Made by a program: the position numbers and the translations under genes. 45,826 bases of DNA from a virus: positions 1 to 45,826 of IMG/VR virus record IMGVR_UViG_3300031365_000002. One strand, 5' to 3'. The notes below the pieces were generated by a model, which was not told where the DNA came from, did not search any database, and was given only the letters and a program-made list of their open reading frames with translations. This document shows, piece after piece, positions 1 through 45,826 of the stretch; the first letter of the stretch is position 1; the number at the start of each line of letters is the position of its first letter.

Positions 1-195
1 TAATACAGCTTTATCTTCAATGATTATGACAGGTGGAGCTATATCAGCAGGAACTAACGCAGGAACAATTAAGGTTGCTGCTTTGACTGCTATGTTACGG
101 ACAGGTACAGGAGCAACTGACCCATTAGTTAGAATTACTTTAGCAGAGCAGGATAATATAACTTTAGCAGCAGTAGATACGTTTTATAATGTTCT
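1..195. repeat. Terminal direct repeat, left copy
   Basis: Positions 1-195 match 45632-45826 over the full 195 bases with three A/G transitions (near 127, 132 and 151). The repeat lies inside the fibre gene and keeps its frame. Two changes are silent and one exchanges Arg for Lys (LVRI against LVKI). It is most simply the overlap of a circular or circularly permuted assembly with strain variation, rather than a physical terminal repeat. Confidence 0.9.
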
Positions 196-2059
196 TCTAA
201 CTTATGGAACTCCTTGCACTATTGCTACTTCAACTGGTAGTGGGAATGGTGCTAATATAATTGGCATAGGTCATTGTCTTAAAGAAACAGATGGTACGAG
301 ACATTACGCTGATGCTGGTTTAAGATTAAGTGATGGTATAAGAAAACTTCATCAAAGAGCCTCACATTTAAGACTCATCGAAAAAGATGGTGGTGGTGCA
401 TTGGTAAGTGACCCAGGTACACGGAATCTTTATATAACTGCTGCACATTTTCATCGAGGAATTAATAGTTATGATTTTACATTAAAAGATACTTCTGCAA
501 GTCCAACACCTGATACATTTGATTATTACTATTATAATCCTGATGGTTCTGCTTGGGTAAAAGATGATAATTCAGAAAATCATTATACACAAATAGATAA
601 TGTTCAGTATAATAAAGTTGATACAGGTATAGGTTTAGCAAATCTTACATCAAATAAATATACTACGAATTGGGTTTTTGTTCGTCCTGATGATGAACAT
701 ATTATAGTTGTATATGGTAGAACTAATGGAACTTTAACAACAGCACAGAATGAAAGTATCCCCCCATCTTTACCCGATGTTATTGGAAAGATGGCCATTC
801 TATTATGTAAGATAATAGTTCGACAAGGTTCAGATACGCTTATATTTGAGAATGTAGAATATTTTGTTTTTACACCAGATATTACAGTTGACCATAATGA
901 ATTAGCTGGATTGCAGGGTGGTGCATCTGATGAATATTATCATTTAACATCTGCGGAGCATACTTTAATTTCGGCTGTTGGTGGACTTACTCCTACTGAT
1001 AGTAATTTTATAGTTGGAAATGGGTCAACTTGGATAGTTGAATCTGGTGCAACAGTGCGAACATCATTAGGCTTAGGAACAGGAGATAGTCCAACTTTCG
1101 TAACTGGAACATTTACTGATTTAGTTGTCGATACAAATCTGTTTAAGACAAACAGCGCTACCAACTGCGTAGGTATAAATGTAGCTGACCCGATTTATTC
1201 CCTTCATTTACTGGGCGATGCTTATTTCAAAGGCCCTGACGGAGACCCTGGAGATGCTCCGACGGCATTTACGTTTTTGGGTGGAACAGGTTATAGTCAA
1301 AGTAAGGGTGGGCCAATATCTATTAGGGCTGGTGACGGGGGCGATGGTTACGAGGGACCTGACGAAGCAGCTGGCGATGGTGGTATTCTTACATTAGGCG
1401 GAGGAATTGCTGGCACTAATATGGGAGGTGGCCCAGGTGTTGATGGTTATGTAGATGTAGTTACTGATATGAGATTTCCCGCAGGTGCTCGGCTGGTTTC
1501 AAGTGATTTTCTTGTCCCTTCGGGCAGCAGGATATTGCTAACCGAAGCAACTACTTCGGATATAGCGATAGGCAGTTACGGCACTCGGTCTATGTATACT
1601 GAAGGCCAAGCCGCAAATCAGTCTTTTGTGCATAGCTATTTTACTAAAACGGGAAATGGTGGGGATACTTGCTATATTCAAATATACGGAGTTGGAACAT
1701 TAGCAAGCCAGACAAATTATGAAAGAACCTTCTTTGGTTATATCGGTTCTGGCACTCCTGCAAATCGTGAAGTGCGTTTATGGAGTGGTGCAGGTGGAAC
1801 AGGAAATGTTCGACCTATTAAAATTTACACAGGCGCAAATACAGACCAGTTAGTTGTTGCGACTGATGGTAAAGTTGGTATTGGATTGGCATCCCCTAAA
1901 ACAAAACTTACAATCGAAGGAGTTTTGACTTTAAAAGAGCAAGCAGCAGCAGATGGTGATAATGCAAGTTATGGACAAATATGGGTAAAGACCGCAGCAC
2001 CTAATGAATTGTGGTATACAGATGACGGGGGAACAGACCATCAAATTGCGTTTGTATAG
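1..2059 (+). CDS. Tail fibre protein, 3' part (5' part at 45324-45826)
   Basis: This frame is open from the first base and is the continuation of the gene that starts at 45324; joined through the terminal repeat the protein is about 788 residues. It would be a trimeric receptor-binding fibre at the end of the tail. The sequence is Gly/Thr/Ser/Asp-rich and beta-structured. In its middle lies a fibre-type segment HNELAGLQGG followed by EYYHLTSAEH, then a Gly-rich stretch (GDPGDAP, GDGGDG), then a C-terminal part with KVGIGLASPKTKL and an LWYTDDGGTDHQI ending typical of phage fibres. The ATG at 20 is internal, not the start. Family role is by resemblance; the receptor is unknown. Confidence 0.8.
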   Translation, partial: NTALSSMIMTGGAISAGTNAGTIKVAALTAMLRTGTGATDPLVRITLAEQDNITLAAVDTFYNVLLTYGTPCTIATSTGSGNGANIIGIGHCLKETDGTRHYADAGLRLSDGIRKLHQRASHLRLIEKDGGGALVSDPGTRNLYITAAHFHRGINSYDFTLKDTSASPTPDTFDYYYYNPDGSAWVKDDNSENHYTQIDNVQYNKVDTGIGLANLTSNKYTTNWVFVRPDDEHIIVVYGRTNGTLTTAQNESIPPSLPDVIGKMAILLCKIIVRQGSDTLIFENVEYFVFTPDITVDHNELAGLQGGASDEYYHLTSAEHTLISAVGGLTPTDSNFIVGNGSTWIVESGATVRTSLGLGTGDSPTFVTGTFTDLVVDTNLFKTNSATNCVGINVADPIYSLHLLGDAYFKGPDGDPGDAPTAFTFLGGTGYSQSKGGPISIRAGDGGDGYEGPDEAAGDGGILTLGGGIAGTNMGGGPGVDGYVDVVTDMRFPAGARLVSSDFLVPSGSRILLTEATTSDIAIGSYGTRSMYTEGQAANQSFVHSYFTKTGNGGDTCYIQIYGVGTLASQTNYERTFFGYIGSGTPANREVRLWSGAGGTGNVRPIKIYTGANTDQLVVATDGKVGIGLASPKTKLTIEGVLTLKEQAAADGDNASYGQIWVKTAAPNELWYTDDGGTDHQIAFV

Positions 2060-2068
2060 GAAATAATA

Positions 2069-2293
2069 ATGGCATCAATTACATACACGATTTCGAGTGA
2101 AAAATATGATGAATATAAGGGGGCTTTTTTAGTTGCTCATCCTATTCCTAAAGATGTGGATGGTAATCCTACTATGAATGAAAGTGAGTGGATAAAGAGG
2201 TGGGGTTTTATACAATTCAAAAATGCTTACGAGTGTGGTATGAAGATGTTGGCGGAACGAAATGCTATTATAGATGAATCAATTATAGAATAG
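2069..2293 (+). CDS. Small protein downstream of the tail fibre
   Basis: 74 residues, starting 9 bases after the fibre stop. The sequence is mixed with no membrane segment; the middle reads GNPTMNESEWIKRWGFIQF and the C-terminal half looks helical. I do not recognise a family with certainty. Its place between the fibre and the internal virion genes suggests a fibre-associated or virion assembly role. Same strand and tight spacing imply co-transcription with the structural genes. Confidence 0.7.
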   Translation: MASITYTISSEKYDEYKGAFLVAHPIPKDVDGNPTMNESEWIKRWGFIQFKNAYECGMKMLAERNAIIDESIIE

Positions 2294-2301
2294 GAATTAA
2301 T

Positions 2302-3072
2302 ATGGCTATTAAAAGAGAATATACCCCTGTAAAAGCTTTAGGAAGATTGGCTCAATTGGCCGGAGAAGCTAAAGCTGCTGAAAAATCGGCTCAACGTGCT
2401 CAACAAATGAAAATAATCCAAATGCAAGCAGCACATCAGCAAAAAAGATTGGAGTTCCAAGCAGAATTAAGTTTGGAAGCTGAAAGACGGGCACAGCTTT
2501 GGGAACTTGAAAAAATGGAATTGCGTTCTCGAAGTGAGTTTGCTTTAAAGGAAAAACAATGGTTACGAAAACAGGAAGAAAAGCAAGCCAAACTTAAAAA
2601 ACTCGATGAAGCAAAGCAACAGGGGTATATAACTGATGATGAATATAAAAGGATTTGGGCTGAAGTTGAAACAGGTGTAAGATTGCCAACTCTTAAAGTT
2701 GAAGATAAACGAGAAAAATTGGAGGCAGATTATAGTTATTATTTAGGTATAACAAATACCTTTGAAGAAAATGCAGATATTAATCCTGGATTTGGTAAAA
2801 CAATTGTTCCTCTTGCTGCTGTGGATAAAAAAGGAGAACCAGTAAGAGAAGCAAGTCCAGAGGAAAAGACTTTGTATGATTATGCTAAAGGTCGTTTAGA
2901 TAAGTTGAGTCCAGTTTTGGGTGCTGCTGTTCCAGAACAAACATTAACCACAGATGATGAGAAAAGATTATCTGCTTTGAGTGAAACAGATGGAGCTAAT
3001 TTCCGAAGGATATTGGAGGAAGGAAATCCTGAAAAAATTAAAATAGCTCTAAGTAGATTGAGGGCAAGATAA
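2302..3072 (+). CDS. Coiled-coil virion protein (internal virion-like)
   Basis: 256 residues. Residues about 10-120 are a long charged Ala/Gln/Glu/Lys-rich helix (AEKSAQRAQQMKI, KEKQWLRKQEEKQAKLKKL), predicted coiled coil; the rest is more mixed. Its stop overlaps the ATG of the next gene by one base, so translation is coupled to the giant 1142-residue protein. By position (after the fibre, before a large internal protein) it resembles the smaller ejection/internal core proteins of podoviruses. Function inferred from context only. Confidence 0.65.
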   Translation: MAIKREYTPVKALGRLAQLAGEAKAAEKSAQRAQQMKIIQMQAAHQQKRLEFQAELSLEAERRAQLWELEKMELRSRSEFALKEKQWLRKQEEKQAKLKKLDEAKQQGYITDDEYKRIWAEVETGVRLPTLKVEDKREKLEADYSYYLGITNTFEENADINPGFGKTIVPLAAVDKKGEPVREASPEEKTLYDYAKGRLDKLSPVLGAAVPEQTLTTDDEKRLSALSETDGANFRRILEEGNPEKIKIALSRLRAR

Positions 3073-6000
3073 TGGGAATGTTTGACGATTTGGTTTCTAA
3101 AGGAATGTTCGATGATTTGGTTGAAGCACCTGTAAAACCCATAGAATTTGGTGAGGCTTTTGTTGAAAAACCTATGGAGAAATTTCCCTTTAGTCCAATC
3201 GGTGCTATTAAAACTGCTGATTTAGTGGCTTCGTCTAAAAGAATAAGAGAAAATGATTATGAAACAACTAAACAAATTGAAGCAGCAAAAACACCAGAAG
3301 GTAAATTACGAAAAACATCTTTACAAGCAATGTATTCAAGATATTCGCCAACAGCTTCAGAAATATCTGCACTTGAAAGAGTGGAACTTGGTATAAAAAA
3401 TAAACCAGATACATCTTTAAGTCCATTAGGAAAGAAAGACCAACAAAGAGATATTAAAGTTCTGACAGAATATTTTGAAGATATGGCAGAGAAAGAAAAG
3501 AGAGGGTATTCTTTGTGGGGTAAAGTTGGTGCAATAACTTCAGCTATGCCTGCTTTTATGATTGAATTTCTTTCTACTGGTGGTATAAAAGCGTTAGGTT
3601 CTAAAGTTGCGAGAGAAATGGGTGAGAAAGTCCTAAAGGAATCTGCTAAAAAGGGAGTAGGTAAAATAGCATTAAAAACTGTTGGATTTGCTGCTGGTGC
3701 TGGGGCAAGGGCATTAGCTATGCCTCATCGTGGAGCAGAAGCTATTTTAAAACGTAGATTGCCTACAGGAATGGATGTACAAAATGGTGAGCTTATTTTA
3801 ACAGGGTCGGAAGAAAATAGATGGACTTCACTTTGGAAAGGAATGGCTGACCATTATATTGAAATAGCAAGTGAGGAAGCTGGTGAAGTAATTGCTCCTT
3901 ATGCAAGTCATTTATTTAAAAAACTCCCATTTGTGGGTAAACTTGTTGGAGCTTTACAAAAGAAATGGTTAAGTAAATTTCCGCAGAAAACTCCTGAAAT
4001 GTTTAATAAACTTTTAAAGAAGGGTGGATTTCACGGTTTATTAGTGGAGATGAATGAGGAAGATATTGCCTGGGTAACAAGAGCTATATTAAATATTGAA
4101 GATTTTGGTGCTGGTAAAGATACTACTATTGGTGAAAGACTTTTAGCTGGATGGGAACAGGATAGAGAGAATATGCTTGCTGAAGCTATCTCCTTTTCTA
4201 TACCTGGAATTATGCGGGGAATGTTAGCTAAAGCCCCACCTACAAAGGAAGAAATGCCTACTCCACTTGTACCACAATTTGTAGAAACAGCAGAAGGAAT
4301 AATAGGTTTTGAACCTGAAGAATTTGATGTTCCTGAAGTAAGTCAATTAGCTAATCAAAGTGGTTTAGGATTTGATGAATCAATAGACTTGCTTGATGAT
4401 ATACGCAATCCATATACTGTAGCTCTTGAAGATAAACGAAATAAAGATGGAGTTGTAAAAGCTACAACAACTACTCTTAAACAATTTAGTAAGAAGAAAA
4501 AACCAAAAACAACTGTAGGTGAACTAAAAGAATCCATAGCTGGTACTATATTAACTCCATTTTCTATGAGACATTGGAGGATTAATCGATTACTAAGACA
4601 TCTTGATGGTGGTGAAGATGGGGTGTTGACCAATTTGATTTGGAAGCCAGTTAAAAAAAGTGCAATAGCAAGTCATTTAAGACGACAAGACCAGAGCCAG
4701 CAGTTAATAGATTTATTTACTAAAAGTGATTTGGATATAGCTCATCTTTTAAATAAAAGAGAAAGAATAAATGATAATGTAATCCTTACTCCTGAGCAGA
4801 AAATTGAAATTTATATGGCAACAAAAGATAAAGGAAAGATGCACCATTTGAAAATTGGAGGATTCCGTTCTTATTTTGAATCTCCAGTAATACCTAAAAT
4901 GTTTCGGAAGGAAGCACAGAAATTAAGTGATAAAGATATAAAAGATGTTCTGGAAAAACTTACAGACCAGGAAAAACAACTTGGTAATACTTTAATTGGT
5001 ATTTATAAAGACCAGCGTCCAGAAATTGCTTATGTTTATCAGCAATTAACTGGTAAAGAATTAGGAGATATTGAAGGATATTCTCCAATACGGGTAGAGG
5101 GGGATTATATTAGTTTGCAAGATTATGTTCAAGAAACTTTAACCCGTGAGTATAAGGTAAAAAAAAGAGGAGTGCGTCGGGCATTTACAAAAGAAAGAGT
5201 AAATGCTCGTAATCCTGTGCGTTTGGGAGCTATTACTAATTTTATTAATCATACTCAAGCAGTTGCACATTTTAACGAAAGTGCATTAATAGGAAAAGAT
5301 GTTTCAAAGTTACTTCATAATCCTAATGTTCAATATGAATTAAATAAAGCTACTAATCAACAAGGTTCTAAGATTTTGAATAAATGGCTTGAAGATACTT
5401 TATCTGAATCCCCTATGAGAGAGATTACTTACTTTGGTAAAATGCTTATGAGTATGCGAATAAATGCTGTAGCTTCTATGCTTGGATTAAATGTGCTTAC
5501 AATTATGAAACAGCCAGTATCTACATTTATGGCTGCTGCTGAATCTCCCAAAATGATAGGTCATTTGTTTACAAACTTTGCATTGCTTGTTAGACCAGGT
5601 GGTAGGAAAGAATTAATTAATTATGTGAACTCTCAATCTAATTTAGTAAAAACTCGTAATATGGAGAGGGAGCTTAGAGAAATGTTTCTAAAAAAGAGAG
5701 CAGCTTTAAAATTAAGGGGTAAGAAAACTCTCTCAGAAACAGCTTTAAGTGGTATTCGATATATGGATAGGACTACAGTGGCTTTGGTTTGGAAATCTGC
5801 TTATGATATGGCAAAAGCTGACGGAATGTTAGAAACTAACGCTAAAGAATATGCTGATAGTGTTGTATCCCGAACTCAACCTATGGCTGGTGTTGAAGAT
5901 TTACCTACATTTTTTAGGGGTGGGCCATTAGAAAAATTATTTTCTACATTTATGAATCAGATAAATCAGAATATAAATTATTGGAAATTTGATATATTTG

Positions 6001-6500
6001 AGGAGGCTAAAACTGCAAAAATATCTTCTGCTGAAGTGAGTTATAAAGTAATGATGTCGCTAATTATTCCAGCATTATTAATTGGAATGATAAGTAGGGG
6101 TAAGCCACCGGATTTAAAGAAAGCAGGTATAGATTTGGCAGCTTATGCAGTAGTTCCAATATTTTTCTTTGGTCAAATACTTTCTTCAATAATGCAAGGA
6201 TTTTCACCAGAAGGAACTGTTGCTACTCAATGGACTTCTGATTTAAATAAAGCTTTAACAGTAAAGAAACCAGCAGCTAAAGTTAAATATGGTATTCGTG
6301 CAGTAGCAGAATTAACTGGTATTCCCGTTGTTCAGCCATTAAGAACATTTAATGGAATAATTGATATGTATCGTGGAGATACAACTGACCCAAAACGATT
6401 GATTTGGAGTGCATACTATTTAAAAGAAACTCCGGTTGGTGAACCTCTTAAACTTCCGAAAAGGCGAAAGACTTTAAGAAGAAGGAAAAGGACAAGATAA
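3072..6500 (+). CDS. Large internal virion / DNA ejection protein
   Basis: 1142 residues, the longest gene in the window. The N-terminus carries an imperfect tandem repeat (GMFDDLVSKGMFDDLVEAP). There are hydrophobic Gly/Ala helices near residues 160-220 (AITSAMPAFMIEF, VGFAAGAGARALAMP) and again near the C-terminus (VMMSLIIPALLIGMI, AAYAVVPIFFFGQIL), with a very basic end (PKRRKTLRRRKRTR). Size, amphipathic segments and location after fibre and coiled-coil genes fit the large ejected core proteins of podoviruses. I see no clear lytic transglycosylase or peptidase motif. Confidence 0.7.
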   Translation: MGMFDDLVSKGMFDDLVEAPVKPIEFGEAFVEKPMEKFPFSPIGAIKTADLVASSKRIRENDYETTKQIEAAKTPEGKLRKTSLQAMYSRYSPTASEISALERVELGIKNKPDTSLSPLGKKDQQRDIKVLTEYFEDMAEKEKRGYSLWGKVGAITSAMPAFMIEFLSTGGIKALGSKVAREMGEKVLKESAKKGVGKIALKTVGFAAGAGARALAMPHRGAEAILKRRLPTGMDVQNGELILTGSEENRWTSLWKGMADHYIEIASEEAGEVIAPYASHLFKKLPFVGKLVGALQKKWLSKFPQKTPEMFNKLLKKGGFHGLLVEMNEEDIAWVTRAILNIEDFGAGKDTTIGERLLAGWEQDRENMLAEAISFSIPGIMRGMLAKAPPTKEEMPTPLVPQFVETAEGIIGFEPEEFDVPEVSQLANQSGLGFDESIDLLDDIRNPYTVALEDKRNKDGVVKATTTTLKQFSKKKKPKTTVGELKESIAGTILTPFSMRHWRINRLLRHLDGGEDGVLTNLIWKPVKKSAIASHLRRQDQSQQLIDLFTKSDLDIAHLLNKRERINDNVILTPEQKIEIYMATKDKGKMHHLKIGGFRSYFESPVIPKMFRKEAQKLSDKDIKDVLEKLTDQEKQLGNTLIGIYKDQRPEIAYVYQQLTGKELGDIEGYSPIRVEGDYISLQDYVQETLTREYKVKKRGVRRAFTKERVNARNPVRLGAITNFINHTQAVAHFNESALIGKDVSKLLHNPNVQYELNKATNQQGSKILNKWLEDTLSESPMREITYFGKMLMSMRINAVASMLGLNVLTIMKQPVSTFMAAAESPKMIGHLFTNFALLVRPGGRKELINYVNSQSNLVKTRNMERELREMFLKKRAALKLRGKKTLSETALSGIRYMDRTTVALVWKSAYDMAKADGMLETNAKEYADSVVSRTQPMAGVEDLPTFFRGGPLEKLFSTFMNQINQNINYWKFDIFEEAKTAKISSAEVSYKVMMSLIIPALLIGMISRGKPPDLKKAGIDLAAYAVVPIFFFGQILSSIMQGFSPEGTVATQWTSDLNKALTVKKPAAKVKYGIRAVAELTGIPVVQPLRTFNGIIDMYRGDTTDPKRLIWSAYYLKETPVGEPLKLPKRRKTLRRRKRTR

Positions 6501-6682
6501 TGGATAACAGAACTGACCACGATATTTTGATAGCGGTTGAAGTTAGACAAATAGAATTAGAAAAACATTTTGAAAATCATCTTTCTCATCATCGAAAACT
6601 TTCGTATGCCTTAGTAGCTATAGCTGGTTCTGCATTTATAGCATTAAGTCTTGTTATTATTAATCTTTTGACGTTGATTTAA
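6500..6682 (+). CDS. Small XhlA/holin-like membrane protein
   Basis: 60 residues: a charged N-terminal helix (residues 1-35, HDILIAVEVRQIELEKHFENH) and one C-terminal membrane helix (about 36-60, SYALVAIAGSAFIALSLVII). This plan matches haemolysin XhlA-type phage proteins that act with holins. The ATG overlaps the previous stop (TAATG). It is the last gene of the rightward unit and its 3' end overlaps the oppositely transcribed 6660-6917 gene by 23 bases. The lysis role is inferred. Confidence 0.6.
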   Translation: MDNRTDHDILIAVEVRQIELEKHFENHLSHHRKLSYALVAIAGSAFIALSLVIINLLTLI

Positions 6683-6917
6683 AATAACCGCTTCTTCTTG
6701 GACGTTCAGTATGTAAACAACATAAAGAACGAGGAAGAAACATATCTTTTGGTATTCTATCTAATATATTAAATAATGGAGTCATTTTACTAATAGTTGA
6801 ATCAATATAACCAAATCTATCTCCAGTAAATGAAACGGCCCAATTTTTATTGTTTTTATTTACTGCTATAACAATAAATTTATAGCCTACAATTTCAAAA
6901 ACATCTCCACATTTCAT
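6660..6917 (-). CDS. Hypothetical protein, last gene of the leftward unit
   Basis: 85 residues, not recognised. The N-terminal half (GDVFEIVGYKFIVIAVNKNNKNWAV) looks like a small beta-barrel; the C-terminal half has two adjacent cysteines and is basic. A clear AAGGAGAATG site precedes the ATG. Its C-terminal codons overlap in antisense the end of the XhlA-like gene, so this is a convergent junction. Confidence 0.6.
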   Translation of the reverse strand: MKCGDVFEIVGYKFIVIAVNKNNKNWAVSFTGDRFGYIDSTISKMTPLFNILDRIPKDMFLPRSLCCLHTERPRRSGYFKSTSKD

Positions 6918-6944
6918 TTCATTCTCCTTATTTTAATTTCAACC

Positions 6945-6972
6945 TCTAACTTAAAATAACAAAAAAGTTAGA
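6945..6972. other. Intergenic stem-loop, possible weak terminator
   Basis: TCTAACTT (6945-6952) and AAGTTAGA (6965-6972) form a perfect 8-bp inverted repeat around a 12-base AT loop between the phosphoesterase gene and the last leftward gene. It lacks a following U tract in the direction of transcription, so it may be an attenuator or processing hairpin rather than a full terminator. Confidence 0.35.
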
Positions 6973-6982
6973 TAAAGTTGCG

Positions 6983-7873
6983 TTAGTTACTCTTTGTAAT
7001 ATGTGTTGTTAATTTTGCTATAGAAATATGTTCTTGAACATATCCATCAGGCCACACATCCAAAGCTATCAAACCAAACTGCACTTTTCGAGTACATTGT
7101 CTTGCTCCGAATTTAGTACCATAGCTTTGAAGTGCAGGTATGGTAATTGCTACACAATCTTCTAATCTAAAAAAACAATATCTATGAGTATGTGCTCTGA
7201 TTATTACATCAGCTTTTGGTTGTTCACCAGTTACAGCCCATTCTCGATTATCTATTACTTCATTATATAAAGAAGTAAATGGATTTTTAGTGTTTGATTG
7301 CTTATGTTTTAAATCAAAGACACAACCATTAATATTTTCCCATTCGTGAGAACCAATTTTGATACCAAAATGTGTGGCTATATCCATTTCAAAATCCTCT
7401 GAAGTCCCTGTATGATAAGGTGTTCCAAATACCATTATCATTCCATCGGCTTTAAGAAGTTCAATAGCTTCAATTGCCATAGTAGTTTGAACTTTTCTAT
7501 CGGTAGTAATAAGTTCTGTTCCACCAGAGCGATAACCTGTACCATCAATTAAATCACCCATTAGAAAAACTTTATTTATTGGTTTAAATTTTTCAACTTC
7601 TTTAATATACCAATTCCAACATTCCTGCTGCATTAGTGCATATTTATTTCGTATTCTATGTTCTTCTGTTTTTGGATTAGGTTGAAATTTATATTGAAAA
7701 GCTGGCGGTGTAAGTCCTGTGTTAGCCCCGCAATGCGAATCGCCAAACAATAATACTCGCACAGGTTTAATCTGAGCAGCACGTTTGACTTGAGAGTAGG
7801 TTAAACCAGTTAATTTAGCAATCTCTTTGCGAGGAATATTCAATCGTAGATATTTATATACTTGAGGGTGCAT
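6983..7873 (-). CDS. Calcineurin-like metallophosphoesterase with N-terminal HTH
   Basis: 296 residues. Residues about 10-36 resemble a short helix-turn-helix (PRKEIAKLTGLTYSQVKRA). The catalytic domain follows with metal-binding motifs GDSHCG (44-49), GDLIDG (106-111), a GTPYHT version of the GNHD/E motif (150-155) and RAHTHRY (about 225-235). Such enzymes hydrolyse phosphoesters in nucleotides or nucleic acids using two metal ions. It follows HAD phosphatase and deoxyribosyltransferase-like genes with 3-base spacing. The substrate cannot be told; the HTH suggests nucleic-acid contact. Confidence 0.8.
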   Translation of the reverse strand: MHPQVYKYLRLNIPRKEIAKLTGLTYSQVKRAAQIKPVRVLLFGDSHCGANTGLTPPAFQYKFQPNPKTEEHRIRNKYALMQQECWNWYIKEVEKFKPINKVFLMGDLIDGTGYRSGGTELITTDRKVQTTMAIEAIELLKADGMIMVFGTPYHTGTSEDFEMDIATHFGIKIGSHEWENINGCVFDLKHKQSNTKNPFTSLYNEVIDNREWAVTGEQPKADVIIRAHTHRYCFFRLEDCVAITIPALQSYGTKFGARQCTRKVQFGLIALDVWPDGYVQEHISIAKLTTHITKSN

Positions 7874-7876
7874 TAT

Positions 7877-8242
7877 TTACTCCTTTAATTTATCTGCAAT
7901 TTCTAACCAATTGTTATCATATTTAATTGCTCTATCATCAATATATACATCTGCTATTGGTTTATCCATTGTTGGCGAAAGAATAATTTCATCATAAGGT
8001 AATTGATAATCCCATAAAAAATCTCGAATTACCATTATGTGTTCTGCTCTTTCATCCTCTCTACCCCAATAAGTAGCAGTTCTACAGGAATGGATTTTAA
8101 TTGTGTAACCAGCTTTCTTGAGAGTTTCTAATGCTTCTTTTACATTGGGTTCAATTGGCCCGACATCTGGAAATGCAAATTTACATAGTGTTCCATCAAA
8201 ATCTATAACCGCTATTTTATCTACTGGTTTTTGACTTAGCAT
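7877..8242 (-). CDS. HAD-superfamily phosphatase
   Basis: 121 residues. The HAD motifs are visible: nucleophile motif DFDGTL (14-19), motif II serine in HSCRT, a lysine in DKPIAD, and the acidic motif DDRA near the C-terminus. There is no large cap domain, so it probably acts on a small phosphate ester or a polynucleotide end. It sits between the deoxyribosyltransferase-like gene and the metallophosphoesterase gene with 1-3 base gaps, suggesting linked nucleotide chemistry. Confidence 0.8.
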   Translation of the reverse strand: MLSQKPVDKIAVIDFDGTLCKFAFPDVGPIEPNVKEALETLKKAGYTIKIHSCRTATYWGREDERAEHIMVIRDFLWDYQLPYDEIILSPTMDKPIADVYIDDRAIKYDNNWLEIADKLKE

Positions 8243-8243
8243 T

Positions 8244-8645
8244 TTATCCTTCCAATCCTAAATGTAATTTCAAATAATAAATTATACGTTCAAGAGTTGG
8301 AAATGTAATCACAGTTATACCTTTACCTATAGCAAATTCTTTCTCTATTAATCTCCCACCCTGAATTTTATTATCATCAAACGGAGTAAAAATAATTAAT
8401 ATATCACATTTATTAAGAATAGCACAATCAACATTAAGAATTTGTTCTTCAGTTATATATCCACTATTGTATGCTTTATAAACAAAATTCTCGTGCTCTG
8501 CAGGAACATAGAAATCTATATCTGGAAATTCTTTACGCAATCGCCCAACTATCAATTTAATGCGATTACAATTATATTCCATATCTGCTTTAGTAGCATC
8601 CTTGCCTTTTGGCCCTCGGATTGAGTGTGAGACGTAGATTCTAAT
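8244..8645 (-). CDS. Nucleoside 2-deoxyribosyltransferase-like protein, apparent AUU start
   Basis: 133 residues from the proposed start. The N-terminus (RIYVSHSIRGPKG), the central D-x-AILNKCDILIIF and the GGRLIEKEFAIGKG segment match the Rossmann-like nucleoside deoxyribosyltransferase/DUF4406 type, in which the end of the domain carries the catalytic Glu. Upstream is a perfect AAAGGAGGTGA site at 8651-8661, five bases before an ATT codon at 8643-8645; homologous proteins usually begin M-[RK]-I-Y. A longer reading from TTG at 8666 would place the Shine-Dalgarno inside the gene. Exact enzyme activity is unproven. Confidence 0.65.
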   Translation of the reverse strand: MRIYVSHSIRGPKGKDATKADMEYNCNRIKLIVGRLRKEFPDIDFYVPAEHENFVYKAYNSGYITEEQILNVDCAILNKCDILIIFTPFDDNKIQGGRLIEKEFAIGKGITVITFPTLERIIYYLKLHLGLEG

Positions 8646-8650
8646 GAGAA

Positions 8651-8661
8651 TCACCTCCTTT
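8651..8661 (-). promoter_or_regulatory. Perfect Shine-Dalgarno deciding an AUU start
   Basis: Read on the minus strand the sequence is AAAGGAGGTGA, complementary to the 3' end of 16S rRNA over its full core. Five bases follow before ATT; no ATG occurs in a usable position. The GTG inside the motif is too close to serve as its start. Confidence 0.6.
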
Positions 8662-8751
8662 TGCAAAATTTTAAAATTTTTAATGCGTCTTTTCTTCTTA
8701 CAATTAAAAAAGGTAGAGTTTTATTTAAGAATTTTTCCAATTGAATAAACT

Positions 8752-9096
8752 TTACATTGTGTATTCACTATTATTTGGGTCAAAGTAAGTTTCATATATT
8801 AAAGCGTGGAGAAGGATATTATAGTTTCTATCGTCAATTAGCTTTTCTTCCCACCAGTTTAGAGGTCGCACCTTACCTACTTGAAGGTCATTTAATCCTT
8901 GCACAATAGAAGCCCTATGTTTTAGCCAATTTCCTCGTAATGCTTCAATAGAACTAATACCATCTATATTTCCTTGCAGCTTAAAATTGGCTAACTTATC
9001 ACCACCTTGACTATAATCTGCTGATTTACTTCCCAAAACTGTTTTTATTCTATTAATTTCTTTTGCTAAGAATTTATCAAAATCTTTAATATTCAT
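8752..9096 (-). CDS. DUF1599/MazG-like nucleotide-associated protein
   Basis: 114 residues. SKSADYSQGGDKLANFK near residues 23-39 and the C-terminal DDRNYNILLHALIYE helix fit the DUF1599-type family, all-helical proteins related to nucleotide pyrophosphohydrolases and often tied to modified nucleotides in phages. The central WLKHRASI segment is also typical. It heads the nucleotide-metabolism group that continues leftwards. The enzymatic activity is not shown; the acidic triad of true MazG is incomplete. Confidence 0.55.
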   Translation of the reverse strand: MNIKDFDKFLAKEINRIKTVLGSKSADYSQGGDKLANFKLQGNIDGISSIEALRGNWLKHRASIVQGLNDLQVGKVRPLNWWEEKLIDDRNYNILLHALIYETYFDPNNSEYTM

Positions 9097-9097
9097 T

Positions 9098-9286
9098 TTA
9101 TTTCTCCATACTTCTTATTAGATTTTCTTTTACAGCGTCTATATGACTTGCTGTAAAAACTAATTGTGCTTTTGCGTTCCATTCATCAAGATTACCAGTT
9201 CTTAATTCCTTACGAAATAAAAGTAATTCTTCTTGTATTTTTGTTAAATAATCTATAAACGTTTCTTTTTTAATGTCAGCAATCAT
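9098..9286 (-). CDS. Hypothetical helical protein
   Basis: 62 residues, predicted mostly helical (EELLLFRKELRTGNLDEW). Start overlaps the previous stop by one base (TAATG) and the next gene begins 1-2 bases after its stop. No family recognised. Confidence 0.6.
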   Translation of the reverse strand: MIADIKKETFIDYLTKIQEELLLFRKELRTGNLDEWNAKAQLVFTASHIDAVKENLIRSMEK

Positions 9287-9564
9287 TACCGAACCTCCTC
9301 TAATGTTCTGGAATCTAAATCTGATATTACTCCATTTTCTCTACGTTTCTTATTTTCGTATTTACTAATAACTATTCTATATAACTCCCGTCCAACACAA
9401 CTTAAAACTCCGATTACCTCATTATACTTTGAGTAATTCTCCTTAAATGATTGTAAGTAATTGTGAATCAATTTTGTAATACAATAGTTTAATTCTCCAG
9501 CATTTTGCGGATTCACATAATTTATTGCACTACTAAGAGCTTCTCTATCTTTAATGTATGGCAT
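9286..9564 (-). CDS. Hypothetical protein
   Basis: 92 residues, not recognised. Mixed alpha-helical sequence with YCITKLIHNYLQSFKENY and a basic KYENKKRRENG stretch. Coupled at both ends by TAATG overlaps, so part of one translational chain. Confidence 0.6.
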   Translation of the reverse strand: MPYIKDREALSSAINYVNPQNAGELNYCITKLIHNYLQSFKENYSKYNEVIGVLSCVGRELYRIVISKYENKKRRENGVISDLDSRTLEEVR

Positions 9565-9731
9565 TATCGTTCTCCTAATTTGTCCACAATACTTTTAATA
9601 TCTTCTCTAACCTCGGTTAGCATAGCACAAACAACATATCCCGTTTCGTAATCATTTGGTTCAAACTCAGGTGTATCATCACATTTTTTAATCATCTTTT
9701 TAAGTTCGCCAATTAAAATTTTATTATCCAT
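9564..9731 (-). CDS. Hypothetical 55-residue protein
   Basis: Begins MDNKILIGELKKMIKK and ends VDKLGER; acidic middle with two cysteines (KKCDDTP, YVVCAML). A strong AAGGAGAATAAAG site precedes the ATG, and the stop overlaps the next ATG (TAATG). Predicted helical; function unknown. Confidence 0.6.
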   Translation of the reverse strand: MDNKILIGELKKMIKKCDDTPEFEPNDYETGYVVCAMLTEVREDIKSIVDKLGER

Positions 9732-9733
9732 CT

Positions 9734-10153
9734 TTATTCTCCTTCATATTTCCAAGTCCGATTCGGGGGACAAACTGCAATTCCCATTTCTGCACATTTT
9801 CTAATACAATAATCCAAATATTTTGCTAACCATTCCCGATTAAAATTAGCTGCTTTACTTAACATCATTCCTTTTGGTAATACAATTTCGTATTCTTCCA
9901 TAAAAGATTTCTTCATCCACTCGTCAACATCAGAAATTGACCATCCATATTCTTCGGAGAATGGTGGATAGATACAGGAGTAAAGATATTTATACTGTTC
10001 GTGTGTCTGGTCTTGACTTTCTTTGGTTACAGTTAGTTCTATTCGCTGCCCTTCTTTGAACTTAGACCGCAACCATTTTAGATAAGTATCATTATCGTCA
10101 AGATGAATATAGTTTTTTTCAAATTTACCAAACCATTTAGGAGTCGCTATCAT
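9734..10153 (-). CDS. NinB-like recombination protein
   Basis: 139 residues. The region ELTVTKESQDQTHEQYKYLY followed by SISDVDEWMKKSFMEEYE and the C-terminal LAKYLDYCIRKCAEMGIAV fits the NinB/Orf family, which binds single-stranded DNA and helps phage recombination. The NinG-like endonuclease encoded upstream at 11625-12038 supports this, as both belong to the lambda nin set. Homology is weak by eye. Confidence 0.5.
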   Translation of the reverse strand: MIATPKWFGKFEKNYIHLDDNDTYLKWLRSKFKEGQRIELTVTKESQDQTHEQYKYLYSCIYPPFSEEYGWSISDVDEWMKKSFMEEYEIVLPKGMMLSKAANFNREWLAKYLDYCIRKCAEMGIAVCPPNRTWKYEGE

Positions 10154-10204
10154 TTTCTTTCCATTTATTTATAACATTTTCTCTTAGATATTTTCTTCCT
10201 TGAA

Positions 10205-10420
10205 TTAATCATTTTTAAACTCCAACCAAAAATCTATATGAAAACATAATATTGAAAATCTAAAGAAAATTGAATCTAATTTGTTATTATTTAATGTATT
10301 ATCCTCAAAATCATTGGGGTCAGCAGGATAATATTTGGTTATATCTATTGTAAAAGGCAATCCCCATCGTTCCAAATCAAAACACCAAAATCTCTCACCA
10401 TTAAATGTATACAATCTCAT
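10205..10420 (-). CDS. Hypothetical protein
   Basis: 71 residues beginning MRLYTFNGERFWCFDLERWG; aromatic-rich beta sequence and a hydrophobic C-terminal part (FFRFSILCFHIDFWLEF). The ATG lies just downstream of the 10422-10559 relic gene with an AAGGAG site. Not recognised. Confidence 0.5.
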   Translation of the reverse strand: MRLYTFNGERFWCFDLERWGLPFTIDITKYYPADPNDFEDNTLNNNKLDSIFFRFSILCFHIDFWLEFKND

Positions 10421-10421
10421 T

Positions 10422-10559
10422 TTAATCTCCTTTATTTAACAGAGCAAAATCTCCAAACAGTTCCTCTGCTTTATTATCATACGCTTTAGCAGCAGCTAAT
10501 TCATAGTCAGTATCATCTATTAAAGCAATCTTATTTTTGGTTAGTTTTATTAGTTTCAT
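10422..10559 (-). pseudogene. Internally deleted HNH-AP2 homing endonuclease relic (45 aa)
   Basis: The N-terminal half (MKLIKLTKNKIALIDDTDYE) is the characteristic opening of phage HNH-AP2 homing endonucleases, while the C-terminal half (LAAAKAYDNKAEELFGDFAL) matches the end of the AP2 DNA-binding domain. The complete HNH nuclease and most of AP2, normally over 100 residues, are missing between them. The frame is open and start (ATGA overlap with the upstream gene) and stop are intact, so a 45-residue mini-protein may still be made. Assignment is from remembered family features. Confidence 0.5.
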
Positions 10560-10891
10560 TTTTCAAAGTGAAAATGTCCGTCTGTAGTTCCGAGTAACCA
10601 CCATAAACCAATTAAAGGATTAACTAAAAGTATAATCGTAGCTAATTTAACTACAAGAAAAATTTTATCACCCCATCCTGGAAATTGCCGTCTTATCCAT
10701 TTAGTAATAACATCCTGACCTGTTTTTATTAAATACAAATCAATCAAAAGTGTTACAATCAAAACTATATACCCATATCCAGGTTCTTTCAATAGTGCTA
10801 AAGTAAATGCTACATTAAGCAATAATGCTCCAAGAACCTGTATTGGATAATTTTTTAAAGTGTTTAATATATCTCTTTTATTTAGTGCCAT
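10556..10891 (-). CDS. Multi-span membrane protein
   Basis: 111 residues with three to four hydrophobic segments: about 18-34 (VLGALLLNVAFTLALL), 39-56 (YGYIVLIVTLLIDLYLI) and 76-100 (IFLVVKLATIILLVNPLIGLWWLL). A holin or other inner-membrane role is possible. It lies next to a lipoprotein gene, an arrangement seen in lysis modules, but also next to replication genes, so the role is uncertain. Confidence 0.6.
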   Translation of the reverse strand: MALNKRDILNTLKNYPIQVLGALLLNVAFTLALLKEPGYGYIVLIVTLLIDLYLIKTGQDVITKWIRRQFPGWGDKIFLVVKLATIILLVNPLIGLWWLLGTTDGHFHFEK

Positions 10892-10905
10892 TATAATTTC
10901 CTAAT

Positions 10906-11337
10906 TCATTTCGTTTTTCCATTAATTTTTGTTTCTAAATCTACAATCTTTTTCTTATCATCAGGTTTTGAAATCAATAATGCTCCGAGTGTGCCTCCCA
11001 TTAAAGTTGGTAGCAAAAGACCAATCGGGCCGGAGGGTGAAAAAACCGTTGCCTGAAGTTGCTCTGCTCCGTTTATATGAAACGTATTCAATCCCTTTAG
11101 AAATTCATATTTTAATGTATCAGTAGTTTGATTTACTGTGTGAACAAAATCTACTCTAAAATCCACTCGCCTCGCATCAAAAAGTGTGGTAAATGGTAAG
11201 AATGTAGTTGGTTCTACATCTGCGTATTCAAGTGCTGCTGGCGAAATATAGCAAGGTGTTACTGCATCTTGAAAAGATGAACACCCCAATATTATTGTAA
11301 GCCCAAGAATACATACCCAAATAATTACTTTTTTCAT
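10906..11337 (-). CDS. Phage lipoprotein
   Basis: 143 residues. A basic start (MKKVIIWVCILGLTIILGCS) with lipobox ILGC places the lipid-anchored cysteine at residue 19. The mature part is Thr-rich and has a second hydrophobic Gly-rich segment near the C-terminus (GLLLPTLMGGTLGALLI) followed by a charged tail. A spanin-type or membrane-protective (superinfection exclusion) role is conceivable beside the membrane protein gene. No family recognised. Confidence 0.65.
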   Translation of the reverse strand: MKKVIIWVCILGLTIILGCSSFQDAVTPCYISPAALEYADVEPTTFLPFTTLFDARRVDFRVDFVHTVNQTTDTLKYEFLKGLNTFHINGAEQLQATVFSPSGPIGLLLPTLMGGTLGALLISKPDDKKKIVDLETKINGKTK

Positions 11338-11347
11338 TTCTGTTCCC

Positions 11348-11413
11348 TCAAAGAACCCAAATAATTATACTCAACAAAATTATTGTAATTAAAATTATCC
11401 ATCGCTTATCCAC
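11348..11413 (-). CDS. Tiny single-span membrane peptide, GTG start
   Basis: 21 residues, almost entirely one membrane helix (DKRWIILITIILLSIIIWVL after the GTG). A TGAGGAT ribosome site lies in the end of the upstream gene and start follows that gene's stop by three bases, suggesting coupling. Too short for family assignment. Confidence 0.35.
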   Translation of the reverse strand: MDKRWIILITIILLSIIIWVL

Positions 11414-11416
11414 TTT

Positions 11417-11644
11417 TCAATCCTCAGCCCCAGCCACTATTATTAATTTACCATTTTTATCAACTTGTAATCCTGCATCATTATTATCAGGTATATTATC
11501 ATATAATACACCAACTCCAGTATCTCGAAGTCTAAAAACAAGCCAATTATTTGCTAATAATATTACTCCATTATCACCTTCTATCAACTCTAATTCTACA
11601 GCAGATTCTTTATTTTCTACATTTTTAATTTGATACCTTGACAT
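11417..11644 (-). CDS. Hypothetical beta-rich protein
   Basis: 75 residues; alternating hydrophobic pattern (AVELELIEGDNGVILLANNW; GKLIIVAGAED) typical of a small beta-sandwich, similar in feel to short virion or fibre-head proteins. Its start overlaps the NinG gene end by 20 bases. Not recognised. Confidence 0.5.
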   Translation of the reverse strand: MSRYQIKNVENKESAVELELIEGDNGVILLANNWLVFRLRDTGVGVLYDNIPDNNDAGLQVDKNGKLIIVAGAED

Positions 11645-12038
11645 TTTTTAGCTCCTTAATTCTATCTGCAAAAAGTTGACTTAAATTATCTACTTCCCAA
11701 ATTTTCCATTTTCTTACTTTATTTCCATCTTGTATTAATTGCTCAAATTCTTTTTGACCCAATTTTTTCAAAATAACTAAACCAAGTTCTGCTCTTTCTT
11801 CATAAAATCTATTACAACTTTTACATTGTGGTCTAACATTTCTTTCATCAAACCTTGTGTTTTTATGATTTCTACCTATATAATGTCCACAATCTATATC
11901 TTTCCAATGAAATTTATGTCCACAAGTTGCACAGATACAATAGCCATTTTTATCTGCATATTTCAAGCGAATATATTGACTAAAATAATGGTCGCATTTT
12001 TTATATGCAGCACGTAAATTTTTACTTTTTCTAATCAT
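11625..12038 (-). CDS. ninG: NinG/Rap-like recombination endonuclease
   Basis: 137 residues. The zinc-binding/HNH-like core is clear: CATCGHKFHW, DIDCGHYIGR, RFDERNVRPQCKSCN. This is the NinG (Rap) pattern of lambda-like phages, a structure-specific nuclease that resolves recombination intermediates. N-terminal AAYKKCDHYFSQYIRLKYAD and the C-terminal basic part are also family-like. It lies downstream of primase and helicase, fitting a replication-recombination operon. Confidence 0.8.
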   Translation of the reverse strand: MIRKSKNLRAAYKKCDHYFSQYIRLKYADKNGYCICATCGHKFHWKDIDCGHYIGRNHKNTRFDERNVRPQCKSCNRFYEERAELGLVILKKLGQKEFEQLIQDGNKVRKWKIWEVDNLSQLFADRIKELKNVKVSN

Positions 12039-12069
12039 TTATTTAGTTCTTCAAAATTCTTAGCATCTA

Positions 12070-12906
12070 TTAGGATTGATTTTCCACTACCTGTTTTAAG
12101 AATTTTCGTGTCCATTCTTTTCCTTTAATTTTTACAGTATCCCGTAAATCTTTGATTTCTTCCGGTGGAGAAAGAACTATTGTTATTATACTACAATTAT
12201 AATGATGAAATGTAACTTGTCGAACTAATTCAACAGCTCCTTTAACACCTACTTTATCATTATCACATATAATTACTATCTTATTACATTCATAGAGTAA
12301 AATAAATTGTCTAATTAAATCATTGCCAACCTGAGCCGAAGGTTTAGCAATTCCATAAAATCCCACTAAACCAAGTAATGCAGCTAAATCTGAAACACCT
12401 TCAGTAATAAAGAGGGGGGACGATATTTCGATGTTAGGTATGAATAATCCCAAAGATGAACCTTTTACAGCACATTTTTTACCATTTGGAAATCTACGTT
12501 GGATACCAATAATTTCTTTATTAGATTTTTTCATCGGAAACGTATAAGCTTCACCATCCCAACCAATTTCCAATCTAAATAGATAAGCCGGATGAATATT
12601 AAATTCATCTGCTAAATTTTGTCTTTGTTTATCTGTAATTTTTTGCTGATAAAATTCATTAAGTGTATTCCAGTTAATAGGAGCTTTTATTCTTTTTTTC
12701 TTTGGCATTTTTAAATTTTTGTAATCATTTGATGCAACGTGGATATAACCGCCAGCAAAAGGCTCTCCAATTTTTAATGAAGATTCAACCCTTGTGCAAA
12801 GAATCTTTGAACCATCACGACTTACACAGCAAGCGTCCGAGTGATGGCATAAAGGACATACTTTGCCCAAATCTGATAGTCTAACCCATTCTTCGGAAAA
12901 ACTCAT
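12070..12906 (-). CDS. DNA primase (zinc-binding plus Toprim)
   Basis: 278 residues. The N-terminus has a zinc ribbon (CPLCHHSDACC from residue 17, further Cys at 37). The Toprim fold follows: FITEGVSDLAAL with Glu 169 and IICDNDKVG with Asp 215 and Asp 217, the metal-binding acidic residues. It would make RNA primers for the phage polymerase, working with the separate DnaB-type helicase encoded just upstream. It is shorter than DnaG and lacks the helicase-binding domain, so it resembles the primase half of a T7 gp4-like protein. Confidence 0.8.
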   Translation of the reverse strand: MSFSEEWVRLSDLGKVCPLCHHSDACCVSRDGSKILCTRVESSLKIGEPFAGGYIHVASNDYKNLKMPKKKRIKAPINWNTLNEFYQQKITDKQRQNLADEFNIHPAYLFRLEIGWDGEAYTFPMKKSNKEIIGIQRRFPNGKKCAVKGSSLGLFIPNIEISSPLFITEGVSDLAALLGLVGFYGIAKPSAQVGNDLIRQFILLYECNKIVIICDNDKVGVKGAVELVRQVTFHHYNCSIITIVLSPPEEIKDLRDTVKIKGKEWTRKFLKQVVENQS

Positions 12907-13082
12907 TCTTCAACCTCAATTTCTTCAATATCTTCAATATCAACATCTGCTTCATTCTCAAATTCACCCATATTTGACGAATACTCATTTCTTGCCATTT
13001 CACAAGCATCATCTGTATCAACAGCATCTATTTCAACTGAATAAATATCCGATACTCTTAAATATACTCTATATCTTTTCAT
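12903..13082 (-). CDS. YxV-family small acidic protein
   Basis: 59 residues from ATG 13082. Begins MKRYRVYLRVSDIYSVEIDA and continues with an Ala/Asp/Glu helix, ending in a very acidic DIEDIEEIEVEE tail. It belongs to the recurring group in this genome starting M-[AK]-x-Y-x-V with a VxA motif and a following Ala-rich helix. An AAGGATG site precedes the ATG; the longer GTG start at 13097 is less likely. Function unknown; could be a small acidic DNA-mimic-like or inhibitor protein. Confidence 0.6.
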   Translation of the reverse strand: MKRYRVYLRVSDIYSVEIDAVDTDDACEMARNEYSSNMGEFENEADVDIEDIEEIEVEE

Positions 13083-13230
13083 TTTTACATCCTTCACAAA
13101 CTTTTAATTCTCTTACAATTTCCCAACCTGTCGTTCCTTCTTTATAATATTTTTCTCGTGTTTCAACAACTTTTGTATATTGTTTCTCTTTTGGTTTAGA
13201 TTGTCGTCCACACTTCTGGCATTTATACAT
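13069..13230 (-). CDS. Small zinc-ribbon protein
   Basis: 53 residues with CQKC at 4-7 and CEGC at 45-48, a four-cysteine zinc ribbon; the stretch between is Lys/Glu-rich. Preceded by GAAGGAAATTTTA. Its end overlaps the start of the next gene by 14 bases. Probably nucleic-acid or protein binding; no family recognised. Confidence 0.6.
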   Translation of the reverse strand: MYKCQKCGRQSKPKEKQYTKVVETREKYYKEGTTGWEIVRELKVCEGCKNEKI

Positions 13231-13241
13231 TAAAATTTCCT

Positions 13242-13583
13242 TCAATCTAAATTTCTTTTTATATTTTTATATGATTCATCAGAAAGCTTGACTTTTTTTC
13301 CATCATCAATGGAAATAGTGTGATAAACTGGAGTAACTAATTCAACTTGATTGCTTTTTGCAAACCAAAAGCCAGTTATACCATCCGTAACAAGAATATC
13401 ACAAATATTATCATAATTAGAATCATAATCAGCATTTTTCTTCGCATTAAGACCAGTTCTAAGAACTGTAAGATACCCCACTCTACGATAGTGGCAGTTA
13501 GTTGAATATCTTCCGTCAATTACCCCAAAAACATAAGATGCGTCATACACTTTTACTTTATCACCAACTTTTAGTTTTCTCAT
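13242..13583 (-). CDS. Hypothetical SH3-barrel-like protein
   Basis: 113 residues beginning MRKLKVGDKVKVYDAS, a pattern typical of small SH3/KOW barrels, with VLVTDGITGFWF later. It starts on the base that ends the helicase gene (coupled). Possibly a helicase or replication accessory factor by position; not recognised. Confidence 0.55.
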   Translation of the reverse strand: MRKLKVGDKVKVYDASYVFGVIDGRYSTNCHYRRVGYLTVLRTGLNAKKNADYDSNYDNICDILVTDGITGFWFAKSNQVELVTPVYHTISIDDGKKVKLSDESYKNIKRNLD

Positions 13584-14527
13584 TAAAATTCTACCTTAAA
13601 ATTAGGGTTTCGGAAAGCCATAGCTTCAGGTAAAAATACACAAGGAATCCTACCTGTTTTACCATTACGATTTTTTGCAACAAACAACCAAGCTTCTCCA
13701 TCATCTTCTGTTTCAATATCTATTTCTCTCATCTCATAATAAACAGGTCGATGAATTAACACAACACAATCGGCTGTTTGTTCCACCCCACCACTTTCTC
13801 TCAAATCTGACAAACGAGGCTCGTGATTGTTTCGTTTTTCGACTTCACGATTTAATTGGCATAACAATAAAATAGGAATATCATATTCCTTTGCTATATT
13901 TCTTAAACCTTTGCACATTATATCAATCTCTAACCATCGAGCTTCATTACCACCACCCAAGCTCATTAACTGCAAATAATCTACAATTACACAATCAACA
14001 TCAATTTCTTTAAGTTTTTGAGCTAATTGACCTGGAGACATTGACGAAGTATCATCAATATAAATATCCAAAGTCTGTAAATATTCAATAGCATTGTCTA
14101 TTCTTTTCTGTTCAACTAAACCTAATTTTAGATTATGCAAACTTACTTCGAGATAATTTGCAATCATTCTTTCAATCATTAACTTTGCTGACATTTCCAA
14201 AGAACAGAAATAAACCGTATGTTCCTTCCCCAAATTCATAGCCATTCCAATAGCAAGTGAAGTTTTACCTATTGACGACCGACCAGCTATAATTGTTAAT
14301 TCTTTTGGATGTAATCCTAAAGTAACTTCATCCAATTTATCAATACCTGTTTGCATACCCCAACAAGAAGTAGTAATATTGTTGGCAATACTTTTAACTG
14401 AATTAGATAGATTAACTATGTTATCCATTTTTTCAGTTTTTAATTGTTCTTTAATACGAAATATTTTTCTATTTGCTTCATCTTCTGTTTTACATTTACT
14501 GCAAATTTTTGCTTTTGTTTTTTTCAT
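13583..14527 (-). CDS. DnaB-type replicative helicase (RecA-fold core)
   Basis: 314 residues from ATG 14527. Walker A AGRSSIGKTS (about 81-90), Walker B DCVIVDYLQLM (about 179-189), H3 motif with LLLCQLNREVEKR and an SGGVEQTADCVV segment with arginine-finger region: a hexameric 5'-3' helicase. There is no DnaB N-terminal domain; instead a short CSKC-containing basic leader. It partners the separate primase. The upstream start at 14575 would overlap the previous gene by 80 bases, so 14527 is preferred though its ribosome site is weak. Confidence 0.85.
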   Translation of the reverse strand: MKKTKAKICSKCKTEDEANRKIFRIKEQLKTEKMDNIVNLSNSVKSIANNITTSCWGMQTGIDKLDEVTLGLHPKELTIIAGRSSIGKTSLAIGMAMNLGKEHTVYFCSLEMSAKLMIERMIANYLEVSLHNLKLGLVEQKRIDNAIEYLQTLDIYIDDTSSMSPGQLAQKLKEIDVDCVIVDYLQLMSLGGGNEARWLEIDIMCKGLRNIAKEYDIPILLLCQLNREVEKRNNHEPRLSDLRESGGVEQTADCVVLIHRPVYYEMREIDIETEDDGEAWLFVAKNRNGKTGRIPCVFLPEAMAFRNPNFKVEF

Positions 14528-14762
14528 AATTATCCAGAAAAGATTCTTTTCGAGCCGGTCTGGTATCTTTAGCATCCCATCGTTTTTTGTTCCTTGCCCA
14601 AGTTTGCATATTTCCTTTCCAGCTTTTCATTGGTTGAACTGTTTTACCCATAACAACCTGCCAACCTCGCTCCTCGTTTTTCCACCACCAATATTCAACA
14701 TCGAGGTCTAAATTCTTCTGTGCTGCATATTCTTTAGCTTCTTTGAGAGTAGGTTTTTTCAT
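14496..14762 (-). CDS. Hypothetical protein, replication-initiator-like C-terminal motif
   Basis: 88 residues. The core (AQKNLDLDVEYWWW, GWQVVMGKTVQPMKSWKGNM, TWARNKKRW) resembles the C-terminal module of phage replication/DnaD-type proteins in which a WKV...MKSWK...W motif is conserved. The protein is otherwise small, basic and Trp-rich. It sits directly upstream of the helicase gene, overlapping it, so a helicase loader or ssDNA-binding role is a reasonable guess. Confidence 0.5.
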   Translation of the reverse strand: MKKPTLKEAKEYAAQKNLDLDVEYWWWKNEERGWQVVMGKTVQPMKSWKGNMQTWARNKKRWDAKDTRPARKESFLDNYEKNKSKNLQ

Positions 14763-14917
14763 TTTACTTTCCTAAACCTTTTAGTTGCTTTACATCGTTT
14801 GCAGGTTACTCTGTTTCTGTGGTCTGTAATTTTTATATGGTAACCATATTTCCCACACGCAGCCATAAATGTATATCTGTATTCAAGCGGAAAATGAACT
14901 ATCTGTTTCTTTTTCAT
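14759..14917 (-). CDS. Small basic Cys-containing protein
   Basis: 52 residues, strongly basic, with a single CKRC pair near the C-terminus (39-42) and Cys 21, and the end TKRFRKVK. ATGA overlaps occur at both ends (with 14914-15318 upstream and 14496-14762 downstream), supporting real translation. Possibly nucleic-acid binding. Confidence 0.6.
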   Translation of the reverse strand: MKKKQIVHFPLEYRYTFMAACGKYGYHIKITDHRNRVTCKRCKATKRFRKVK

Positions 14918-15318
14918 TTACAATCTCGCTTAAAATCTTTTACCAATGGTTTTGTTTTAGGAAAAGTTGGCATATAAATTTTTGACGATACTACACACTG
15001 CCCGTCATTACTTCCAATAGTATTTATCCATTTTGGTTTAATAAAACATTCAATTAGTGTTCCAGCCCAGCTGTTAGCAGCCTCTCTTGAAAAATAAGAA
15101 TGGAATCCTACTTTGTAATTAGAGCTTGAAAAATAACCCTTATTAAGTTTTCCAGATGCTTTATTTAAACCTGATTTATATTTTCCGCTACGAACAGGAA
15201 ATTTAAAAACTGTCCGACTCCAACGAGCCGTTTTATAAACTCTTATATACCCATTTTTTGTATGTTCTTTTATTAGACGTTTTTGATATTCTTTACTATA
15301 AATACTCACTAAACACAT
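14914..15318 (-). CDS. Tandem paralogue B of unknown function
   Basis: 134 residues from ATG 15318. Beta-rich and basic: IRVYKTARW, FPVRSGKYKSGLNKASGKL, VGFHSYFSREAA, ECFIKPKWINTIGSN, and a shared C-terminal SKIYMPTFPKTKPLVKDFK. It is about 80 percent identical by eye to the upstream neighbour at 15331-15738, so it arose by tandem duplication. Ribosome site GGAGG seven bases before the ATG comes from the duplicated end of the SSB gene. No domain recognised. Confidence 0.7.
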   Translation of the reverse strand: MCLVSIYSKEYQKRLIKEHTKNGYIRVYKTARWSRTVFKFPVRSGKYKSGLNKASGKLNKGYFSSSNYKVGFHSYFSREAANSWAGTLIECFIKPKWINTIGSNDGQCVVSSKIYMPTFPKTKPLVKDFKRDCK

Positions 15319-15330
15319 TACCAAGCCTCC

Positions 15331-15738
15331 TCATTTGCAATCTCTTTTAAAATCTTTTACCAATGGTTTTGTTTTAGGAAAAGTTGGCATATAAATTTTT
15401 GATGATACTACACAACGTCCTCCATTTCTTCCAATAGTATTTATCCATTTTGGTTTAATAAAACATTCAATTATTGTTTCTTCCCATTTTACAGCAGCAC
15501 TTCTTGAAAAATAAGAGTGAAACCCTACTTTGTAATCAGGAGCATTAAATCCAAATTTATTAAGTTTTCCAGATGCTTTATTTAAACCTGATTTATATTT
15601 TCCAGTACGAACAGGAAACATAAAACTATTGTTTCTATAATTAAAAGCCGTTTTGTAAACTCTTATATACCCATTTTTTGTGTATTGTTTTATCAAACGT
15701 TTTTGATATTTTTCACTATAAATACTTTCTAAACACAT
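15331..15738 (-). CDS. Tandem paralogue A of unknown function
   Basis: 135 residues from ATG 15738, which overlaps the SSB stop (TAATG); translation is coupled to SSB. Same architecture as paralogue B, with conserved GYIRVYKTA, GKYKSGLNKASGKL, VGFHSYFSR, ECFIKPKWINTIGRN and the C-terminal tail ending KRDCK. Location after SSB suggests a DNA-metabolism role; function unknown. Confidence 0.7.
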   Translation of the reverse strand: MCLESIYSEKYQKRLIKQYTKNGYIRVYKTAFNYRNNSFMFPVRTGKYKSGLNKASGKLNKFGFNAPDYKVGFHSYFSRSAAVKWEETIIECFIKPKWINTIGRNGGRCVVSSKIYMPTFPKTKPLVKDFKRDCK

Positions 15739-16091
15739 TACCAAGCCTCCTCATTTGTTGGTTCATTACTACTTTGAGTAGTTTTATCCCCACCAATAAA
15801 TTCAAAGTTATTCACTTTTACTATAACTCTGCTTCGCTTTTGTCCATTATCTTCCCATCGTTCTTGTTCCAGAAAACCATCTATCAAAATTGGTTTTCCT
15901 TTTGTAAAATATTTTGCGATATTTTCAGCAGTTTTAGACCAGGCTTTACAAGCAAAATAATGGACTTTACTACCACCTTTAACATATTCACTTACTGCAA
16001 TTTGAAAAGTGCAAAGTGCAGTATTATGAGTGCCAACAGATTTAAGTTGTGGATTGTCTGTTAAATTGCCTAATAGTATAACCGTTCTCAT
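15738..16091 (-). CDS. ssb: Single-stranded DNA-binding protein
   Basis: 117 residues. OB-fold features of bacterial SSB are clear: MRTVILLGNLTDNPQLKSVG, TFQIAVSEY, FACKAWSKTAENIAKYFTKG, PILIDGFLEQERWEDNGQKR, and a short acidic tail ending NEEAW instead of the host-type DDDIPF. It coats ssDNA during replication and recombination. It lies in the same operon as the exonuclease, helicase and primase genes. Confidence 0.9.
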   Translation of the reverse strand: MRTVILLGNLTDNPQLKSVGTHNTALCTFQIAVSEYVKGGSKVHYFACKAWSKTAENIAKYFTKGKPILIDGFLEQERWEDNGQKRSRVIVKVNNFEFIGGDKTTQSSNEPTNEEAW

Positions 16092-16093
16092 AT

Positions 16094-16261
16094 TTAACCC
16101 CTTAATTCAAATTCATCTAACCATTGTTCACATTTTTCAACAGCACATCGCATATCTTTAGCTGTAAAAATTTCTTTCCATCCACTTTCTATATCTTTAT
16201 GATATGCCTTGAAACTCCCGTCCTCTTGTTCTTCAATTACAACTATGTTATTCGCTGACAT
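16094..16261 (-). CDS. Hypothetical 55-residue acidic protein
   Basis: Begins MSANNIVVIEEQEDGSFKAY and ends CAVEKCEQWLDEFELRG: two or three strands followed by a helix, pI acidic. The stop lies two bases upstream of the SSB ATG and the start overlaps the upstream gene by 14 bases. Not recognised. Confidence 0.55.
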   Translation of the reverse strand: MSANNIVVIEEQEDGSFKAYHKDIESGWKEIFTAKDMRCAVEKCEQWLDEFELRG

Positions 16262-16673
16262 TTCTTACCACACTTTCAGGTTTAATTGCTTTTAATACTA
16301 TTGGCACAGATTTTAGGTTTGTCGGATAACGTTGTTTCAAACTCAAAATTTTTGCTTTTAATTTTTCAACATCAACTTCACCAAATTTGGTATATTCCTT
16401 AACTAAAACATTAAAAACTTCTTTTGCTTTTACTGACATTTCACTTGACTTTTTTTCAGTAGATTTACCACTTGGATGACCAACTGAAGTTTTTGCTGAA
16501 CTTAATAACTCTTTAGCTGTATAATTACCAATTTTATCTGCTGTTGCTAATATTTCCTCAATTTTCAATCCTTTACTTAAAACTTCAATAGCTTGTGTAA
16601 CTGCAAATCCTTTAGCTTGTTGCTTATCTTTCCTTTGAAAAGCTTCTCTATCTTCTTTTGAATATTCAGCCAT
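16248..16673 (-). CDS. Hypothetical protein of the recombination cluster
   Basis: 141 residues from ATG 16673, which has an AAAGGAAAAATA site (an upstream start at 16694 is less likely). Sequence is Lys/Ala-rich: DREAFQRKDKQQAKGFAVTQ, a low-complexity hinge (HPSGKSTEKKSSEMSV) and a second helical domain. Located between a RecB-like nuclease and SSB, it may be a recombination or DNA-binding accessory; no family recognised. Confidence 0.6.
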   Translation of the reverse strand: MAEYSKEDREAFQRKDKQQAKGFAVTQAIEVLSKGLKIEEILATADKIGNYTAKELLSSAKTSVGHPSGKSTEKKSSEMSVKAKEVFNVLVKEYTKFGEVDVEKLKAKILSLKQRYPTNLKSVPIVLKAIKPESVVRNVSE

Positions 16674-16926
16674 TATTTTTCCTTTCAATATCAATTAACA
16701 ATGATAGTATTGATTTTGTTATTTTTAACATTTGTTCAGTTTCATCAATATTTAATTTGCTATCTTTTAACCTATTTTGAATAAGTTCTTTAACATCTTT
16801 TTCAATAGTTTCAGAAAGATAGTGGTTAAGAACTGATTGAAAACCCTTTAGTCGAGATAGCTTAAATTGATATATTTCTACAAGAGTTTTTCCTTCATCT
16901 TTTAAAATAGTTTTTTCTGTAATCAT
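16666..16926 (-). CDS. Hypothetical helical protein
   Basis: 86 residues, almost entirely alpha-helical with heptad-like hydrophobics (EQMLKITKSILSLLIDIERK). Starts by ATGA overlap with the nuclease gene upstream and its end overlaps the next start. Possibly a small dimeric accessory of the nuclease. Confidence 0.6.
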   Translation of the reverse strand: MITEKTILKDEGKTLVEIYQFKLSRLKGFQSVLNHYLSETIEKDVKELIQNRLKDSKLNIDETEQMLKITKSILSLLIDIERKNNG

Positions 16927-17786
16927 TTTTTAATCCTCACAAATGGACATTTTTGAGCAACTTCACAATAAAATTTACACCGAGTAGCCTCACCTTTTCG
17001 TTCTTCAATATATAAATTCTTCTTGCCCTGTTTAATATAATCAGCCATAACTTTTTTAGCTTTATCTAAACCATCACAAACCCCGCCTTTTAAGGCTGAC
17101 TTTCGGCCAACTGCCATCACAGCATATTTACTATCTTTTTGCCATTTACTAATATTTGAACACTCTCTCAGAGGATATTGTTCAAAAACTTCCAATCGTT
17201 CTTTAATATATTTATCTTGTTCAGCAAAACTCCAAACCCTAACTGGTAATCTTGCAAATGCTATTTTCGGATAATCATCTTTATACAAAGCTTGAGTTTT
17301 TGAAAAATCATCAAAGAAAATATCAAGAAACAATTTTTTTACTTCAAAACCACGTCGTCTCCACTGCCAGCAATAAACATTTACCTGTTTTTCATATTTA
17401 CTAATTTGACTATTTGGTTCGTTGCGATAAATCCAAGCCCAAATTTTCGACCGTTTATAATCAACTATTGTTTCAATGTCTTCAATATAATTATCAGCTT
17501 TGCCAACTATTGTCCATTTACCAATTACATCTTCCTGTTTAACTTCTGCAAATTCATCTTCCTCAATGTGTCCTTCAAGATACTGGTGTAAAGCATTTCC
17601 TTTAATAAATGGTAAGCGGTCAGATATATCAACCACCAATTCGTCATAATACTTCATTTTGAGACTTCGCACCAACGGCTCATCAATTAACTGTGTAACT
17701 GATATGCGATTTTCTTTCGGTGGATAATCTCTTGTCAATATATCAACAAGATATTGCGGCAAATTATATTTGTTTGTAAACTTCAA
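16923..17786 (-). CDS. PD-(D/E)XK nuclease, RecB/Cas4-like
   Basis: 287 residues. The nuclease core is visible: GNALHQYLEGH helix with His (motif I), IETIVDYKRSKIWAWI (the D...DYK motif) and KYEKQVNVYCWQWR (QxxxY-like motif IV). A C-terminal cysteine group (CKFYCEVAQKCPF) plus an upstream Cys in GGVCDG resembles the Fe-S cluster of Cas4/AddB-type RecB nucleases. Probably the phage recombination exonuclease working with SSB and NinB/NinG. Confidence 0.75.
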   Translation of the reverse strand: MKFTNKYNLPQYLVDILTRDYPPKENRISVTQLIDEPLVRSLKMKYYDELVVDISDRLPFIKGNALHQYLEGHIEEDEFAEVKQEDVIGKWTIVGKADNYIEDIETIVDYKRSKIWAWIYRNEPNSQISKYEKQVNVYCWQWRRRGFEVKKLFLDIFFDDFSKTQALYKDDYPKIAFARLPVRVWSFAEQDKYIKERLEVFEQYPLRECSNISKWQKDSKYAVMAVGRKSALKGGVCDGLDKAKKVMADYIKQGKKNLYIEERKGEATRCKFYCEVAQKCPFVRIKK

Positions 17787-18049
17787 AATTTATTCCTTAT
17801 TTTTGCATTAGATACATCCAATCTTTTTACATTAAAAGATTTTAACAATTCCCTATCTTTTTGAGCAAGTAATTTAATTTCCTGCAATTTTTTATAAACT
17901 TCTGGTGAACTTCGTTTAATATTTGAAACTACTTTTTTAATACTTTCTACTGTGCATTTTAGTTCCTTTGCTGCTTCTTTATAGGTTTTTCCAGCACCCA
18001 TCGAATACGGTGCAATCAAATTTATTACTTCAATCTGACGTTTTGTCAT
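17783..18049 (-). CDS. Helix-turn-helix regulator (sigma region 4/LuxR-like)
   Basis: 88 residues. KRQIEVINLIAPYSMGAGKTYKEAAKELKCTVESIKKVV (residues 3-41, quoted here in part only by its ends) shows the Tyr/Ala/helix-turn-helix pattern of sigma region 4 and LuxR-type domains; the rest is a charged helix. It is the first gene after the palindromic promoter at 18067-18092 and has an AGAGGCAACTATT ribosome site. It may regulate the early-to-replication switch or act as a small-terminase-like DNA binder. Confidence 0.65.
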   Translation of the reverse strand: MTKRQIEVINLIAPYSMGAGKTYKEAAKELKCTVESIKKVVSNIKRSSPEVYKKLQEIKLLAQKDRELLKSFNVKRLDVSNAKIRNKF

Positions 18050-18097
18050 AATAGTTGCCTCTATATATTATACCAAAAAGACCCCGTTTTTGATACA
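18050..18097 (-). promoter_or_regulatory. Leftward palindromic promoter PL1
   Basis: On the minus strand an extended -10 (TGG followed by TATAAT, the hexamer at 18067-18072) lies against the inverted repeat CAAAAAGACCCCGTTTTTG (18074-18092, plus-strand reading). The same palindrome occurs at 28766-28786 in the main divergent region. The palindrome overlaps the usual -35 position, so it is probably an operator or activator site. It drives the HTH-nuclease-SSB-helicase-primase operon. Confidence 0.6.
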
Positions 18098-18149
18098 ATT
18101 TCCAAGATTTCTCAAATAAAACCTACAAATACTGATTTATTTTTCATAG
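18098..18149. other. AT-rich spacer upstream of PL1
   Basis: About 50 bases of AT-rich DNA between the 18150-18353 gene and PL1 with no reading frame; it could hold the -35 contacts or an UP element. Nothing else seen. Confidence 0.3.
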
Positions 18150-18353
18150 CTAACTGATACAATCGTTATTATCAGAGTAACTTGTTTCAGAATATACTAT
18201 ATTATAGTCTTCAGCAAATTCTTTACCGCAATCCAAACAAATAGCCGGATACCGAAGTGTAGTATCCAAAATTTCTGCTTCACCATAATCAAGATTGTTG
18301 CTACCACATTTAGGACATTCCCCCAAACATTCTTTAGTCTCTGTGTAAATCAT
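18150..18353 (-). CDS. Zinc-ribbon protein
   Basis: 67 residues with CPKCGSNN near 14-21 and CLDCGKEF near 39-46: a classical two-knuckle zinc ribbon. The rest is acidic. It ends just upstream of the PL1 promoter, so it is the last gene of its operon. Start overlaps the previous gene's stop by four bases. Confidence 0.65.
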   Translation of the reverse strand: MIYTETKECLGECPKCGSNNLDYGEAEILDTTLRYPAICLDCGKEFAEDYNIVYSETSYSDNNDCIS

Positions 18354-18544
18354 TCTTCAATTCCTTTATTTGGTTGAACCATATCATACGATTGATATTC
18401 ACAATCAACTGGTCTTATCCATACACCATTTTCATCCTCAAATTCAACTATATCATCGCCAACAAATTTTTGTCTTACACATTTTCCATCTTCATTAAAA
18501 TACTGATACACACAACCACTTGTTATTTTAGTAAACTCTTTCAT
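18350..18544 (-). CDS. Hypothetical beta-rich protein
   Basis: 64 residues; alternating strands (GCVYQYFNEDGKCVRQKFVG, DDIVEFEDENGVWIRPVD) suggest a small barrel. Translationally coupled on both sides by ATGA-type overlaps. Not recognised. Confidence 0.55.
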   Translation of the reverse strand: MKEFTKITSGCVYQYFNEDGKCVRQKFVGDDIVEFEDENGVWIRPVDCEYQSYDMVQPNKGIEE

Positions 18545-18718
18545 TCTTCAATCTCCTCAATACTATTTAGAACTCGATTATCACTATCAAGAATTCTGGT
18601 TTCCATCTCATTTTCTTCACCATTATCTATAATTTTCCAAGCCTCATCTTTACTTTCAGCCTCTACAATTACTTCTTTAGCAACGCTCTCGTGCCATCTA
18701 ACTCTATACTCTTTCATT
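18542..18718 (-). CDS. YxV-family small protein
   Basis: 58 residues beginning MKEYRVRWHESVAKEVIVEA, followed by an SKDEAWKII helix and an acidic tail ending EEIEE. Same plan as the proteins at 12903, 20573 and 22900: strand, VxA strand, helix. AAAGGAGATATAAA ribosome site; ATGA overlap with the next gene. Unknown function. Confidence 0.6.
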
Positions 18719-18940
18719 TTATATCTCCTTTACTTTGGCAATAGCTTTATCGAGCAGCTCCACAATCTCTTTGAGTCCGTGAGTCCATTCGGGGGCATAA
18801 AGTTCTTGAATACTTGACCATTCACCTTGAAGAGCAGAGGCTTTATTTCTCACTTTTTCGCACACCGCCAGCAAATTAGGTGCTGCTTTTTCTAATTTTC
18901 TTCTTTTTTCTTGATTAGGCTGTTTTCTTTGTTTTAGCAT
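18719..18940 (-). CDS. Hypothetical helical phage protein
   Basis: 73 residues: basic N-terminus (LKQRKQPNQEKRRKLEKAAP), then LLAVCEKVRNKASAL and a C-terminal LLDKAIAKVKEI helix. Resembles the small helical proteins common in phage early regions that carry APNLLAACE-type motifs. Function unknown. Confidence 0.6.
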   Translation of the reverse strand: MLKQRKQPNQEKRRKLEKAAPNLLAVCEKVRNKASALQGEWSSIQELYAPEWTHGLKEIVELLDKAIAKVKEI

Positions 18941-18941
18941 T

Positions 18942-19124
18942 TTAACTATTCTCCAATCTCATACAAAATTGCCATACATCCAATTTGAATTTCTCATACG
19001 TTGTAAATACATAAAACATCAATACCATTTCTATTATTGCTTGAATATCATATGGACACAATTTGATTTTTTGACCAATATCGTGAATAAGATAATACAT
19101 TTGTTGTTTAGAAAGCACTATCAA
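18942..19124 (-). CDS. Hypothetical protein
   Basis: 60 residues beginning MIVLSKQQMYYLIHDIGQKI; helical and hydrophobic (IEMVLMFYVFTTYEKF). Its start overlaps the upstream membrane peptide gene by 17 bases. Not recognised. Confidence 0.5.
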   Translation of the reverse strand: MIVLSKQQMYYLIHDIGQKIKLCPYDIQAIIEMVLMFYVFTTYEKFKLDVWQFCMRLENS

Positions 19125-19227
19125 TCTCCCTTAACACTGGCAATAAGTGTGCTAACCAATATGCAAGAACAATCCCTGCGAATAATAAGAGCATCATTAA
19201 GTAAGTTATCAGTATCCAAAATCTCAT
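19108..19227 (-). CDS. Small single-span membrane protein
   Basis: 39 residues: RFWILITYLMMLLLFAGIVL forms one membrane helix, then AYWLAHLLPVLREIDSAF. A strong AAAGGAGTGGAAATA site precedes the ATG. One of several tiny membrane proteins of the early region. Confidence 0.55.
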   Translation of the reverse strand: MRFWILITYLMMLLLFAGIVLAYWLAHLLPVLREIDSAF

Positions 19228-19288
19228 ATTATTTCCACTCCTTTCATAAGTAAATAGTTAAAAGTAAAAACTGTGATAATTGCTCGTT

Positions 19289-19492
19289 TTATTTTGGCCT
19301 CCAGAACTTCCACCACTTGCGGCAATATCCGTCCCAATGCTCAAGTCCTTGACAATGGTTAACCATAGTTGCATATTTATCAGTATTTACAAAATCAGGA
19401 TTATAACACCTTACAAAAAATAGCACAAAGTATCGGAAACTAAACCCTCTTCCGTGCCACCATTTACAATCTTTACAGCGTTTCTTTTTCAT
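19289..19492 (-). CDS. Cys/Trp-rich small protein
   Basis: 67 residues with CKDCKWWHGRG at the start, later Cys in RCYNPDF, NHCQGLEHW and YCRKWWKFW. The conserved spacing suggests a zinc site and the aromatic ends a membrane- or nucleic-acid-associated protein. Such CxxC-WW proteins occur widely in phages as unknowns. Confidence 0.6.
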   Translation of the reverse strand: MKKKRCKDCKWWHGRGFSFRYFVLFFVRCYNPDFVNTDKYATMVNHCQGLEHWDGYCRKWWKFWRPK

Positions 19493-19624
19493 TCATCCTC
19501 TCCTTCCTGCTTAATTCTGTCTATTTCTTCTCTGTATGTATCTTTAATTTCATTTCTTATCCCTTGCATCTTCGGGATTTTCTGCTTCTAATTCGTAAGT
19601 GATATTCACAATATAAGTTTTTAT
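19489..19624 (-). pseudogene. Decayed YxV-family gene
   Basis: Reading from 19624, ATA-AAA-ACT-TAT gives (M/I)KTYIVNITYELEAENPEDA, which fits the YxV family exactly, but the start codon is ATA and the frame ends early at TGA (19550-19552). The second half of such a protein (NEIKDTYREEIDRIKQEGEDE) continues in another frame, open from an ATG at 19569 to 19489. So one frameshift and a lost start have broken a full-length copy; the 26-residue ATG frame may still be translated. Confidence 0.5.
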
Positions 19625-19658
19625 CTGTCTAATCCCCTACTTTTAACATAATAATCTT

Positions 19659-19919
19659 TTAATGTTCCCCTAATTTTTGATTTTGATATTCAATACTGCC
19701 TTTTGTTCCTGATTTTACTTCTGTTCGAGACGGCACATAATTTCCCCAATAATCTCGATAGCCCTGTTCACCTAAAACACATTCGCCAGAATTTATCGCT
19801 GCCATCGCTGCTCGACCAATAGCACCTTCCATTTTCCAAGCTGCTCCAGAATTGATAAGCTCTTGCAATGCTTCAATTTCCTCGGTTCTTGTTTCACATT
19901 CATACAGTGCTTTACTCAT
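19659..19919 (-). CDS. Conserved hypothetical phage protein
   Basis: 86 residues: SKALYECETRTEEIEALQEL, then WKMEGAIGRAAMAAINSGEC and GYRDYWGNYVPSRTEVKSGT. This arrangement is known to me as a recurrent unknown in phages and mobile elements, probably a small two-part helical/loop protein. No biochemical role known. Confidence 0.65.
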   Translation of the reverse strand: MSKALYECETRTEEIEALQELINSGAAWKMEGAIGRAAMAAINSGECVLGEQGYRDYWGNYVPSRTEVKSGTKGSIEYQNQKLGEH

Positions 19920-19929
19920 TTTATGTCCC

Positions 19930-19998
19930 CTAATACTTTCTCAAATCGTTACTAAAAATATCCGGCTCACCCTGATAATACAATAATTGATTTTTCAT
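19930..19998 (-). CDS. Possible 22-residue peptide
   Basis: Reads MKNQLLYYQGEPDIFSNDL and ends RKY. The ATG overlaps the previous stop (TAATG) and GGGATAAAGTA serves as ribosome site. Too short to judge by sequence alone; otherwise the 78 bases here are spacer. Confidence 0.3.
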   Translation of the reverse strand: MKNQLLYYQGEPDIFSNDLRKY

Positions 19999-20276
19999 TA
20001 CTTTATCCCTACAATGTCAACAAAAGAATTTTTTGCTTCTATTTTTTGCACCATAACACACTCTTGTTTATTATATCCACAAATAGCCTTACATATTTTA
20101 TTTATATGAATAGCGGCAGCAAAATTATTAGTTAAAATCTCAATACATAAACCCTTCTCTTTTTTGCCTTGCCAGTATCCAATAGTTTCAAAAACCGTAA
20201 AACCACTAAACTTTTCGGCAATCAATTCACAAATCCATTTCTTACGTTTGTTTTCAGTAAACAATCTATATAACAT
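19998..20276 (-). CDS. Hypothetical protein
   Basis: 92 residues: YRLFTENKRKKWICELIAEK, GFTVFETIGYWQGKKEKGLC, CVMVQKIEAKNSFVDIVGIK. Pattern of three or four strands with two helices, like a ferredoxin-type fold. Unknown function; widespread as an unknown in phage early regions. Confidence 0.6.
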   Translation of the reverse strand: MLYRLFTENKRKKWICELIAEKFSGFTVFETIGYWQGKKEKGLCIEILTNNFAAAIHINKICKAICGYNKQECVMVQKIEAKNSFVDIVGIK

Positions 20277-20640
20277 TTCGTAAACTCCGAATAGGTCTAA
20301 ATTTGCTTATAGTTTTGAAACATAAAATAACTGTGTAAAAATCATTTTGTCGCAAATAACGTCTGATTATGTTTTTTTGCTTATCGCTCAAACTGCAATA
20401 ATACTCAATGGCTATTATATCACCAGACGTTTTTATACGCAAACCATAATCAAATTCTAAAAATCTATTGACACCATAACCAAATTGTCTTTGACAAACT
20501 ATATCGTGTTTGACACCTGCCGAACACTCAATAACTTTACCTTTTTGTGTTACTAAACAATTCATAATAAACTTAATCAACAAGCACAGTACTAAGTAAA
20601 GTATAATCTGCATCAAGAAGCCGATAATTATCAGTTTCAC
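20266..20640 (-). CDS. Hypothetical protein, start uncertain
   Basis: Up to 124 residues from GTG 20640, with a hydrophobic N-terminus (GFLMQIILYLVLCLLIKFIM); ATG at 20565 would give a soluble protein starting MNCLVTQKGKVIECSAGVKH. The longer form overlaps the upstream gene by 68 bases, which speaks for a later start. The soluble part is beta-rich with several Cys and the basic end FRPIRSLRNVI. Not recognised. Confidence 0.5.
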   Translation of the reverse strand: MKLIIIGFLMQIILYLVLCLLIKFIMNCLVTQKGKVIECSAGVKHDIVCQRQFGYGVNRFLEFDYGLRIKTSGDIIAIEYYCSLSDKQKNIIRRYLRQNDFYTVILCFKTISKFRPIRSLRNVI

Positions 20641-20737
20641 CTGACATTACTATTTCTTTTGCTTCTTTTTCATTTTTTGCATCCACAGTTACTCGTTTTA
20701 TTTCGGTTTGACTCCAAGTTACCTCATACCTTGCCAT
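20573..20737 (-). CDS. YxV-family small protein
   Basis: 54 residues: MARYEVTWSQTEIKRVTVDA then KNEKEAKEIV and a short strand-rich tail (YRLLDADYTLLSTVLVD). Ribosome site AGAGGATATAAA comes from the downstream end of hairpin element D1. Same plan as the copies at 18542, 22900 and 12903. Function unknown. Confidence 0.6.
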   Translation of the reverse strand: MARYEVTWSQTEIKRVTVDAKNEKEAKEIVMSGETDNYRLLDADYTLLSTVLVD

Positions 20738-20751
20738 TTTATATCCTCTCA

Positions 20752-20780
20752 TTTATTATTGCTGGCAATCCGTTGCCATT
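20752..20780 (-). repeat. Cassette hairpin element D1
   Basis: On the minus strand GGCAACGGATTGCC (stem GGCAA/TTGCC, 20764-20777) followed by AGCAATAATAAATGAGAGG. It resembles the D2 and D3 elements at 22621 and 23094 in stem, GGA loop and the GCAATAATAAAT tail, but lacks the GCTAACCGC part. Located directly after the 20784-21101 gene and before a YxV gene. Confidence 0.55.
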
Positions 20781-20783
20781 TGA

Positions 20784-21101
20784 CTATAAATTCTTATCAT
20801 TATGAACAATTGTTTCATAATCACTATCGTCGTTGTCCTCTAATGGCTGCGGTTCGTCGGATTTGTCATTGTCTGCATCTGCAAAACTAAACGATACATC
20901 GTCTGACTTTGACGGTTCTGCAAAACGATACTCCAATTGTTCTTTTGCTGCATCAATAGCAGCAAGTATTTTGTCGATGTCGTCTTGGTCATAATCGTAA
21001 TTTGCACCTGACAAATTACCGACAAGCCGAAATGCTTTAAGCAAAGCCGTCATTCGCTTTTCAGCCAAACGTCTAAATTTATCCTGTTTGTTCTCTGCCA
21101 T
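20784..21101 (-). CDS. Conserved helical protein with acidic tail
   Basis: 105 residues. EKRMTALLKAFRLVGNLSGA, NYDYDQDDIDKILAAIDAAK are characteristic of a small family common on plasmids and phages, with a VGNLSN.NY.Y motif; its function is unknown. The C-terminal third is acidic and low complexity (DDSDYET, NDKSDEPQ). It is transcribed from the sigma70-like promoter of element U1 and preceded by GAGAGGATAACTT. Confidence 0.65.
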   Translation of the reverse strand: MAENKQDKFRRLAEKRMTALLKAFRLVGNLSGANYDYDQDDIDKILAAIDAAKEQLEYRFAEPSKSDDVSFSFADADNDKSDEPQPLEDNDDSDYETIVHNDKNL

Positions 21102-21121
21102 AAGTTATCCTCTCATTTTAA

Positions 21122-21172
21122 GTTATCAAAGAACCTATACTTAAAGTATACTATATATTTAGGCAAAGTCAA
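21122..21172 (-). promoter_or_regulatory. Leftward promoter U1 with palindromic operator
   Basis: Minus-strand -35 TTGACT (21167-21172), 16-base spacer, -10 TATACT (21145-21150). The -10 is part of the inverted repeat TATACTTTAAGTATA (21136-21150), a likely repressor or activator site, followed by AGGTTCTTTGATAA. The same element without sequence decay is at 23358-23394 (U3). The -35 overlaps the end of the metallopeptidase gene. Confidence 0.7.
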
Positions 21173-21558
21173 ATAACTTTACAAAATTCTTTCCATTGTT
21201 TCAGTTTCATTATTCGTTCTGCTGCTGTTCTATATTCAGAGTCGCCTTTTACTAACAAAAAAATGGTTTTATCAATAAATACTCTTATCAATACAGGATT
21301 GTCTTTTATATGCTTCATTACAAATCTCATAGCGTGATATTCGGCCAATGTATGATTGTAAAGTGTCATACATCGACAACCTTCGGCGTGGTGTATTGCG
21401 TGTCCTATTTCGTGTAATAAACACCCCATTTTGACAGCACCTCTCAAATCTTTGTCAATGAGAATACATTTTTCGAGAGGGTGATATTCACCATTGCCAT
21501 AAACTGAACGATAATATATTTTAACAGGTGATAATTTCTTAATTTCTGTTAGTGTCAT
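21169..21558 (-). CDS. Zinc metallopeptidase-like protein (HExxH)
   Basis: 129 residues. HEIGHAIHH (residues 49-57) gives the HExxH zinc site and AEYHAMRF (72-79) supplies the downstream Glu, as in ImmA/IrrE and related small gluzincins. It is the size of the bare catalytic domain. A second protein here (24668-25117) shares the EYHAMR motif. In phages such peptidases may cut host repressors or toxins; the target is unknown. The DNA-binding partner of ImmA is not present. Confidence 0.7.
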   Translation of the reverse strand: MTLTEIKKLSPVKIYYRSVYGNGEYHPLEKCILIDKDLRGAVKMGCLLHEIGHAIHHAEGCRCMTLYNHTLAEYHAMRFVMKHIKDNPVLIRVFIDKTIFLLVKGDSEYRTAAERIMKLKQWKEFCKVI

Positions 21559-21690
21559 TATAATTCCTACAATTCATACAATCGTTACAAGCCCGTCTGT
21601 AAATAATCGTACACCCTTATACTACTTACTAACATAGTATGCATACATAAACCCATATACTCATATACACTATTTGTCTAAATGTTAGCA
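21559..21690. other. Non-coding spacer
   Basis: 130 bases with no supported reading frame. It holds ACATAGTATGCATACATA-type short inverted repeats and several CATATA/TATACT steps; possibly a promoter or protein-binding site for the upstream part of the metallopeptidase gene. Confidence 0.3.
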
Positions 21691-21756
21691 TTACAATTTC
21701 CTCAATAATACGATTGATAATGCAGCAATTATCAGTATTGTCAGTATAGTGTCCAT
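21691..21756 (-). CDS. Tiny membrane peptide
   Basis: 21 residues: MDTILTILIIAALSIVLLRK plus L, a single membrane helix with a basic end, so inside-positive topology. Starts five bases after the previous stop; ribosome site weak (GGGGTTGAAATA). Confidence 0.35.
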   Translation of the reverse strand: MDTILTILIIAALSIVLLRKL

Positions 21757-21760
21757 TATT

Positions 21761-21901
21761 TCAACCCCAAATGATTGTAATATATCCCAAATGATAAGTT
21801 TTACTATTTTCCATATACACCGCACCCCAAATCCAATAGTTCCATAATCCAATATAAAGTCGTTTTATACTGCAATGCCATAATTGTTTATATGCTGCCA
21901 T
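21761..21901 (-). CDS. Hypothetical Trp/Tyr-rich peptide
   Basis: 46 residues (AAYKQLWHCSIKRLYIGLWN and YWIWGAVYMENSKTY). A strong TTGGAGGCAATAAA site precedes the ATG, supporting translation. Amphipathic, perhaps membrane surface associated. Not recognised. Confidence 0.5.
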   Translation of the reverse strand: MAAYKQLWHCSIKRLYIGLWNYWIWGAVYMENSKTYHLGYITIIWG

Positions 21902-21958
21902 TTTATTGCCTCCAAATAAATGTTAAAAGTGGCGTATTATACTACCACCGAAAACTGC

Positions 21959-22189
21959 CTACTCCACAGGGATTTTGCAAGCTGTTAAAAACTTATCATA
22001 GTCAAAAGGGATTTCGCAAGCTGCAATAAATCTATCTACATCAAAACGTGGGTTAGTGCTTGCAAAATAGTTACAAAGATTGTATTCTATATTCTCTAAA
22101 ACCAATTCTGTCGGCGTTCCCCCCTCAAAATCCTCTTTTGCTTCTTTGAGAACAGTTGCAATCGCCTTGTAGTCTTTTTTACTCATCAT
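21959..22189 (-). CDS. Hypothetical protein with C-terminal tandem repeat
   Basis: 76 residues. The C-terminus holds two near-identical units, FDVDRFIAACEIP and FDYDKFLTACKIP, produced by a short DNA duplication (GGGATTT[TC]GCAAGCTG repeated). N-terminus DYKAIATVLKEAKEDF resembles helical phage proteins of the early region. Function unknown. Confidence 0.55.
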   Translation of the reverse strand: MMSKKDYKAIATVLKEAKEDFEGGTPTELVLENIEYNLCNYFASTNPRFDVDRFIAACEIPFDYDKFLTACKIPVE

Positions 22190-22301
22190 TACTCAAGCCC
22201 CCTAACATACCGCCAATAATAGTCAATACTAAACTGCCATAAACTACTGCAAAATAAAGGTCTATAGCATCCGGTTTCCAAAATGTTATTATAGTATTCA
22301 T
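22179..22301 (-). CDS. Small membrane protein
   Basis: 40 residues: NTIITFWKPDAIDLYFAVVY then GSLVLTIIGGMLGGLSNDE, one membrane helix with GG-rich segment. Overlaps the next gene's start by 11 bases. Unknown. Confidence 0.45.
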   Translation of the reverse strand: MNTIITFWKPDAIDLYFAVVYGSLVLTIIGGMLGGLSNDE

Positions 22302-22303
22302 TG

Positions 22304-22462
22304 TCAATCCAATAATTGTTTTACATTATTGACTACAATTTGACACAAAGTATCTATAATTGCACTCTTATCTTGTATGATTTTATCATCAAGATAGGTT
22401 ATAATATCTTCTTGTATCTGTTCTTGTATGCTTTTTATGTTTTTTATGCTTATAGTATCCAC
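22304..22462 (-). CDS. Hypothetical helical protein
   Basis: 52 residues from GTG 22462 (site AAGGGA eight bases upstream); a TTG at 22540 would give 78 residues but has no ribosome site. Helical: KNIKSIQEQIQEDIITYLDD and CQIVVNNVKQLLD. Unknown. Confidence 0.45.
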   Translation of the reverse strand: MDTISIKNIKSIQEQIQEDIITYLDDKIIQDKSAIIDTLCQIVVNNVKQLLD

Positions 22463-22593
22463 TGGCTTGTTCCCTTCACTGGCTGCCTTAACAACTGTTG
22501 CTCTCTTGACAGCGTGCGTGGTTTGCTTGTGTGTCGCCAAGCTGCCAAATACAACAAAATTATTGTTAATGCAAATATCATTTTAAGTCCCAT
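22450..22593 (-). CDS. Small membrane-anchored basic peptide
   Basis: 47 residues from ATG 22593 (or 43 from 22581): GLKMIFALTIILLYLAAWRH membrane helix then a basic tail (SKPRTLSREQQLLRQPVKG). Overlaps the next start by 13 bases. Lies directly after hairpin element D2. Confidence 0.4.
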   Translation of the reverse strand: MGLKMIFALTIILLYLAAWRHTSKPRTLSREQQLLRQPVKGTSQWIL

Positions 22594-22620
22594 AACTATT
22601 GAACCATCTCGTTCAGAATG

Positions 22621-22661
22621 TTATTATTGCAAGGCATCCTTGCCTTTAGCGGTTAGCTATT
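22621..22661 (-). repeat. Cassette hairpin element D2
   Basis: 41 bases identical to D3 (23094-23134) except one base. Minus-strand reading: AATAGCTAACCGC, then AAAGGCAAGGATGCCTT with stem AAGGCA/TGCCTT and loop AGGA, then GCAATAATAA. It contains the stop of the 22657-22863 gene. Its GCTAACCGCT is the inverse complement of AGCGGTTAGC in the upstream element U2, so the gene is flanked by inverted repeats. Confidence 0.8.
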
Positions 22662-22863
22662 GTTTGATAATTGTACGACCAATTGTTGTAACTGCAAGCA
22701 CCATTGGCTCACCACATTCACAATAAACCTCTTTGTCGTCCGGCACGTTCCAGTAGTCGCCAGCATTTGCTGAATATTGTGCACCACAAGCTGGACAAAA
22801 CAGTCTCTCATCTGCTCGGTCTTTGTTTAGTATTTGGTCTGCCAAATCTCCATATGTAATCAT
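22657..22863 (-). CDS. Zinc-ribbon protein in cassette 2
   Basis: 68 residues with CPACGAQY near 23-30 and YCECGEPM near 47-54, a zinc ribbon; ends in GRTIIKQ. Bracketed by repeat elements U2 and D2. It shares no sequence with the gene in cassette 3 except cysteine richness, so the flanks rather than the gene are conserved. Confidence 0.65.
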   Translation of the reverse strand: MITYGDLADQILNKDRADERLFCPACGAQYSANAGDYWNVPDDKEVYCECGEPMVLAVTTIGRTIIKQ

Positions 22864-22873
22864 ATAGTCCCTG

Positions 22874-22906
22874 CCTTTCTGCTAACCGCTATAAACTTAT
22901 CAAAGA
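22874..22906 (-). repeat. Cassette upstream element U2
   Basis: 33 bases identical to 23322-23354: minus-strand TCTTTGATAAGTTTATAGCG followed by GTTAGCAGAAAGG. Includes the AGGCAGGG-type ribosome site region. Unlike U1 and U3 it lacks the upstream promoter; instead the 22900-23073 gene ends inside it (its TGA is in CTTTGATAAG). Confidence 0.8.
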
Positions 22907-23073
22907 GCATCGTTAAAACTTTGCATTGCCGCATCAGCTTCTTTGTCGTCCAATTTAATATCGCAAATATCTTTTGATAAATGTTCCTCGCCAGTGTGTT
23001 TGCAAAGTCTAACTGCGTGTTCCTCACTTTCAGCTTCAACTACTACTTCAATCGTTACTCTATACTTTGCCAT
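22900..23073 (-). CDS. YxV-family small protein
   Basis: 57 residues: MAKYRVTIEVVVEAESEEHA, then VRLCKHTGEEHLSKDICDI and an acidic helix. Same plan as the copies at 12903, 18542 and 20573. It follows hairpin D3 with an AAAGGGTTTGATT site and ends within U2. Function unknown. Confidence 0.6.
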   Translation of the reverse strand: MAKYRVTIEVVVEAESEEHAVRLCKHTGEEHLSKDICDIKLDDKEADAAMQSFNDAL

Positions 23074-23093
23074 AATCAAACCCTTTCATTTAT

Positions 23094-23134
23094 TTATTAT
23101 TGCAAGGCATCCTTGCCTTTGGCGGTTAGCTATT
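23094..23134 (-). repeat. Cassette hairpin element D3
   Basis: 41 bases, 40 identical to D2. Contains the stop codon of the 23126-23311 gene, but in a different frame relative to the repeat than in D2 (TAA against TAG), showing the repeat is not simply shared coding sequence. Followed by AATAATAAATAAATGAAAGG and the YxV gene. Confidence 0.8.
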
Positions 23135-23311
23135 TCGTAACATATTGACAATATCGTCCGGCGGTTTGTTATTCGGCTCATTCGTCTTATTCCATGCCGG
23201 ACACTTGAAACAAGGTTTGCCATTGTAACAGTAATTTTGATTGACAATTTTGTTCGGGCACTTACGGCAACAATAAATCAAATTATCGTTAGCTTTAGTT
23301 ATTGTCTTCAT
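23126..23311 (-). CDS. Cys-rich protein in cassette 3
   Basis: 61 residues with eight cysteines: YCCRKCPNKI, NYCYNGKPCFKCPAW. Likely binds zinc. Pro/Asn-rich end NEPNNKPPDD. Transcribed from promoter U3 and ended by hairpin D3. Such small Cys-rich proteins recur in phage early regions with unknown roles. Confidence 0.6.
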   Translation of the reverse strand: MKTITKANDNLIYCCRKCPNKIVNQNYCYNGKPCFKCPAWNKTNEPNNKPPDDIVNMLRNS

Positions 23312-23321
23312 ATCCTACCTA

Positions 23322-23394
23322 CCTTTCTGCTAACCGCTATAAACTTATCAAAGAACCTATACTTAAAGTATAACACATAAACAGAGTAATGCAA
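23322..23394 (-). promoter_or_regulatory. Leftward promoter U3 with palindromic operator
   Basis: Minus-strand -35 TTGCAT (23389-23394), 16-base spacer, -10 TATACT (23367-23372) within the inverted repeat TATACTTTAAGTATA (23358-23372), then AGGTTCTTTGATAAGTTTAT and the U2-identical 33 bases with AGCGGTTAGC. Matches U1 over the palindrome and AGGTTCTTTGATAA. Drives the small-gene cassettes leftwards. Confidence 0.7.
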
Positions 23395-23764
23395 ATAAAA
23401 AATAAAAAAGATAATGCAGATTGTAACCCATTGCAGCATATGGTGTTACGTCTTACTATAAAGCAGTAAATCTTTATACTGCGTATATCGGACTATGCCA
23501 TATAGGTTGTATGCTTGCGTCCTATAATAATGAAGGGTGGTAGGGCAGTCGGAAATATGAAGGTGGAGGTGGTAATACTACGACCAAATTATATTTCATA
23601 TTTTTAATGAAAAACACTTATATACCTATTTAAATGGCAATTATTCCCATTTAAAAATAGTTGGCTCAGTAGACTTTGAATGAAGTGCCTTCCTATGAAT
23701 ATTAGAGACTGGTTTGACTTGACTTTAAGCATATTTACACCTCAGATTATAAGGATTATATCAA
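23395..23764. ncRNA. Non-coding, hairpin-rich region (candidate ncRNA or origin)
   Basis: 370 bases without a credible gene but with a row of stem-loops: GTAAC-CCAT...ATGG-GTTAC (about 23417-23444); GCAGTA/TACTGC around AATCTTTA (about 23471-23490); TATAGG/CCTATA around a 14-base loop (about 23501-23526); AAATATGAA pairing with TTTCATATTT (about 23553-23605); and CTATTTAAATGG/CCATTTAAAAATAG (about 23626-23660). The middle part is G-rich (AGGTGGAGGTGG). It could be a structured RNA, a leader with attenuators, or a replication origin. Direction unclear. Confidence 0.4.
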
Positions 23765-24226
23765 TTATATAGATTTTAAGATTGGTTCATCTGGGTTCAT
23801 CCAAATTTGCCCCATTGGAACACCTTCAACTTTCATTAATATCCAGCCTTTAAAACTAAATAATCTGCCTTTTGCTTCTTTCTTCAATCTCTCATTTTCA
23901 GCCTGGAGTTGCTCGATAATTCGTATGGCAACATCGCCAGCACCTTCCCTAACTCTAAAAACATAATGACCCCCACGCTTTGAACTCTGCCAACAACACG
24001 CCCAGAACATCACGTTTTCTTGCAAGGCACTGATTATGCTTTCATTCCCCGACCAACCACCGGTCGAAAATTGATATATGTTATTAATACCATCAAAATA
24101 CCCAATATCGGCATATTTCCATCGCTCTTTGATATACTGCATCAAACTACAAAAGTCCTTATAATCCCATTCGGCAATTTTCTGCAATTCACTTTCTTCT
24201 GGATAGCCGTCTACATCCATAATCAT
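23765..24226 (-). CDS. Conserved hypothetical phage protein
   Basis: 153 residues. YPEESELQKIAEWDYKDF, then FSTGGWSGNESIISALQENV, WACCWQSSKRGGHYVFRV, a leucine-zipper-like IIEQLQAENERLKKEAKGR, and a C-terminal VEGVPMGQIWMNPDE. The STGGWSGNE...S.RGGHY core is a recurring unknown in phages. The coiled coil suggests oligomerisation. Its ATG (24226) directly follows the stop of the next upstream gene. Confidence 0.65.
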   Translation of the reverse strand: MIMDVDGYPEESELQKIAEWDYKDFCSLMQYIKERWKYADIGYFDGINNIYQFSTGGWSGNESIISALQENVMFWACCWQSSKRGGHYVFRVREGAGDVAIRIIEQLQAENERLKKEAKGRLFSFKGWILMKVEGVPMGQIWMNPDEPILKSI

Positions 24227-24427
24227 TTACCAAACAATATCTTTCAATTTCTTAATTTTAGCCACAAGCTGCACAATTTCAACCTGGAGTTGTTTTTGCA
24301 TCTCAATTACTCGACAATGCTCATCAAAAGCCAATTTCAATCTCTCATTTTCGGCCTGAATTAGTTCAAACCATTGTCGTAAACAAAGATTTTCTCGTTT
24401 AAGTTCATCAATTTGATTTACAGACAT
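24227..24427 (-). CDS. Coiled-coil protein
   Basis: 66 residues, nearly all one leucine-zipper-like helix (IDELKRENLCLRQWF, IQAENERLKLAFDEH, EIVQLVAKIKKLKDI). It shares the IQAENERLK element with the downstream protein (IIEQLQAENERLKKEA), so the two may pair or share ancestry. Good AGGAGAATG ribosome site. Confidence 0.6.
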   Translation of the reverse strand: MSVNQIDELKRENLCLRQWFELIQAENERLKLAFDEHCRVIEMQKQLQVEIVQLVAKIKKLKDIVW

Positions 24428-24449
24428 TTCATTCTCCTATAATAATTTG

Positions 24450-24671
24450 TTAATTTTTCTTCGGAAATAAGTTTTTTCTCCGTAAACACTTAGAATCTGT
24501 TATTGCTTTGTGCATAGCTTCTTGACATTCTTCGCAAATAAAGTGCCCTTTTCCACCGGCTGAAGCTATTTCTATTGTAAATAAACCACCATTACCATAC
24601 ATATAACATCTTTTAAAACCAGGAGGAATTACTTTTTTCTTTTTTTCACATACCATACAAAATAATTTCAT
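24450..24671 (-). CDS. Zinc-finger protein
   Basis: 73 residues with CMVCEKKKK near the start and FICEECQEAMHK in the middle: a four-Cys zinc site flanking a Gly-rich loop (GNGGLFTIEIASAGGKG). Basic C-terminus. ATGA overlap with the upstream gene. Function unknown. Confidence 0.6.
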   Translation of the reverse strand: MKLFCMVCEKKKKVIPPGFKRCYMYGNGGLFTIEIASAGGKGHFICEECQEAMHKAITDSKCLRRKNLFPKKN

Positions 24672-25117
24672 AATAACCTCTCAATATCTTTCCAAAACCC
24701 TAATTTCTGTGCTAAAAATCTAAATTGTTTCAATTTGCAAACCTTCCGCAAAGCTTGATAGTGGGCTTTCCAGCTTTTAATTTTATTCATATTTTTCAAA
24801 TATTTATTTAAAGCATCAATTGTTATTTTAAAATACATTTTTTGAACCAATAATCCATTTTTTGCAACAAAATTAAATTCTGCTCGCATAGCGTGATATT
24901 CACATAAAAATTCGGTTTTCTTTTTCCAGCACTTACATTTTGATTTAAAACACTTTCTATGTTGATTTTCGTGTTGATAAACAATTTCTCTATTTATTTT
25001 ACCTAACTTTTTATCAATATATATTTCACCATCATCTGCATCAAAAAATGCACTAACCTCAGATTTATTGGGTTTAAATGAAAATATAATAGAATTTCCT
25101 GGATGTTCATACACCAT
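24668..25117 (-). CDS. Second metallopeptidase-like protein (HENQH, EYHAMR)
   Basis: 149 residues from ATG 25117, supported by GAGAGG ten bases upstream (the longer start at 25183 overlaps the SEC-C gene by 77 bases). VYQHENQH has the HExxH spacing of a zinc site and CEYHAMRAEF matches the EYHAMR motif of the 21169-21558 protein, so the two appear homologous. Between the motifs there is an extra Cys/Lys-rich stretch (CFKSKCKCWKKK). The C-terminal half is helical and basic. Confidence 0.55.
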   Translation of the reverse strand: MVYEHPGNSIIFSFKPNKSEVSAFFDADDGEIYIDKKLGKINREIVYQHENQHRKCFKSKCKCWKKKTEFLCEYHAMRAEFNFVAKNGLLVQKMYFKITIDALNKYLKNMNKIKSWKAHYQALRKVCKLKQFRFLAQKLGFWKDIERLL

Positions 25118-25358
25118 CTTTAGTTGCCCTCTCATATTGCTTCTTATAGTATTTTGCTTCTTTTTCAAGTTCTTTCTTTGCAAGCGAACTTTCTTTATAA
25201 AGTTTGGTATTAACTTTATTCATACAGCAATGTTTGTATTTTTTACCAGATGCACAAAATGGACAAATATCATTCCGGCCAACTATTACCTCATTGTGTA
25301 TTTGTTGCAAATTAAGGGGGTTGCGGCCCAACCATTTAATCGTTTCCTGAAGGTTCAT
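25107..25358 (-). CDS. SEC-C motif protein
   Basis: 83 residues. GRNDICPFCASGKKYKHCC (residues 28-46) is the SEC-C zinc-binding motif (CxCxSGKKYKHCC type) known from SecA tails and many accessory proteins. The C-terminal helix KELEKEAKYYKKQYERA is charged. Probably a protein- or nucleic-acid-binding adaptor. Confidence 0.7.
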   Translation of the reverse strand: MNLQETIKWLGRNPLNLQQIHNEVIVGRNDICPFCASGKKYKHCCMNKVNTKLYKESSLAKKELEKEAKYYKKQYERATKDGV

Positions 25359-25361
25359 TTA

Positions 25362-25508
25362 TTACCTCAAAATTAACTTTTTAAGAAAATTTTTAAATCC
25401 CCACCATCGTTTTGAAGGATAACAACCTTCTATGCGTAAAATTGGTATTATCCATAAAGTATGCCAAAAACCATAACCATAACTACGTAATTCAAAATAT
25501 AAATTCAT
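25362..25508 (-). CDS. Small aromatic-rich protein
   Basis: 48 residues: NLYFELRSYGYGFWHTLWII, then PILRIEGCYPSKRWWGFKN and a basic hydrophobic end. ATGA overlap with the zinc-ribbon gene upstream. Possibly membrane surface associated; not recognised. Confidence 0.5.
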   Translation of the reverse strand: MNLYFELRSYGYGFWHTLWIIPILRIEGCYPSKRWWGFKNFLKKLILR

Positions 25509-25687
25509 TTTTCTATTACCTCAAAATTAATTACAGCCCAACATTTAGGGCATCGTAATCTTGGTGGAAAATTAATTAAATCTATATGCTCCTGTTTATT
25601 GTTCATAATACAAAGCTTTGGTAGAAACTTTTTTGTAGTTTCAAATTCAAAATCACAATTGCTACAACTTATTAGTATCTTTTCCAT
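25505..25687 (-). CDS. Zinc-ribbon protein
   Basis: 60 residues with CSNCDFEFE at 8-16 and CPKCWAVINFE near 46-56, a two-knuckle ribbon with 30 residues between. Start overlaps the upstream membrane protein gene by 26 bases. Unknown function. Confidence 0.6.
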   Translation of the reverse strand: MEKILISCSNCDFEFETTKKFLPKLCIMNNKQEHIDLINFPPRLRCPKCWAVINFEVIEK

Positions 25688-25886
25688 TTTTACTCCATAT
25701 TATAAAATTGTAAATATTTAAGAAAAATGCAGGAATTACAATAATAAACAATCCGTATACTTTCAATTTACAAGCAATATAGAACCATAATACTCCGGCG
25801 ACCAAATGTATTATCCAACCCCATCGGCATTTTCTACCAACTATATATTTACCTAAAATTTCCAAACAACCAGCAATCCAATCCAT
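25662..25886 (-). CDS. Membrane protein
   Basis: 74 residues: LEILGKYIVGRKCRWGWIIH, then two membrane helices (VAGVLWFYIACKL; YGLFIIVIPAFFLNIYNFII). The VGRK.RWGW....W..Y..K.YGL pattern recurs in small phage membrane proteins of the early region, with unknown function. One base separates its start from the polymerase stop. Confidence 0.6.
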   Translation of the reverse strand: MDWIAGCLEILGKYIVGRKCRWGWIIHLVAGVLWFYIACKLKVYGLFIIVIPAFFLNIYNFIIWSKNGKDTNKL

Positions 25887-25887
25887 A

Positions 25888-27732
25888 TTATTTTATTTCT
25901 CCATAGATTTTTCCAGAATTTATATCCACTGGAAGTGGTATTGAAAGTTTATAAGCATTTTCCAGAATTTCTTTTATAGCCAGTTTAATTTCTTCAGTAT
26001 ATTTAGAATTACATTCAAATACAATCTCGTCGTGCACAAGCAAAAGTATTCTCAAATCCCAATCTGGGTTTTCATCAGCTAATTCCAAACAATTTGCCGA
26101 AGCAATTCTTAGAACATCAGCAAACAATCCCTGAATCCTATGATTAAATGCTTGACGTTTGGCTTTACCACTTTCATATTTATTACTCGAATAAACTGCT
26201 TTTAAATGTCTGTATCTTCCTAATTCAGTTCTAACACATCCTTTTTTTCTTAATAAATTAGAACATTCAGTAATAGCTGGTTTAACTCCAGGATAAGTTT
26301 CAAAAAACAAATCCAAATATTCCTTAGCTTTTTCTACAGTTACATTAAGACTTTTAGACATACCATATTCCGTAGTCCCATAAGCAATTGGGAAGTTAAT
26401 TTTGTTTTTAGCATCATAACGTTCTGTCTTGAATTTCTCACAAACTTTAGCATAATCAGGATGTGTTCTATATAATTTTTCTTTTGGTATATCCAATTTA
26501 AAACAAGTATTTGCAGTAGTAAGATGTAAATCAATATCTTCTAAAAATGCCTCCATCATTACCTTATCCTGAGAAACGTGGGCCAAACCTCTAAGCTCTT
26601 GGCCGGAATAATCAGCAACAATAAGGTCTTTTCCAGATGCAGCAATAAAACAATTTCTTACATTTATTCCTAAATCATTTGACATTTCTTTTGGAAGCTG
26701 TTGTAAATTAGACGATTGTCTGCCGGTTACAGTTCCACAATTATTAAAAGAACCTCTATATCGTCCATCAGAATCAGGAATAAACTTTTTAATATATGTT
26801 GATTTCAACTTACAAGCCTGACGATATATATCCAAATACTGTACAAATTTGACAGTATCTTTATATTTTTGAATTACTGAAGTATCAACTTGATAATTTT
26901 CTTTTTTTGTTGTAGGAAGTTCGCAATTAAAACGATTTCTTAATATTTCAGCTAATTGTTTTGTTGAGTTAAAATTAACAGGACTAATCTTTTCATCATC
27001 ATCTAAAAAATTTGATTGAATATACCAGTTAATATTTAATTCTTTTAACATAAAAGTTTGGGAATCATCTATTATCTTGGTAAGTTCAATATCAAATTTC
27101 TTTATTTGTTCAGTATCCAAATATATGCCATTAATTTCCATATCCCTAAGAACAAACTGAAATGGCATTTCTATATCATAAAATAAATCTTCAAGGTCAT
27201 TTTTTATCAAACCCAAAGATGTTTTCTCCCATAATTGATAAGTCCAGATAGCATCGTTAAAAGCGTATTCGTAAAACTCTGAACTACTTCTATCCAAATC
27301 TTTGACTTCATCATATTTTTTGATTTCAGATTTAGGAACTTTCAAAACCCTCACAGCACAATCTTTAAGTCCATATTTTGAATTTTCGTTCAATAAATGT
27401 ATCGCTGTCATTGTACAATAAATGTTTTTAGTTATACCAATTTTTTCTTTATATAAAACTTTTAAATCAAAAGGTGCGTTGTGCATTATAACTAAATCAG
27501 CTTGTATAAGTAAATTAGAAAGAGATTTTTTAATTTCTAATTTATCAAATTTTTTAAGAGTGGTAAAATCAATATAAGCAACAAGATTACCATCACAAAG
27601 TGAAATTCCTTCAAGTTGCATAATATCATAATCCAATGATGTAGTTTCAGTGTCAAGTGAAAAAATATCAAAATTGGTTTTGGTAAGAAATCTTTGAAAC
27701 TCATCAAGATTTTTAACTACTATTTTTTTCAT
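25888..27732 (-). CDS. Family A DNA polymerase with 3'-5' exonuclease
   Basis: 614 residues. Exonuclease domain: DTET (Asp 27, Glu 29), HNAPFDLKVL (Asp 89), YAFNDAIW (Asp 160), so proofreading looks intact. Polymerase domain: motif A VADYSGQELR (Asp 374), motif B with Arg 438, Lys 442, Phe 447 and Tyr 451 (FPIAYG), motif C LLVHDEIVF (His-Asp-Glu 567-569). No 5'-3' exonuclease domain, as in T7-like polymerases, but somewhat short for one. It replicates the phage genome with the helicase, primase and SSB of the operon downstream. Confidence 0.95.
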   Translation of the reverse strand: MKKIVVKNLDEFQRFLTKTNFDIFSLDTETTSLDYDIMQLEGISLCDGNLVAYIDFTTLKKFDKLEIKKSLSNLLIQADLVIMHNAPFDLKVLYKEKIGITKNIYCTMTAIHLLNENSKYGLKDCAVRVLKVPKSEIKKYDEVKDLDRSSSEFYEYAFNDAIWTYQLWEKTSLGLIKNDLEDLFYDIEMPFQFVLRDMEINGIYLDTEQIKKFDIELTKIIDDSQTFMLKELNINWYIQSNFLDDDEKISPVNFNSTKQLAEILRNRFNCELPTTKKENYQVDTSVIQKYKDTVKFVQYLDIYRQACKLKSTYIKKFIPDSDGRYRGSFNNCGTVTGRQSSNLQQLPKEMSNDLGINVRNCFIAASGKDLIVADYSGQELRGLAHVSQDKVMMEAFLEDIDLHLTTANTCFKLDIPKEKLYRTHPDYAKVCEKFKTERYDAKNKINFPIAYGTTEYGMSKSLNVTVEKAKEYLDLFFETYPGVKPAITECSNLLRKKGCVRTELGRYRHLKAVYSSNKYESGKAKRQAFNHRIQGLFADVLRIASANCLELADENPDWDLRILLLVHDEIVFECNSKYTEEIKLAIKEILENAYKLSIPLPVDINSGKIYGEIK

Positions 27733-27884
27733 TATTTCTTTTCTATTAATTTATACAATTTTGGTAAATCTTCAAACAAAAGCTCATCTGTTAGTTCTTG
27801 TATTCTTTTTTGATTTGTAAGAATTTTAATATTCTCAAGCTTACGATTTATTTCTGTTTTTAAACTAAGTGTTCCATCAGGCAT
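27732..27884 (-). CDS. Hypothetical 50-residue helical protein
   Basis: Reads PDGTLSLKTEINRKLENIKI and ends LPKLYKLIEKK; helical and charged. The stop overlaps the polymerase ATG (TAATG), so it is translationally coupled to the polymerase and could be a polymerase cofactor. Unknown family. Confidence 0.55.
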   Translation of the reverse strand: MPDGTLSLKTEINRKLENIKILTNQKRIQELTDELLFEDLPKLYKLIEKK

Positions 27885-27887
27885 AAT

Positions 27888-27983
27888 TCACCTTCTTCTA
27901 TTTCTTCGATTTTCTAAACGAGTTACAAATCTGATATTTCCTCTTTCATAATTACCATTATTATCAATTCTATCATCTACCTC
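27888..27983 (-). pseudogene. C-terminal relic of an HNH homing endonuclease
   Basis: In the frame ending at TGA 27888-27890 the sequence reads VDDRIDNNGNYERGNIRFVT then RLENRRNRRR. This is the C-terminal signature of phage HNH endonucleases (D.IDNN.GYE.GN.RW.T..EN..N+R). There is no start codon and the N-terminal nuclease half is absent. It occupies most of the spacer between the RNase H and 27732-27884 genes, so a homing endonuclease once sat beside the polymerase gene. Confidence 0.6.
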
Positions 27984-28362
27984 CGTCAAAAAAATATTGC
28001 ACAATCCAATCAGCAGTTTTATTTTTTTCTCTCGGAATCCATTTAATAGACCAATAATCAAATTTACTCAATTCTGCTTTAGCCATATCTACAAGTTCTT
28101 GTAAATGTTCGTGGTTTATTCTCCAGCCCCAACTAATTTGTCCTGCTACAAGTTTGGAATCTGTAAAAATTTGACAACTATGTATTCCTTCTTTATGTGC
28201 TCTACGAATTGCTAAAATTAGTCCTTGATACTCGGCTTCGTTATTAGAAGCTCTACCCATAAGCTCTCCACCCCAAGCAACTTCATTTCTATCCTGATAG
28301 ATAATGTAGCCACAAGCTCCAATTCCTTTTCTTCTACCACCGTCAAAAAAGATGTTATTCAT
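27973..28362 (-). CDS. rnhA: Ribonuclease HI
   Basis: 129 residues. Active-site residues are visible: FDGGRRKG (Asp 7), NNEAEYQGL (Glu 43), FTDSKLV (Asp 68) and NKTADWIV (Asp 117). It would remove RNA from RNA-DNA hybrids and primers during replication, fitting its place beside the DNA polymerase gene. Closest in form to the archaeal/phage-type RNase HI without a hybrid-binding domain. Confidence 0.85.
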   Translation of the reverse strand: MNNIFFDGGRRKGIGACGYIIYQDRNEVAWGGELMGRASNNEAEYQGLILAIRRAHKEGIHSCQIFTDSKLVAGQISWGWRINHEHLQELVDMAKAELSKFDYWSIKWIPREKNKTADWIVQYFFDGGR

Positions 28363-28371
28363 TTTAAAAAC

Positions 28372-28692
28372 CTATTTTTTTCTTCCATTAGTTATAGTAA
28401 CTACATACGCATTACCTGCTAAATTAAGCCCATCTATAAAATATCTATCAATAATATAATCAACATCATCAATCAAAACTTTAGTAGGGGGTTTTATATC
28501 TTCGGAAATAAAATTAGAAATGCCTATAAATCTATTTGAATTAAGTTCCAATCCAAGTTTATATGAACGTTCAAACGCCCGTTTAGCAGCATCTTCTGTC
28601 CTTGCCACATAAATACTATCTTCATTTACTACCATATAATGTAGCAATATAGTAGTTTTCCCGCTATTGCGTGGTCTTGCTATTACTATCAT
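28372..28692 (-). CDS. Small P-loop ATPase
   Basis: 106 residues. Walker A RPRNSGKTT at residues 6-14 near the very N-terminus and Walker B KVLIDDVDY (about 72-80). It is much shorter than helicases or terminases, and resembles the N-terminal half of a P-loop ATPase that reads DNA-processing motifs. First gene of the leftward unit after the divergent promoter region. Role unknown; could be a helicase loader or partition-like ATPase. Confidence 0.6.
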   Translation of the reverse strand: MIVIARPRNSGKTTILLHYMVVNEDSIYVARTEDAAKRAFERSYKLGLELNSNRFIGISNFISEDIKPPTKVLIDDVDYIIDRYFIDGLNLAGNAYVVTITNGRKK

Positions 28693-28740
28693 TTTCTATC
28701 CTTTGAATTGCATTTAATTTACTCATTTTCTGTTTTCCAA

Positions 28741-28792
28741 AATAGTTGCTCTTCTATATATATAGCCAAAAAGACCCCGTTTTTGGTATAAT
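28741..28792 (-). promoter_or_regulatory. Leftward palindromic promoter PL2
   Basis: CCAAAAAGACCCCGTTTTTGG (28766-28786; 20 of its bases are shared with PL1) is a perfect 7-bp inverted repeat around GACCCCG. On the minus strand CTTTTTGG leads into CTATATATATAG (-10 region); on the plus strand TTTTTGG leads into TATAAT (28787-28792), so it may fire both ways. The downstream AGAGCAACTATTTT matches PL1's AGAGGCAACTATT. Confidence 0.55.
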
Positions 28793-28955
28793 CTCAAAAA
28801 TAGTTACAAAATTTCTACTTTTTTGATAAATTGTTACAACCAATAACTGTTATTACTATAATAATCGTTATAATTGATATAATCATTAATATAAACAAGA
28901 AATATACAAAAAAATTTTAAAAAAATTCTCAAAAGGGGGTCAAATGAGTGGAATT
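28793..28955. other. AT-rich divergent control region
   Basis: About 160 bases of roughly 85 percent A+T without genes, with TTATTACTATAATAA inverted repeat and repeated ATAAT/TTATAA steps, then CTCAAAAGGGGGTCAAATGAG. Likely an unwinding or replication-origin type region or the upstream contacts of the rightward promoter. Confidence 0.4.
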
Positions 28956-28990
28956 GTTATACCTTCTGGTATAGTATATAGAGGGGGTTG
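28956..28990 (+). promoter_or_regulatory. Rightward late promoter PR
   Basis: TATACC-TTCT-GGTATA inverted repeat (28958-28973) overlaps an extended -10 (TGG TATAGT, 28968-28975), followed by ATATAGAGGGGGTTG. The TTCTGGTATAGTATATAGAG core mirrors TTTTGGTATAATATATAGAG at PL1, so the three promoters share one recognition. It reads into the terminase and virion genes. Confidence 0.5.
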
Positions 28991-29266
28991 TTTTTATAGA
29001 GGTCTTTGACAATTTAATATTGAGCGGGCAGATGTGAAATTAACCGCAACCGTGTCCAAAGCAGATGAGCCTAAGGACTATTTGGGGGAGATGTAGAAAC
29101 AATATGTTTCTGCTAAAACTATAGATTCAGCGAAAAAATGACATCCCAAGAAGGGGGGAAGTTACTACCGACCCCTGTCAATCTTCAATCTGGTTGATAA
29201 TAGAGAAGACGCTAATCATATAGAATATTCAATATTATATAATTATATAATTAATCTGGGGTTATT
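28991..29266 (+). ncRNA. Structured leader of the virion operon
   Basis: About 275 bases without a gene between PR and the leader peptide. Stems seen: GCGG/CCGC (about 29024-29047), GTCC/GGAC (about 29053-29078), perfect AGAAAC-AATAT-GTTTCT (29094-29110), GGGG/CCCC (about 29153-29175). Base composition is notably less AT-rich than the flanks, which suggests constraint by RNA structure or a packaging (pac/cos) site next to the small terminase gene. No match to a known riboswitch was recognised. Confidence 0.4.
29234..29251. repeat. 18-bp perfect palindrome
   Basis: ATTATATAATTATATAAT is its own reverse complement, and is preceded by AATATTCAATATT. Just upstream of the terminase genes, it may be an operator or a small-terminase binding site. 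Confidence 0.55.
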
Positions 29267-29362
29267 ATGAACTACCAGAGGAACTTGGTCTATCTGGTAT
29301 TTATATTTTATAAAGTGAGTTCGGAGGGGTGTTCCTGCCCGTGCACCTCTCCACTCCATTGA
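29267..29362 (+). CDS. Possible 31-residue leader peptide
   Basis: ATG 29267 with GGGG five bases upstream. Hydrophobic start (NYQRNLVYLVFIFYK) and Cys-rich end (EGCSCPCTSPLH). The stop lies five bases before ATG 29368 of the small terminase gene, which itself lacks a ribosome site, suggesting translational coupling. The frame crosses the SD hairpin 29323-29352. Confidence 0.35.
   Translation: MNYQRNLVYLVFIFYKVSSEGCSCPCTSPLH
29323..29352 (+). other. Stem-loop GGAGGGGTG / CACCTCTCC
   Basis: A 9-bp stem with one G-U pair and a 12-base loop. It holds the only Shine-Dalgarno-like GGAGG before the terminase gene, so translation of the leader peptide would be needed to open it. No U tract follows, so it is not a terminator. 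Confidence 0.5.
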
Positions 29363-29367
29363 AAACT

Positions 29368-29985
29368 ATGGATATAGAAAAAAAAACTAAATCCGAATAT
29401 GATAAAAGTCAATATGGCTCAAAGGAACGTAAGAACAAACTTAAAAAAGGTGCTAAGTTTGATTTTAAGTTTATAGAGCCTATTGCAATATTAACTGCTT
29501 TGGGTCTTACTGAAAAAGAAATAGGTATAGTATTTGGAGTTACTGGTTATGCTGTTAAGAAGTGGAAGCAGCGTTATCCAGACCTTAAAGATGCTGTAGC
29601 AGAGATGAAGTCTGTTGCTGCTTCTCATTTGGTAGCTCAAATGGTGCGGTCTGCAACAGGTTATGATTATGAGGAAGAGGATATATCTTATAAGACTATT
29701 AGAAATGAAGAAACTGATAAGTTAGTTGAGATTCAAGTTGGTAGAAAAGTTAAGAAACGACAACAGCCTGGAAATCCTCAACTCGCAATGTTTCTAACGA
29801 CTAACCTTTTGCCAGACCAATTTAAGAATAGATTTGAGTTGACGAAACGAGAGAGTAAAGTGAATATAAATCTCGCATTAACAGGAAAAGAAATTCGTGA
29901 ATTTTCAGGTCGTTTGTTAGATGTAGCAGATGAGGTTGATTCAGATAGAAAACAAGTTGAAAGTAAAGTTATAGAAAATGAATAA
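29368..29985 (+). CDS. terS: Terminase small subunit
   Basis: 205 residues from ATG 29368 (GTG starts at 29329 or 29341 are possible but sit in the SD hairpin). KEIGIVFGVTGYAVKKWKQR is a helix-turn-helix typical of DNA-recognising small terminase subunits; the middle is helical (KSVAASHLVAQMVRSATGYD) and a KKRQQPGNPQLAMFLTTNLL segment is family-like. It recognises the packaging site and loads the large subunit. Overlaps the large subunit gene by eight bases. Confidence 0.75.
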   Translation: MDIEKKTKSEYDKSQYGSKERKNKLKKGAKFDFKFIEPIAILTALGLTEKEIGIVFGVTGYAVKKWKQRYPDLKDAVAEMKSVAASHLVAQMVRSATGYDYEEEDISYKTIRNEETDKLVEIQVGRKVKKRQQPGNPQLAMFLTTNLLPDQFKNRFELTKRESKVNINLALTGKEIREFSGRLLDVADEVDSDRKQVESKVIENE

Positions 29986-31987
29986 AATTTTTGATACGCC
30001 TGAAGCATTAGAAAACGCATATCCTAAAACTCTGAAAGAGAATATATTATATAGAATAAAGTTGCACGAGCAATTGGCAAAAGATAAAGGTTTGCAGACA
30101 CAATTTATTTCGCTTTGTTTGGCAAATCCTGCATTATTTTTTGACTTAGTTTTTTGGACTAACGACCCTCGGAGAAAACCAGGCTATAGAAATTATCCTT
30201 TTATTCTTCGTCCGCAGCAAAGAGTGGTTGTTAGAGATTTAAAAGATTGTATTGATAATGGAAAAGATTTGGCAATAAATAAAAGTCGTGATGAAGGTGC
30301 TACTGAGCTTGTAACTAAATTTTATGTTTTGTATTTTCTTTTTATTCCTGAATCTCAGTTTTTGATGGGTTCTCGAAAAGAGGAATATGTAGATAAGACT
30401 GGAGATTTTAAAACTCTTTTTGCAAAAGTTGACCACGCTATGAAACATCTTCCGGCGTGGCTAAGGGCAACTTTAAATACAGATAGTTTTCAAAGGAATC
30501 ATTTACATATTGGTAATTTTGATATTAGTTCAGCAATTGACGGCGAAGCTACGAATGAGAACTTTGGTGCTGGTGGTAGAACAACCTCTACGTTTCTTGA
30601 TGAATTTGGACGAGTTGAAAAGGGTTTGGCTCAGTCAATTAAAGATTCGATAAATGATGTAACTGATTGTGTTATTTATGGTTCTACGCATTGGTTTGGA
30701 ACTTCTCATCCGTTTAATAAAGTAGTTAAAGACAAAACGGTAAAGACAGTTTCTTTACCCTGGTATAAAAATCCTGAGAAAAATAAAGGACTATATACTT
30801 CGCCTGACTACAATGTAATTGAAATTATTGATATTGATTACTATAGAAAAGCTTGTCCAGAAGTATTTAACAAAATTGAAGTTAATAAGTCTTTTAAACT
30901 AAGTGAGTTAGAGAACTCTTTGTTATCTTTGTCAGATAACTTAACGATAAAAAATATTCGATTTATAGCAGATGCTTGTGAACAAATCGCTGGAGATTTA
31001 AGAAGTCCCTGGCACGATACTCAGGAAGCAAAACGAACTAAAAGAGATTTGAATCAAAATATTTGGATGAATCCTGTGGGTGCATCTGATATGTATTTTG
31101 ATGTTGTAATAAATGAACGTATACGAAATTCCTTTGTTAGAGAACCAAAATATAAAGGTGAAGTTGATTTTGTTATTAATAAACATAAGTTTATTGTTGA
31201 TTTTAAACAGAATAAAGGTAAAAAGAGGTTGTCGTGGTGGGGGGAGTTAGAGGAAGATAAATTTGGTAAACTTCGCCCATCTCAGAAATATAATTATATT
31301 GTAGGTTGTGATATTTCATTAGGTGTAGGAACTTCTAATTCTGTTGCTGCTATTTGTAATGTTGATACTGGAGAGTTAGATGGTATGTGGGCTTGTGCTG
31401 ACACTACTCCTGAAGATTTTGCAGACAAAGTTGTTGCAATTTGCCATTGGATTGGTGGTAATTATGGAACTCCATTTTTAATTTGGGAAAATAATGGTGG
31501 ACACGGAATAAACTTTGGTAGACGGGTTTTGAAACGTGGTTACTCTTTTGTTTATATTAATAAAACTGAAGATGCAAGAACTCGTAAAAGACGTAATAAA
31601 TATGGATGGACGAGTAGTCGAAACACTAAAGATGATGTATTAACAAGTTTGTCTATCGCCTTGAGAGAAGGACTTAAAAATAACCCATCAAATACATTTA
31701 TTCGTATTTTTGATGAAAATTTAGTTGGAGAACTGGATGATTATATTTATTATGATTCCAGCGAAATTGGTTGTTCTGAACATCAGGATTTATCAACGGG
31801 GGCAAGGGCAAGACACGGAGATAGAGTTGTTGCTACCTCTTTGTGTGTTTTAGGTATGAAAGACCAGCCAAAGGCTGCTATGAAGGCTCGTATTAACTAT
31901 CCTAAGGAATCATTCGGCCACAGGTATCAGCAATGGAAAAAGAAACAAGATGAAAATAAGAGAAAATATCGGACATATAGGTATTGA
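29978..31987 (+). CDS. terL: Terminase large subunit
   Basis: 669 residues. Packaging ATPase: deviant Walker A NKSRDEGATE (101-110), Walker B TSTFLDEFGRVE (204-215) with catalytic Glu 209. Nuclease: VGCDISLGVG (Asp 445), a central acidic WENNGGHG segment and HGDRV near the C-terminus (Asp 615). It pumps DNA into proheads and cuts concatemers. A roughly 100-residue stretch between the two domains (about 275-370) is longer than usual. ATGA-type overlaps join it to terS and the portal gene. Confidence 0.9.
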   Translation: MNKIFDTPEALENAYPKTLKENILYRIKLHEQLAKDKGLQTQFISLCLANPALFFDLVFWTNDPRRKPGYRNYPFILRPQQRVVVRDLKDCIDNGKDLAINKSRDEGATELVTKFYVLYFLFIPESQFLMGSRKEEYVDKTGDFKTLFAKVDHAMKHLPAWLRATLNTDSFQRNHLHIGNFDISSAIDGEATNENFGAGGRTTSTFLDEFGRVEKGLAQSIKDSINDVTDCVIYGSTHWFGTSHPFNKVVKDKTVKTVSLPWYKNPEKNKGLYTSPDYNVIEIIDIDYYRKACPEVFNKIEVNKSFKLSELENSLLSLSDNLTIKNIRFIADACEQIAGDLRSPWHDTQEAKRTKRDLNQNIWMNPVGASDMYFDVVINERIRNSFVREPKYKGEVDFVINKHKFIVDFKQNKGKKRLSWWGELEEDKFGKLRPSQKYNYIVGCDISLGVGTSNSVAAICNVDTGELDGMWACADTTPEDFADKVVAICHWIGGNYGTPFLIWENNGGHGINFGRRVLKRGYSFVYINKTEDARTRKRRNKYGWTSSRNTKDDVLTSLSIALREGLKNNPSNTFIRIFDENLVGELDDYIYYDSSEIGCSEHQDLSTGARARHGDRVVATSLCVLGMKDQPKAAMKARINYPKESFGHRYQQWKKKQDENKRKYRTYRY

Positions 31988-33750
31988 ATATGGCAGAAAA
32001 TAGAAATCAAAAAGACGTTCACTTTAAGTTTCCAGTGCGATTACAAAAAATGGTTAAACTTTGGACTTCATTAGTAGAAGAACCTTTGAGGAAACGTCAT
32101 AAACTTTTGAAGGCTTTAGCTTCTGGATTTTATGATGAAGGGTATACTCGAAATCATACGTTGAATTTAATAGATAGGGGGGTTAGTACATTAGTACCTT
32201 ATCTTGTTGAAGGTAATCCGAAAGTTTTGGTAGAGACTAAAATACCTCGATTACGACCATTTTCATTTACTACACAGTTAGCAATGAATTATTTTATTGA
32301 GAAAATGAAATTGGCTCAAAATGTTCTTATTCCTGCTGCACTTAATTCTATGTTTGGTATGGCAGTTGTAAGGACTTCTCTTGAATGGTCAAGAAATGTA
32401 ACATTAAAAGATGAAACTTATCGTATTGGAACTCCGAAAGCAATTTTAATTGATGATTCAAATTATATTGGCGACCCTGCTGCAAAAAGAATAGAAGATT
32501 TTCAGCTTGAAGGTGATATTTATCAGTTACCTACTGAATATGCAAAAGAATTTTTTGGTGCAAAATATGCTGACTATATAAAATCTGATTATGAATTAAA
32601 ATGGGATATTTCTCCGAGAGATATTAGTGCCAGCAGAGCAGATAGAAAATTGTATTCATTGCGTGAATATACTACATTTATAGATTTATATTTATATGAT
32701 GAAGATGTTGTTGTAACAATAATGCCTGAAGGTAGAAAAGCAGTAATTTTAAAAACTGTTGAAAATGAATTTAATGATAGTCCGTATGATAAATTATTTT
32801 ATAAGAATTTTCCTGAGCAACCATATCCAATTCCTCCAGCTTGGAATTGGAATGATATAGATACTACTATAAATATTTTAGTTGATAAAATGAAAGAACA
32901 GGCTGAAGCACAGAAGAAAATTTTAATGTATGAGGGTTTGGCTGAAAAGGATGCAGAAAGAATAAGAACTGCTGCTAATAATTCTGTTATACGAGTTGAT
33001 AATATACAAGCTGTAAAGGCTGAAGAATTTGGTGGAGTTAGTCCAGAAAATTATCAATATGTTTCATATATAGAGAATCAATTTACCAAACAGGGGGGCA
33101 CGCCAGATGTTCTTGCAGGTCGTGGAGCACAAGCACCTACACTTGGTCAGGAACAAATGGTATATGCTAATGCTTCAAGAATAGTCAATAATATGGTAAC
33201 TTGTTTTAAGGATTTTACAACTTCTATTGTAAAAAAATTAGCTTGGGGTTTTTGGACTGACCCGACTGTGTATGTTCCTTTGGTAAAGGAAATTCCAGGA
33301 GTTGCTACTATTCCTGTGGAATTTGCAAATGCCGAAGAAGTCGGGGATTTCTATGATTTTGCATTTGATATAATTCCTTATTCTACGCAGCGAGGTAATC
33401 CTGAGCAGAAATTCCAGAAAATGATGATGTTTCTTACTCAATGGATTCTTCCGACTATGCAACTTTCTGCTGCACAAGGTTCGTCTCTTGATATAAATGA
33501 AGTAAATAAAATATTAGCAGGTTATCTTGGTTTGGATAATTTTAATCAGTGGTATCTTCCAGCCATACCATCGTCTGGAGATTTGTCCGGCGTAGATTAC
33601 AAGATGCTTCCTTTAGGAAACAAATCTCAGGGTAATGATAGTATGGGAGCAACAGAAGGTTCTAAGATGGCCAATATGTTTGGTCAGCAGGCAAGAGCAG
33701 GTGGTGAATCAAGCCCTGACCAACAAACCGGCCAGAAAAGGGTAATATGA
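31984..33750 (+). CDS. Portal protein
   Basis: 588 residues directly after terL. Long, mixed protein with helical stem candidates (IDTTINILVDKMKEQAEAQK) and GTPDVLAGRGAQAPTLGQEQ, the PD-x-GR.....ATG-like segment seen in podovirus portals. It forms the dodecameric ring at the capsid vertex where the terminase docks. Gln/Ser-rich C-terminus. Confidence 0.8.
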   Translation: MNMAENRNQKDVHFKFPVRLQKMVKLWTSLVEEPLRKRHKLLKALASGFYDEGYTRNHTLNLIDRGVSTLVPYLVEGNPKVLVETKIPRLRPFSFTTQLAMNYFIEKMKLAQNVLIPAALNSMFGMAVVRTSLEWSRNVTLKDETYRIGTPKAILIDDSNYIGDPAAKRIEDFQLEGDIYQLPTEYAKEFFGAKYADYIKSDYELKWDISPRDISASRADRKLYSLREYTTFIDLYLYDEDVVVTIMPEGRKAVILKTVENEFNDSPYDKLFYKNFPEQPYPIPPAWNWNDIDTTINILVDKMKEQAEAQKKILMYEGLAEKDAERIRTAANNSVIRVDNIQAVKAEEFGGVSPENYQYVSYIENQFTKQGGTPDVLAGRGAQAPTLGQEQMVYANASRIVNNMVTCFKDFTTSIVKKLAWGFWTDPTVYVPLVKEIPGVATIPVEFANAEEVGDFYDFAFDIIPYSTQRGNPEQKFQKMMMFLTQWILPTMQLSAAQGSSLDINEVNKILAGYLGLDNFNQWYLPAIPSSGDLSGVDYKMLPLGNKSQGNDSMGATEGSKMANMFGQQARAGGESSPDQQTGQKRVI

Positions 33751-34469
33751 TTAGAAAATTCTTAGAGAGAATATTGTGTTCAATTATTATAGTGATGATT
33801 TTTGTATTTGGGATACACTATTCTGCCCCAAGACAACCTGTATTTATTTATCCGAACATTGAAAATAATTTGAAAACAATTGTTGATGAAGTTCAGAGAG
33901 CTACTGTATATATTGAAACAGATTTTTGGACTGGTTCTGGAGTTTTAATAGATAAAGAACGTGGAATTATTTTAACTGCTGGACATATTGTAGAGGATTG
34001 TAATTTTTTCAGGATTGAATTTAATAATGAAGCGGTAATATTTTCATTGGAATCTTATGAGGAAAAAGGCGTTGATGTTGGATTTATTAAAGTTGACCCA
34101 AATGATGTAAGTCATTTGAAAGAATTGAAGTTTGCAAATGATTATAATATTGGAGATGATGTTTATATTTGTGGATGTCCTTTTGGGAGAGAATTGGCAT
34201 ATTCTGTAACTTTTGGTAAAATTTCAGGAATAAAGAGAAATATTCCATTTTTCGGTAGAACTTTAATGATTCAGAGTGATGCTCAAGCCTGGCCTGGAAA
34301 TTCTGGTGGGCCAGTTGTTAATACTGAAGGAGAAGTTGTTGGTATTTTAGTTGGTGGTTATTCAAGATTTGATGGGTTGTCTTTAATAATATCTGTTGAT
34401 GCTTGTAGATTGAGTTTAGCAAAATATTTGGCTCGGTTAGATTTAGAAAGAATAATGGTGGAGAATTAA
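33747..34469 (+). CDS. Membrane-anchored trypsin-like serine protease
   Basis: 240 residues. Residues 11-23 (CSIIIVMIFVFGI) form an N-terminal membrane helix or uncleaved signal. The chymotrypsin/HtrA fold follows with the full triad: His 80 in LTAGHIV, Asp 110 in GVDVGFIKV, Ser 186 in GNSGGPVV. No PDZ domain. Encoded between portal and scaffold/capsid genes, the usual place of a prohead protease, but a membrane-anchored HtrA-type enzyme would be unusual for that job. It may instead cut an envelope or host protein. Starts by ATGA overlap with the portal gene. Confidence 0.8.
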   Translation: MIRKFLERILCSIIIVMIFVFGIHYSAPRQPVFIYPNIENNLKTIVDEVQRATVYIETDFWTGSGVLIDKERGIILTAGHIVEDCNFFRIEFNNEAVIFSLESYEEKGVDVGFIKVDPNDVSHLKELKFANDYNIGDDVYICGCPFGRELAYSVTFGKISGIKRNIPFFGRTLMIQSDAQAWPGNSGGPVVNTEGEVVGILVGGYSRFDGLSLIISVDACRLSLAKYLARLDLERIMVEN

Positions 34470-34470
34470 T

Positions 34471-34656
34471 ATGCCTGCTGTTAGTAAATCACAAAGGCGA
34501 TTAGCTGCAATTGCAAAACATCATCCTGGAAAATTATATAAGAGAAATAGAGGTGTTTTGAAAATGTCTCAGAAGCAACTTGGACATTATGCCGGAACAT
34601 CTGAGAAAAAATTACCAAAGAAAAAAAGTAAATTATACAAACAGAAGGGTAAATAA
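34471..34656 (+). CDS. Small basic DUF3008-like protein
   Basis: 61 residues, strongly basic. AVSKSQRRLAAIAKHHPGKL near the start matches the small DUF3008-type phage proteins (PAKSKAQQRL...); ends KKKSKLYKQKGK. Possibly a DNA-binding or internal head protein. Stop overlaps the next ATG (TAATG). Confidence 0.55.
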   Translation: MPAVSKSQRRLAAIAKHHPGKLYKRNRGVLKMSQKQLGHYAGTSEKKLPKKKSKLYKQKGK

Positions 34657-34781
34657 TGTCTAAAGTTTGTGATGGTAAAAGTAAAATTCGTAGCAAAGGT
34701 CAAGGTAGAGGTTTAGGCATAGGAAAAGGAAAAGGCCCTTTGAATAAAAGTGGGAGATTATATAAAAGGAAGGGTAAATAA
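34656..34781 (+). CDS. Small Gly/Lys-rich basic protein
   Basis: 41 residues: SKVCDGKSKIRSKGQGRGLG, then IGKGKGPLNKSGRLYKRKG. Shares the KSGRLYKRKGK-type C-terminus with its upstream neighbour (KSKLYKQKGK). Coupled by TAATG at both ends, which supports translation. Probably a head-internal basic protein. Confidence 0.55.
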   Translation: MSKVCDGKSKIRSKGQGRGLGIGKGKGPLNKSGRLYKRKGK

Positions 34782-35185
34782 TGGGTGCGAGTGTGAGTGT
34801 TGAACTAAAAATAACTGTTTCTGGTTTAACAAATCAAGATAATGATATTATTTATAAATTTACTCACGGAGATACTCCGGCAGAATTTTATCATCAATAC
34901 GCTGTTATTGGAAATAGTGCTGCTGATTTGAAAATAGGGGATATTGATGAACAGAAATTGCGTGGAGTATTGATTATTGCTAAATCTGGAAATGTTGGTA
35001 TTTTGGTTAATGATGATGGGACGGGAACTCCTTCTTTAACAGAAGGTAATCAAGTTTTAGTAGCTGGTGAAGCTTGTTATATAAATTTATCTGGTAGCAT
35101 AGGTGGATTAGAAGATACAAATGTTATTAGAATTATAGGTTCTGTTGCTACTGCTGCAATTGAATATTTTTGTTGGGGTGAATAG
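34781..35185 (+). CDS. Beta-rich virion protein
   Basis: 134 residues of alternating hydrophobic strands (GVLIIAKSGNVGILVNDDGT, LVAGEACYINLSGSIGG). Comparable in style to small decoration or head-fibre-type proteins. Also similar in feel to 41221-41532 and 41543-41866. Function inferred from position. Confidence 0.6.
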   Translation: MGASVSVELKITVSGLTNQDNDIIYKFTHGDTPAEFYHQYAVIGNSAADLKIGDIDEQKLRGVLIIAKSGNVGILVNDDGTGTPSLTEGNQVLVAGEACYINLSGSIGGLEDTNVIRIIGSVATAAIEYFCWGE

Positions 35186-35370
35186 TGGAAGATAAAGATT
35201 TTGAAAAACTTCTTGATGGATTGATTGGAAAATTTTACCCTATAAAAAGTGGAGTTGAATATAAGCAGATGAAAACAATTCAAGATAAAATTGATTGTCT
35301 TGGGGTTTGTATTGAGTATATCTTGCTCGATAATGAAAGTATGAATCGGGAATTGAAAGCCAAGAAATGA
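35185..35370 (+). CDS. Small helical protein
   Basis: 61 residues: EDKDFEKLLDGLIGKFYPIK then CLGVCIEYILLDNESMNREL. Helical and acidic; GTG start on the last base of the previous stop. Possibly an assembly factor. Confidence 0.5.
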   Translation: MEDKDFEKLLDGLIGKFYPIKSGVEYKQMKTIQDKIDCLGVCIEYILLDNESMNRELKAKK

Positions 35371-35714
35371 TAAAAGAGTATACTTGTACAAGTTGTGGTT
35401 ATTATAAAGAATTTAAATTGAAAGAGAAAACACCAACACCCTGTCCCGAATGTGGGAGTAAGAGTTGTAGGATTGTATTTAGAGATGGGACTAAAATTAA
35501 AAGTAGACAGTGTAATATAGATAGTCAGATGGTAGAGAATCCTCGGTGGTCTTGGTCAATGGGGATTAATGTTGATAAAATTCCAGAAATGAAAAAGAGA
35601 TTTCCCGATAGAGAATACCATCCAAAGACAGGTCAATTATTAGTTAAGAGCAGACATCATAAAAAAAAGTTGATGAAAGAACACGGGATGGTTGAATACG
35701 AAACAAAAAGATAG
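35367..35714 (+). CDS. FmdB-like zinc-ribbon protein
   Basis: 115 residues. CTSCGYYKE (8-16) and CPECGSKSCRIVF (27-39) form a zinc ribbon of the type found in FmdB-family regulators. The C-terminal half is basic (KSRHHKKKLMKEHGM), with VDKIPEMKKRFPDREYHPKTG as a family-like middle. Often found in phage head modules near portal and capsid genes; role unknown. Confidence 0.65.
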   Translation: MIKEYTCTSCGYYKEFKLKEKTPTPCPECGSKSCRIVFRDGTKIKSRQCNIDSQMVENPRWSWSMGINVDKIPEMKKRFPDREYHPKTGQLLVKSRHHKKKLMKEHGMVEYETKR

Positions 35715-35724
35715 GAGAATAGAA

Positions 35725-36012
35725 ATGCCAAAGCACAAAAAATTTATTAATGAGAGGGTTTGTGATGGTTGTGGTTGTAATTTTTTACCTGAAAAAGGTT
35801 ATGAAAAAGTGCAGGTAAAATGTTTAGGTTGTGCTGAGTTGCCTGAGTTGCCTAAAAACCCTGAATTTCCTAAAGAGGAAAATGTGGCAAAACAGGAAAA
35901 TTCTGAAGATGATTCTGCAAAACATACATATTGTAAGAAGTGTGGTAAAGAGTTTGCTCCTGTTTCGCCTGCAAATAAAATATGTCCAGATTGTCAAGCA
36001 AAAAATAAATAA
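35725..36012 (+). CDS. Two-zinc-ribbon protein
   Basis: 95 residues from ATG 35725 (site AGGAGAATAGAA). Two ribbons: CDGCGCNFLPE with KCLGC, and CKKCGKEFAP with CPDC, joined by an acidic Pro/Glu-rich linker (PELPKNPEFPKEENV). Precedes the scaffold gene; possibly a head assembly factor. Confidence 0.6.
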   Translation: MPKHKKFINERVCDGCGCNFLPEKGYEKVQVKCLGCAELPELPKNPEFPKEENVAKQENSEDDSAKHTYCKKCGKEFAPVSPANKICPDCQAKNK

Positions 36013-36024
36013 TGGAGGTAAGTT

Positions 36025-37080
36025 ATGGCAGATGAAGAAAAAGTTGAAAATTCAGAACAAGTGTCTGAAGTAAAAACAGAGGAAACGAAGGTAGAAAAGC
36101 CAGAAATACATTCTTCTGGTCTCTCTATGAATAAACCATCTGATGGTATTCTGGGTAAAATAAGTAATTTGTTTAGAGGTAAAGAGACTAAAGAAACGGA
36201 GGAAGTAGAAACCGAAAAAGCTGATGAGGAAAAAACTGAACCAGATTTAACAGAGAAAACGTTAGAGACTGAGGTCAAAGATGGCGAAACTGAGGAAGTC
36301 GATTCTGATAAATATGAGGAAATTGACCCTCAACTTGTTGATGCTGGTAGACGGTTTGGATTAAGCGATGATGAAATCGTGAAATATTCGGAAAATGACC
36401 CTCTTTATCTTCGTAAAATAATGGATTATTTAAATGAAGATGAGAGTGTTGAAACAAAGCCTGTTGATGGAGCAGAAAAAGGGGTTAAGGATGACCCAAA
36501 GGCTTTGAAGATTGATGATTTGGTTGAATCATTATCAGAGGACGAGGAGGAACAGGATAAATTTAAGAAAATTTTATCCCCCTTTGTCGATAAGATGAAC
36601 GCTCTGAGTAATGAGATTAACCAAGTTCAAGGCAATTTAAAGCAATCAGGAGAAGAAAGTAAAGAAGCAAGATTGACAAGCATAGTAAACACAGCAAATG
36701 ATTTTTTTGATAAACACTCTGAAGATTTTCCAGAATTGGAAAAAACGGAGGATTTACCCATAGGACAAAATGGGACTTACTTGAAAAGTTATCCTGCCGT
36801 TAAAAAACGGAGTGAAATCTGGGATGTTGCTGCTGGTTTTGCAAAGTCTGGAATGTCTTTTTCTGTTGCGTTAGATAATGCCTTAAAATGGTATGTTGGT
36901 AAAAATGCTGGTACTGCTGCTGAAACAAAGCTGATTAAGAAGTTGGCGAAACGTCAGGAGAAACTGACTCCTAAGAAGCAAACTAAAGCAACTGTTAAAA
37001 AGTTTGCTAATGAGGACGACCGAAAAGCCGATGTTGTTAAGACAGCTAAGAAGAAAGCGGGGATTTCAGTAGAAGAGTAA
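36025..37080 (+). CDS. Scaffolding protein
   Basis: 351 residues. The N-terminal third is very acidic and repetitive (VKTEETKVEKPEIHSSG, EVETEKADEEKTEPDL), the middle is helical (LVESLSEDEEEQDKFKKILS, SNEINQVQGNLKQSGEE) and the C-terminus is basic (AKRQEKLTPKKQTKATVKKF). This acidic-helical-basic plan directly before the major capsid gene is classical for podovirus scaffolds, whose basic end docks to the capsid protein. Confidence 0.8.
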   Translation: MADEEKVENSEQVSEVKTEETKVEKPEIHSSGLSMNKPSDGILGKISNLFRGKETKETEEVETEKADEEKTEPDLTEKTLETEVKDGETEEVDSDKYEEIDPQLVDAGRRFGLSDDEIVKYSENDPLYLRKIMDYLNEDESVETKPVDGAEKGVKDDPKALKIDDLVESLSEDEEEQDKFKKILSPFVDKMNALSNEINQVQGNLKQSGEESKEARLTSIVNTANDFFDKHSEDFPELEKTEDLPIGQNGTYLKSYPAVKKRSEIWDVAAGFAKSGMSFSVALDNALKWYVGKNAGTAAETKLIKKLAKRQEKLTPKKQTKATVKKFANEDDRKADVVKTAKKKAGISVEE

Positions 37081-37099
37081 AAGTGAGGATGCTTTTACT
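37076..37099 (+). other. Stem-loop between scaffold and capsid genes
   Basis: AGTAAAAG (37076-37083) and CTTTTACT (37092-37099) form a perfect 8-bp stem with loop TGAGGATG; the scaffold stop codon is inside the stem. Possibly an RNA processing or stability hairpin that raises capsid gene expression. Confidence 0.5.
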
Positions 37100-37130
37100 T
37101 TAAGGAGTTTATTTTTGAAAGGATTCAGCG

Positions 37131-38219
37131 ATGGAAAGTATTACAATTGAGCAAGCGACTGATATTCTTCAAGCGACCCTTGAAGATGTCAAGAAAAATA
37201 GCTGTCCTTTGACTTATCTTTATAGCTCCTATAAGTTGTTTAATAGCTTATGGAAAGATAGAGTGAAATCAGAGGGTGGTGATAAGATTGAAAGATTTAT
37301 CACATTAAAAGATGAGGGTAATGCCAAGCACCAGGGAAATTGGGAAAAAGATACTCATAATGTGTTAAATACAGATGAGAATATTATTGTAAATTGGCGG
37401 CGAGCCTCGTCTAATTTCAGTTATAATGTAATTGAAATGGATATGAATAAGGGTAATGCTCAGATTTACAATAAGGTTCAGAATAAGTATAATAATACTT
37501 TACGAGAAATTGTGGATGAGATTTACGACGCTGCTCTTTCAACTCCGACAAGTTCGGCTGATAAGTTAAGTCCTCAAGGACTTCCAGCATACTTGTCTTT
37601 GGGAACTATTGCTACAAGTGGTTGGACAGGTTATAGTGCTCGTTATAATGATGGTAGTACTCCTGGTGGAACTTATAATTCGGGAACTATTGCTTCGAGT
37701 GCAGCGAATAAGTCTCGTTGGGCTTCTTATTATGCAGACCACGCTGGAGATATTGATGATAGTCTTCTGGTTTTGCTTGATAGGGCTTGTCGTAAGTTGG
37801 CTTTTGATGGGCCAGCATTTCCAGAGAAGTTACCTGGGCCTACTTTTAAGTTTAGTCTTTATTCAAACGATAATATCATAGGTTCATTGAATTTGCTTTA
37901 TGCGAAGTCTGATGACCAAATGGGTTATCGTGTGAGTGAGCATTTTCGTTATCCTAATTTTAAGGGTGTTCCGTTTGTTTATGTTGACCAGCTTGATACT
38001 GCAAATGCAAGTTTGTATGGCACTGACCCAATTTATGGCATCAATCACGAACTTATATATCCAGTTGTGTTGAATAATTGGGACTTCAAGATTGGGAAAC
38101 CGAGAAGCAGAGATGAGCAGCACGTTGTTCTGACCGTAGACATTGATGTAGTGTATAACTATATTTGTGAAAATAGAAGGCGAAGTGGATTTTTGCTGTC
38201 CGAACATCCTTCTAACTAA
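37131..38219 (+). CDS. Major capsid protein
   Basis: 362 residues, directly downstream of the scaffold. Contains SITIEQATDILQATLEDVKK, EGGDKIERFITLKDEGNAKH, VEFD-like DGPAFPEKLPGPTFKFSLYS and a FPNFKGVPFVYVDQLDTANA segment near the C-terminus, in line with an HK97-fold capsid protein of P22/T7-like podoviruses. A strong TAAGGAGT site further upstream and the processing hairpin support high expression. Gly/Ser-rich internal loop at about 160-190 (SGTIASSAANKSRW). Confidence 0.8.
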   Translation: MESITIEQATDILQATLEDVKKNSCPLTYLYSSYKLFNSLWKDRVKSEGGDKIERFITLKDEGNAKHQGNWEKDTHNVLNTDENIIVNWRRASSNFSYNVIEMDMNKGNAQIYNKVQNKYNNTLREIVDEIYDAALSTPTSSADKLSPQGLPAYLSLGTIATSGWTGYSARYNDGSTPGGTYNSGTIASSAANKSRWASYYADHAGDIDDSLLVLLDRACRKLAFDGPAFPEKLPGPTFKFSLYSNDNIIGSLNLLYAKSDDQMGYRVSEHFRYPNFKGVPFVYVDQLDTANASLYGTDPIYGINHELIYPVVLNNWDFKIGKPRSRDEQHVVLTVDIDVVYNYICENRRRSGFLLSEHPSN

Positions 38220-38231
38220 GGAGTTACGACA

Positions 38232-38834
38232 ATGACTAAAACTTGTTCCAAGTGTAAAGTTGAGAAAGACAGTTCTTGTTTTCACAAAAGTAAAGCTCAA
38301 CCAGATGGTTTAGCTAACTGGTGTAAAACTTGTGTTTCTCAATTGAATAAACAAAGGACTAAGGAAGGTCATTGGTCTAAGCATTATGCTAAATACAGAG
38401 ATAAGCAACTTGCTGGAAAGAAAGCCTATTATCAGGAACATAGAGAAGCTAAATTAGCTTATCAAAAAGAAAGAAGAAAAAACCCTGAAGTTAAACTTAG
38501 ACATAACTTGGATAAAACTTCAAAAAAGACTGGGTATTCAAAAGATGTTTTGATTGAATTTTACACCGCTCAGTTTGCGAAGCAAAATGGTTGTTGTGCA
38601 ATTTGTGGCAGACACGAAACCGAACTTAATACTCGGTTAGGTATTGACCACGACCACAAAACCAATGAACTTCGTGGACTTCTTTGTTCTGGATGTAATC
38701 TTGGTATTGGCAATCTTAGAGATGATGCTGAAGTATGTCTAAAGGCTTATATGTATTTGAGAAAAGCGAAGGTAGGAAACGTGGGGACGGAACGGAGTTC
38801 TAAAGCCCCAAAATATGATGAGGAGATAACGTAA
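38232..38834 (+). CDS. Endonuclease VII-like HNH nuclease, probable homing gene
   Basis: 200 residues. N-terminal zinc knuckle-like KTCSKCKVEKDSSCFHKS, basic helical middle (YQEHREAKLAYQKERRK) and a C-terminal CCAICG, LGIDHDHKTNELRG, LLCSGCNLGIG block, the recombination endonuclease VII pattern. Such genes are inserted as free-standing homing endonucleases between structural genes. It lies between the capsid and decoration-like genes, 12 bases after the capsid stop. The HNH residues look intact. Confidence 0.85.
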   Translation: MTKTCSKCKVEKDSSCFHKSKAQPDGLANWCKTCVSQLNKQRTKEGHWSKHYAKYRDKQLAGKKAYYQEHREAKLAYQKERRKNPEVKLRHNLDKTSKKTGYSKDVLIEFYTAQFAKQNGCCAICGRHETELNTRLGIDHDHKTNELRGLLCSGCNLGIGNLRDDAEVCLKAYMYLRKAKVGNVGTERSSKAPKYDEEIT

Positions 38835-38842
38835 TCCTCATC
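38817..38842 (+). other. Stem-loop at the end of the endonuclease gene
   Basis: GATGAGGA (38817-38824) and TCCTCATC (38835-38842) form a perfect 8-bp stem around a 10-base loop that holds the stop codon. Probably a processing hairpin or weak terminator separating the inserted gene from the next. Confidence 0.5.
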
Positions 38843-38872
38843 TAACGTAAATTTTATTAAAAGGATTTAATT

Positions 38873-39994
38873 ATGAGTGTTCAATTTGGAACAAATATTA
38901 GTGTTGCTAAGAAAAGAGTAAAGTTTTATAATAGGGAAAGCTCCGCAGTTACCATCTACGAGGGTATGCCTGTATGTTATATTTTTGATACTACAGCTAA
39001 TGTTCTCGGTTATGATAAAGGTGCTGGCGGCGACCCTAAAAGTCAGAGTACACCTGACACAACTGCCGAAGGTTATCAGAATGAAGGCAAGTTTCTCATT
39101 GTGGAAACAGTTAATGATGATAACCATCTGTGGTTTGCCGGTGTAACTACTGGTGCAAAGAATGGTAAGTCTGTGGCTGCAACTTCGTATGAGTGGATTG
39201 AGATTTATGAACCTAATGGAGCAATTGTGCCTGTAAGAACTGATGTGTATTGTACAGTTGGTATAACGGTTCTTGCTCTTGAACACGATTCTCAGGCTTT
39301 AACTCAACCTCTAAATACGAGTGAAGGTCGTCCTGTTGCTATTGCTGAAGAAACTTATGATGGGGCAACTACAACTGGTTTGGTTCTTGCGAGGCTTTGC
39401 CCGAATGAGTTTCTTTATCAAGACCATAATGGAACTCCTTTGAGTGTTGCGGCTGAAGGTACAAGCGATATTTTTGTTAATAGAATTAATCTTACCACTG
39501 CTCAGACTGAAGGAAGATTTACTGCATTATCTGTGCAATCTACCTGTAGTGCTGGTGCTGGTTCAGACGGTTATGGAGCATCTCTGTATGTTCAGGGTGA
39601 TTTAACTGGAGTTGCTGCTTCACATTGGAATCCGTTTGGATGTTGGGCTAATATTACTGGTGGAGTGCAAACAGGAGTTCATCTTACTGTTGCAGAGTTT
39701 GGAATATATGCTTCTGGAGCGAATCTTGATGCGATTTCCAGTTTGTCGTGTATAACTTTGCGTAATCAGGTTAGTTCGACTAATCCACCTAATGCCACAC
39801 ATAATGTTATTAGAGTTGTGCAGGATGGCGGTGGAGATTCTGCTGACTTCTTGTTCTCGTTCTATACACCTGAAACAGTTGGATTGGCGGCTAAAAGTTC
39901 GGCTGCGGTATCTCACGTTATTCCTATTAATGTGGAAAATGCTGGTGGTGGAACTGCTGGAACTTACTACATTATGTTAAGTGATACATTGTAA
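38873..39994 (+). CDS. Virion decoration-like protein
   Basis: 373 residues, beta-rich. Starts SVQFGTNISVAKKRVKFYNR; Gly/Thr/Ala/Val-rich with GKFLIVETVNDDNHLWFAGV and a C-terminal half resembling a fibre or capsid-decoration domain (GVQTGVHLTVAEFGIYASGA). Located after the capsid gene and followed by the strong terminator, so it is probably an abundant head protein. Confidence 0.6.
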   Translation: MSVQFGTNISVAKKRVKFYNRESSAVTIYEGMPVCYIFDTTANVLGYDKGAGGDPKSQSTPDTTAEGYQNEGKFLIVETVNDDNHLWFAGVTTGAKNGKSVAATSYEWIEIYEPNGAIVPVRTDVYCTVGITVLALEHDSQALTQPLNTSEGRPVAIAEETYDGATTTGLVLARLCPNEFLYQDHNGTPLSVAAEGTSDIFVNRINLTTAQTEGRFTALSVQSTCSAGAGSDGYGASLYVQGDLTGVAASHWNPFGCWANITGGVQTGVHLTVAEFGIYASGANLDAISSLSCITLRNQVSSTNPPNATHNVIRVVQDGGGDSADFLFSFYTPETVGLAAKSSAAVSHVIPINVENAGGGTAGTYYIMLSDTL

Positions 39995-40007
39995 GAATGA
40001 TTTAATG

Positions 40008-40036
40008 GGAGGGGGTTGTTCCCCCTCCTATATTTT
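40008..40036 (+). terminator. Strong intrinsic terminator
   Basis: GGAGGGGG (40008-40015), loop TTGTT, CCCCCTCC (40021-40028), then TATATTTT. A perfect 8-bp all-but-one GC stem with a U-rich tail ends transcription after the head genes; the tail genes downstream need read-through or their own promoter, giving lower expression. Confidence 0.85.
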
Positions 40037-40054
40037 AAAATAGGAGATAGAAAT

Positions 40055-40360
40055 ATGAAGATAGATACGAATAAAACACTGAAGGCATTGAATGGAAGTG
40101 TGCTAAAAGACAATGATGGTAAAGGTAATGTTGTAGATGCAACTTTGAAAACCGCTATTGTTAATGGTTTGCTTGCTCCGGTTCAACAGGGTAAAAATGA
40201 ATCAGGGTTGGATAAAGTAAAGAAATATGAGTTAGCAACAAGAGTTTACAAAAACGATGAAGTTGAACTTACGGCTGAGGACATTGTGTTGATAAAGAAA
40301 TGTGTTGGTGAGAACTTCGCACCCATCGTGGTGGGCCAAGTATATGAAATGTTGGATTAA
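40055..40360 (+). CDS. Conserved hypothetical phage protein
   Basis: 101 residues from ATG 40055, supported by AGGAGATAGAAAT; an upstream in-frame start at 40016 lies in the terminator and is rejected. KIDTNKTLKALNGSVLKDND, GLLAPVQQGKNESGLDKVKK, EVELTAEDIVLIKKCVGENF: a recurring small phage protein found after capsid genes, role unknown. Confidence 0.65.
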   Translation: MKIDTNKTLKALNGSVLKDNDGKGNVVDATLKTAIVNGLLAPVQQGKNESGLDKVKKYELATRVYKNDEVELTAEDIVLIKKCVGENFAPIVVGQVYEMLD

Positions 40361-40474
40361 AGGTTAGAAATGGATTTCTACCTCCTAAGGTTGGGGATGG
40401 TTATGTTACGGATGGCAATTCACGGATGAATATTCAAGGATGGGTGAACCATCCCTTGCTGTTAAGGAATTGAA
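40361..40474 (+). other. Short intergenic stretch
   Basis: 114 bases without a certain gene. In another frame it reads NGFLPPKVGDGYVTDGNSRM, then NIQGWVNHPLLLRN and a stop, open upstream but without a start codon; it could be a frameshift extension of the previous gene or a gene relic. Otherwise it only holds the AAGGAATTGAA ribosome site of the tail adaptor gene. Confidence 0.3.
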
Positions 40475-41209
40475 ATGGCAGATTTAAAATTAACATTTGA
40501 CGATGTAAGCGTTAAGGTATCGGAGTTTTTGGGAACTGGCGGCACAGCCACTACTAAATCCAAAGATATAACTTATCGAGCCTACCGAAATTTTCTTTAT
40601 CCAATTGATGCTAAAAGCGGTCAATTACATCATTGGAGTTTTTTGAGACAATATGATACATTGGTTACTGTAAGCGGTCAGTGGAAATATGTTCTTCCTT
40701 CGGATTTTGCAAATATTGAGATTAAGTTTATTCACGATAGTCAAAGTGGTTATTCTCCGATTTACAAAAAGAGTGCTGATGAAATTATGCAAAGGCGAGT
40801 ATTCGCCGACCTTAACAGTTATCCAGAATTTTTTGCAATTGTAGCTGGAAAATATACTAAAGAAACCGGACAGAATTATGAAGCCTGGTTTTATGGAACT
40901 CCGAATGGAGCTTATATATTACCATATTGGTATATAATTGAGCCTGAGAAACCTACTGAGACTACTGATGTATTTGTAGGTGGAATATTGGCTTCTGAGG
41001 CAATACTTGAATCTGCTTTAGCTGTGGCTGAAACGCAGGAAGATGATGCTCCTGGACATCACGTTCAGCTTGCGGAAGCATTAATTCAGAAGTTGATTAG
41101 AGCAGATAAAGCTACTATTGCAGATAGTTTGGGAAAAATGTATGACAGGCCAAGCATAAGTGAAGGCCGGTATTTAGGAACTATAGAAGATAGTGTTTAT
41201 GAAGATTAA
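40475..41209 (+). CDS. Tail tubular A/adaptor-like protein
   Basis: 244 residues. LTFDDVSVKVSEFLGTGGTA, YRAYRNFLYPIDAKSGQLHH, WSFLRQYDTLVTVSGQWKYV and PSDFANIEIKFIHDSQSGYS, YPEFFAIVAGKYTKETGQNY, then EAILESALAVAETQEDDAPG: the pattern of the podovirus adaptor (T7 gp11-like) that joins the portal to the tail nozzle. Mostly helical with a beta sandwich in the middle. Confidence 0.75.
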   Translation: MADLKLTFDDVSVKVSEFLGTGGTATTKSKDITYRAYRNFLYPIDAKSGQLHHWSFLRQYDTLVTVSGQWKYVLPSDFANIEIKFIHDSQSGYSPIYKKSADEIMQRRVFADLNSYPEFFAIVAGKYTKETGQNYEAWFYGTPNGAYILPYWYIIEPEKPTETTDVFVGGILASEAILESALAVAETQEDDAPGHHVQLAEALIQKLIRADKATIADSLGKMYDRPSISEGRYLGTIEDSVYED

Positions 41210-41220
41210 GGGAGATTAAG

Positions 41221-41532
41221 ATGAGTTTAGGGAACATCCAGTTTGAATTAAGCAAAGGAACAGGTATGTTGACAGGAAGTGTTGCTCGTAGTTCTGCACA
41301 GATAGCCGATGGTGAGGATGAGCAGGTTGAAGTTACTGTTACTGGTGCTGCTTTAGGAGATTTTGTAATAGCTGTTAGTTATAGTGTTGATGTTACAGAT
41401 ATAAATCTTGTTGCTGCGGTGAGTGCTGCTAACACTGTTACAGTTAATTTTCTGAATGTATCTGGTGGGGCTATAACACTTGGAGCAGGAACAGTTAGAG
41501 TCATAGTTTTAAAGAGATATACTGAATTATAA
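41221..41532 (+). CDS. Beta-rich virion protein
   Basis: 103 residues: NIQFELSKGTGMLTGSVARS, ALGDFVIAVSYSVDVTDINL, VNFLNVSGGAITLGAGTVRV. Pure beta-sandwich style, about the size of small decoration or tail-associated proteins. Function inferred from position only. Confidence 0.55.
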   Translation: MSLGNIQFELSKGTGMLTGSVARSSAQIADGEDEQVEVTVTGAALGDFVIAVSYSVDVTDINLVAAVSAANTVTVNFLNVSGGAITLGAGTVRVIVLKRYTEL

Positions 41533-41542
41533 GGGGTGAACA

Positions 41543-41866
41543 ATGAGTAAGTATAAAACTGCGAGGACAAATATTATCTCTCAGTCAGGTGGGAGTGTGC
41601 GTGCGACTATTGCAGCAGATAGCACTATTCAAGGAAATGGTGGAACTGCTCTACCTTGCAAGGGTTGTTGGGTTTCACCAGCTTCAGCAAATAGTGGAAT
41701 TATTAAAATGAATATTAGTGCTGCTGCTGAGTCTGATGTAGGTATTGAGCTTAGTGATTCTGATACAGGTGGTGGGCCTCTTTTTGTTCCAATTGATGAT
41801 GTAGATAAATTGTATTTTTATGGAACGGCTGGTGACTATATAGACATCACTTATTTGAAAGGTTAA
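41543..41866 (+). CDS. Beta-rich virion protein
   Basis: 107 residues, similar style to its neighbour: YKTARTNIISQSGGSVRATI, CKGCWVSPASANSGIIKMNI, SDTGGGPLFVPIDDVDKLYF. Small structural protein, role unknown. Confidence 0.55.
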   Translation: MSKYKTARTNIISQSGGSVRATIAADSTIQGNGGTALPCKGCWVSPASANSGIIKMNISAAAESDVGIELSDSDTGGGPLFVPIDDVDKLYFYGTAGDYIDITYLKG

Positions 41867-41868
41867 TA

Positions 41869-42099
41869 ATGGCAAGACGACCATATCCAAAGCTAACTGC
41901 AAGAGGGAGAAGTAAGCAGTATAAGAAATATAAGAAAATAACTAAAGGTGCTGCTAAAGGGGCAAGAATGTCAAAAAAGCAGTTTCTTAAATTTAACTAT
42001 CCTGAGTATCATAAAACTCCGAGAACGAGGGGAATTGATGCTCAATTACGGAGAGCCGGAGTTTCAGAAGCAGAAATTAGAAGATTAGGGGGAGGGTAA
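41869..42099 (+). CDS. Small basic virion protein
   Basis: 76 residues, very basic N-terminal half (ARGRSKQYKKYKKITKGAAK), then NYPEYHKTPRTRGIDAQLRR and AGVSEAEIRRLGGG. Likely DNA- or negatively charged-partner binding. Overlaps the next ATG by one base (TAATG). Confidence 0.6.
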   Translation: MARRPYPKLTARGRSKQYKKYKKITKGAAKGARMSKKQFLKFNYPEYHKTPRTRGIDAQLRRAGVSEAEIRRLGGG

Positions 42100-42326
42100 T
42101 GGCTGAATTTACACTCCCCTATCGAGGAATAAACAAAGGTGCAGTTGTAGATAAACAACCTCCTGCGACAAGCGGTTATATGAACAATGTGCGTCCGAGA
42201 GATGTGCTTGAAAATCGTTTAAGAATTGGTCAACGTCCTGGATTAGATAAGTGGGGAGATGGTGATAGAATTGGTGGGGCTTCATTTCCTATAGTTGCTA
42301 TTTGTTCAATTACAATTATTGATTAG
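42099..42326 (+). CDS. Tail nozzle protein, N-terminal part (split gene)
   Basis: 75 residues. LPYRGINKGAVVDKQPPATS, GYMNNVRPRDVLENRLRIGQ and RPGLDKWGDGDRIGG match the characteristic start of podovirus tail nozzle (tubular B-like) proteins, GI....QPP.TS..NVRP.D.L..R.R.GQRPG. The frame stops at TAG 42324; the large partner begins eight bases later in another frame. This looks like a nozzle gene divided in two. Confidence 0.6.
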   Translation: MAEFTLPYRGINKGAVVDKQPPATSGYMNNVRPRDVLENRLRIGQRPGLDKWGDGDRIGGASFPIVAICSITIID

Positions 42327-42333
42327 GTGATTA

Positions 42334-44475
42334 ATGGCTGCAAAAAAAATATATTATGATACCAGTGTTACTGGTAATTCATATCCGTATGGAGGGGTTT
42401 ATTGGGGTTTTCAGACTTTCACTACAGTGGGTGCTTTTACTATTGCTTCTGTGAGATTACCCTTTAAAACTTTCCAAGCTCCTGGAACTGTAACAGTGAG
42501 TATAAAGGCTGTTGATGGTAATAGTGAGCCAACGGGTGCAGACCTTGCAGTAGGAACAATTGATGGGGATTCATTTCAATTAAGTTTTAATTGGGAAACT
42601 ATAACTTTTAGTACTGCTTATGCTTTAAGTGCTTCTACAGAATATGCAATTGTTGTTAGAGCATTAGATGGTGATGGTGGTGGTGGTGGTACTGCTTGTT
42701 TTTATTGGGGAACTGATGTAAATGGTGGTTATGCTAACGGAATGACAGGCCATAGTACGGACTCAGGCGTAAATTGGGACTCCGGTTACAATACTTGGGA
42801 TGCTGGGTTTGAAACATATTCTGGAACTCAGCAAATACCCGTTGATAAAATTTATTCTAAAAAACTTATAGCTGTTGGAAATAGAAAATTTTGGTATGAA
42901 GATTCTGCTGGTAGTATGGCAGAATTAGCTGCCGCAAATAACGATATTGATGCTAACGCTCCTTTACAAATTTTTGAGGCATTTCAAAAAGTTTTTGTAG
43001 TTAATAAATCAAATCTTAAAGTAGCTGATTTTGGAAATGTTAAACTCCATACGACTGATATTGCACCAACTGATAAAACCTATCCAAGACACGGAACATT
43101 TATAACTGCATCCGGCGGCACTGCAAGCGGAGCACAGATGGTAGTTGATTATATTACCATTCTTGATGGGGGTTGTGATATATATGGTCAAAGAGTAACA
43201 GCCGCAGAGTTTGCAAGTGGGGATGTATGTGTAGCAACTATAACTGAAGGAAGTGTTTCATTTACATTAGATGCTGCTGAAGTCGCTGGCCCTCATTGGT
43301 ACGATTGGACTGTATATGGTGGGAGTACAACTTATGGAGTGATGCCAACAAAAGCCACGTTAGGTTGTTTGTATAGAGGCAGAGCAGTTTTATCCGGTAA
43401 TTCACAATACCCTAATCAATGGTATATGGCAAGAATAGGACATCCCTGGGACTTTAATTATGATGGGTTAGACGCTCTTTCTGCTGTTGCAGGTAACAAT
43501 GCTGATGCTGGTGAGATAGGGGATATTGTAGTTGCTTTAATCCCATATAAAGATGACTTTATTGTATTTGGCTGTGCCAATACTATGTGGGTTATGGTAG
43601 GAGACCCCGCTTCTGGTGGAAGTATAGATGAACTTGACTTAACTGTAGGAATATTTGGTTCTAAAGCCTGGTGTTTTGATTCTTCAGGTAATCTTTATTT
43701 TTGGGGAACTGGTGGGATTTACGTTTGTCCTTATACTGGTGCAAGACCATCTAAACCACAACTTTTGACTGGACTTAATTTACCTAAGTTAATAAAAGAT
43801 GAGGCGGTAGATGTAACTACTCATCGAATAACATTAACTTATGACCCATATCGAGAAGGAATTTTAATTTTTATAACGAAGTTATCTGATGGGTCAAATT
43901 CTAACTATTGGTATGATTTGAAAACCGAGGGATTTTTTCCGGAATCTTACCCCAAAGTATGTGGAGTATATTCAGCGTTTTATTATAATTCAACTGATAA
44001 TACTAAAAAAGATTTAATTTTAGGTGGGTTTGATGGATATATGAGAAAATATTTGGATACTGCCAAAGATGATGATAGTGGAGATTCTAATACTGCAATA
44101 AGTTCATATCTTACGCTAATTCAACAGTTGGGGGATGGGGAAGATATAAAAGGTAAACTTACTTCTCTAACAATTACTACAGCAGGAGGGGCTTCGGGTT
44201 CAATTTTTGGTAATACAGATAAAGTAAGTTATGAATATCATACAGGAGATGATGCTGAAACTGTATTGGAAAATATTATGGATGTTGCTACTGCAAGAGA
44301 AAGTGGCACAATTGATAATACTGCTGCAACAGGTGTCGCACCTGGCAGACAAAAAAGGATTCGTAAAAGATTAAGAGGACATTTTTTAGGATTGAAATTA
44401 TTTAACTCAACTGATACCCAGACTTGGGCAATAGAAAAAATAACGGGGGAAATTAAACCTGCCGGAAAAAATTAG
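42334..44475 (+). CDS. Tail nozzle protein, main part, with N-terminal beta-sandwich
   Basis: 713 residues. The first 150 or so (VYWGFQTFTTVGAFTIASVR; ASTEYAIVVRALDGDGGGGG) form an added beta-sandwich of carbohydrate-binding type. The rest has the nozzle pattern: YSKKLIAVGNRKFWYEDSAG, IFEAFQKVFVVNKSNLKVAD, LYRGRAVLSGNSQYPNQWYM, ARIGHPWDFNYDG, IPYKDDFIVFGCANTMWVMV and YFWGTGGIYVCPYTG. It would form the hexameric tail tube below the adaptor. Confidence 0.7.
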   Translation: MAAKKIYYDTSVTGNSYPYGGVYWGFQTFTTVGAFTIASVRLPFKTFQAPGTVTVSIKAVDGNSEPTGADLAVGTIDGDSFQLSFNWETITFSTAYALSASTEYAIVVRALDGDGGGGGTACFYWGTDVNGGYANGMTGHSTDSGVNWDSGYNTWDAGFETYSGTQQIPVDKIYSKKLIAVGNRKFWYEDSAGSMAELAAANNDIDANAPLQIFEAFQKVFVVNKSNLKVADFGNVKLHTTDIAPTDKTYPRHGTFITASGGTASGAQMVVDYITILDGGCDIYGQRVTAAEFASGDVCVATITEGSVSFTLDAAEVAGPHWYDWTVYGGSTTYGVMPTKATLGCLYRGRAVLSGNSQYPNQWYMARIGHPWDFNYDGLDALSAVAGNNADAGEIGDIVVALIPYKDDFIVFGCANTMWVMVGDPASGGSIDELDLTVGIFGSKAWCFDSSGNLYFWGTGGIYVCPYTGARPSKPQLLTGLNLPKLIKDEAVDVTTHRITLTYDPYREGILIFITKLSDGSNSNYWYDLKTEGFFPESYPKVCGVYSAFYYNSTDNTKKDLILGGFDGYMRKYLDTAKDDDSGDSNTAISSYLTLIQQLGDGEDIKGKLTSLTITTAGGASGSIFGNTDKVSYEYHTGDDAETVLENIMDVATARESGTIDNTAATGVAPGRQKRIRKRLRGHFLGLKLFNSTDTQTWAIEKITGEIKPAGKN

Positions 44476-44484
44476 GAGTTTATT

Positions 44485-45324
44485 ATGCCAATTGGTGATA
44501 TTTTAGCAAGTTTTGAAAAAGCACAGGAGACAGCAACAGCAGCTAATCAAAAACGTTACGAACAAGCATTAGCTATTTATGATGAAATCATAGGACGTTA
44601 TGGCCCTGGTGGAACTTTTATGGCCGGTGCTGAGGCTGAGTTAGGTCGAGTAAAAGAAAGAGATGTATCTGCTGAAATGGCTCATAGTGTGTCAACTGGT
44701 ATGTACGGAACTACTCGACCAGGAACAGCAGGTAGACGTTGGGAAGCTGAAGTTGGTGCTCCTTCACGATTGAAATTAGAAGATTTGAGAATGGAGAGAC
44801 TTTCTCAGGCTCAGATTGGCAAAGCAGGAGCAGTTGAAAGAGTCGAAGATGTCTATCCTGATTATGGTATGATGGCTCAACTAATGTCTCAAGCAAGTTC
44901 TGCTCCCAGTGGCGGAGTTAGTTATGGTGGGGGTGGCGAAACATTTCCACTTGGAAGGTTTGGAGAAACTCAATTTCCGAGACAAGTGGGGGGAGGTGCT
45001 GGTGTTGGCAGCTATGCAGCAACTCCAACAGCAGGTCGAGAGGCTGCTGGAACAGCCCCTGGCCCAACACCTGACCCATTAAAGGGGCAACAAATGTTTA
45101 CAGAAGGTGGTGTGGGAATGTATCTTGGAGAAGGTAGAGGATATTTGAGTCCTGAACAAGTAGACTGGAAAGATGAAGCTCTTGAAAAACCAGTAACTAC
45201 TGCAAAGAAAATTCCAACTTTTGAGGAGTGGTCAGCACAAACTGGTCGCACAAGCACCGCAACTTATTCAGCAGTAGTGGATATGTTAACAAAAAGTGGA
45301 CAACGGTGGGGAGGTTATAAATAA
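44485..45324 (+). CDS. Gly-rich tail-associated protein
   Basis: 279 residues. N-terminal half helical (DILASFEKAQETATAANQKR; ERLSQAQIGKAGAVERVEDV), C-terminal half low complexity and Gly/Pro/Ala-rich (SGGVSYGGGGETFPLGRFGE, GTAPGPTPDPLKGQ). Sits between nozzle and fibre genes, so it may be a fibre adaptor or tail-tip protein. Its last base starts the fibre ATG. Confidence 0.6.
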   Translation: MPIGDILASFEKAQETATAANQKRYEQALAIYDEIIGRYGPGGTFMAGAEAELGRVKERDVSAEMAHSVSTGMYGTTRPGTAGRRWEAEVGAPSRLKLEDLRMERLSQAQIGKAGAVERVEDVYPDYGMMAQLMSQASSAPSGGVSYGGGGETFPLGRFGETQFPRQVGGGAGVGSYAATPTAGREAAGTAPGPTPDPLKGQQMFTEGGVGMYLGEGRGYLSPEQVDWKDEALEKPVTTAKKIPTFEEWSAQTGRTSTATYSAVVDMLTKSGQRWGGYK

Positions 45325-45826
45325 TGTCCCTTGTTCCACCAATAAAAGATAATGATTGGTCGTCTGTAAGGCAGGCTATACAAAAAATAGCTTCTATTAA
45401 ATTAGGGTCAAAGGCTTTTCCTACATTTGCAGGTTTAACTTTTACTGGATTAACTGCATCGAGATTGATTGCTACTGGTGCAAGTAAAGCGTTGGAATCG
45501 GTTGCAAATTTGGCTTCCTGGATAGCTGGAACTTCTAATCAGATTACAGTGGCAAACGATGGTGATGGGACTATAACATTATCTTTACCTCAAGATATTC
45601 ATACTGAAGCATATCCTTTATTTGTAAACACTAATACAGCTTTATCTTCAATGATTATGACAGGTGGAGCTATATCAGCAGGAACTAACGCAGGAACAAT
45701 TAAGGTTGCTGCTTTGACTGCTATGTTACGGACAGGTACAGGAGCAACTGACCCATTGGTTAAAATTACTTTAGCAGAGCAAGATAATATAACTTTAGCA
45801 GCAGTAGATACGTTTTATAATGTTCT
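45324..45826 (+). CDS. Tail fibre protein, 5' part (continues at 1-2059)
   Basis: Starts SLVPPIKDNDWSSVRQAIQK; the N-terminal tail domain that anchors the fibre, then a beta-rich stretch (ITVANDGDGTITLSLPQD). It runs off the window end in the same frame that re-enters at base 2 through the terminal repeat. Joined length about 788 residues. Confidence 0.85.
   Translation, partial: MSLVPPIKDNDWSSVRQAIQKIASIKLGSKAFPTFAGLTFTGLTASRLIATGASKALESVANLASWIAGTSNQITVANDGDGTITLSLPQDIHTEAYPLFVNTNTALSSMIMTGGAISAGTNAGTIKVAALTAMLRTGTGATDPLVKITLAEQDNITLAAVDTFYNV
45632..45826. repeat. Terminal direct repeat, right copy
   Basis: Second copy of the 195-base repeat at 1-195, with three transitions against it. 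Both copies are in the same frame of the fibre gene, so the window is one complete circular unit with a short overlap. Confidence 0.9.

Follow-up and report, generated by a model that had tools for sequence, protein, structure and literature searches.

The longest gap between genes in the leftward half of the window (the whole 45,826-nt stretch of DNA analysed here, an IMG/VR virus record) very probably represents, as judged by comparison with related phage contigs, a conserved cis-acting site of the clade to which this phage belongs, and the copy carried by the window itself is likely to be functional. The function that we prefer, and propose tentatively, is that of the replication origin of the phage. 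With somewhat greater reserve, the element may be viewed as a novel module of origin type in a large clade of uncultivated phages, composed of a unique, strand-specific C-rich motif, an AT-rich tract and clade-specific GTCCKATAAC sites, which a novel initiator would recognise, and retained even in the absence of a detectable DNA polymerase A. On the sense strand, the order in the clade, as shown by sequence comparison, is an AT-rich tract, a bipartite C-rich motif (G-rich on the opposite strand), often copies of GTCCKATAA and, finally, a strong extended -10 promoter. The corresponding features of the window are as follows.

23312 to 23764, no strand assigned: gap without ORFs that separates two groups of leftward genes and contains the whole element (ORF-gap scan)
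23743 to 23769, minus strand: three tandem 9-mers, TATAATTGA TATAATCCT TATAATCTG, at the right border of the gap (from the sequence)
23590 to 23614, minus strand: AT-rich tract adjoining the C-rich block on its 5' side (AT content of 24-mers)
23559 to 23577, minus strand: C-rich motif 1, TATTACCACCTCCACCTTC (scan for C over G, and alignment to relatives)
23532 to 23545, minus strand: C-rich motif 2, CCCTACCACCCTTC (aligned with CCTACCTCCCCC / CCACCTACACCCCC of relatives)
23519 to 23527, plus strand: repeat core GTCCTATAA, which reads TTATAGGAC on the sense strand (9-mer enrichment in the clade)
23486 to 23493, minus strand: partial second repeat copy GTCCGATA, inverted relative to the first and with one mismatch to the 9-base core (from the sequence)
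23463 to 23482, minus strand: hairpin GCAGTATAAAGATTTACTGC followed by TTTATAG, a possible leftward pause site or weak terminator (terminator scan)
23367 to 23395, minus strand: promoter U3, TTTGCA-17-TATACT with a TG extension, i.e. an extended -10 (promoter scan)

The gap measures 454 nt when ORFs of at least 45 aa on the leftward strand are considered. It is flanked by leftward genes, one of which stops at 23765 while the next starts at 23311, and U3 (23395-23367) lies at its left end; the preliminary description had likewise placed it between two leftward operons, just upstream of U3, and had also correctly noted a G-rich core, which is G-rich on the plus strand. The statement in the same description that the gap holds no gene is accurate for leftward ORFs of at least 45 aa, but a putative 42-aa ORF is present at 23732-23604 (minus strand) with a GAGGTG resembling a ribosome site. 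A peptide-pattern search identified no relative in IMG/VR of the gene at 23765-24226. The leftward region encodes DNA polymerase A (polA, 25888-27732), RNase H (27973-28362), an exonuclease (16923-17786), a single-stranded DNA-binding protein (SSB, 15738-16091), a DnaB-type helicase (13583-14575), a primase-like protein (12070-12906) and a NinG-like protein (11625-12038).

Several further repeats were observed in this DNA. Promoter U3 belongs to a 57-nt stretch which is partly repeated at 21120-21176. An array similar to the tandem 9-mers at the right border of the gap is located in the divergent region at 28860-28890 (plus strand), of which 28 nt are identical in G001; tandem 9-bp repeats of this type (TATAATYGT / TGTAACGAT) also occur at 21557-21591 (minus strand) and in contigs L191, L195 and L212, with nine strict matches in 23 contigs as against none in shuffled sequences, and they are perhaps operator or origin repeats. 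The small genes at 22621-22906 and 23094-23354 possess nearly identical flanks (a 41-nt GCAAGGATGCCTTGC hairpin unit and a 52-nt leader), resembling duplicated cassettes, and the leader NYTCTTTGATAAGTTTATAGCGGTTAGCAG at 23318-23355 and 22870-22907 (minus strand) appears by eye to be similar to boxA antitermination sequences. Furthermore, a gene of unknown function is tandemly duplicated at 14914-15324 and 15331-15744 (minus strand) with blocks that are 88-94% identical, while a long non-coding stretch with several GC-rich segments (28930-29328, plus strand) precedes the terminase small subunit gene.

Within the gap, positions 23575-23496 read on the leftward-sense strand constitute the strongest stretch of C over G in the 22.6 kb leftward region (C minus G of 20 in 80 nt, z 4.4). 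The AT-rich 24-mer next to it is 92% AT, a value reached by only 0.4% of the 24-mers of the genome. The copy of the motif in this phage is a divergent one: its leave-one-out score is 14.7 bits, and three other sites on the sense strand of the window match better. The exact 16-mer GGGTGGTAGGGCAGTC gave two matches in IMG/VR, neither of which is related at that place, and a BLAST comparison with named phages and plasmids returned nothing significant for the region.

No close relative spanning the gap was found in IMG/VR: contig L005 (73% identical polymerase) stops inside polA, and L092 (99% identical terminase) is only 5.8 kb in length. Similarly, none of the named relatives in the phage collection searched is close, the best identities being near 30-35%. 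A search based on an eight-sequence polymerase alignment yielded over thirty contigs, most of them 33-43% identical. Direct alignment of the gap to those of its relatives was near chance, except for G011, and it was this alignment that led to the C-rich block. In G011 (L179, 3180-3510), a long leader that extends from a U3-like promoter to the next gene and has several pairable segments was also seen, for which ARAGORN and Rfam reported nothing. In 22 uncultivated relatives, whose DNA polymerase is mostly 35-43% identical, a C-rich stretch is located downstream of polA and carries the shared motif GGCYACCTMCMCCCCC; in most relatives the strongest or second strongest stretch of C over G downstream of polA is likewise C-rich and often lies in a gap, and many display forms such as GGCCACCTACACCCCC, TACCTCCCC and CCTACCTCCCCC. 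Contigs L186, L201, L204 and L205 offered little sequence or no clear C-rich block, and no block with the motif was detected in L190, L214, L215, L217, L222 and L223.

As the blocks were picked for being C-rich, their C bias is in part a product of selection, and the tests of the motif and of the 9-mer are the independent ones. A motif model of width 16 built from the 23 blocks reached 159 bits, as compared to 86±3 (maximum 90) for dinucleotide-shuffled blocks. When each contig was left out in turn, the motif outscored every other site on either strand of its contig in 14 of 23 cases and nearly did so in four more; it failed in L191, whose real motif falls outside the block selected, and was weak in L200 and L202. 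The motif is usually unique per contig, and its orientation is kept. Additionally, in 21 of 23 members the block has an AT-rich 24-mer among the top 9% no more than 70 nt from its 5' side, and the AT maximum of most relatives is at about the same place. The 900 nt that follow the block contain a U3-type promoter on the sense strand in 14 of 23, as against 27% of random segments. A role as an anti-Shine-Dalgarno sequence was considered and rejected, since CCTCC is present in several relatives but CCTACAC in others, this part therefore not being conserved. A more distant genome, G021 (contig L453, 47 kb; terminase 36% identical), carries GGCCTACCTACACCCCCACTCCGTCCGATAATA in a non-coding gap, where both motif and 9-mer are present. 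A search in which control genomes gave a signal detected no DNA polymerase A in G021, and no homologue of the DnaB of the window was found by a search run without a positive control. The element is thus not simply the 3' end of a polA operon, as G021 has the motif but no detectable polA.

The short repeat GTCCKATAA, which played no part in picking the blocks, is strongly enriched in the clade. The 22 clade contigs (344 kb) contain 56 copies and 15 close pairs, compared to 5.3±3.3 and 0.02, respectively, in permuted sequences, whereas 151 other phage contigs (1.8 Mb) contain 19 copies, with 25.9 expected, and no pairs. Of a looser form, GTCCNATAA, 43 copies fall within the 11.3 kb of gaps and another 43 within the 379 kb elsewhere, which makes it 34-fold denser in gaps. 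Copy numbers per gap range from zero to eight in both orientations; eight of 23 members lack an exact 9-mer, and the window has one exact and one partial inverted copy. Pairs of the full repeat were also detected in 98 IMG/VR stretches, many of them from very different, larger viruses, and the genes beside the GTCCKATAAC arrays of other viruses revealed no common family. Dense GTCCGATAA arrays (up to 18 in 700 nt), mostly in one orientation, were observed in L289, L292, L317, L243, L309, L246 and others; these viruses are not among the relatives found for this clade and share no common neighbour family. Moreover, highly similar sequence beginning GGTTAATCCCTTGTCGATTTCCTATGGGGTCCCCGGATCCC adjoins the repeats in L281, L279, L266, L286, L248 and L314, which derive from different samples. 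A triple-repeat scan of bacterial genomes retrieved mainly short tandem repeats and no phage-type arrays, and pointed to no host; nothing relevant to the GTCCKATAA repeat was found in the papers searched.

The origin reading is favoured because a unique site, an AT-rich tract and short sites of the kind bound by proteins occur together with replication genes around them. In the proposed mechanism, the C-rich motif and the short repeats would be recognised by an initiator supplied by either phage or host, the neighbouring AT-rich tract would open, and the replication proteins of the phage (DNA polymerase A, primase, SSB and DnaB-type helicase) would load there. An AT-rich tract adjoining candidate initiator sites, as anticipated of an origin, is present in the sequence, while several regularly arranged copies of such a site are not, the window having only the two 9-mers mentioned above. 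Pfam and PHROGs scans recognised no initiator gene, and GC skew, which had been suggested as a check, displays no switch at third codon positions across the gap (0.26 and 0.21 to the left, 0.31 to the right); both results count against an origin. So do the variable copy number and orientation of the repeats, unlike strict iterons, the retention of the C-rich motif by G021 without a detectable DNA polymerase A or DnaB homologue, and a motif in the window that is weaker than most. Additionally, the C-rich strand invariably coincides with the transcribed one, a match for which an origin has no need.

This last feature is accounted for by the main rival to the origin, a Rho-type terminator beside a promoter, which we regard as somewhat unlikely. 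According to this explanation, the gap is an operon-boundary element in which leftward RNA from the polA operon includes a Rho-loading (rut) site, rich in C and poor in G, and ends before U3, the repeats being operators for U3 or the next operon. By the criteria of RhoTermPredict (PMC6407284), no other rut-like stretch in the leftward half of the window scores as high as the block (78 nt, C/G 3.5, with C at regular intervals), the next best reaching 2.2. A pause-type hairpin is situated directly downstream of the block, although sites like it were about equally frequent in shuffled sequences in the terminator scan, and the promoter downstream in 14 of 23 members would likewise suit a boundary between operons. 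Rut sites are without fixed sequence, whereas here a 16-base motif is conserved. Most contigs have this motif only once, although terminators would be expected at several places, and the second copy of the U3 promoter (21120-21176) has no preceding C-rich block. Furthermore, the window has a 78-nt stretch of C over G with a C every 11-13 nt, but the blocks of five relatives break this C-spacing rule, and in several relatives the block either breaks it or is far from the best rut-like stretch. Neither the AT-rich tract nor the clade-specific repeats would be needed by a rut site. A unique site fits an origin better than a terminator.

Less probable again is that the gap serves as another kind of unique DNA site, for partition, recombination/attachment or packaging, with the short repeats as arm sites for protein binding. 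The element is indeed unique, fixed in orientation and non-coding, with short sites both ways round. However, no integrase or partition family was identified among the leftward proteins scanned, a set that covers part of the ORFs there and very little of the rightward half. Packaging sites are usually near terS, and terS (29329) is about 5.6 kb away.

The preliminary description had offered an ncRNA or an origin on the grounds that the gap contains more stems than expected by chance. The density of stems is not borne out: the 370 nt concerned fold no better than shuffled versions of themselves (z -0.25 on the plus and -0.19 on the minus strand; 36 and 38 of 100 shuffles, respectively, as stable). 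In a genome-wide scan of 60-nt folds, the mean z of the region falls at the 6.5th percentile (plus strand) and the 26th (minus strand), and many coding stretches score below it. A structured ncRNA, whether a G-rich transcript of the plus strand or a leftward small RNA with an unpaired C-rich stretch, is unlikely, and the gap probably holds no RNA gene. An ncRNA would agree with a stable plus-strand hairpin at 23550-23610 (z -3.3, for a stretch chosen post hoc) and a modest dip in fold energy across about 23411-23660 (z about -2.3 in one run and -1.5 in another, for 23410-23665). Against it, Rfam returned no family for the region at gathering or relaxed thresholds, a relaxed match to RsaOG (E 3.1) being dismissed as chance, and repeat copies occur in both orientations. 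No consensus pair was found in an alignment of the region from 16 sequences, which is poor and provides a weak test, and antisense promoters, which would yield a plus-strand transcript, are not clearly enriched (four of 23, as against 12% of random segments); together, these two results speak against an RNA from the plus strand. The hairpins may instead be a by-product of inverted repeat copies and of the G-rich/C-rich strand bias. The origin half of the earlier proposal stands as first choice, on account of the C-rich motif, AT-rich tract and 9-mers in relatives rather than of hairpins.

Finally, a decayed copy of the clade element, functionless in this phage, is very improbable: motif and repeat copies are weaker than those of relatives, but the leftward region still has no stronger C-over-G stretch, and the AT-rich tract, C-rich block, 9-mer and promoter keep their order.

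The unique conserved motif offers a defined place at which to test the start of replication and the separation of early operons in these phages. It also illustrates that a region which looks rich in hairpins by eye may be a conserved DNA motif without RNA structure.

If the gap is an origin, its nearest known counterparts are those built from AT-rich DNA and initiator sites. The lambda origin consists of iterons and an AT-rich region (PMC7466680); the clade element resembles it in that its AT-rich tract adjoins repeated short sites and that genes for a DnaB-type helicase, a polymerase and SSB lie in the same genome region. The clade element is, however, intergenic, whereas that of lambda is inside the initiator gene; its constant part is a C-rich, strand-biased motif, its repeats number from zero to eight in both orientations, and an O-like initiator was not recognised. 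The origins of the iteron plasmids RK2, F and R6K likewise combine an AT-rich tract with initiator sites (PMC10797057), and the clade element shares with them the AT-rich tract and short repeats close to a promoter, but no Rep gene was seen and the repeats do not form a regular direct array. In comparison, a Rho-dependent terminator (PMC6407284) is matched by the 78-nt C-rich, G-poor stretch with regular C residues on the transcribed strand and by the possible pause hairpin downstream, while the clade element differs from it in possessing a motif that is conserved in sequence, usually unique per contig and accompanied by an AT-rich tract and short repeats.
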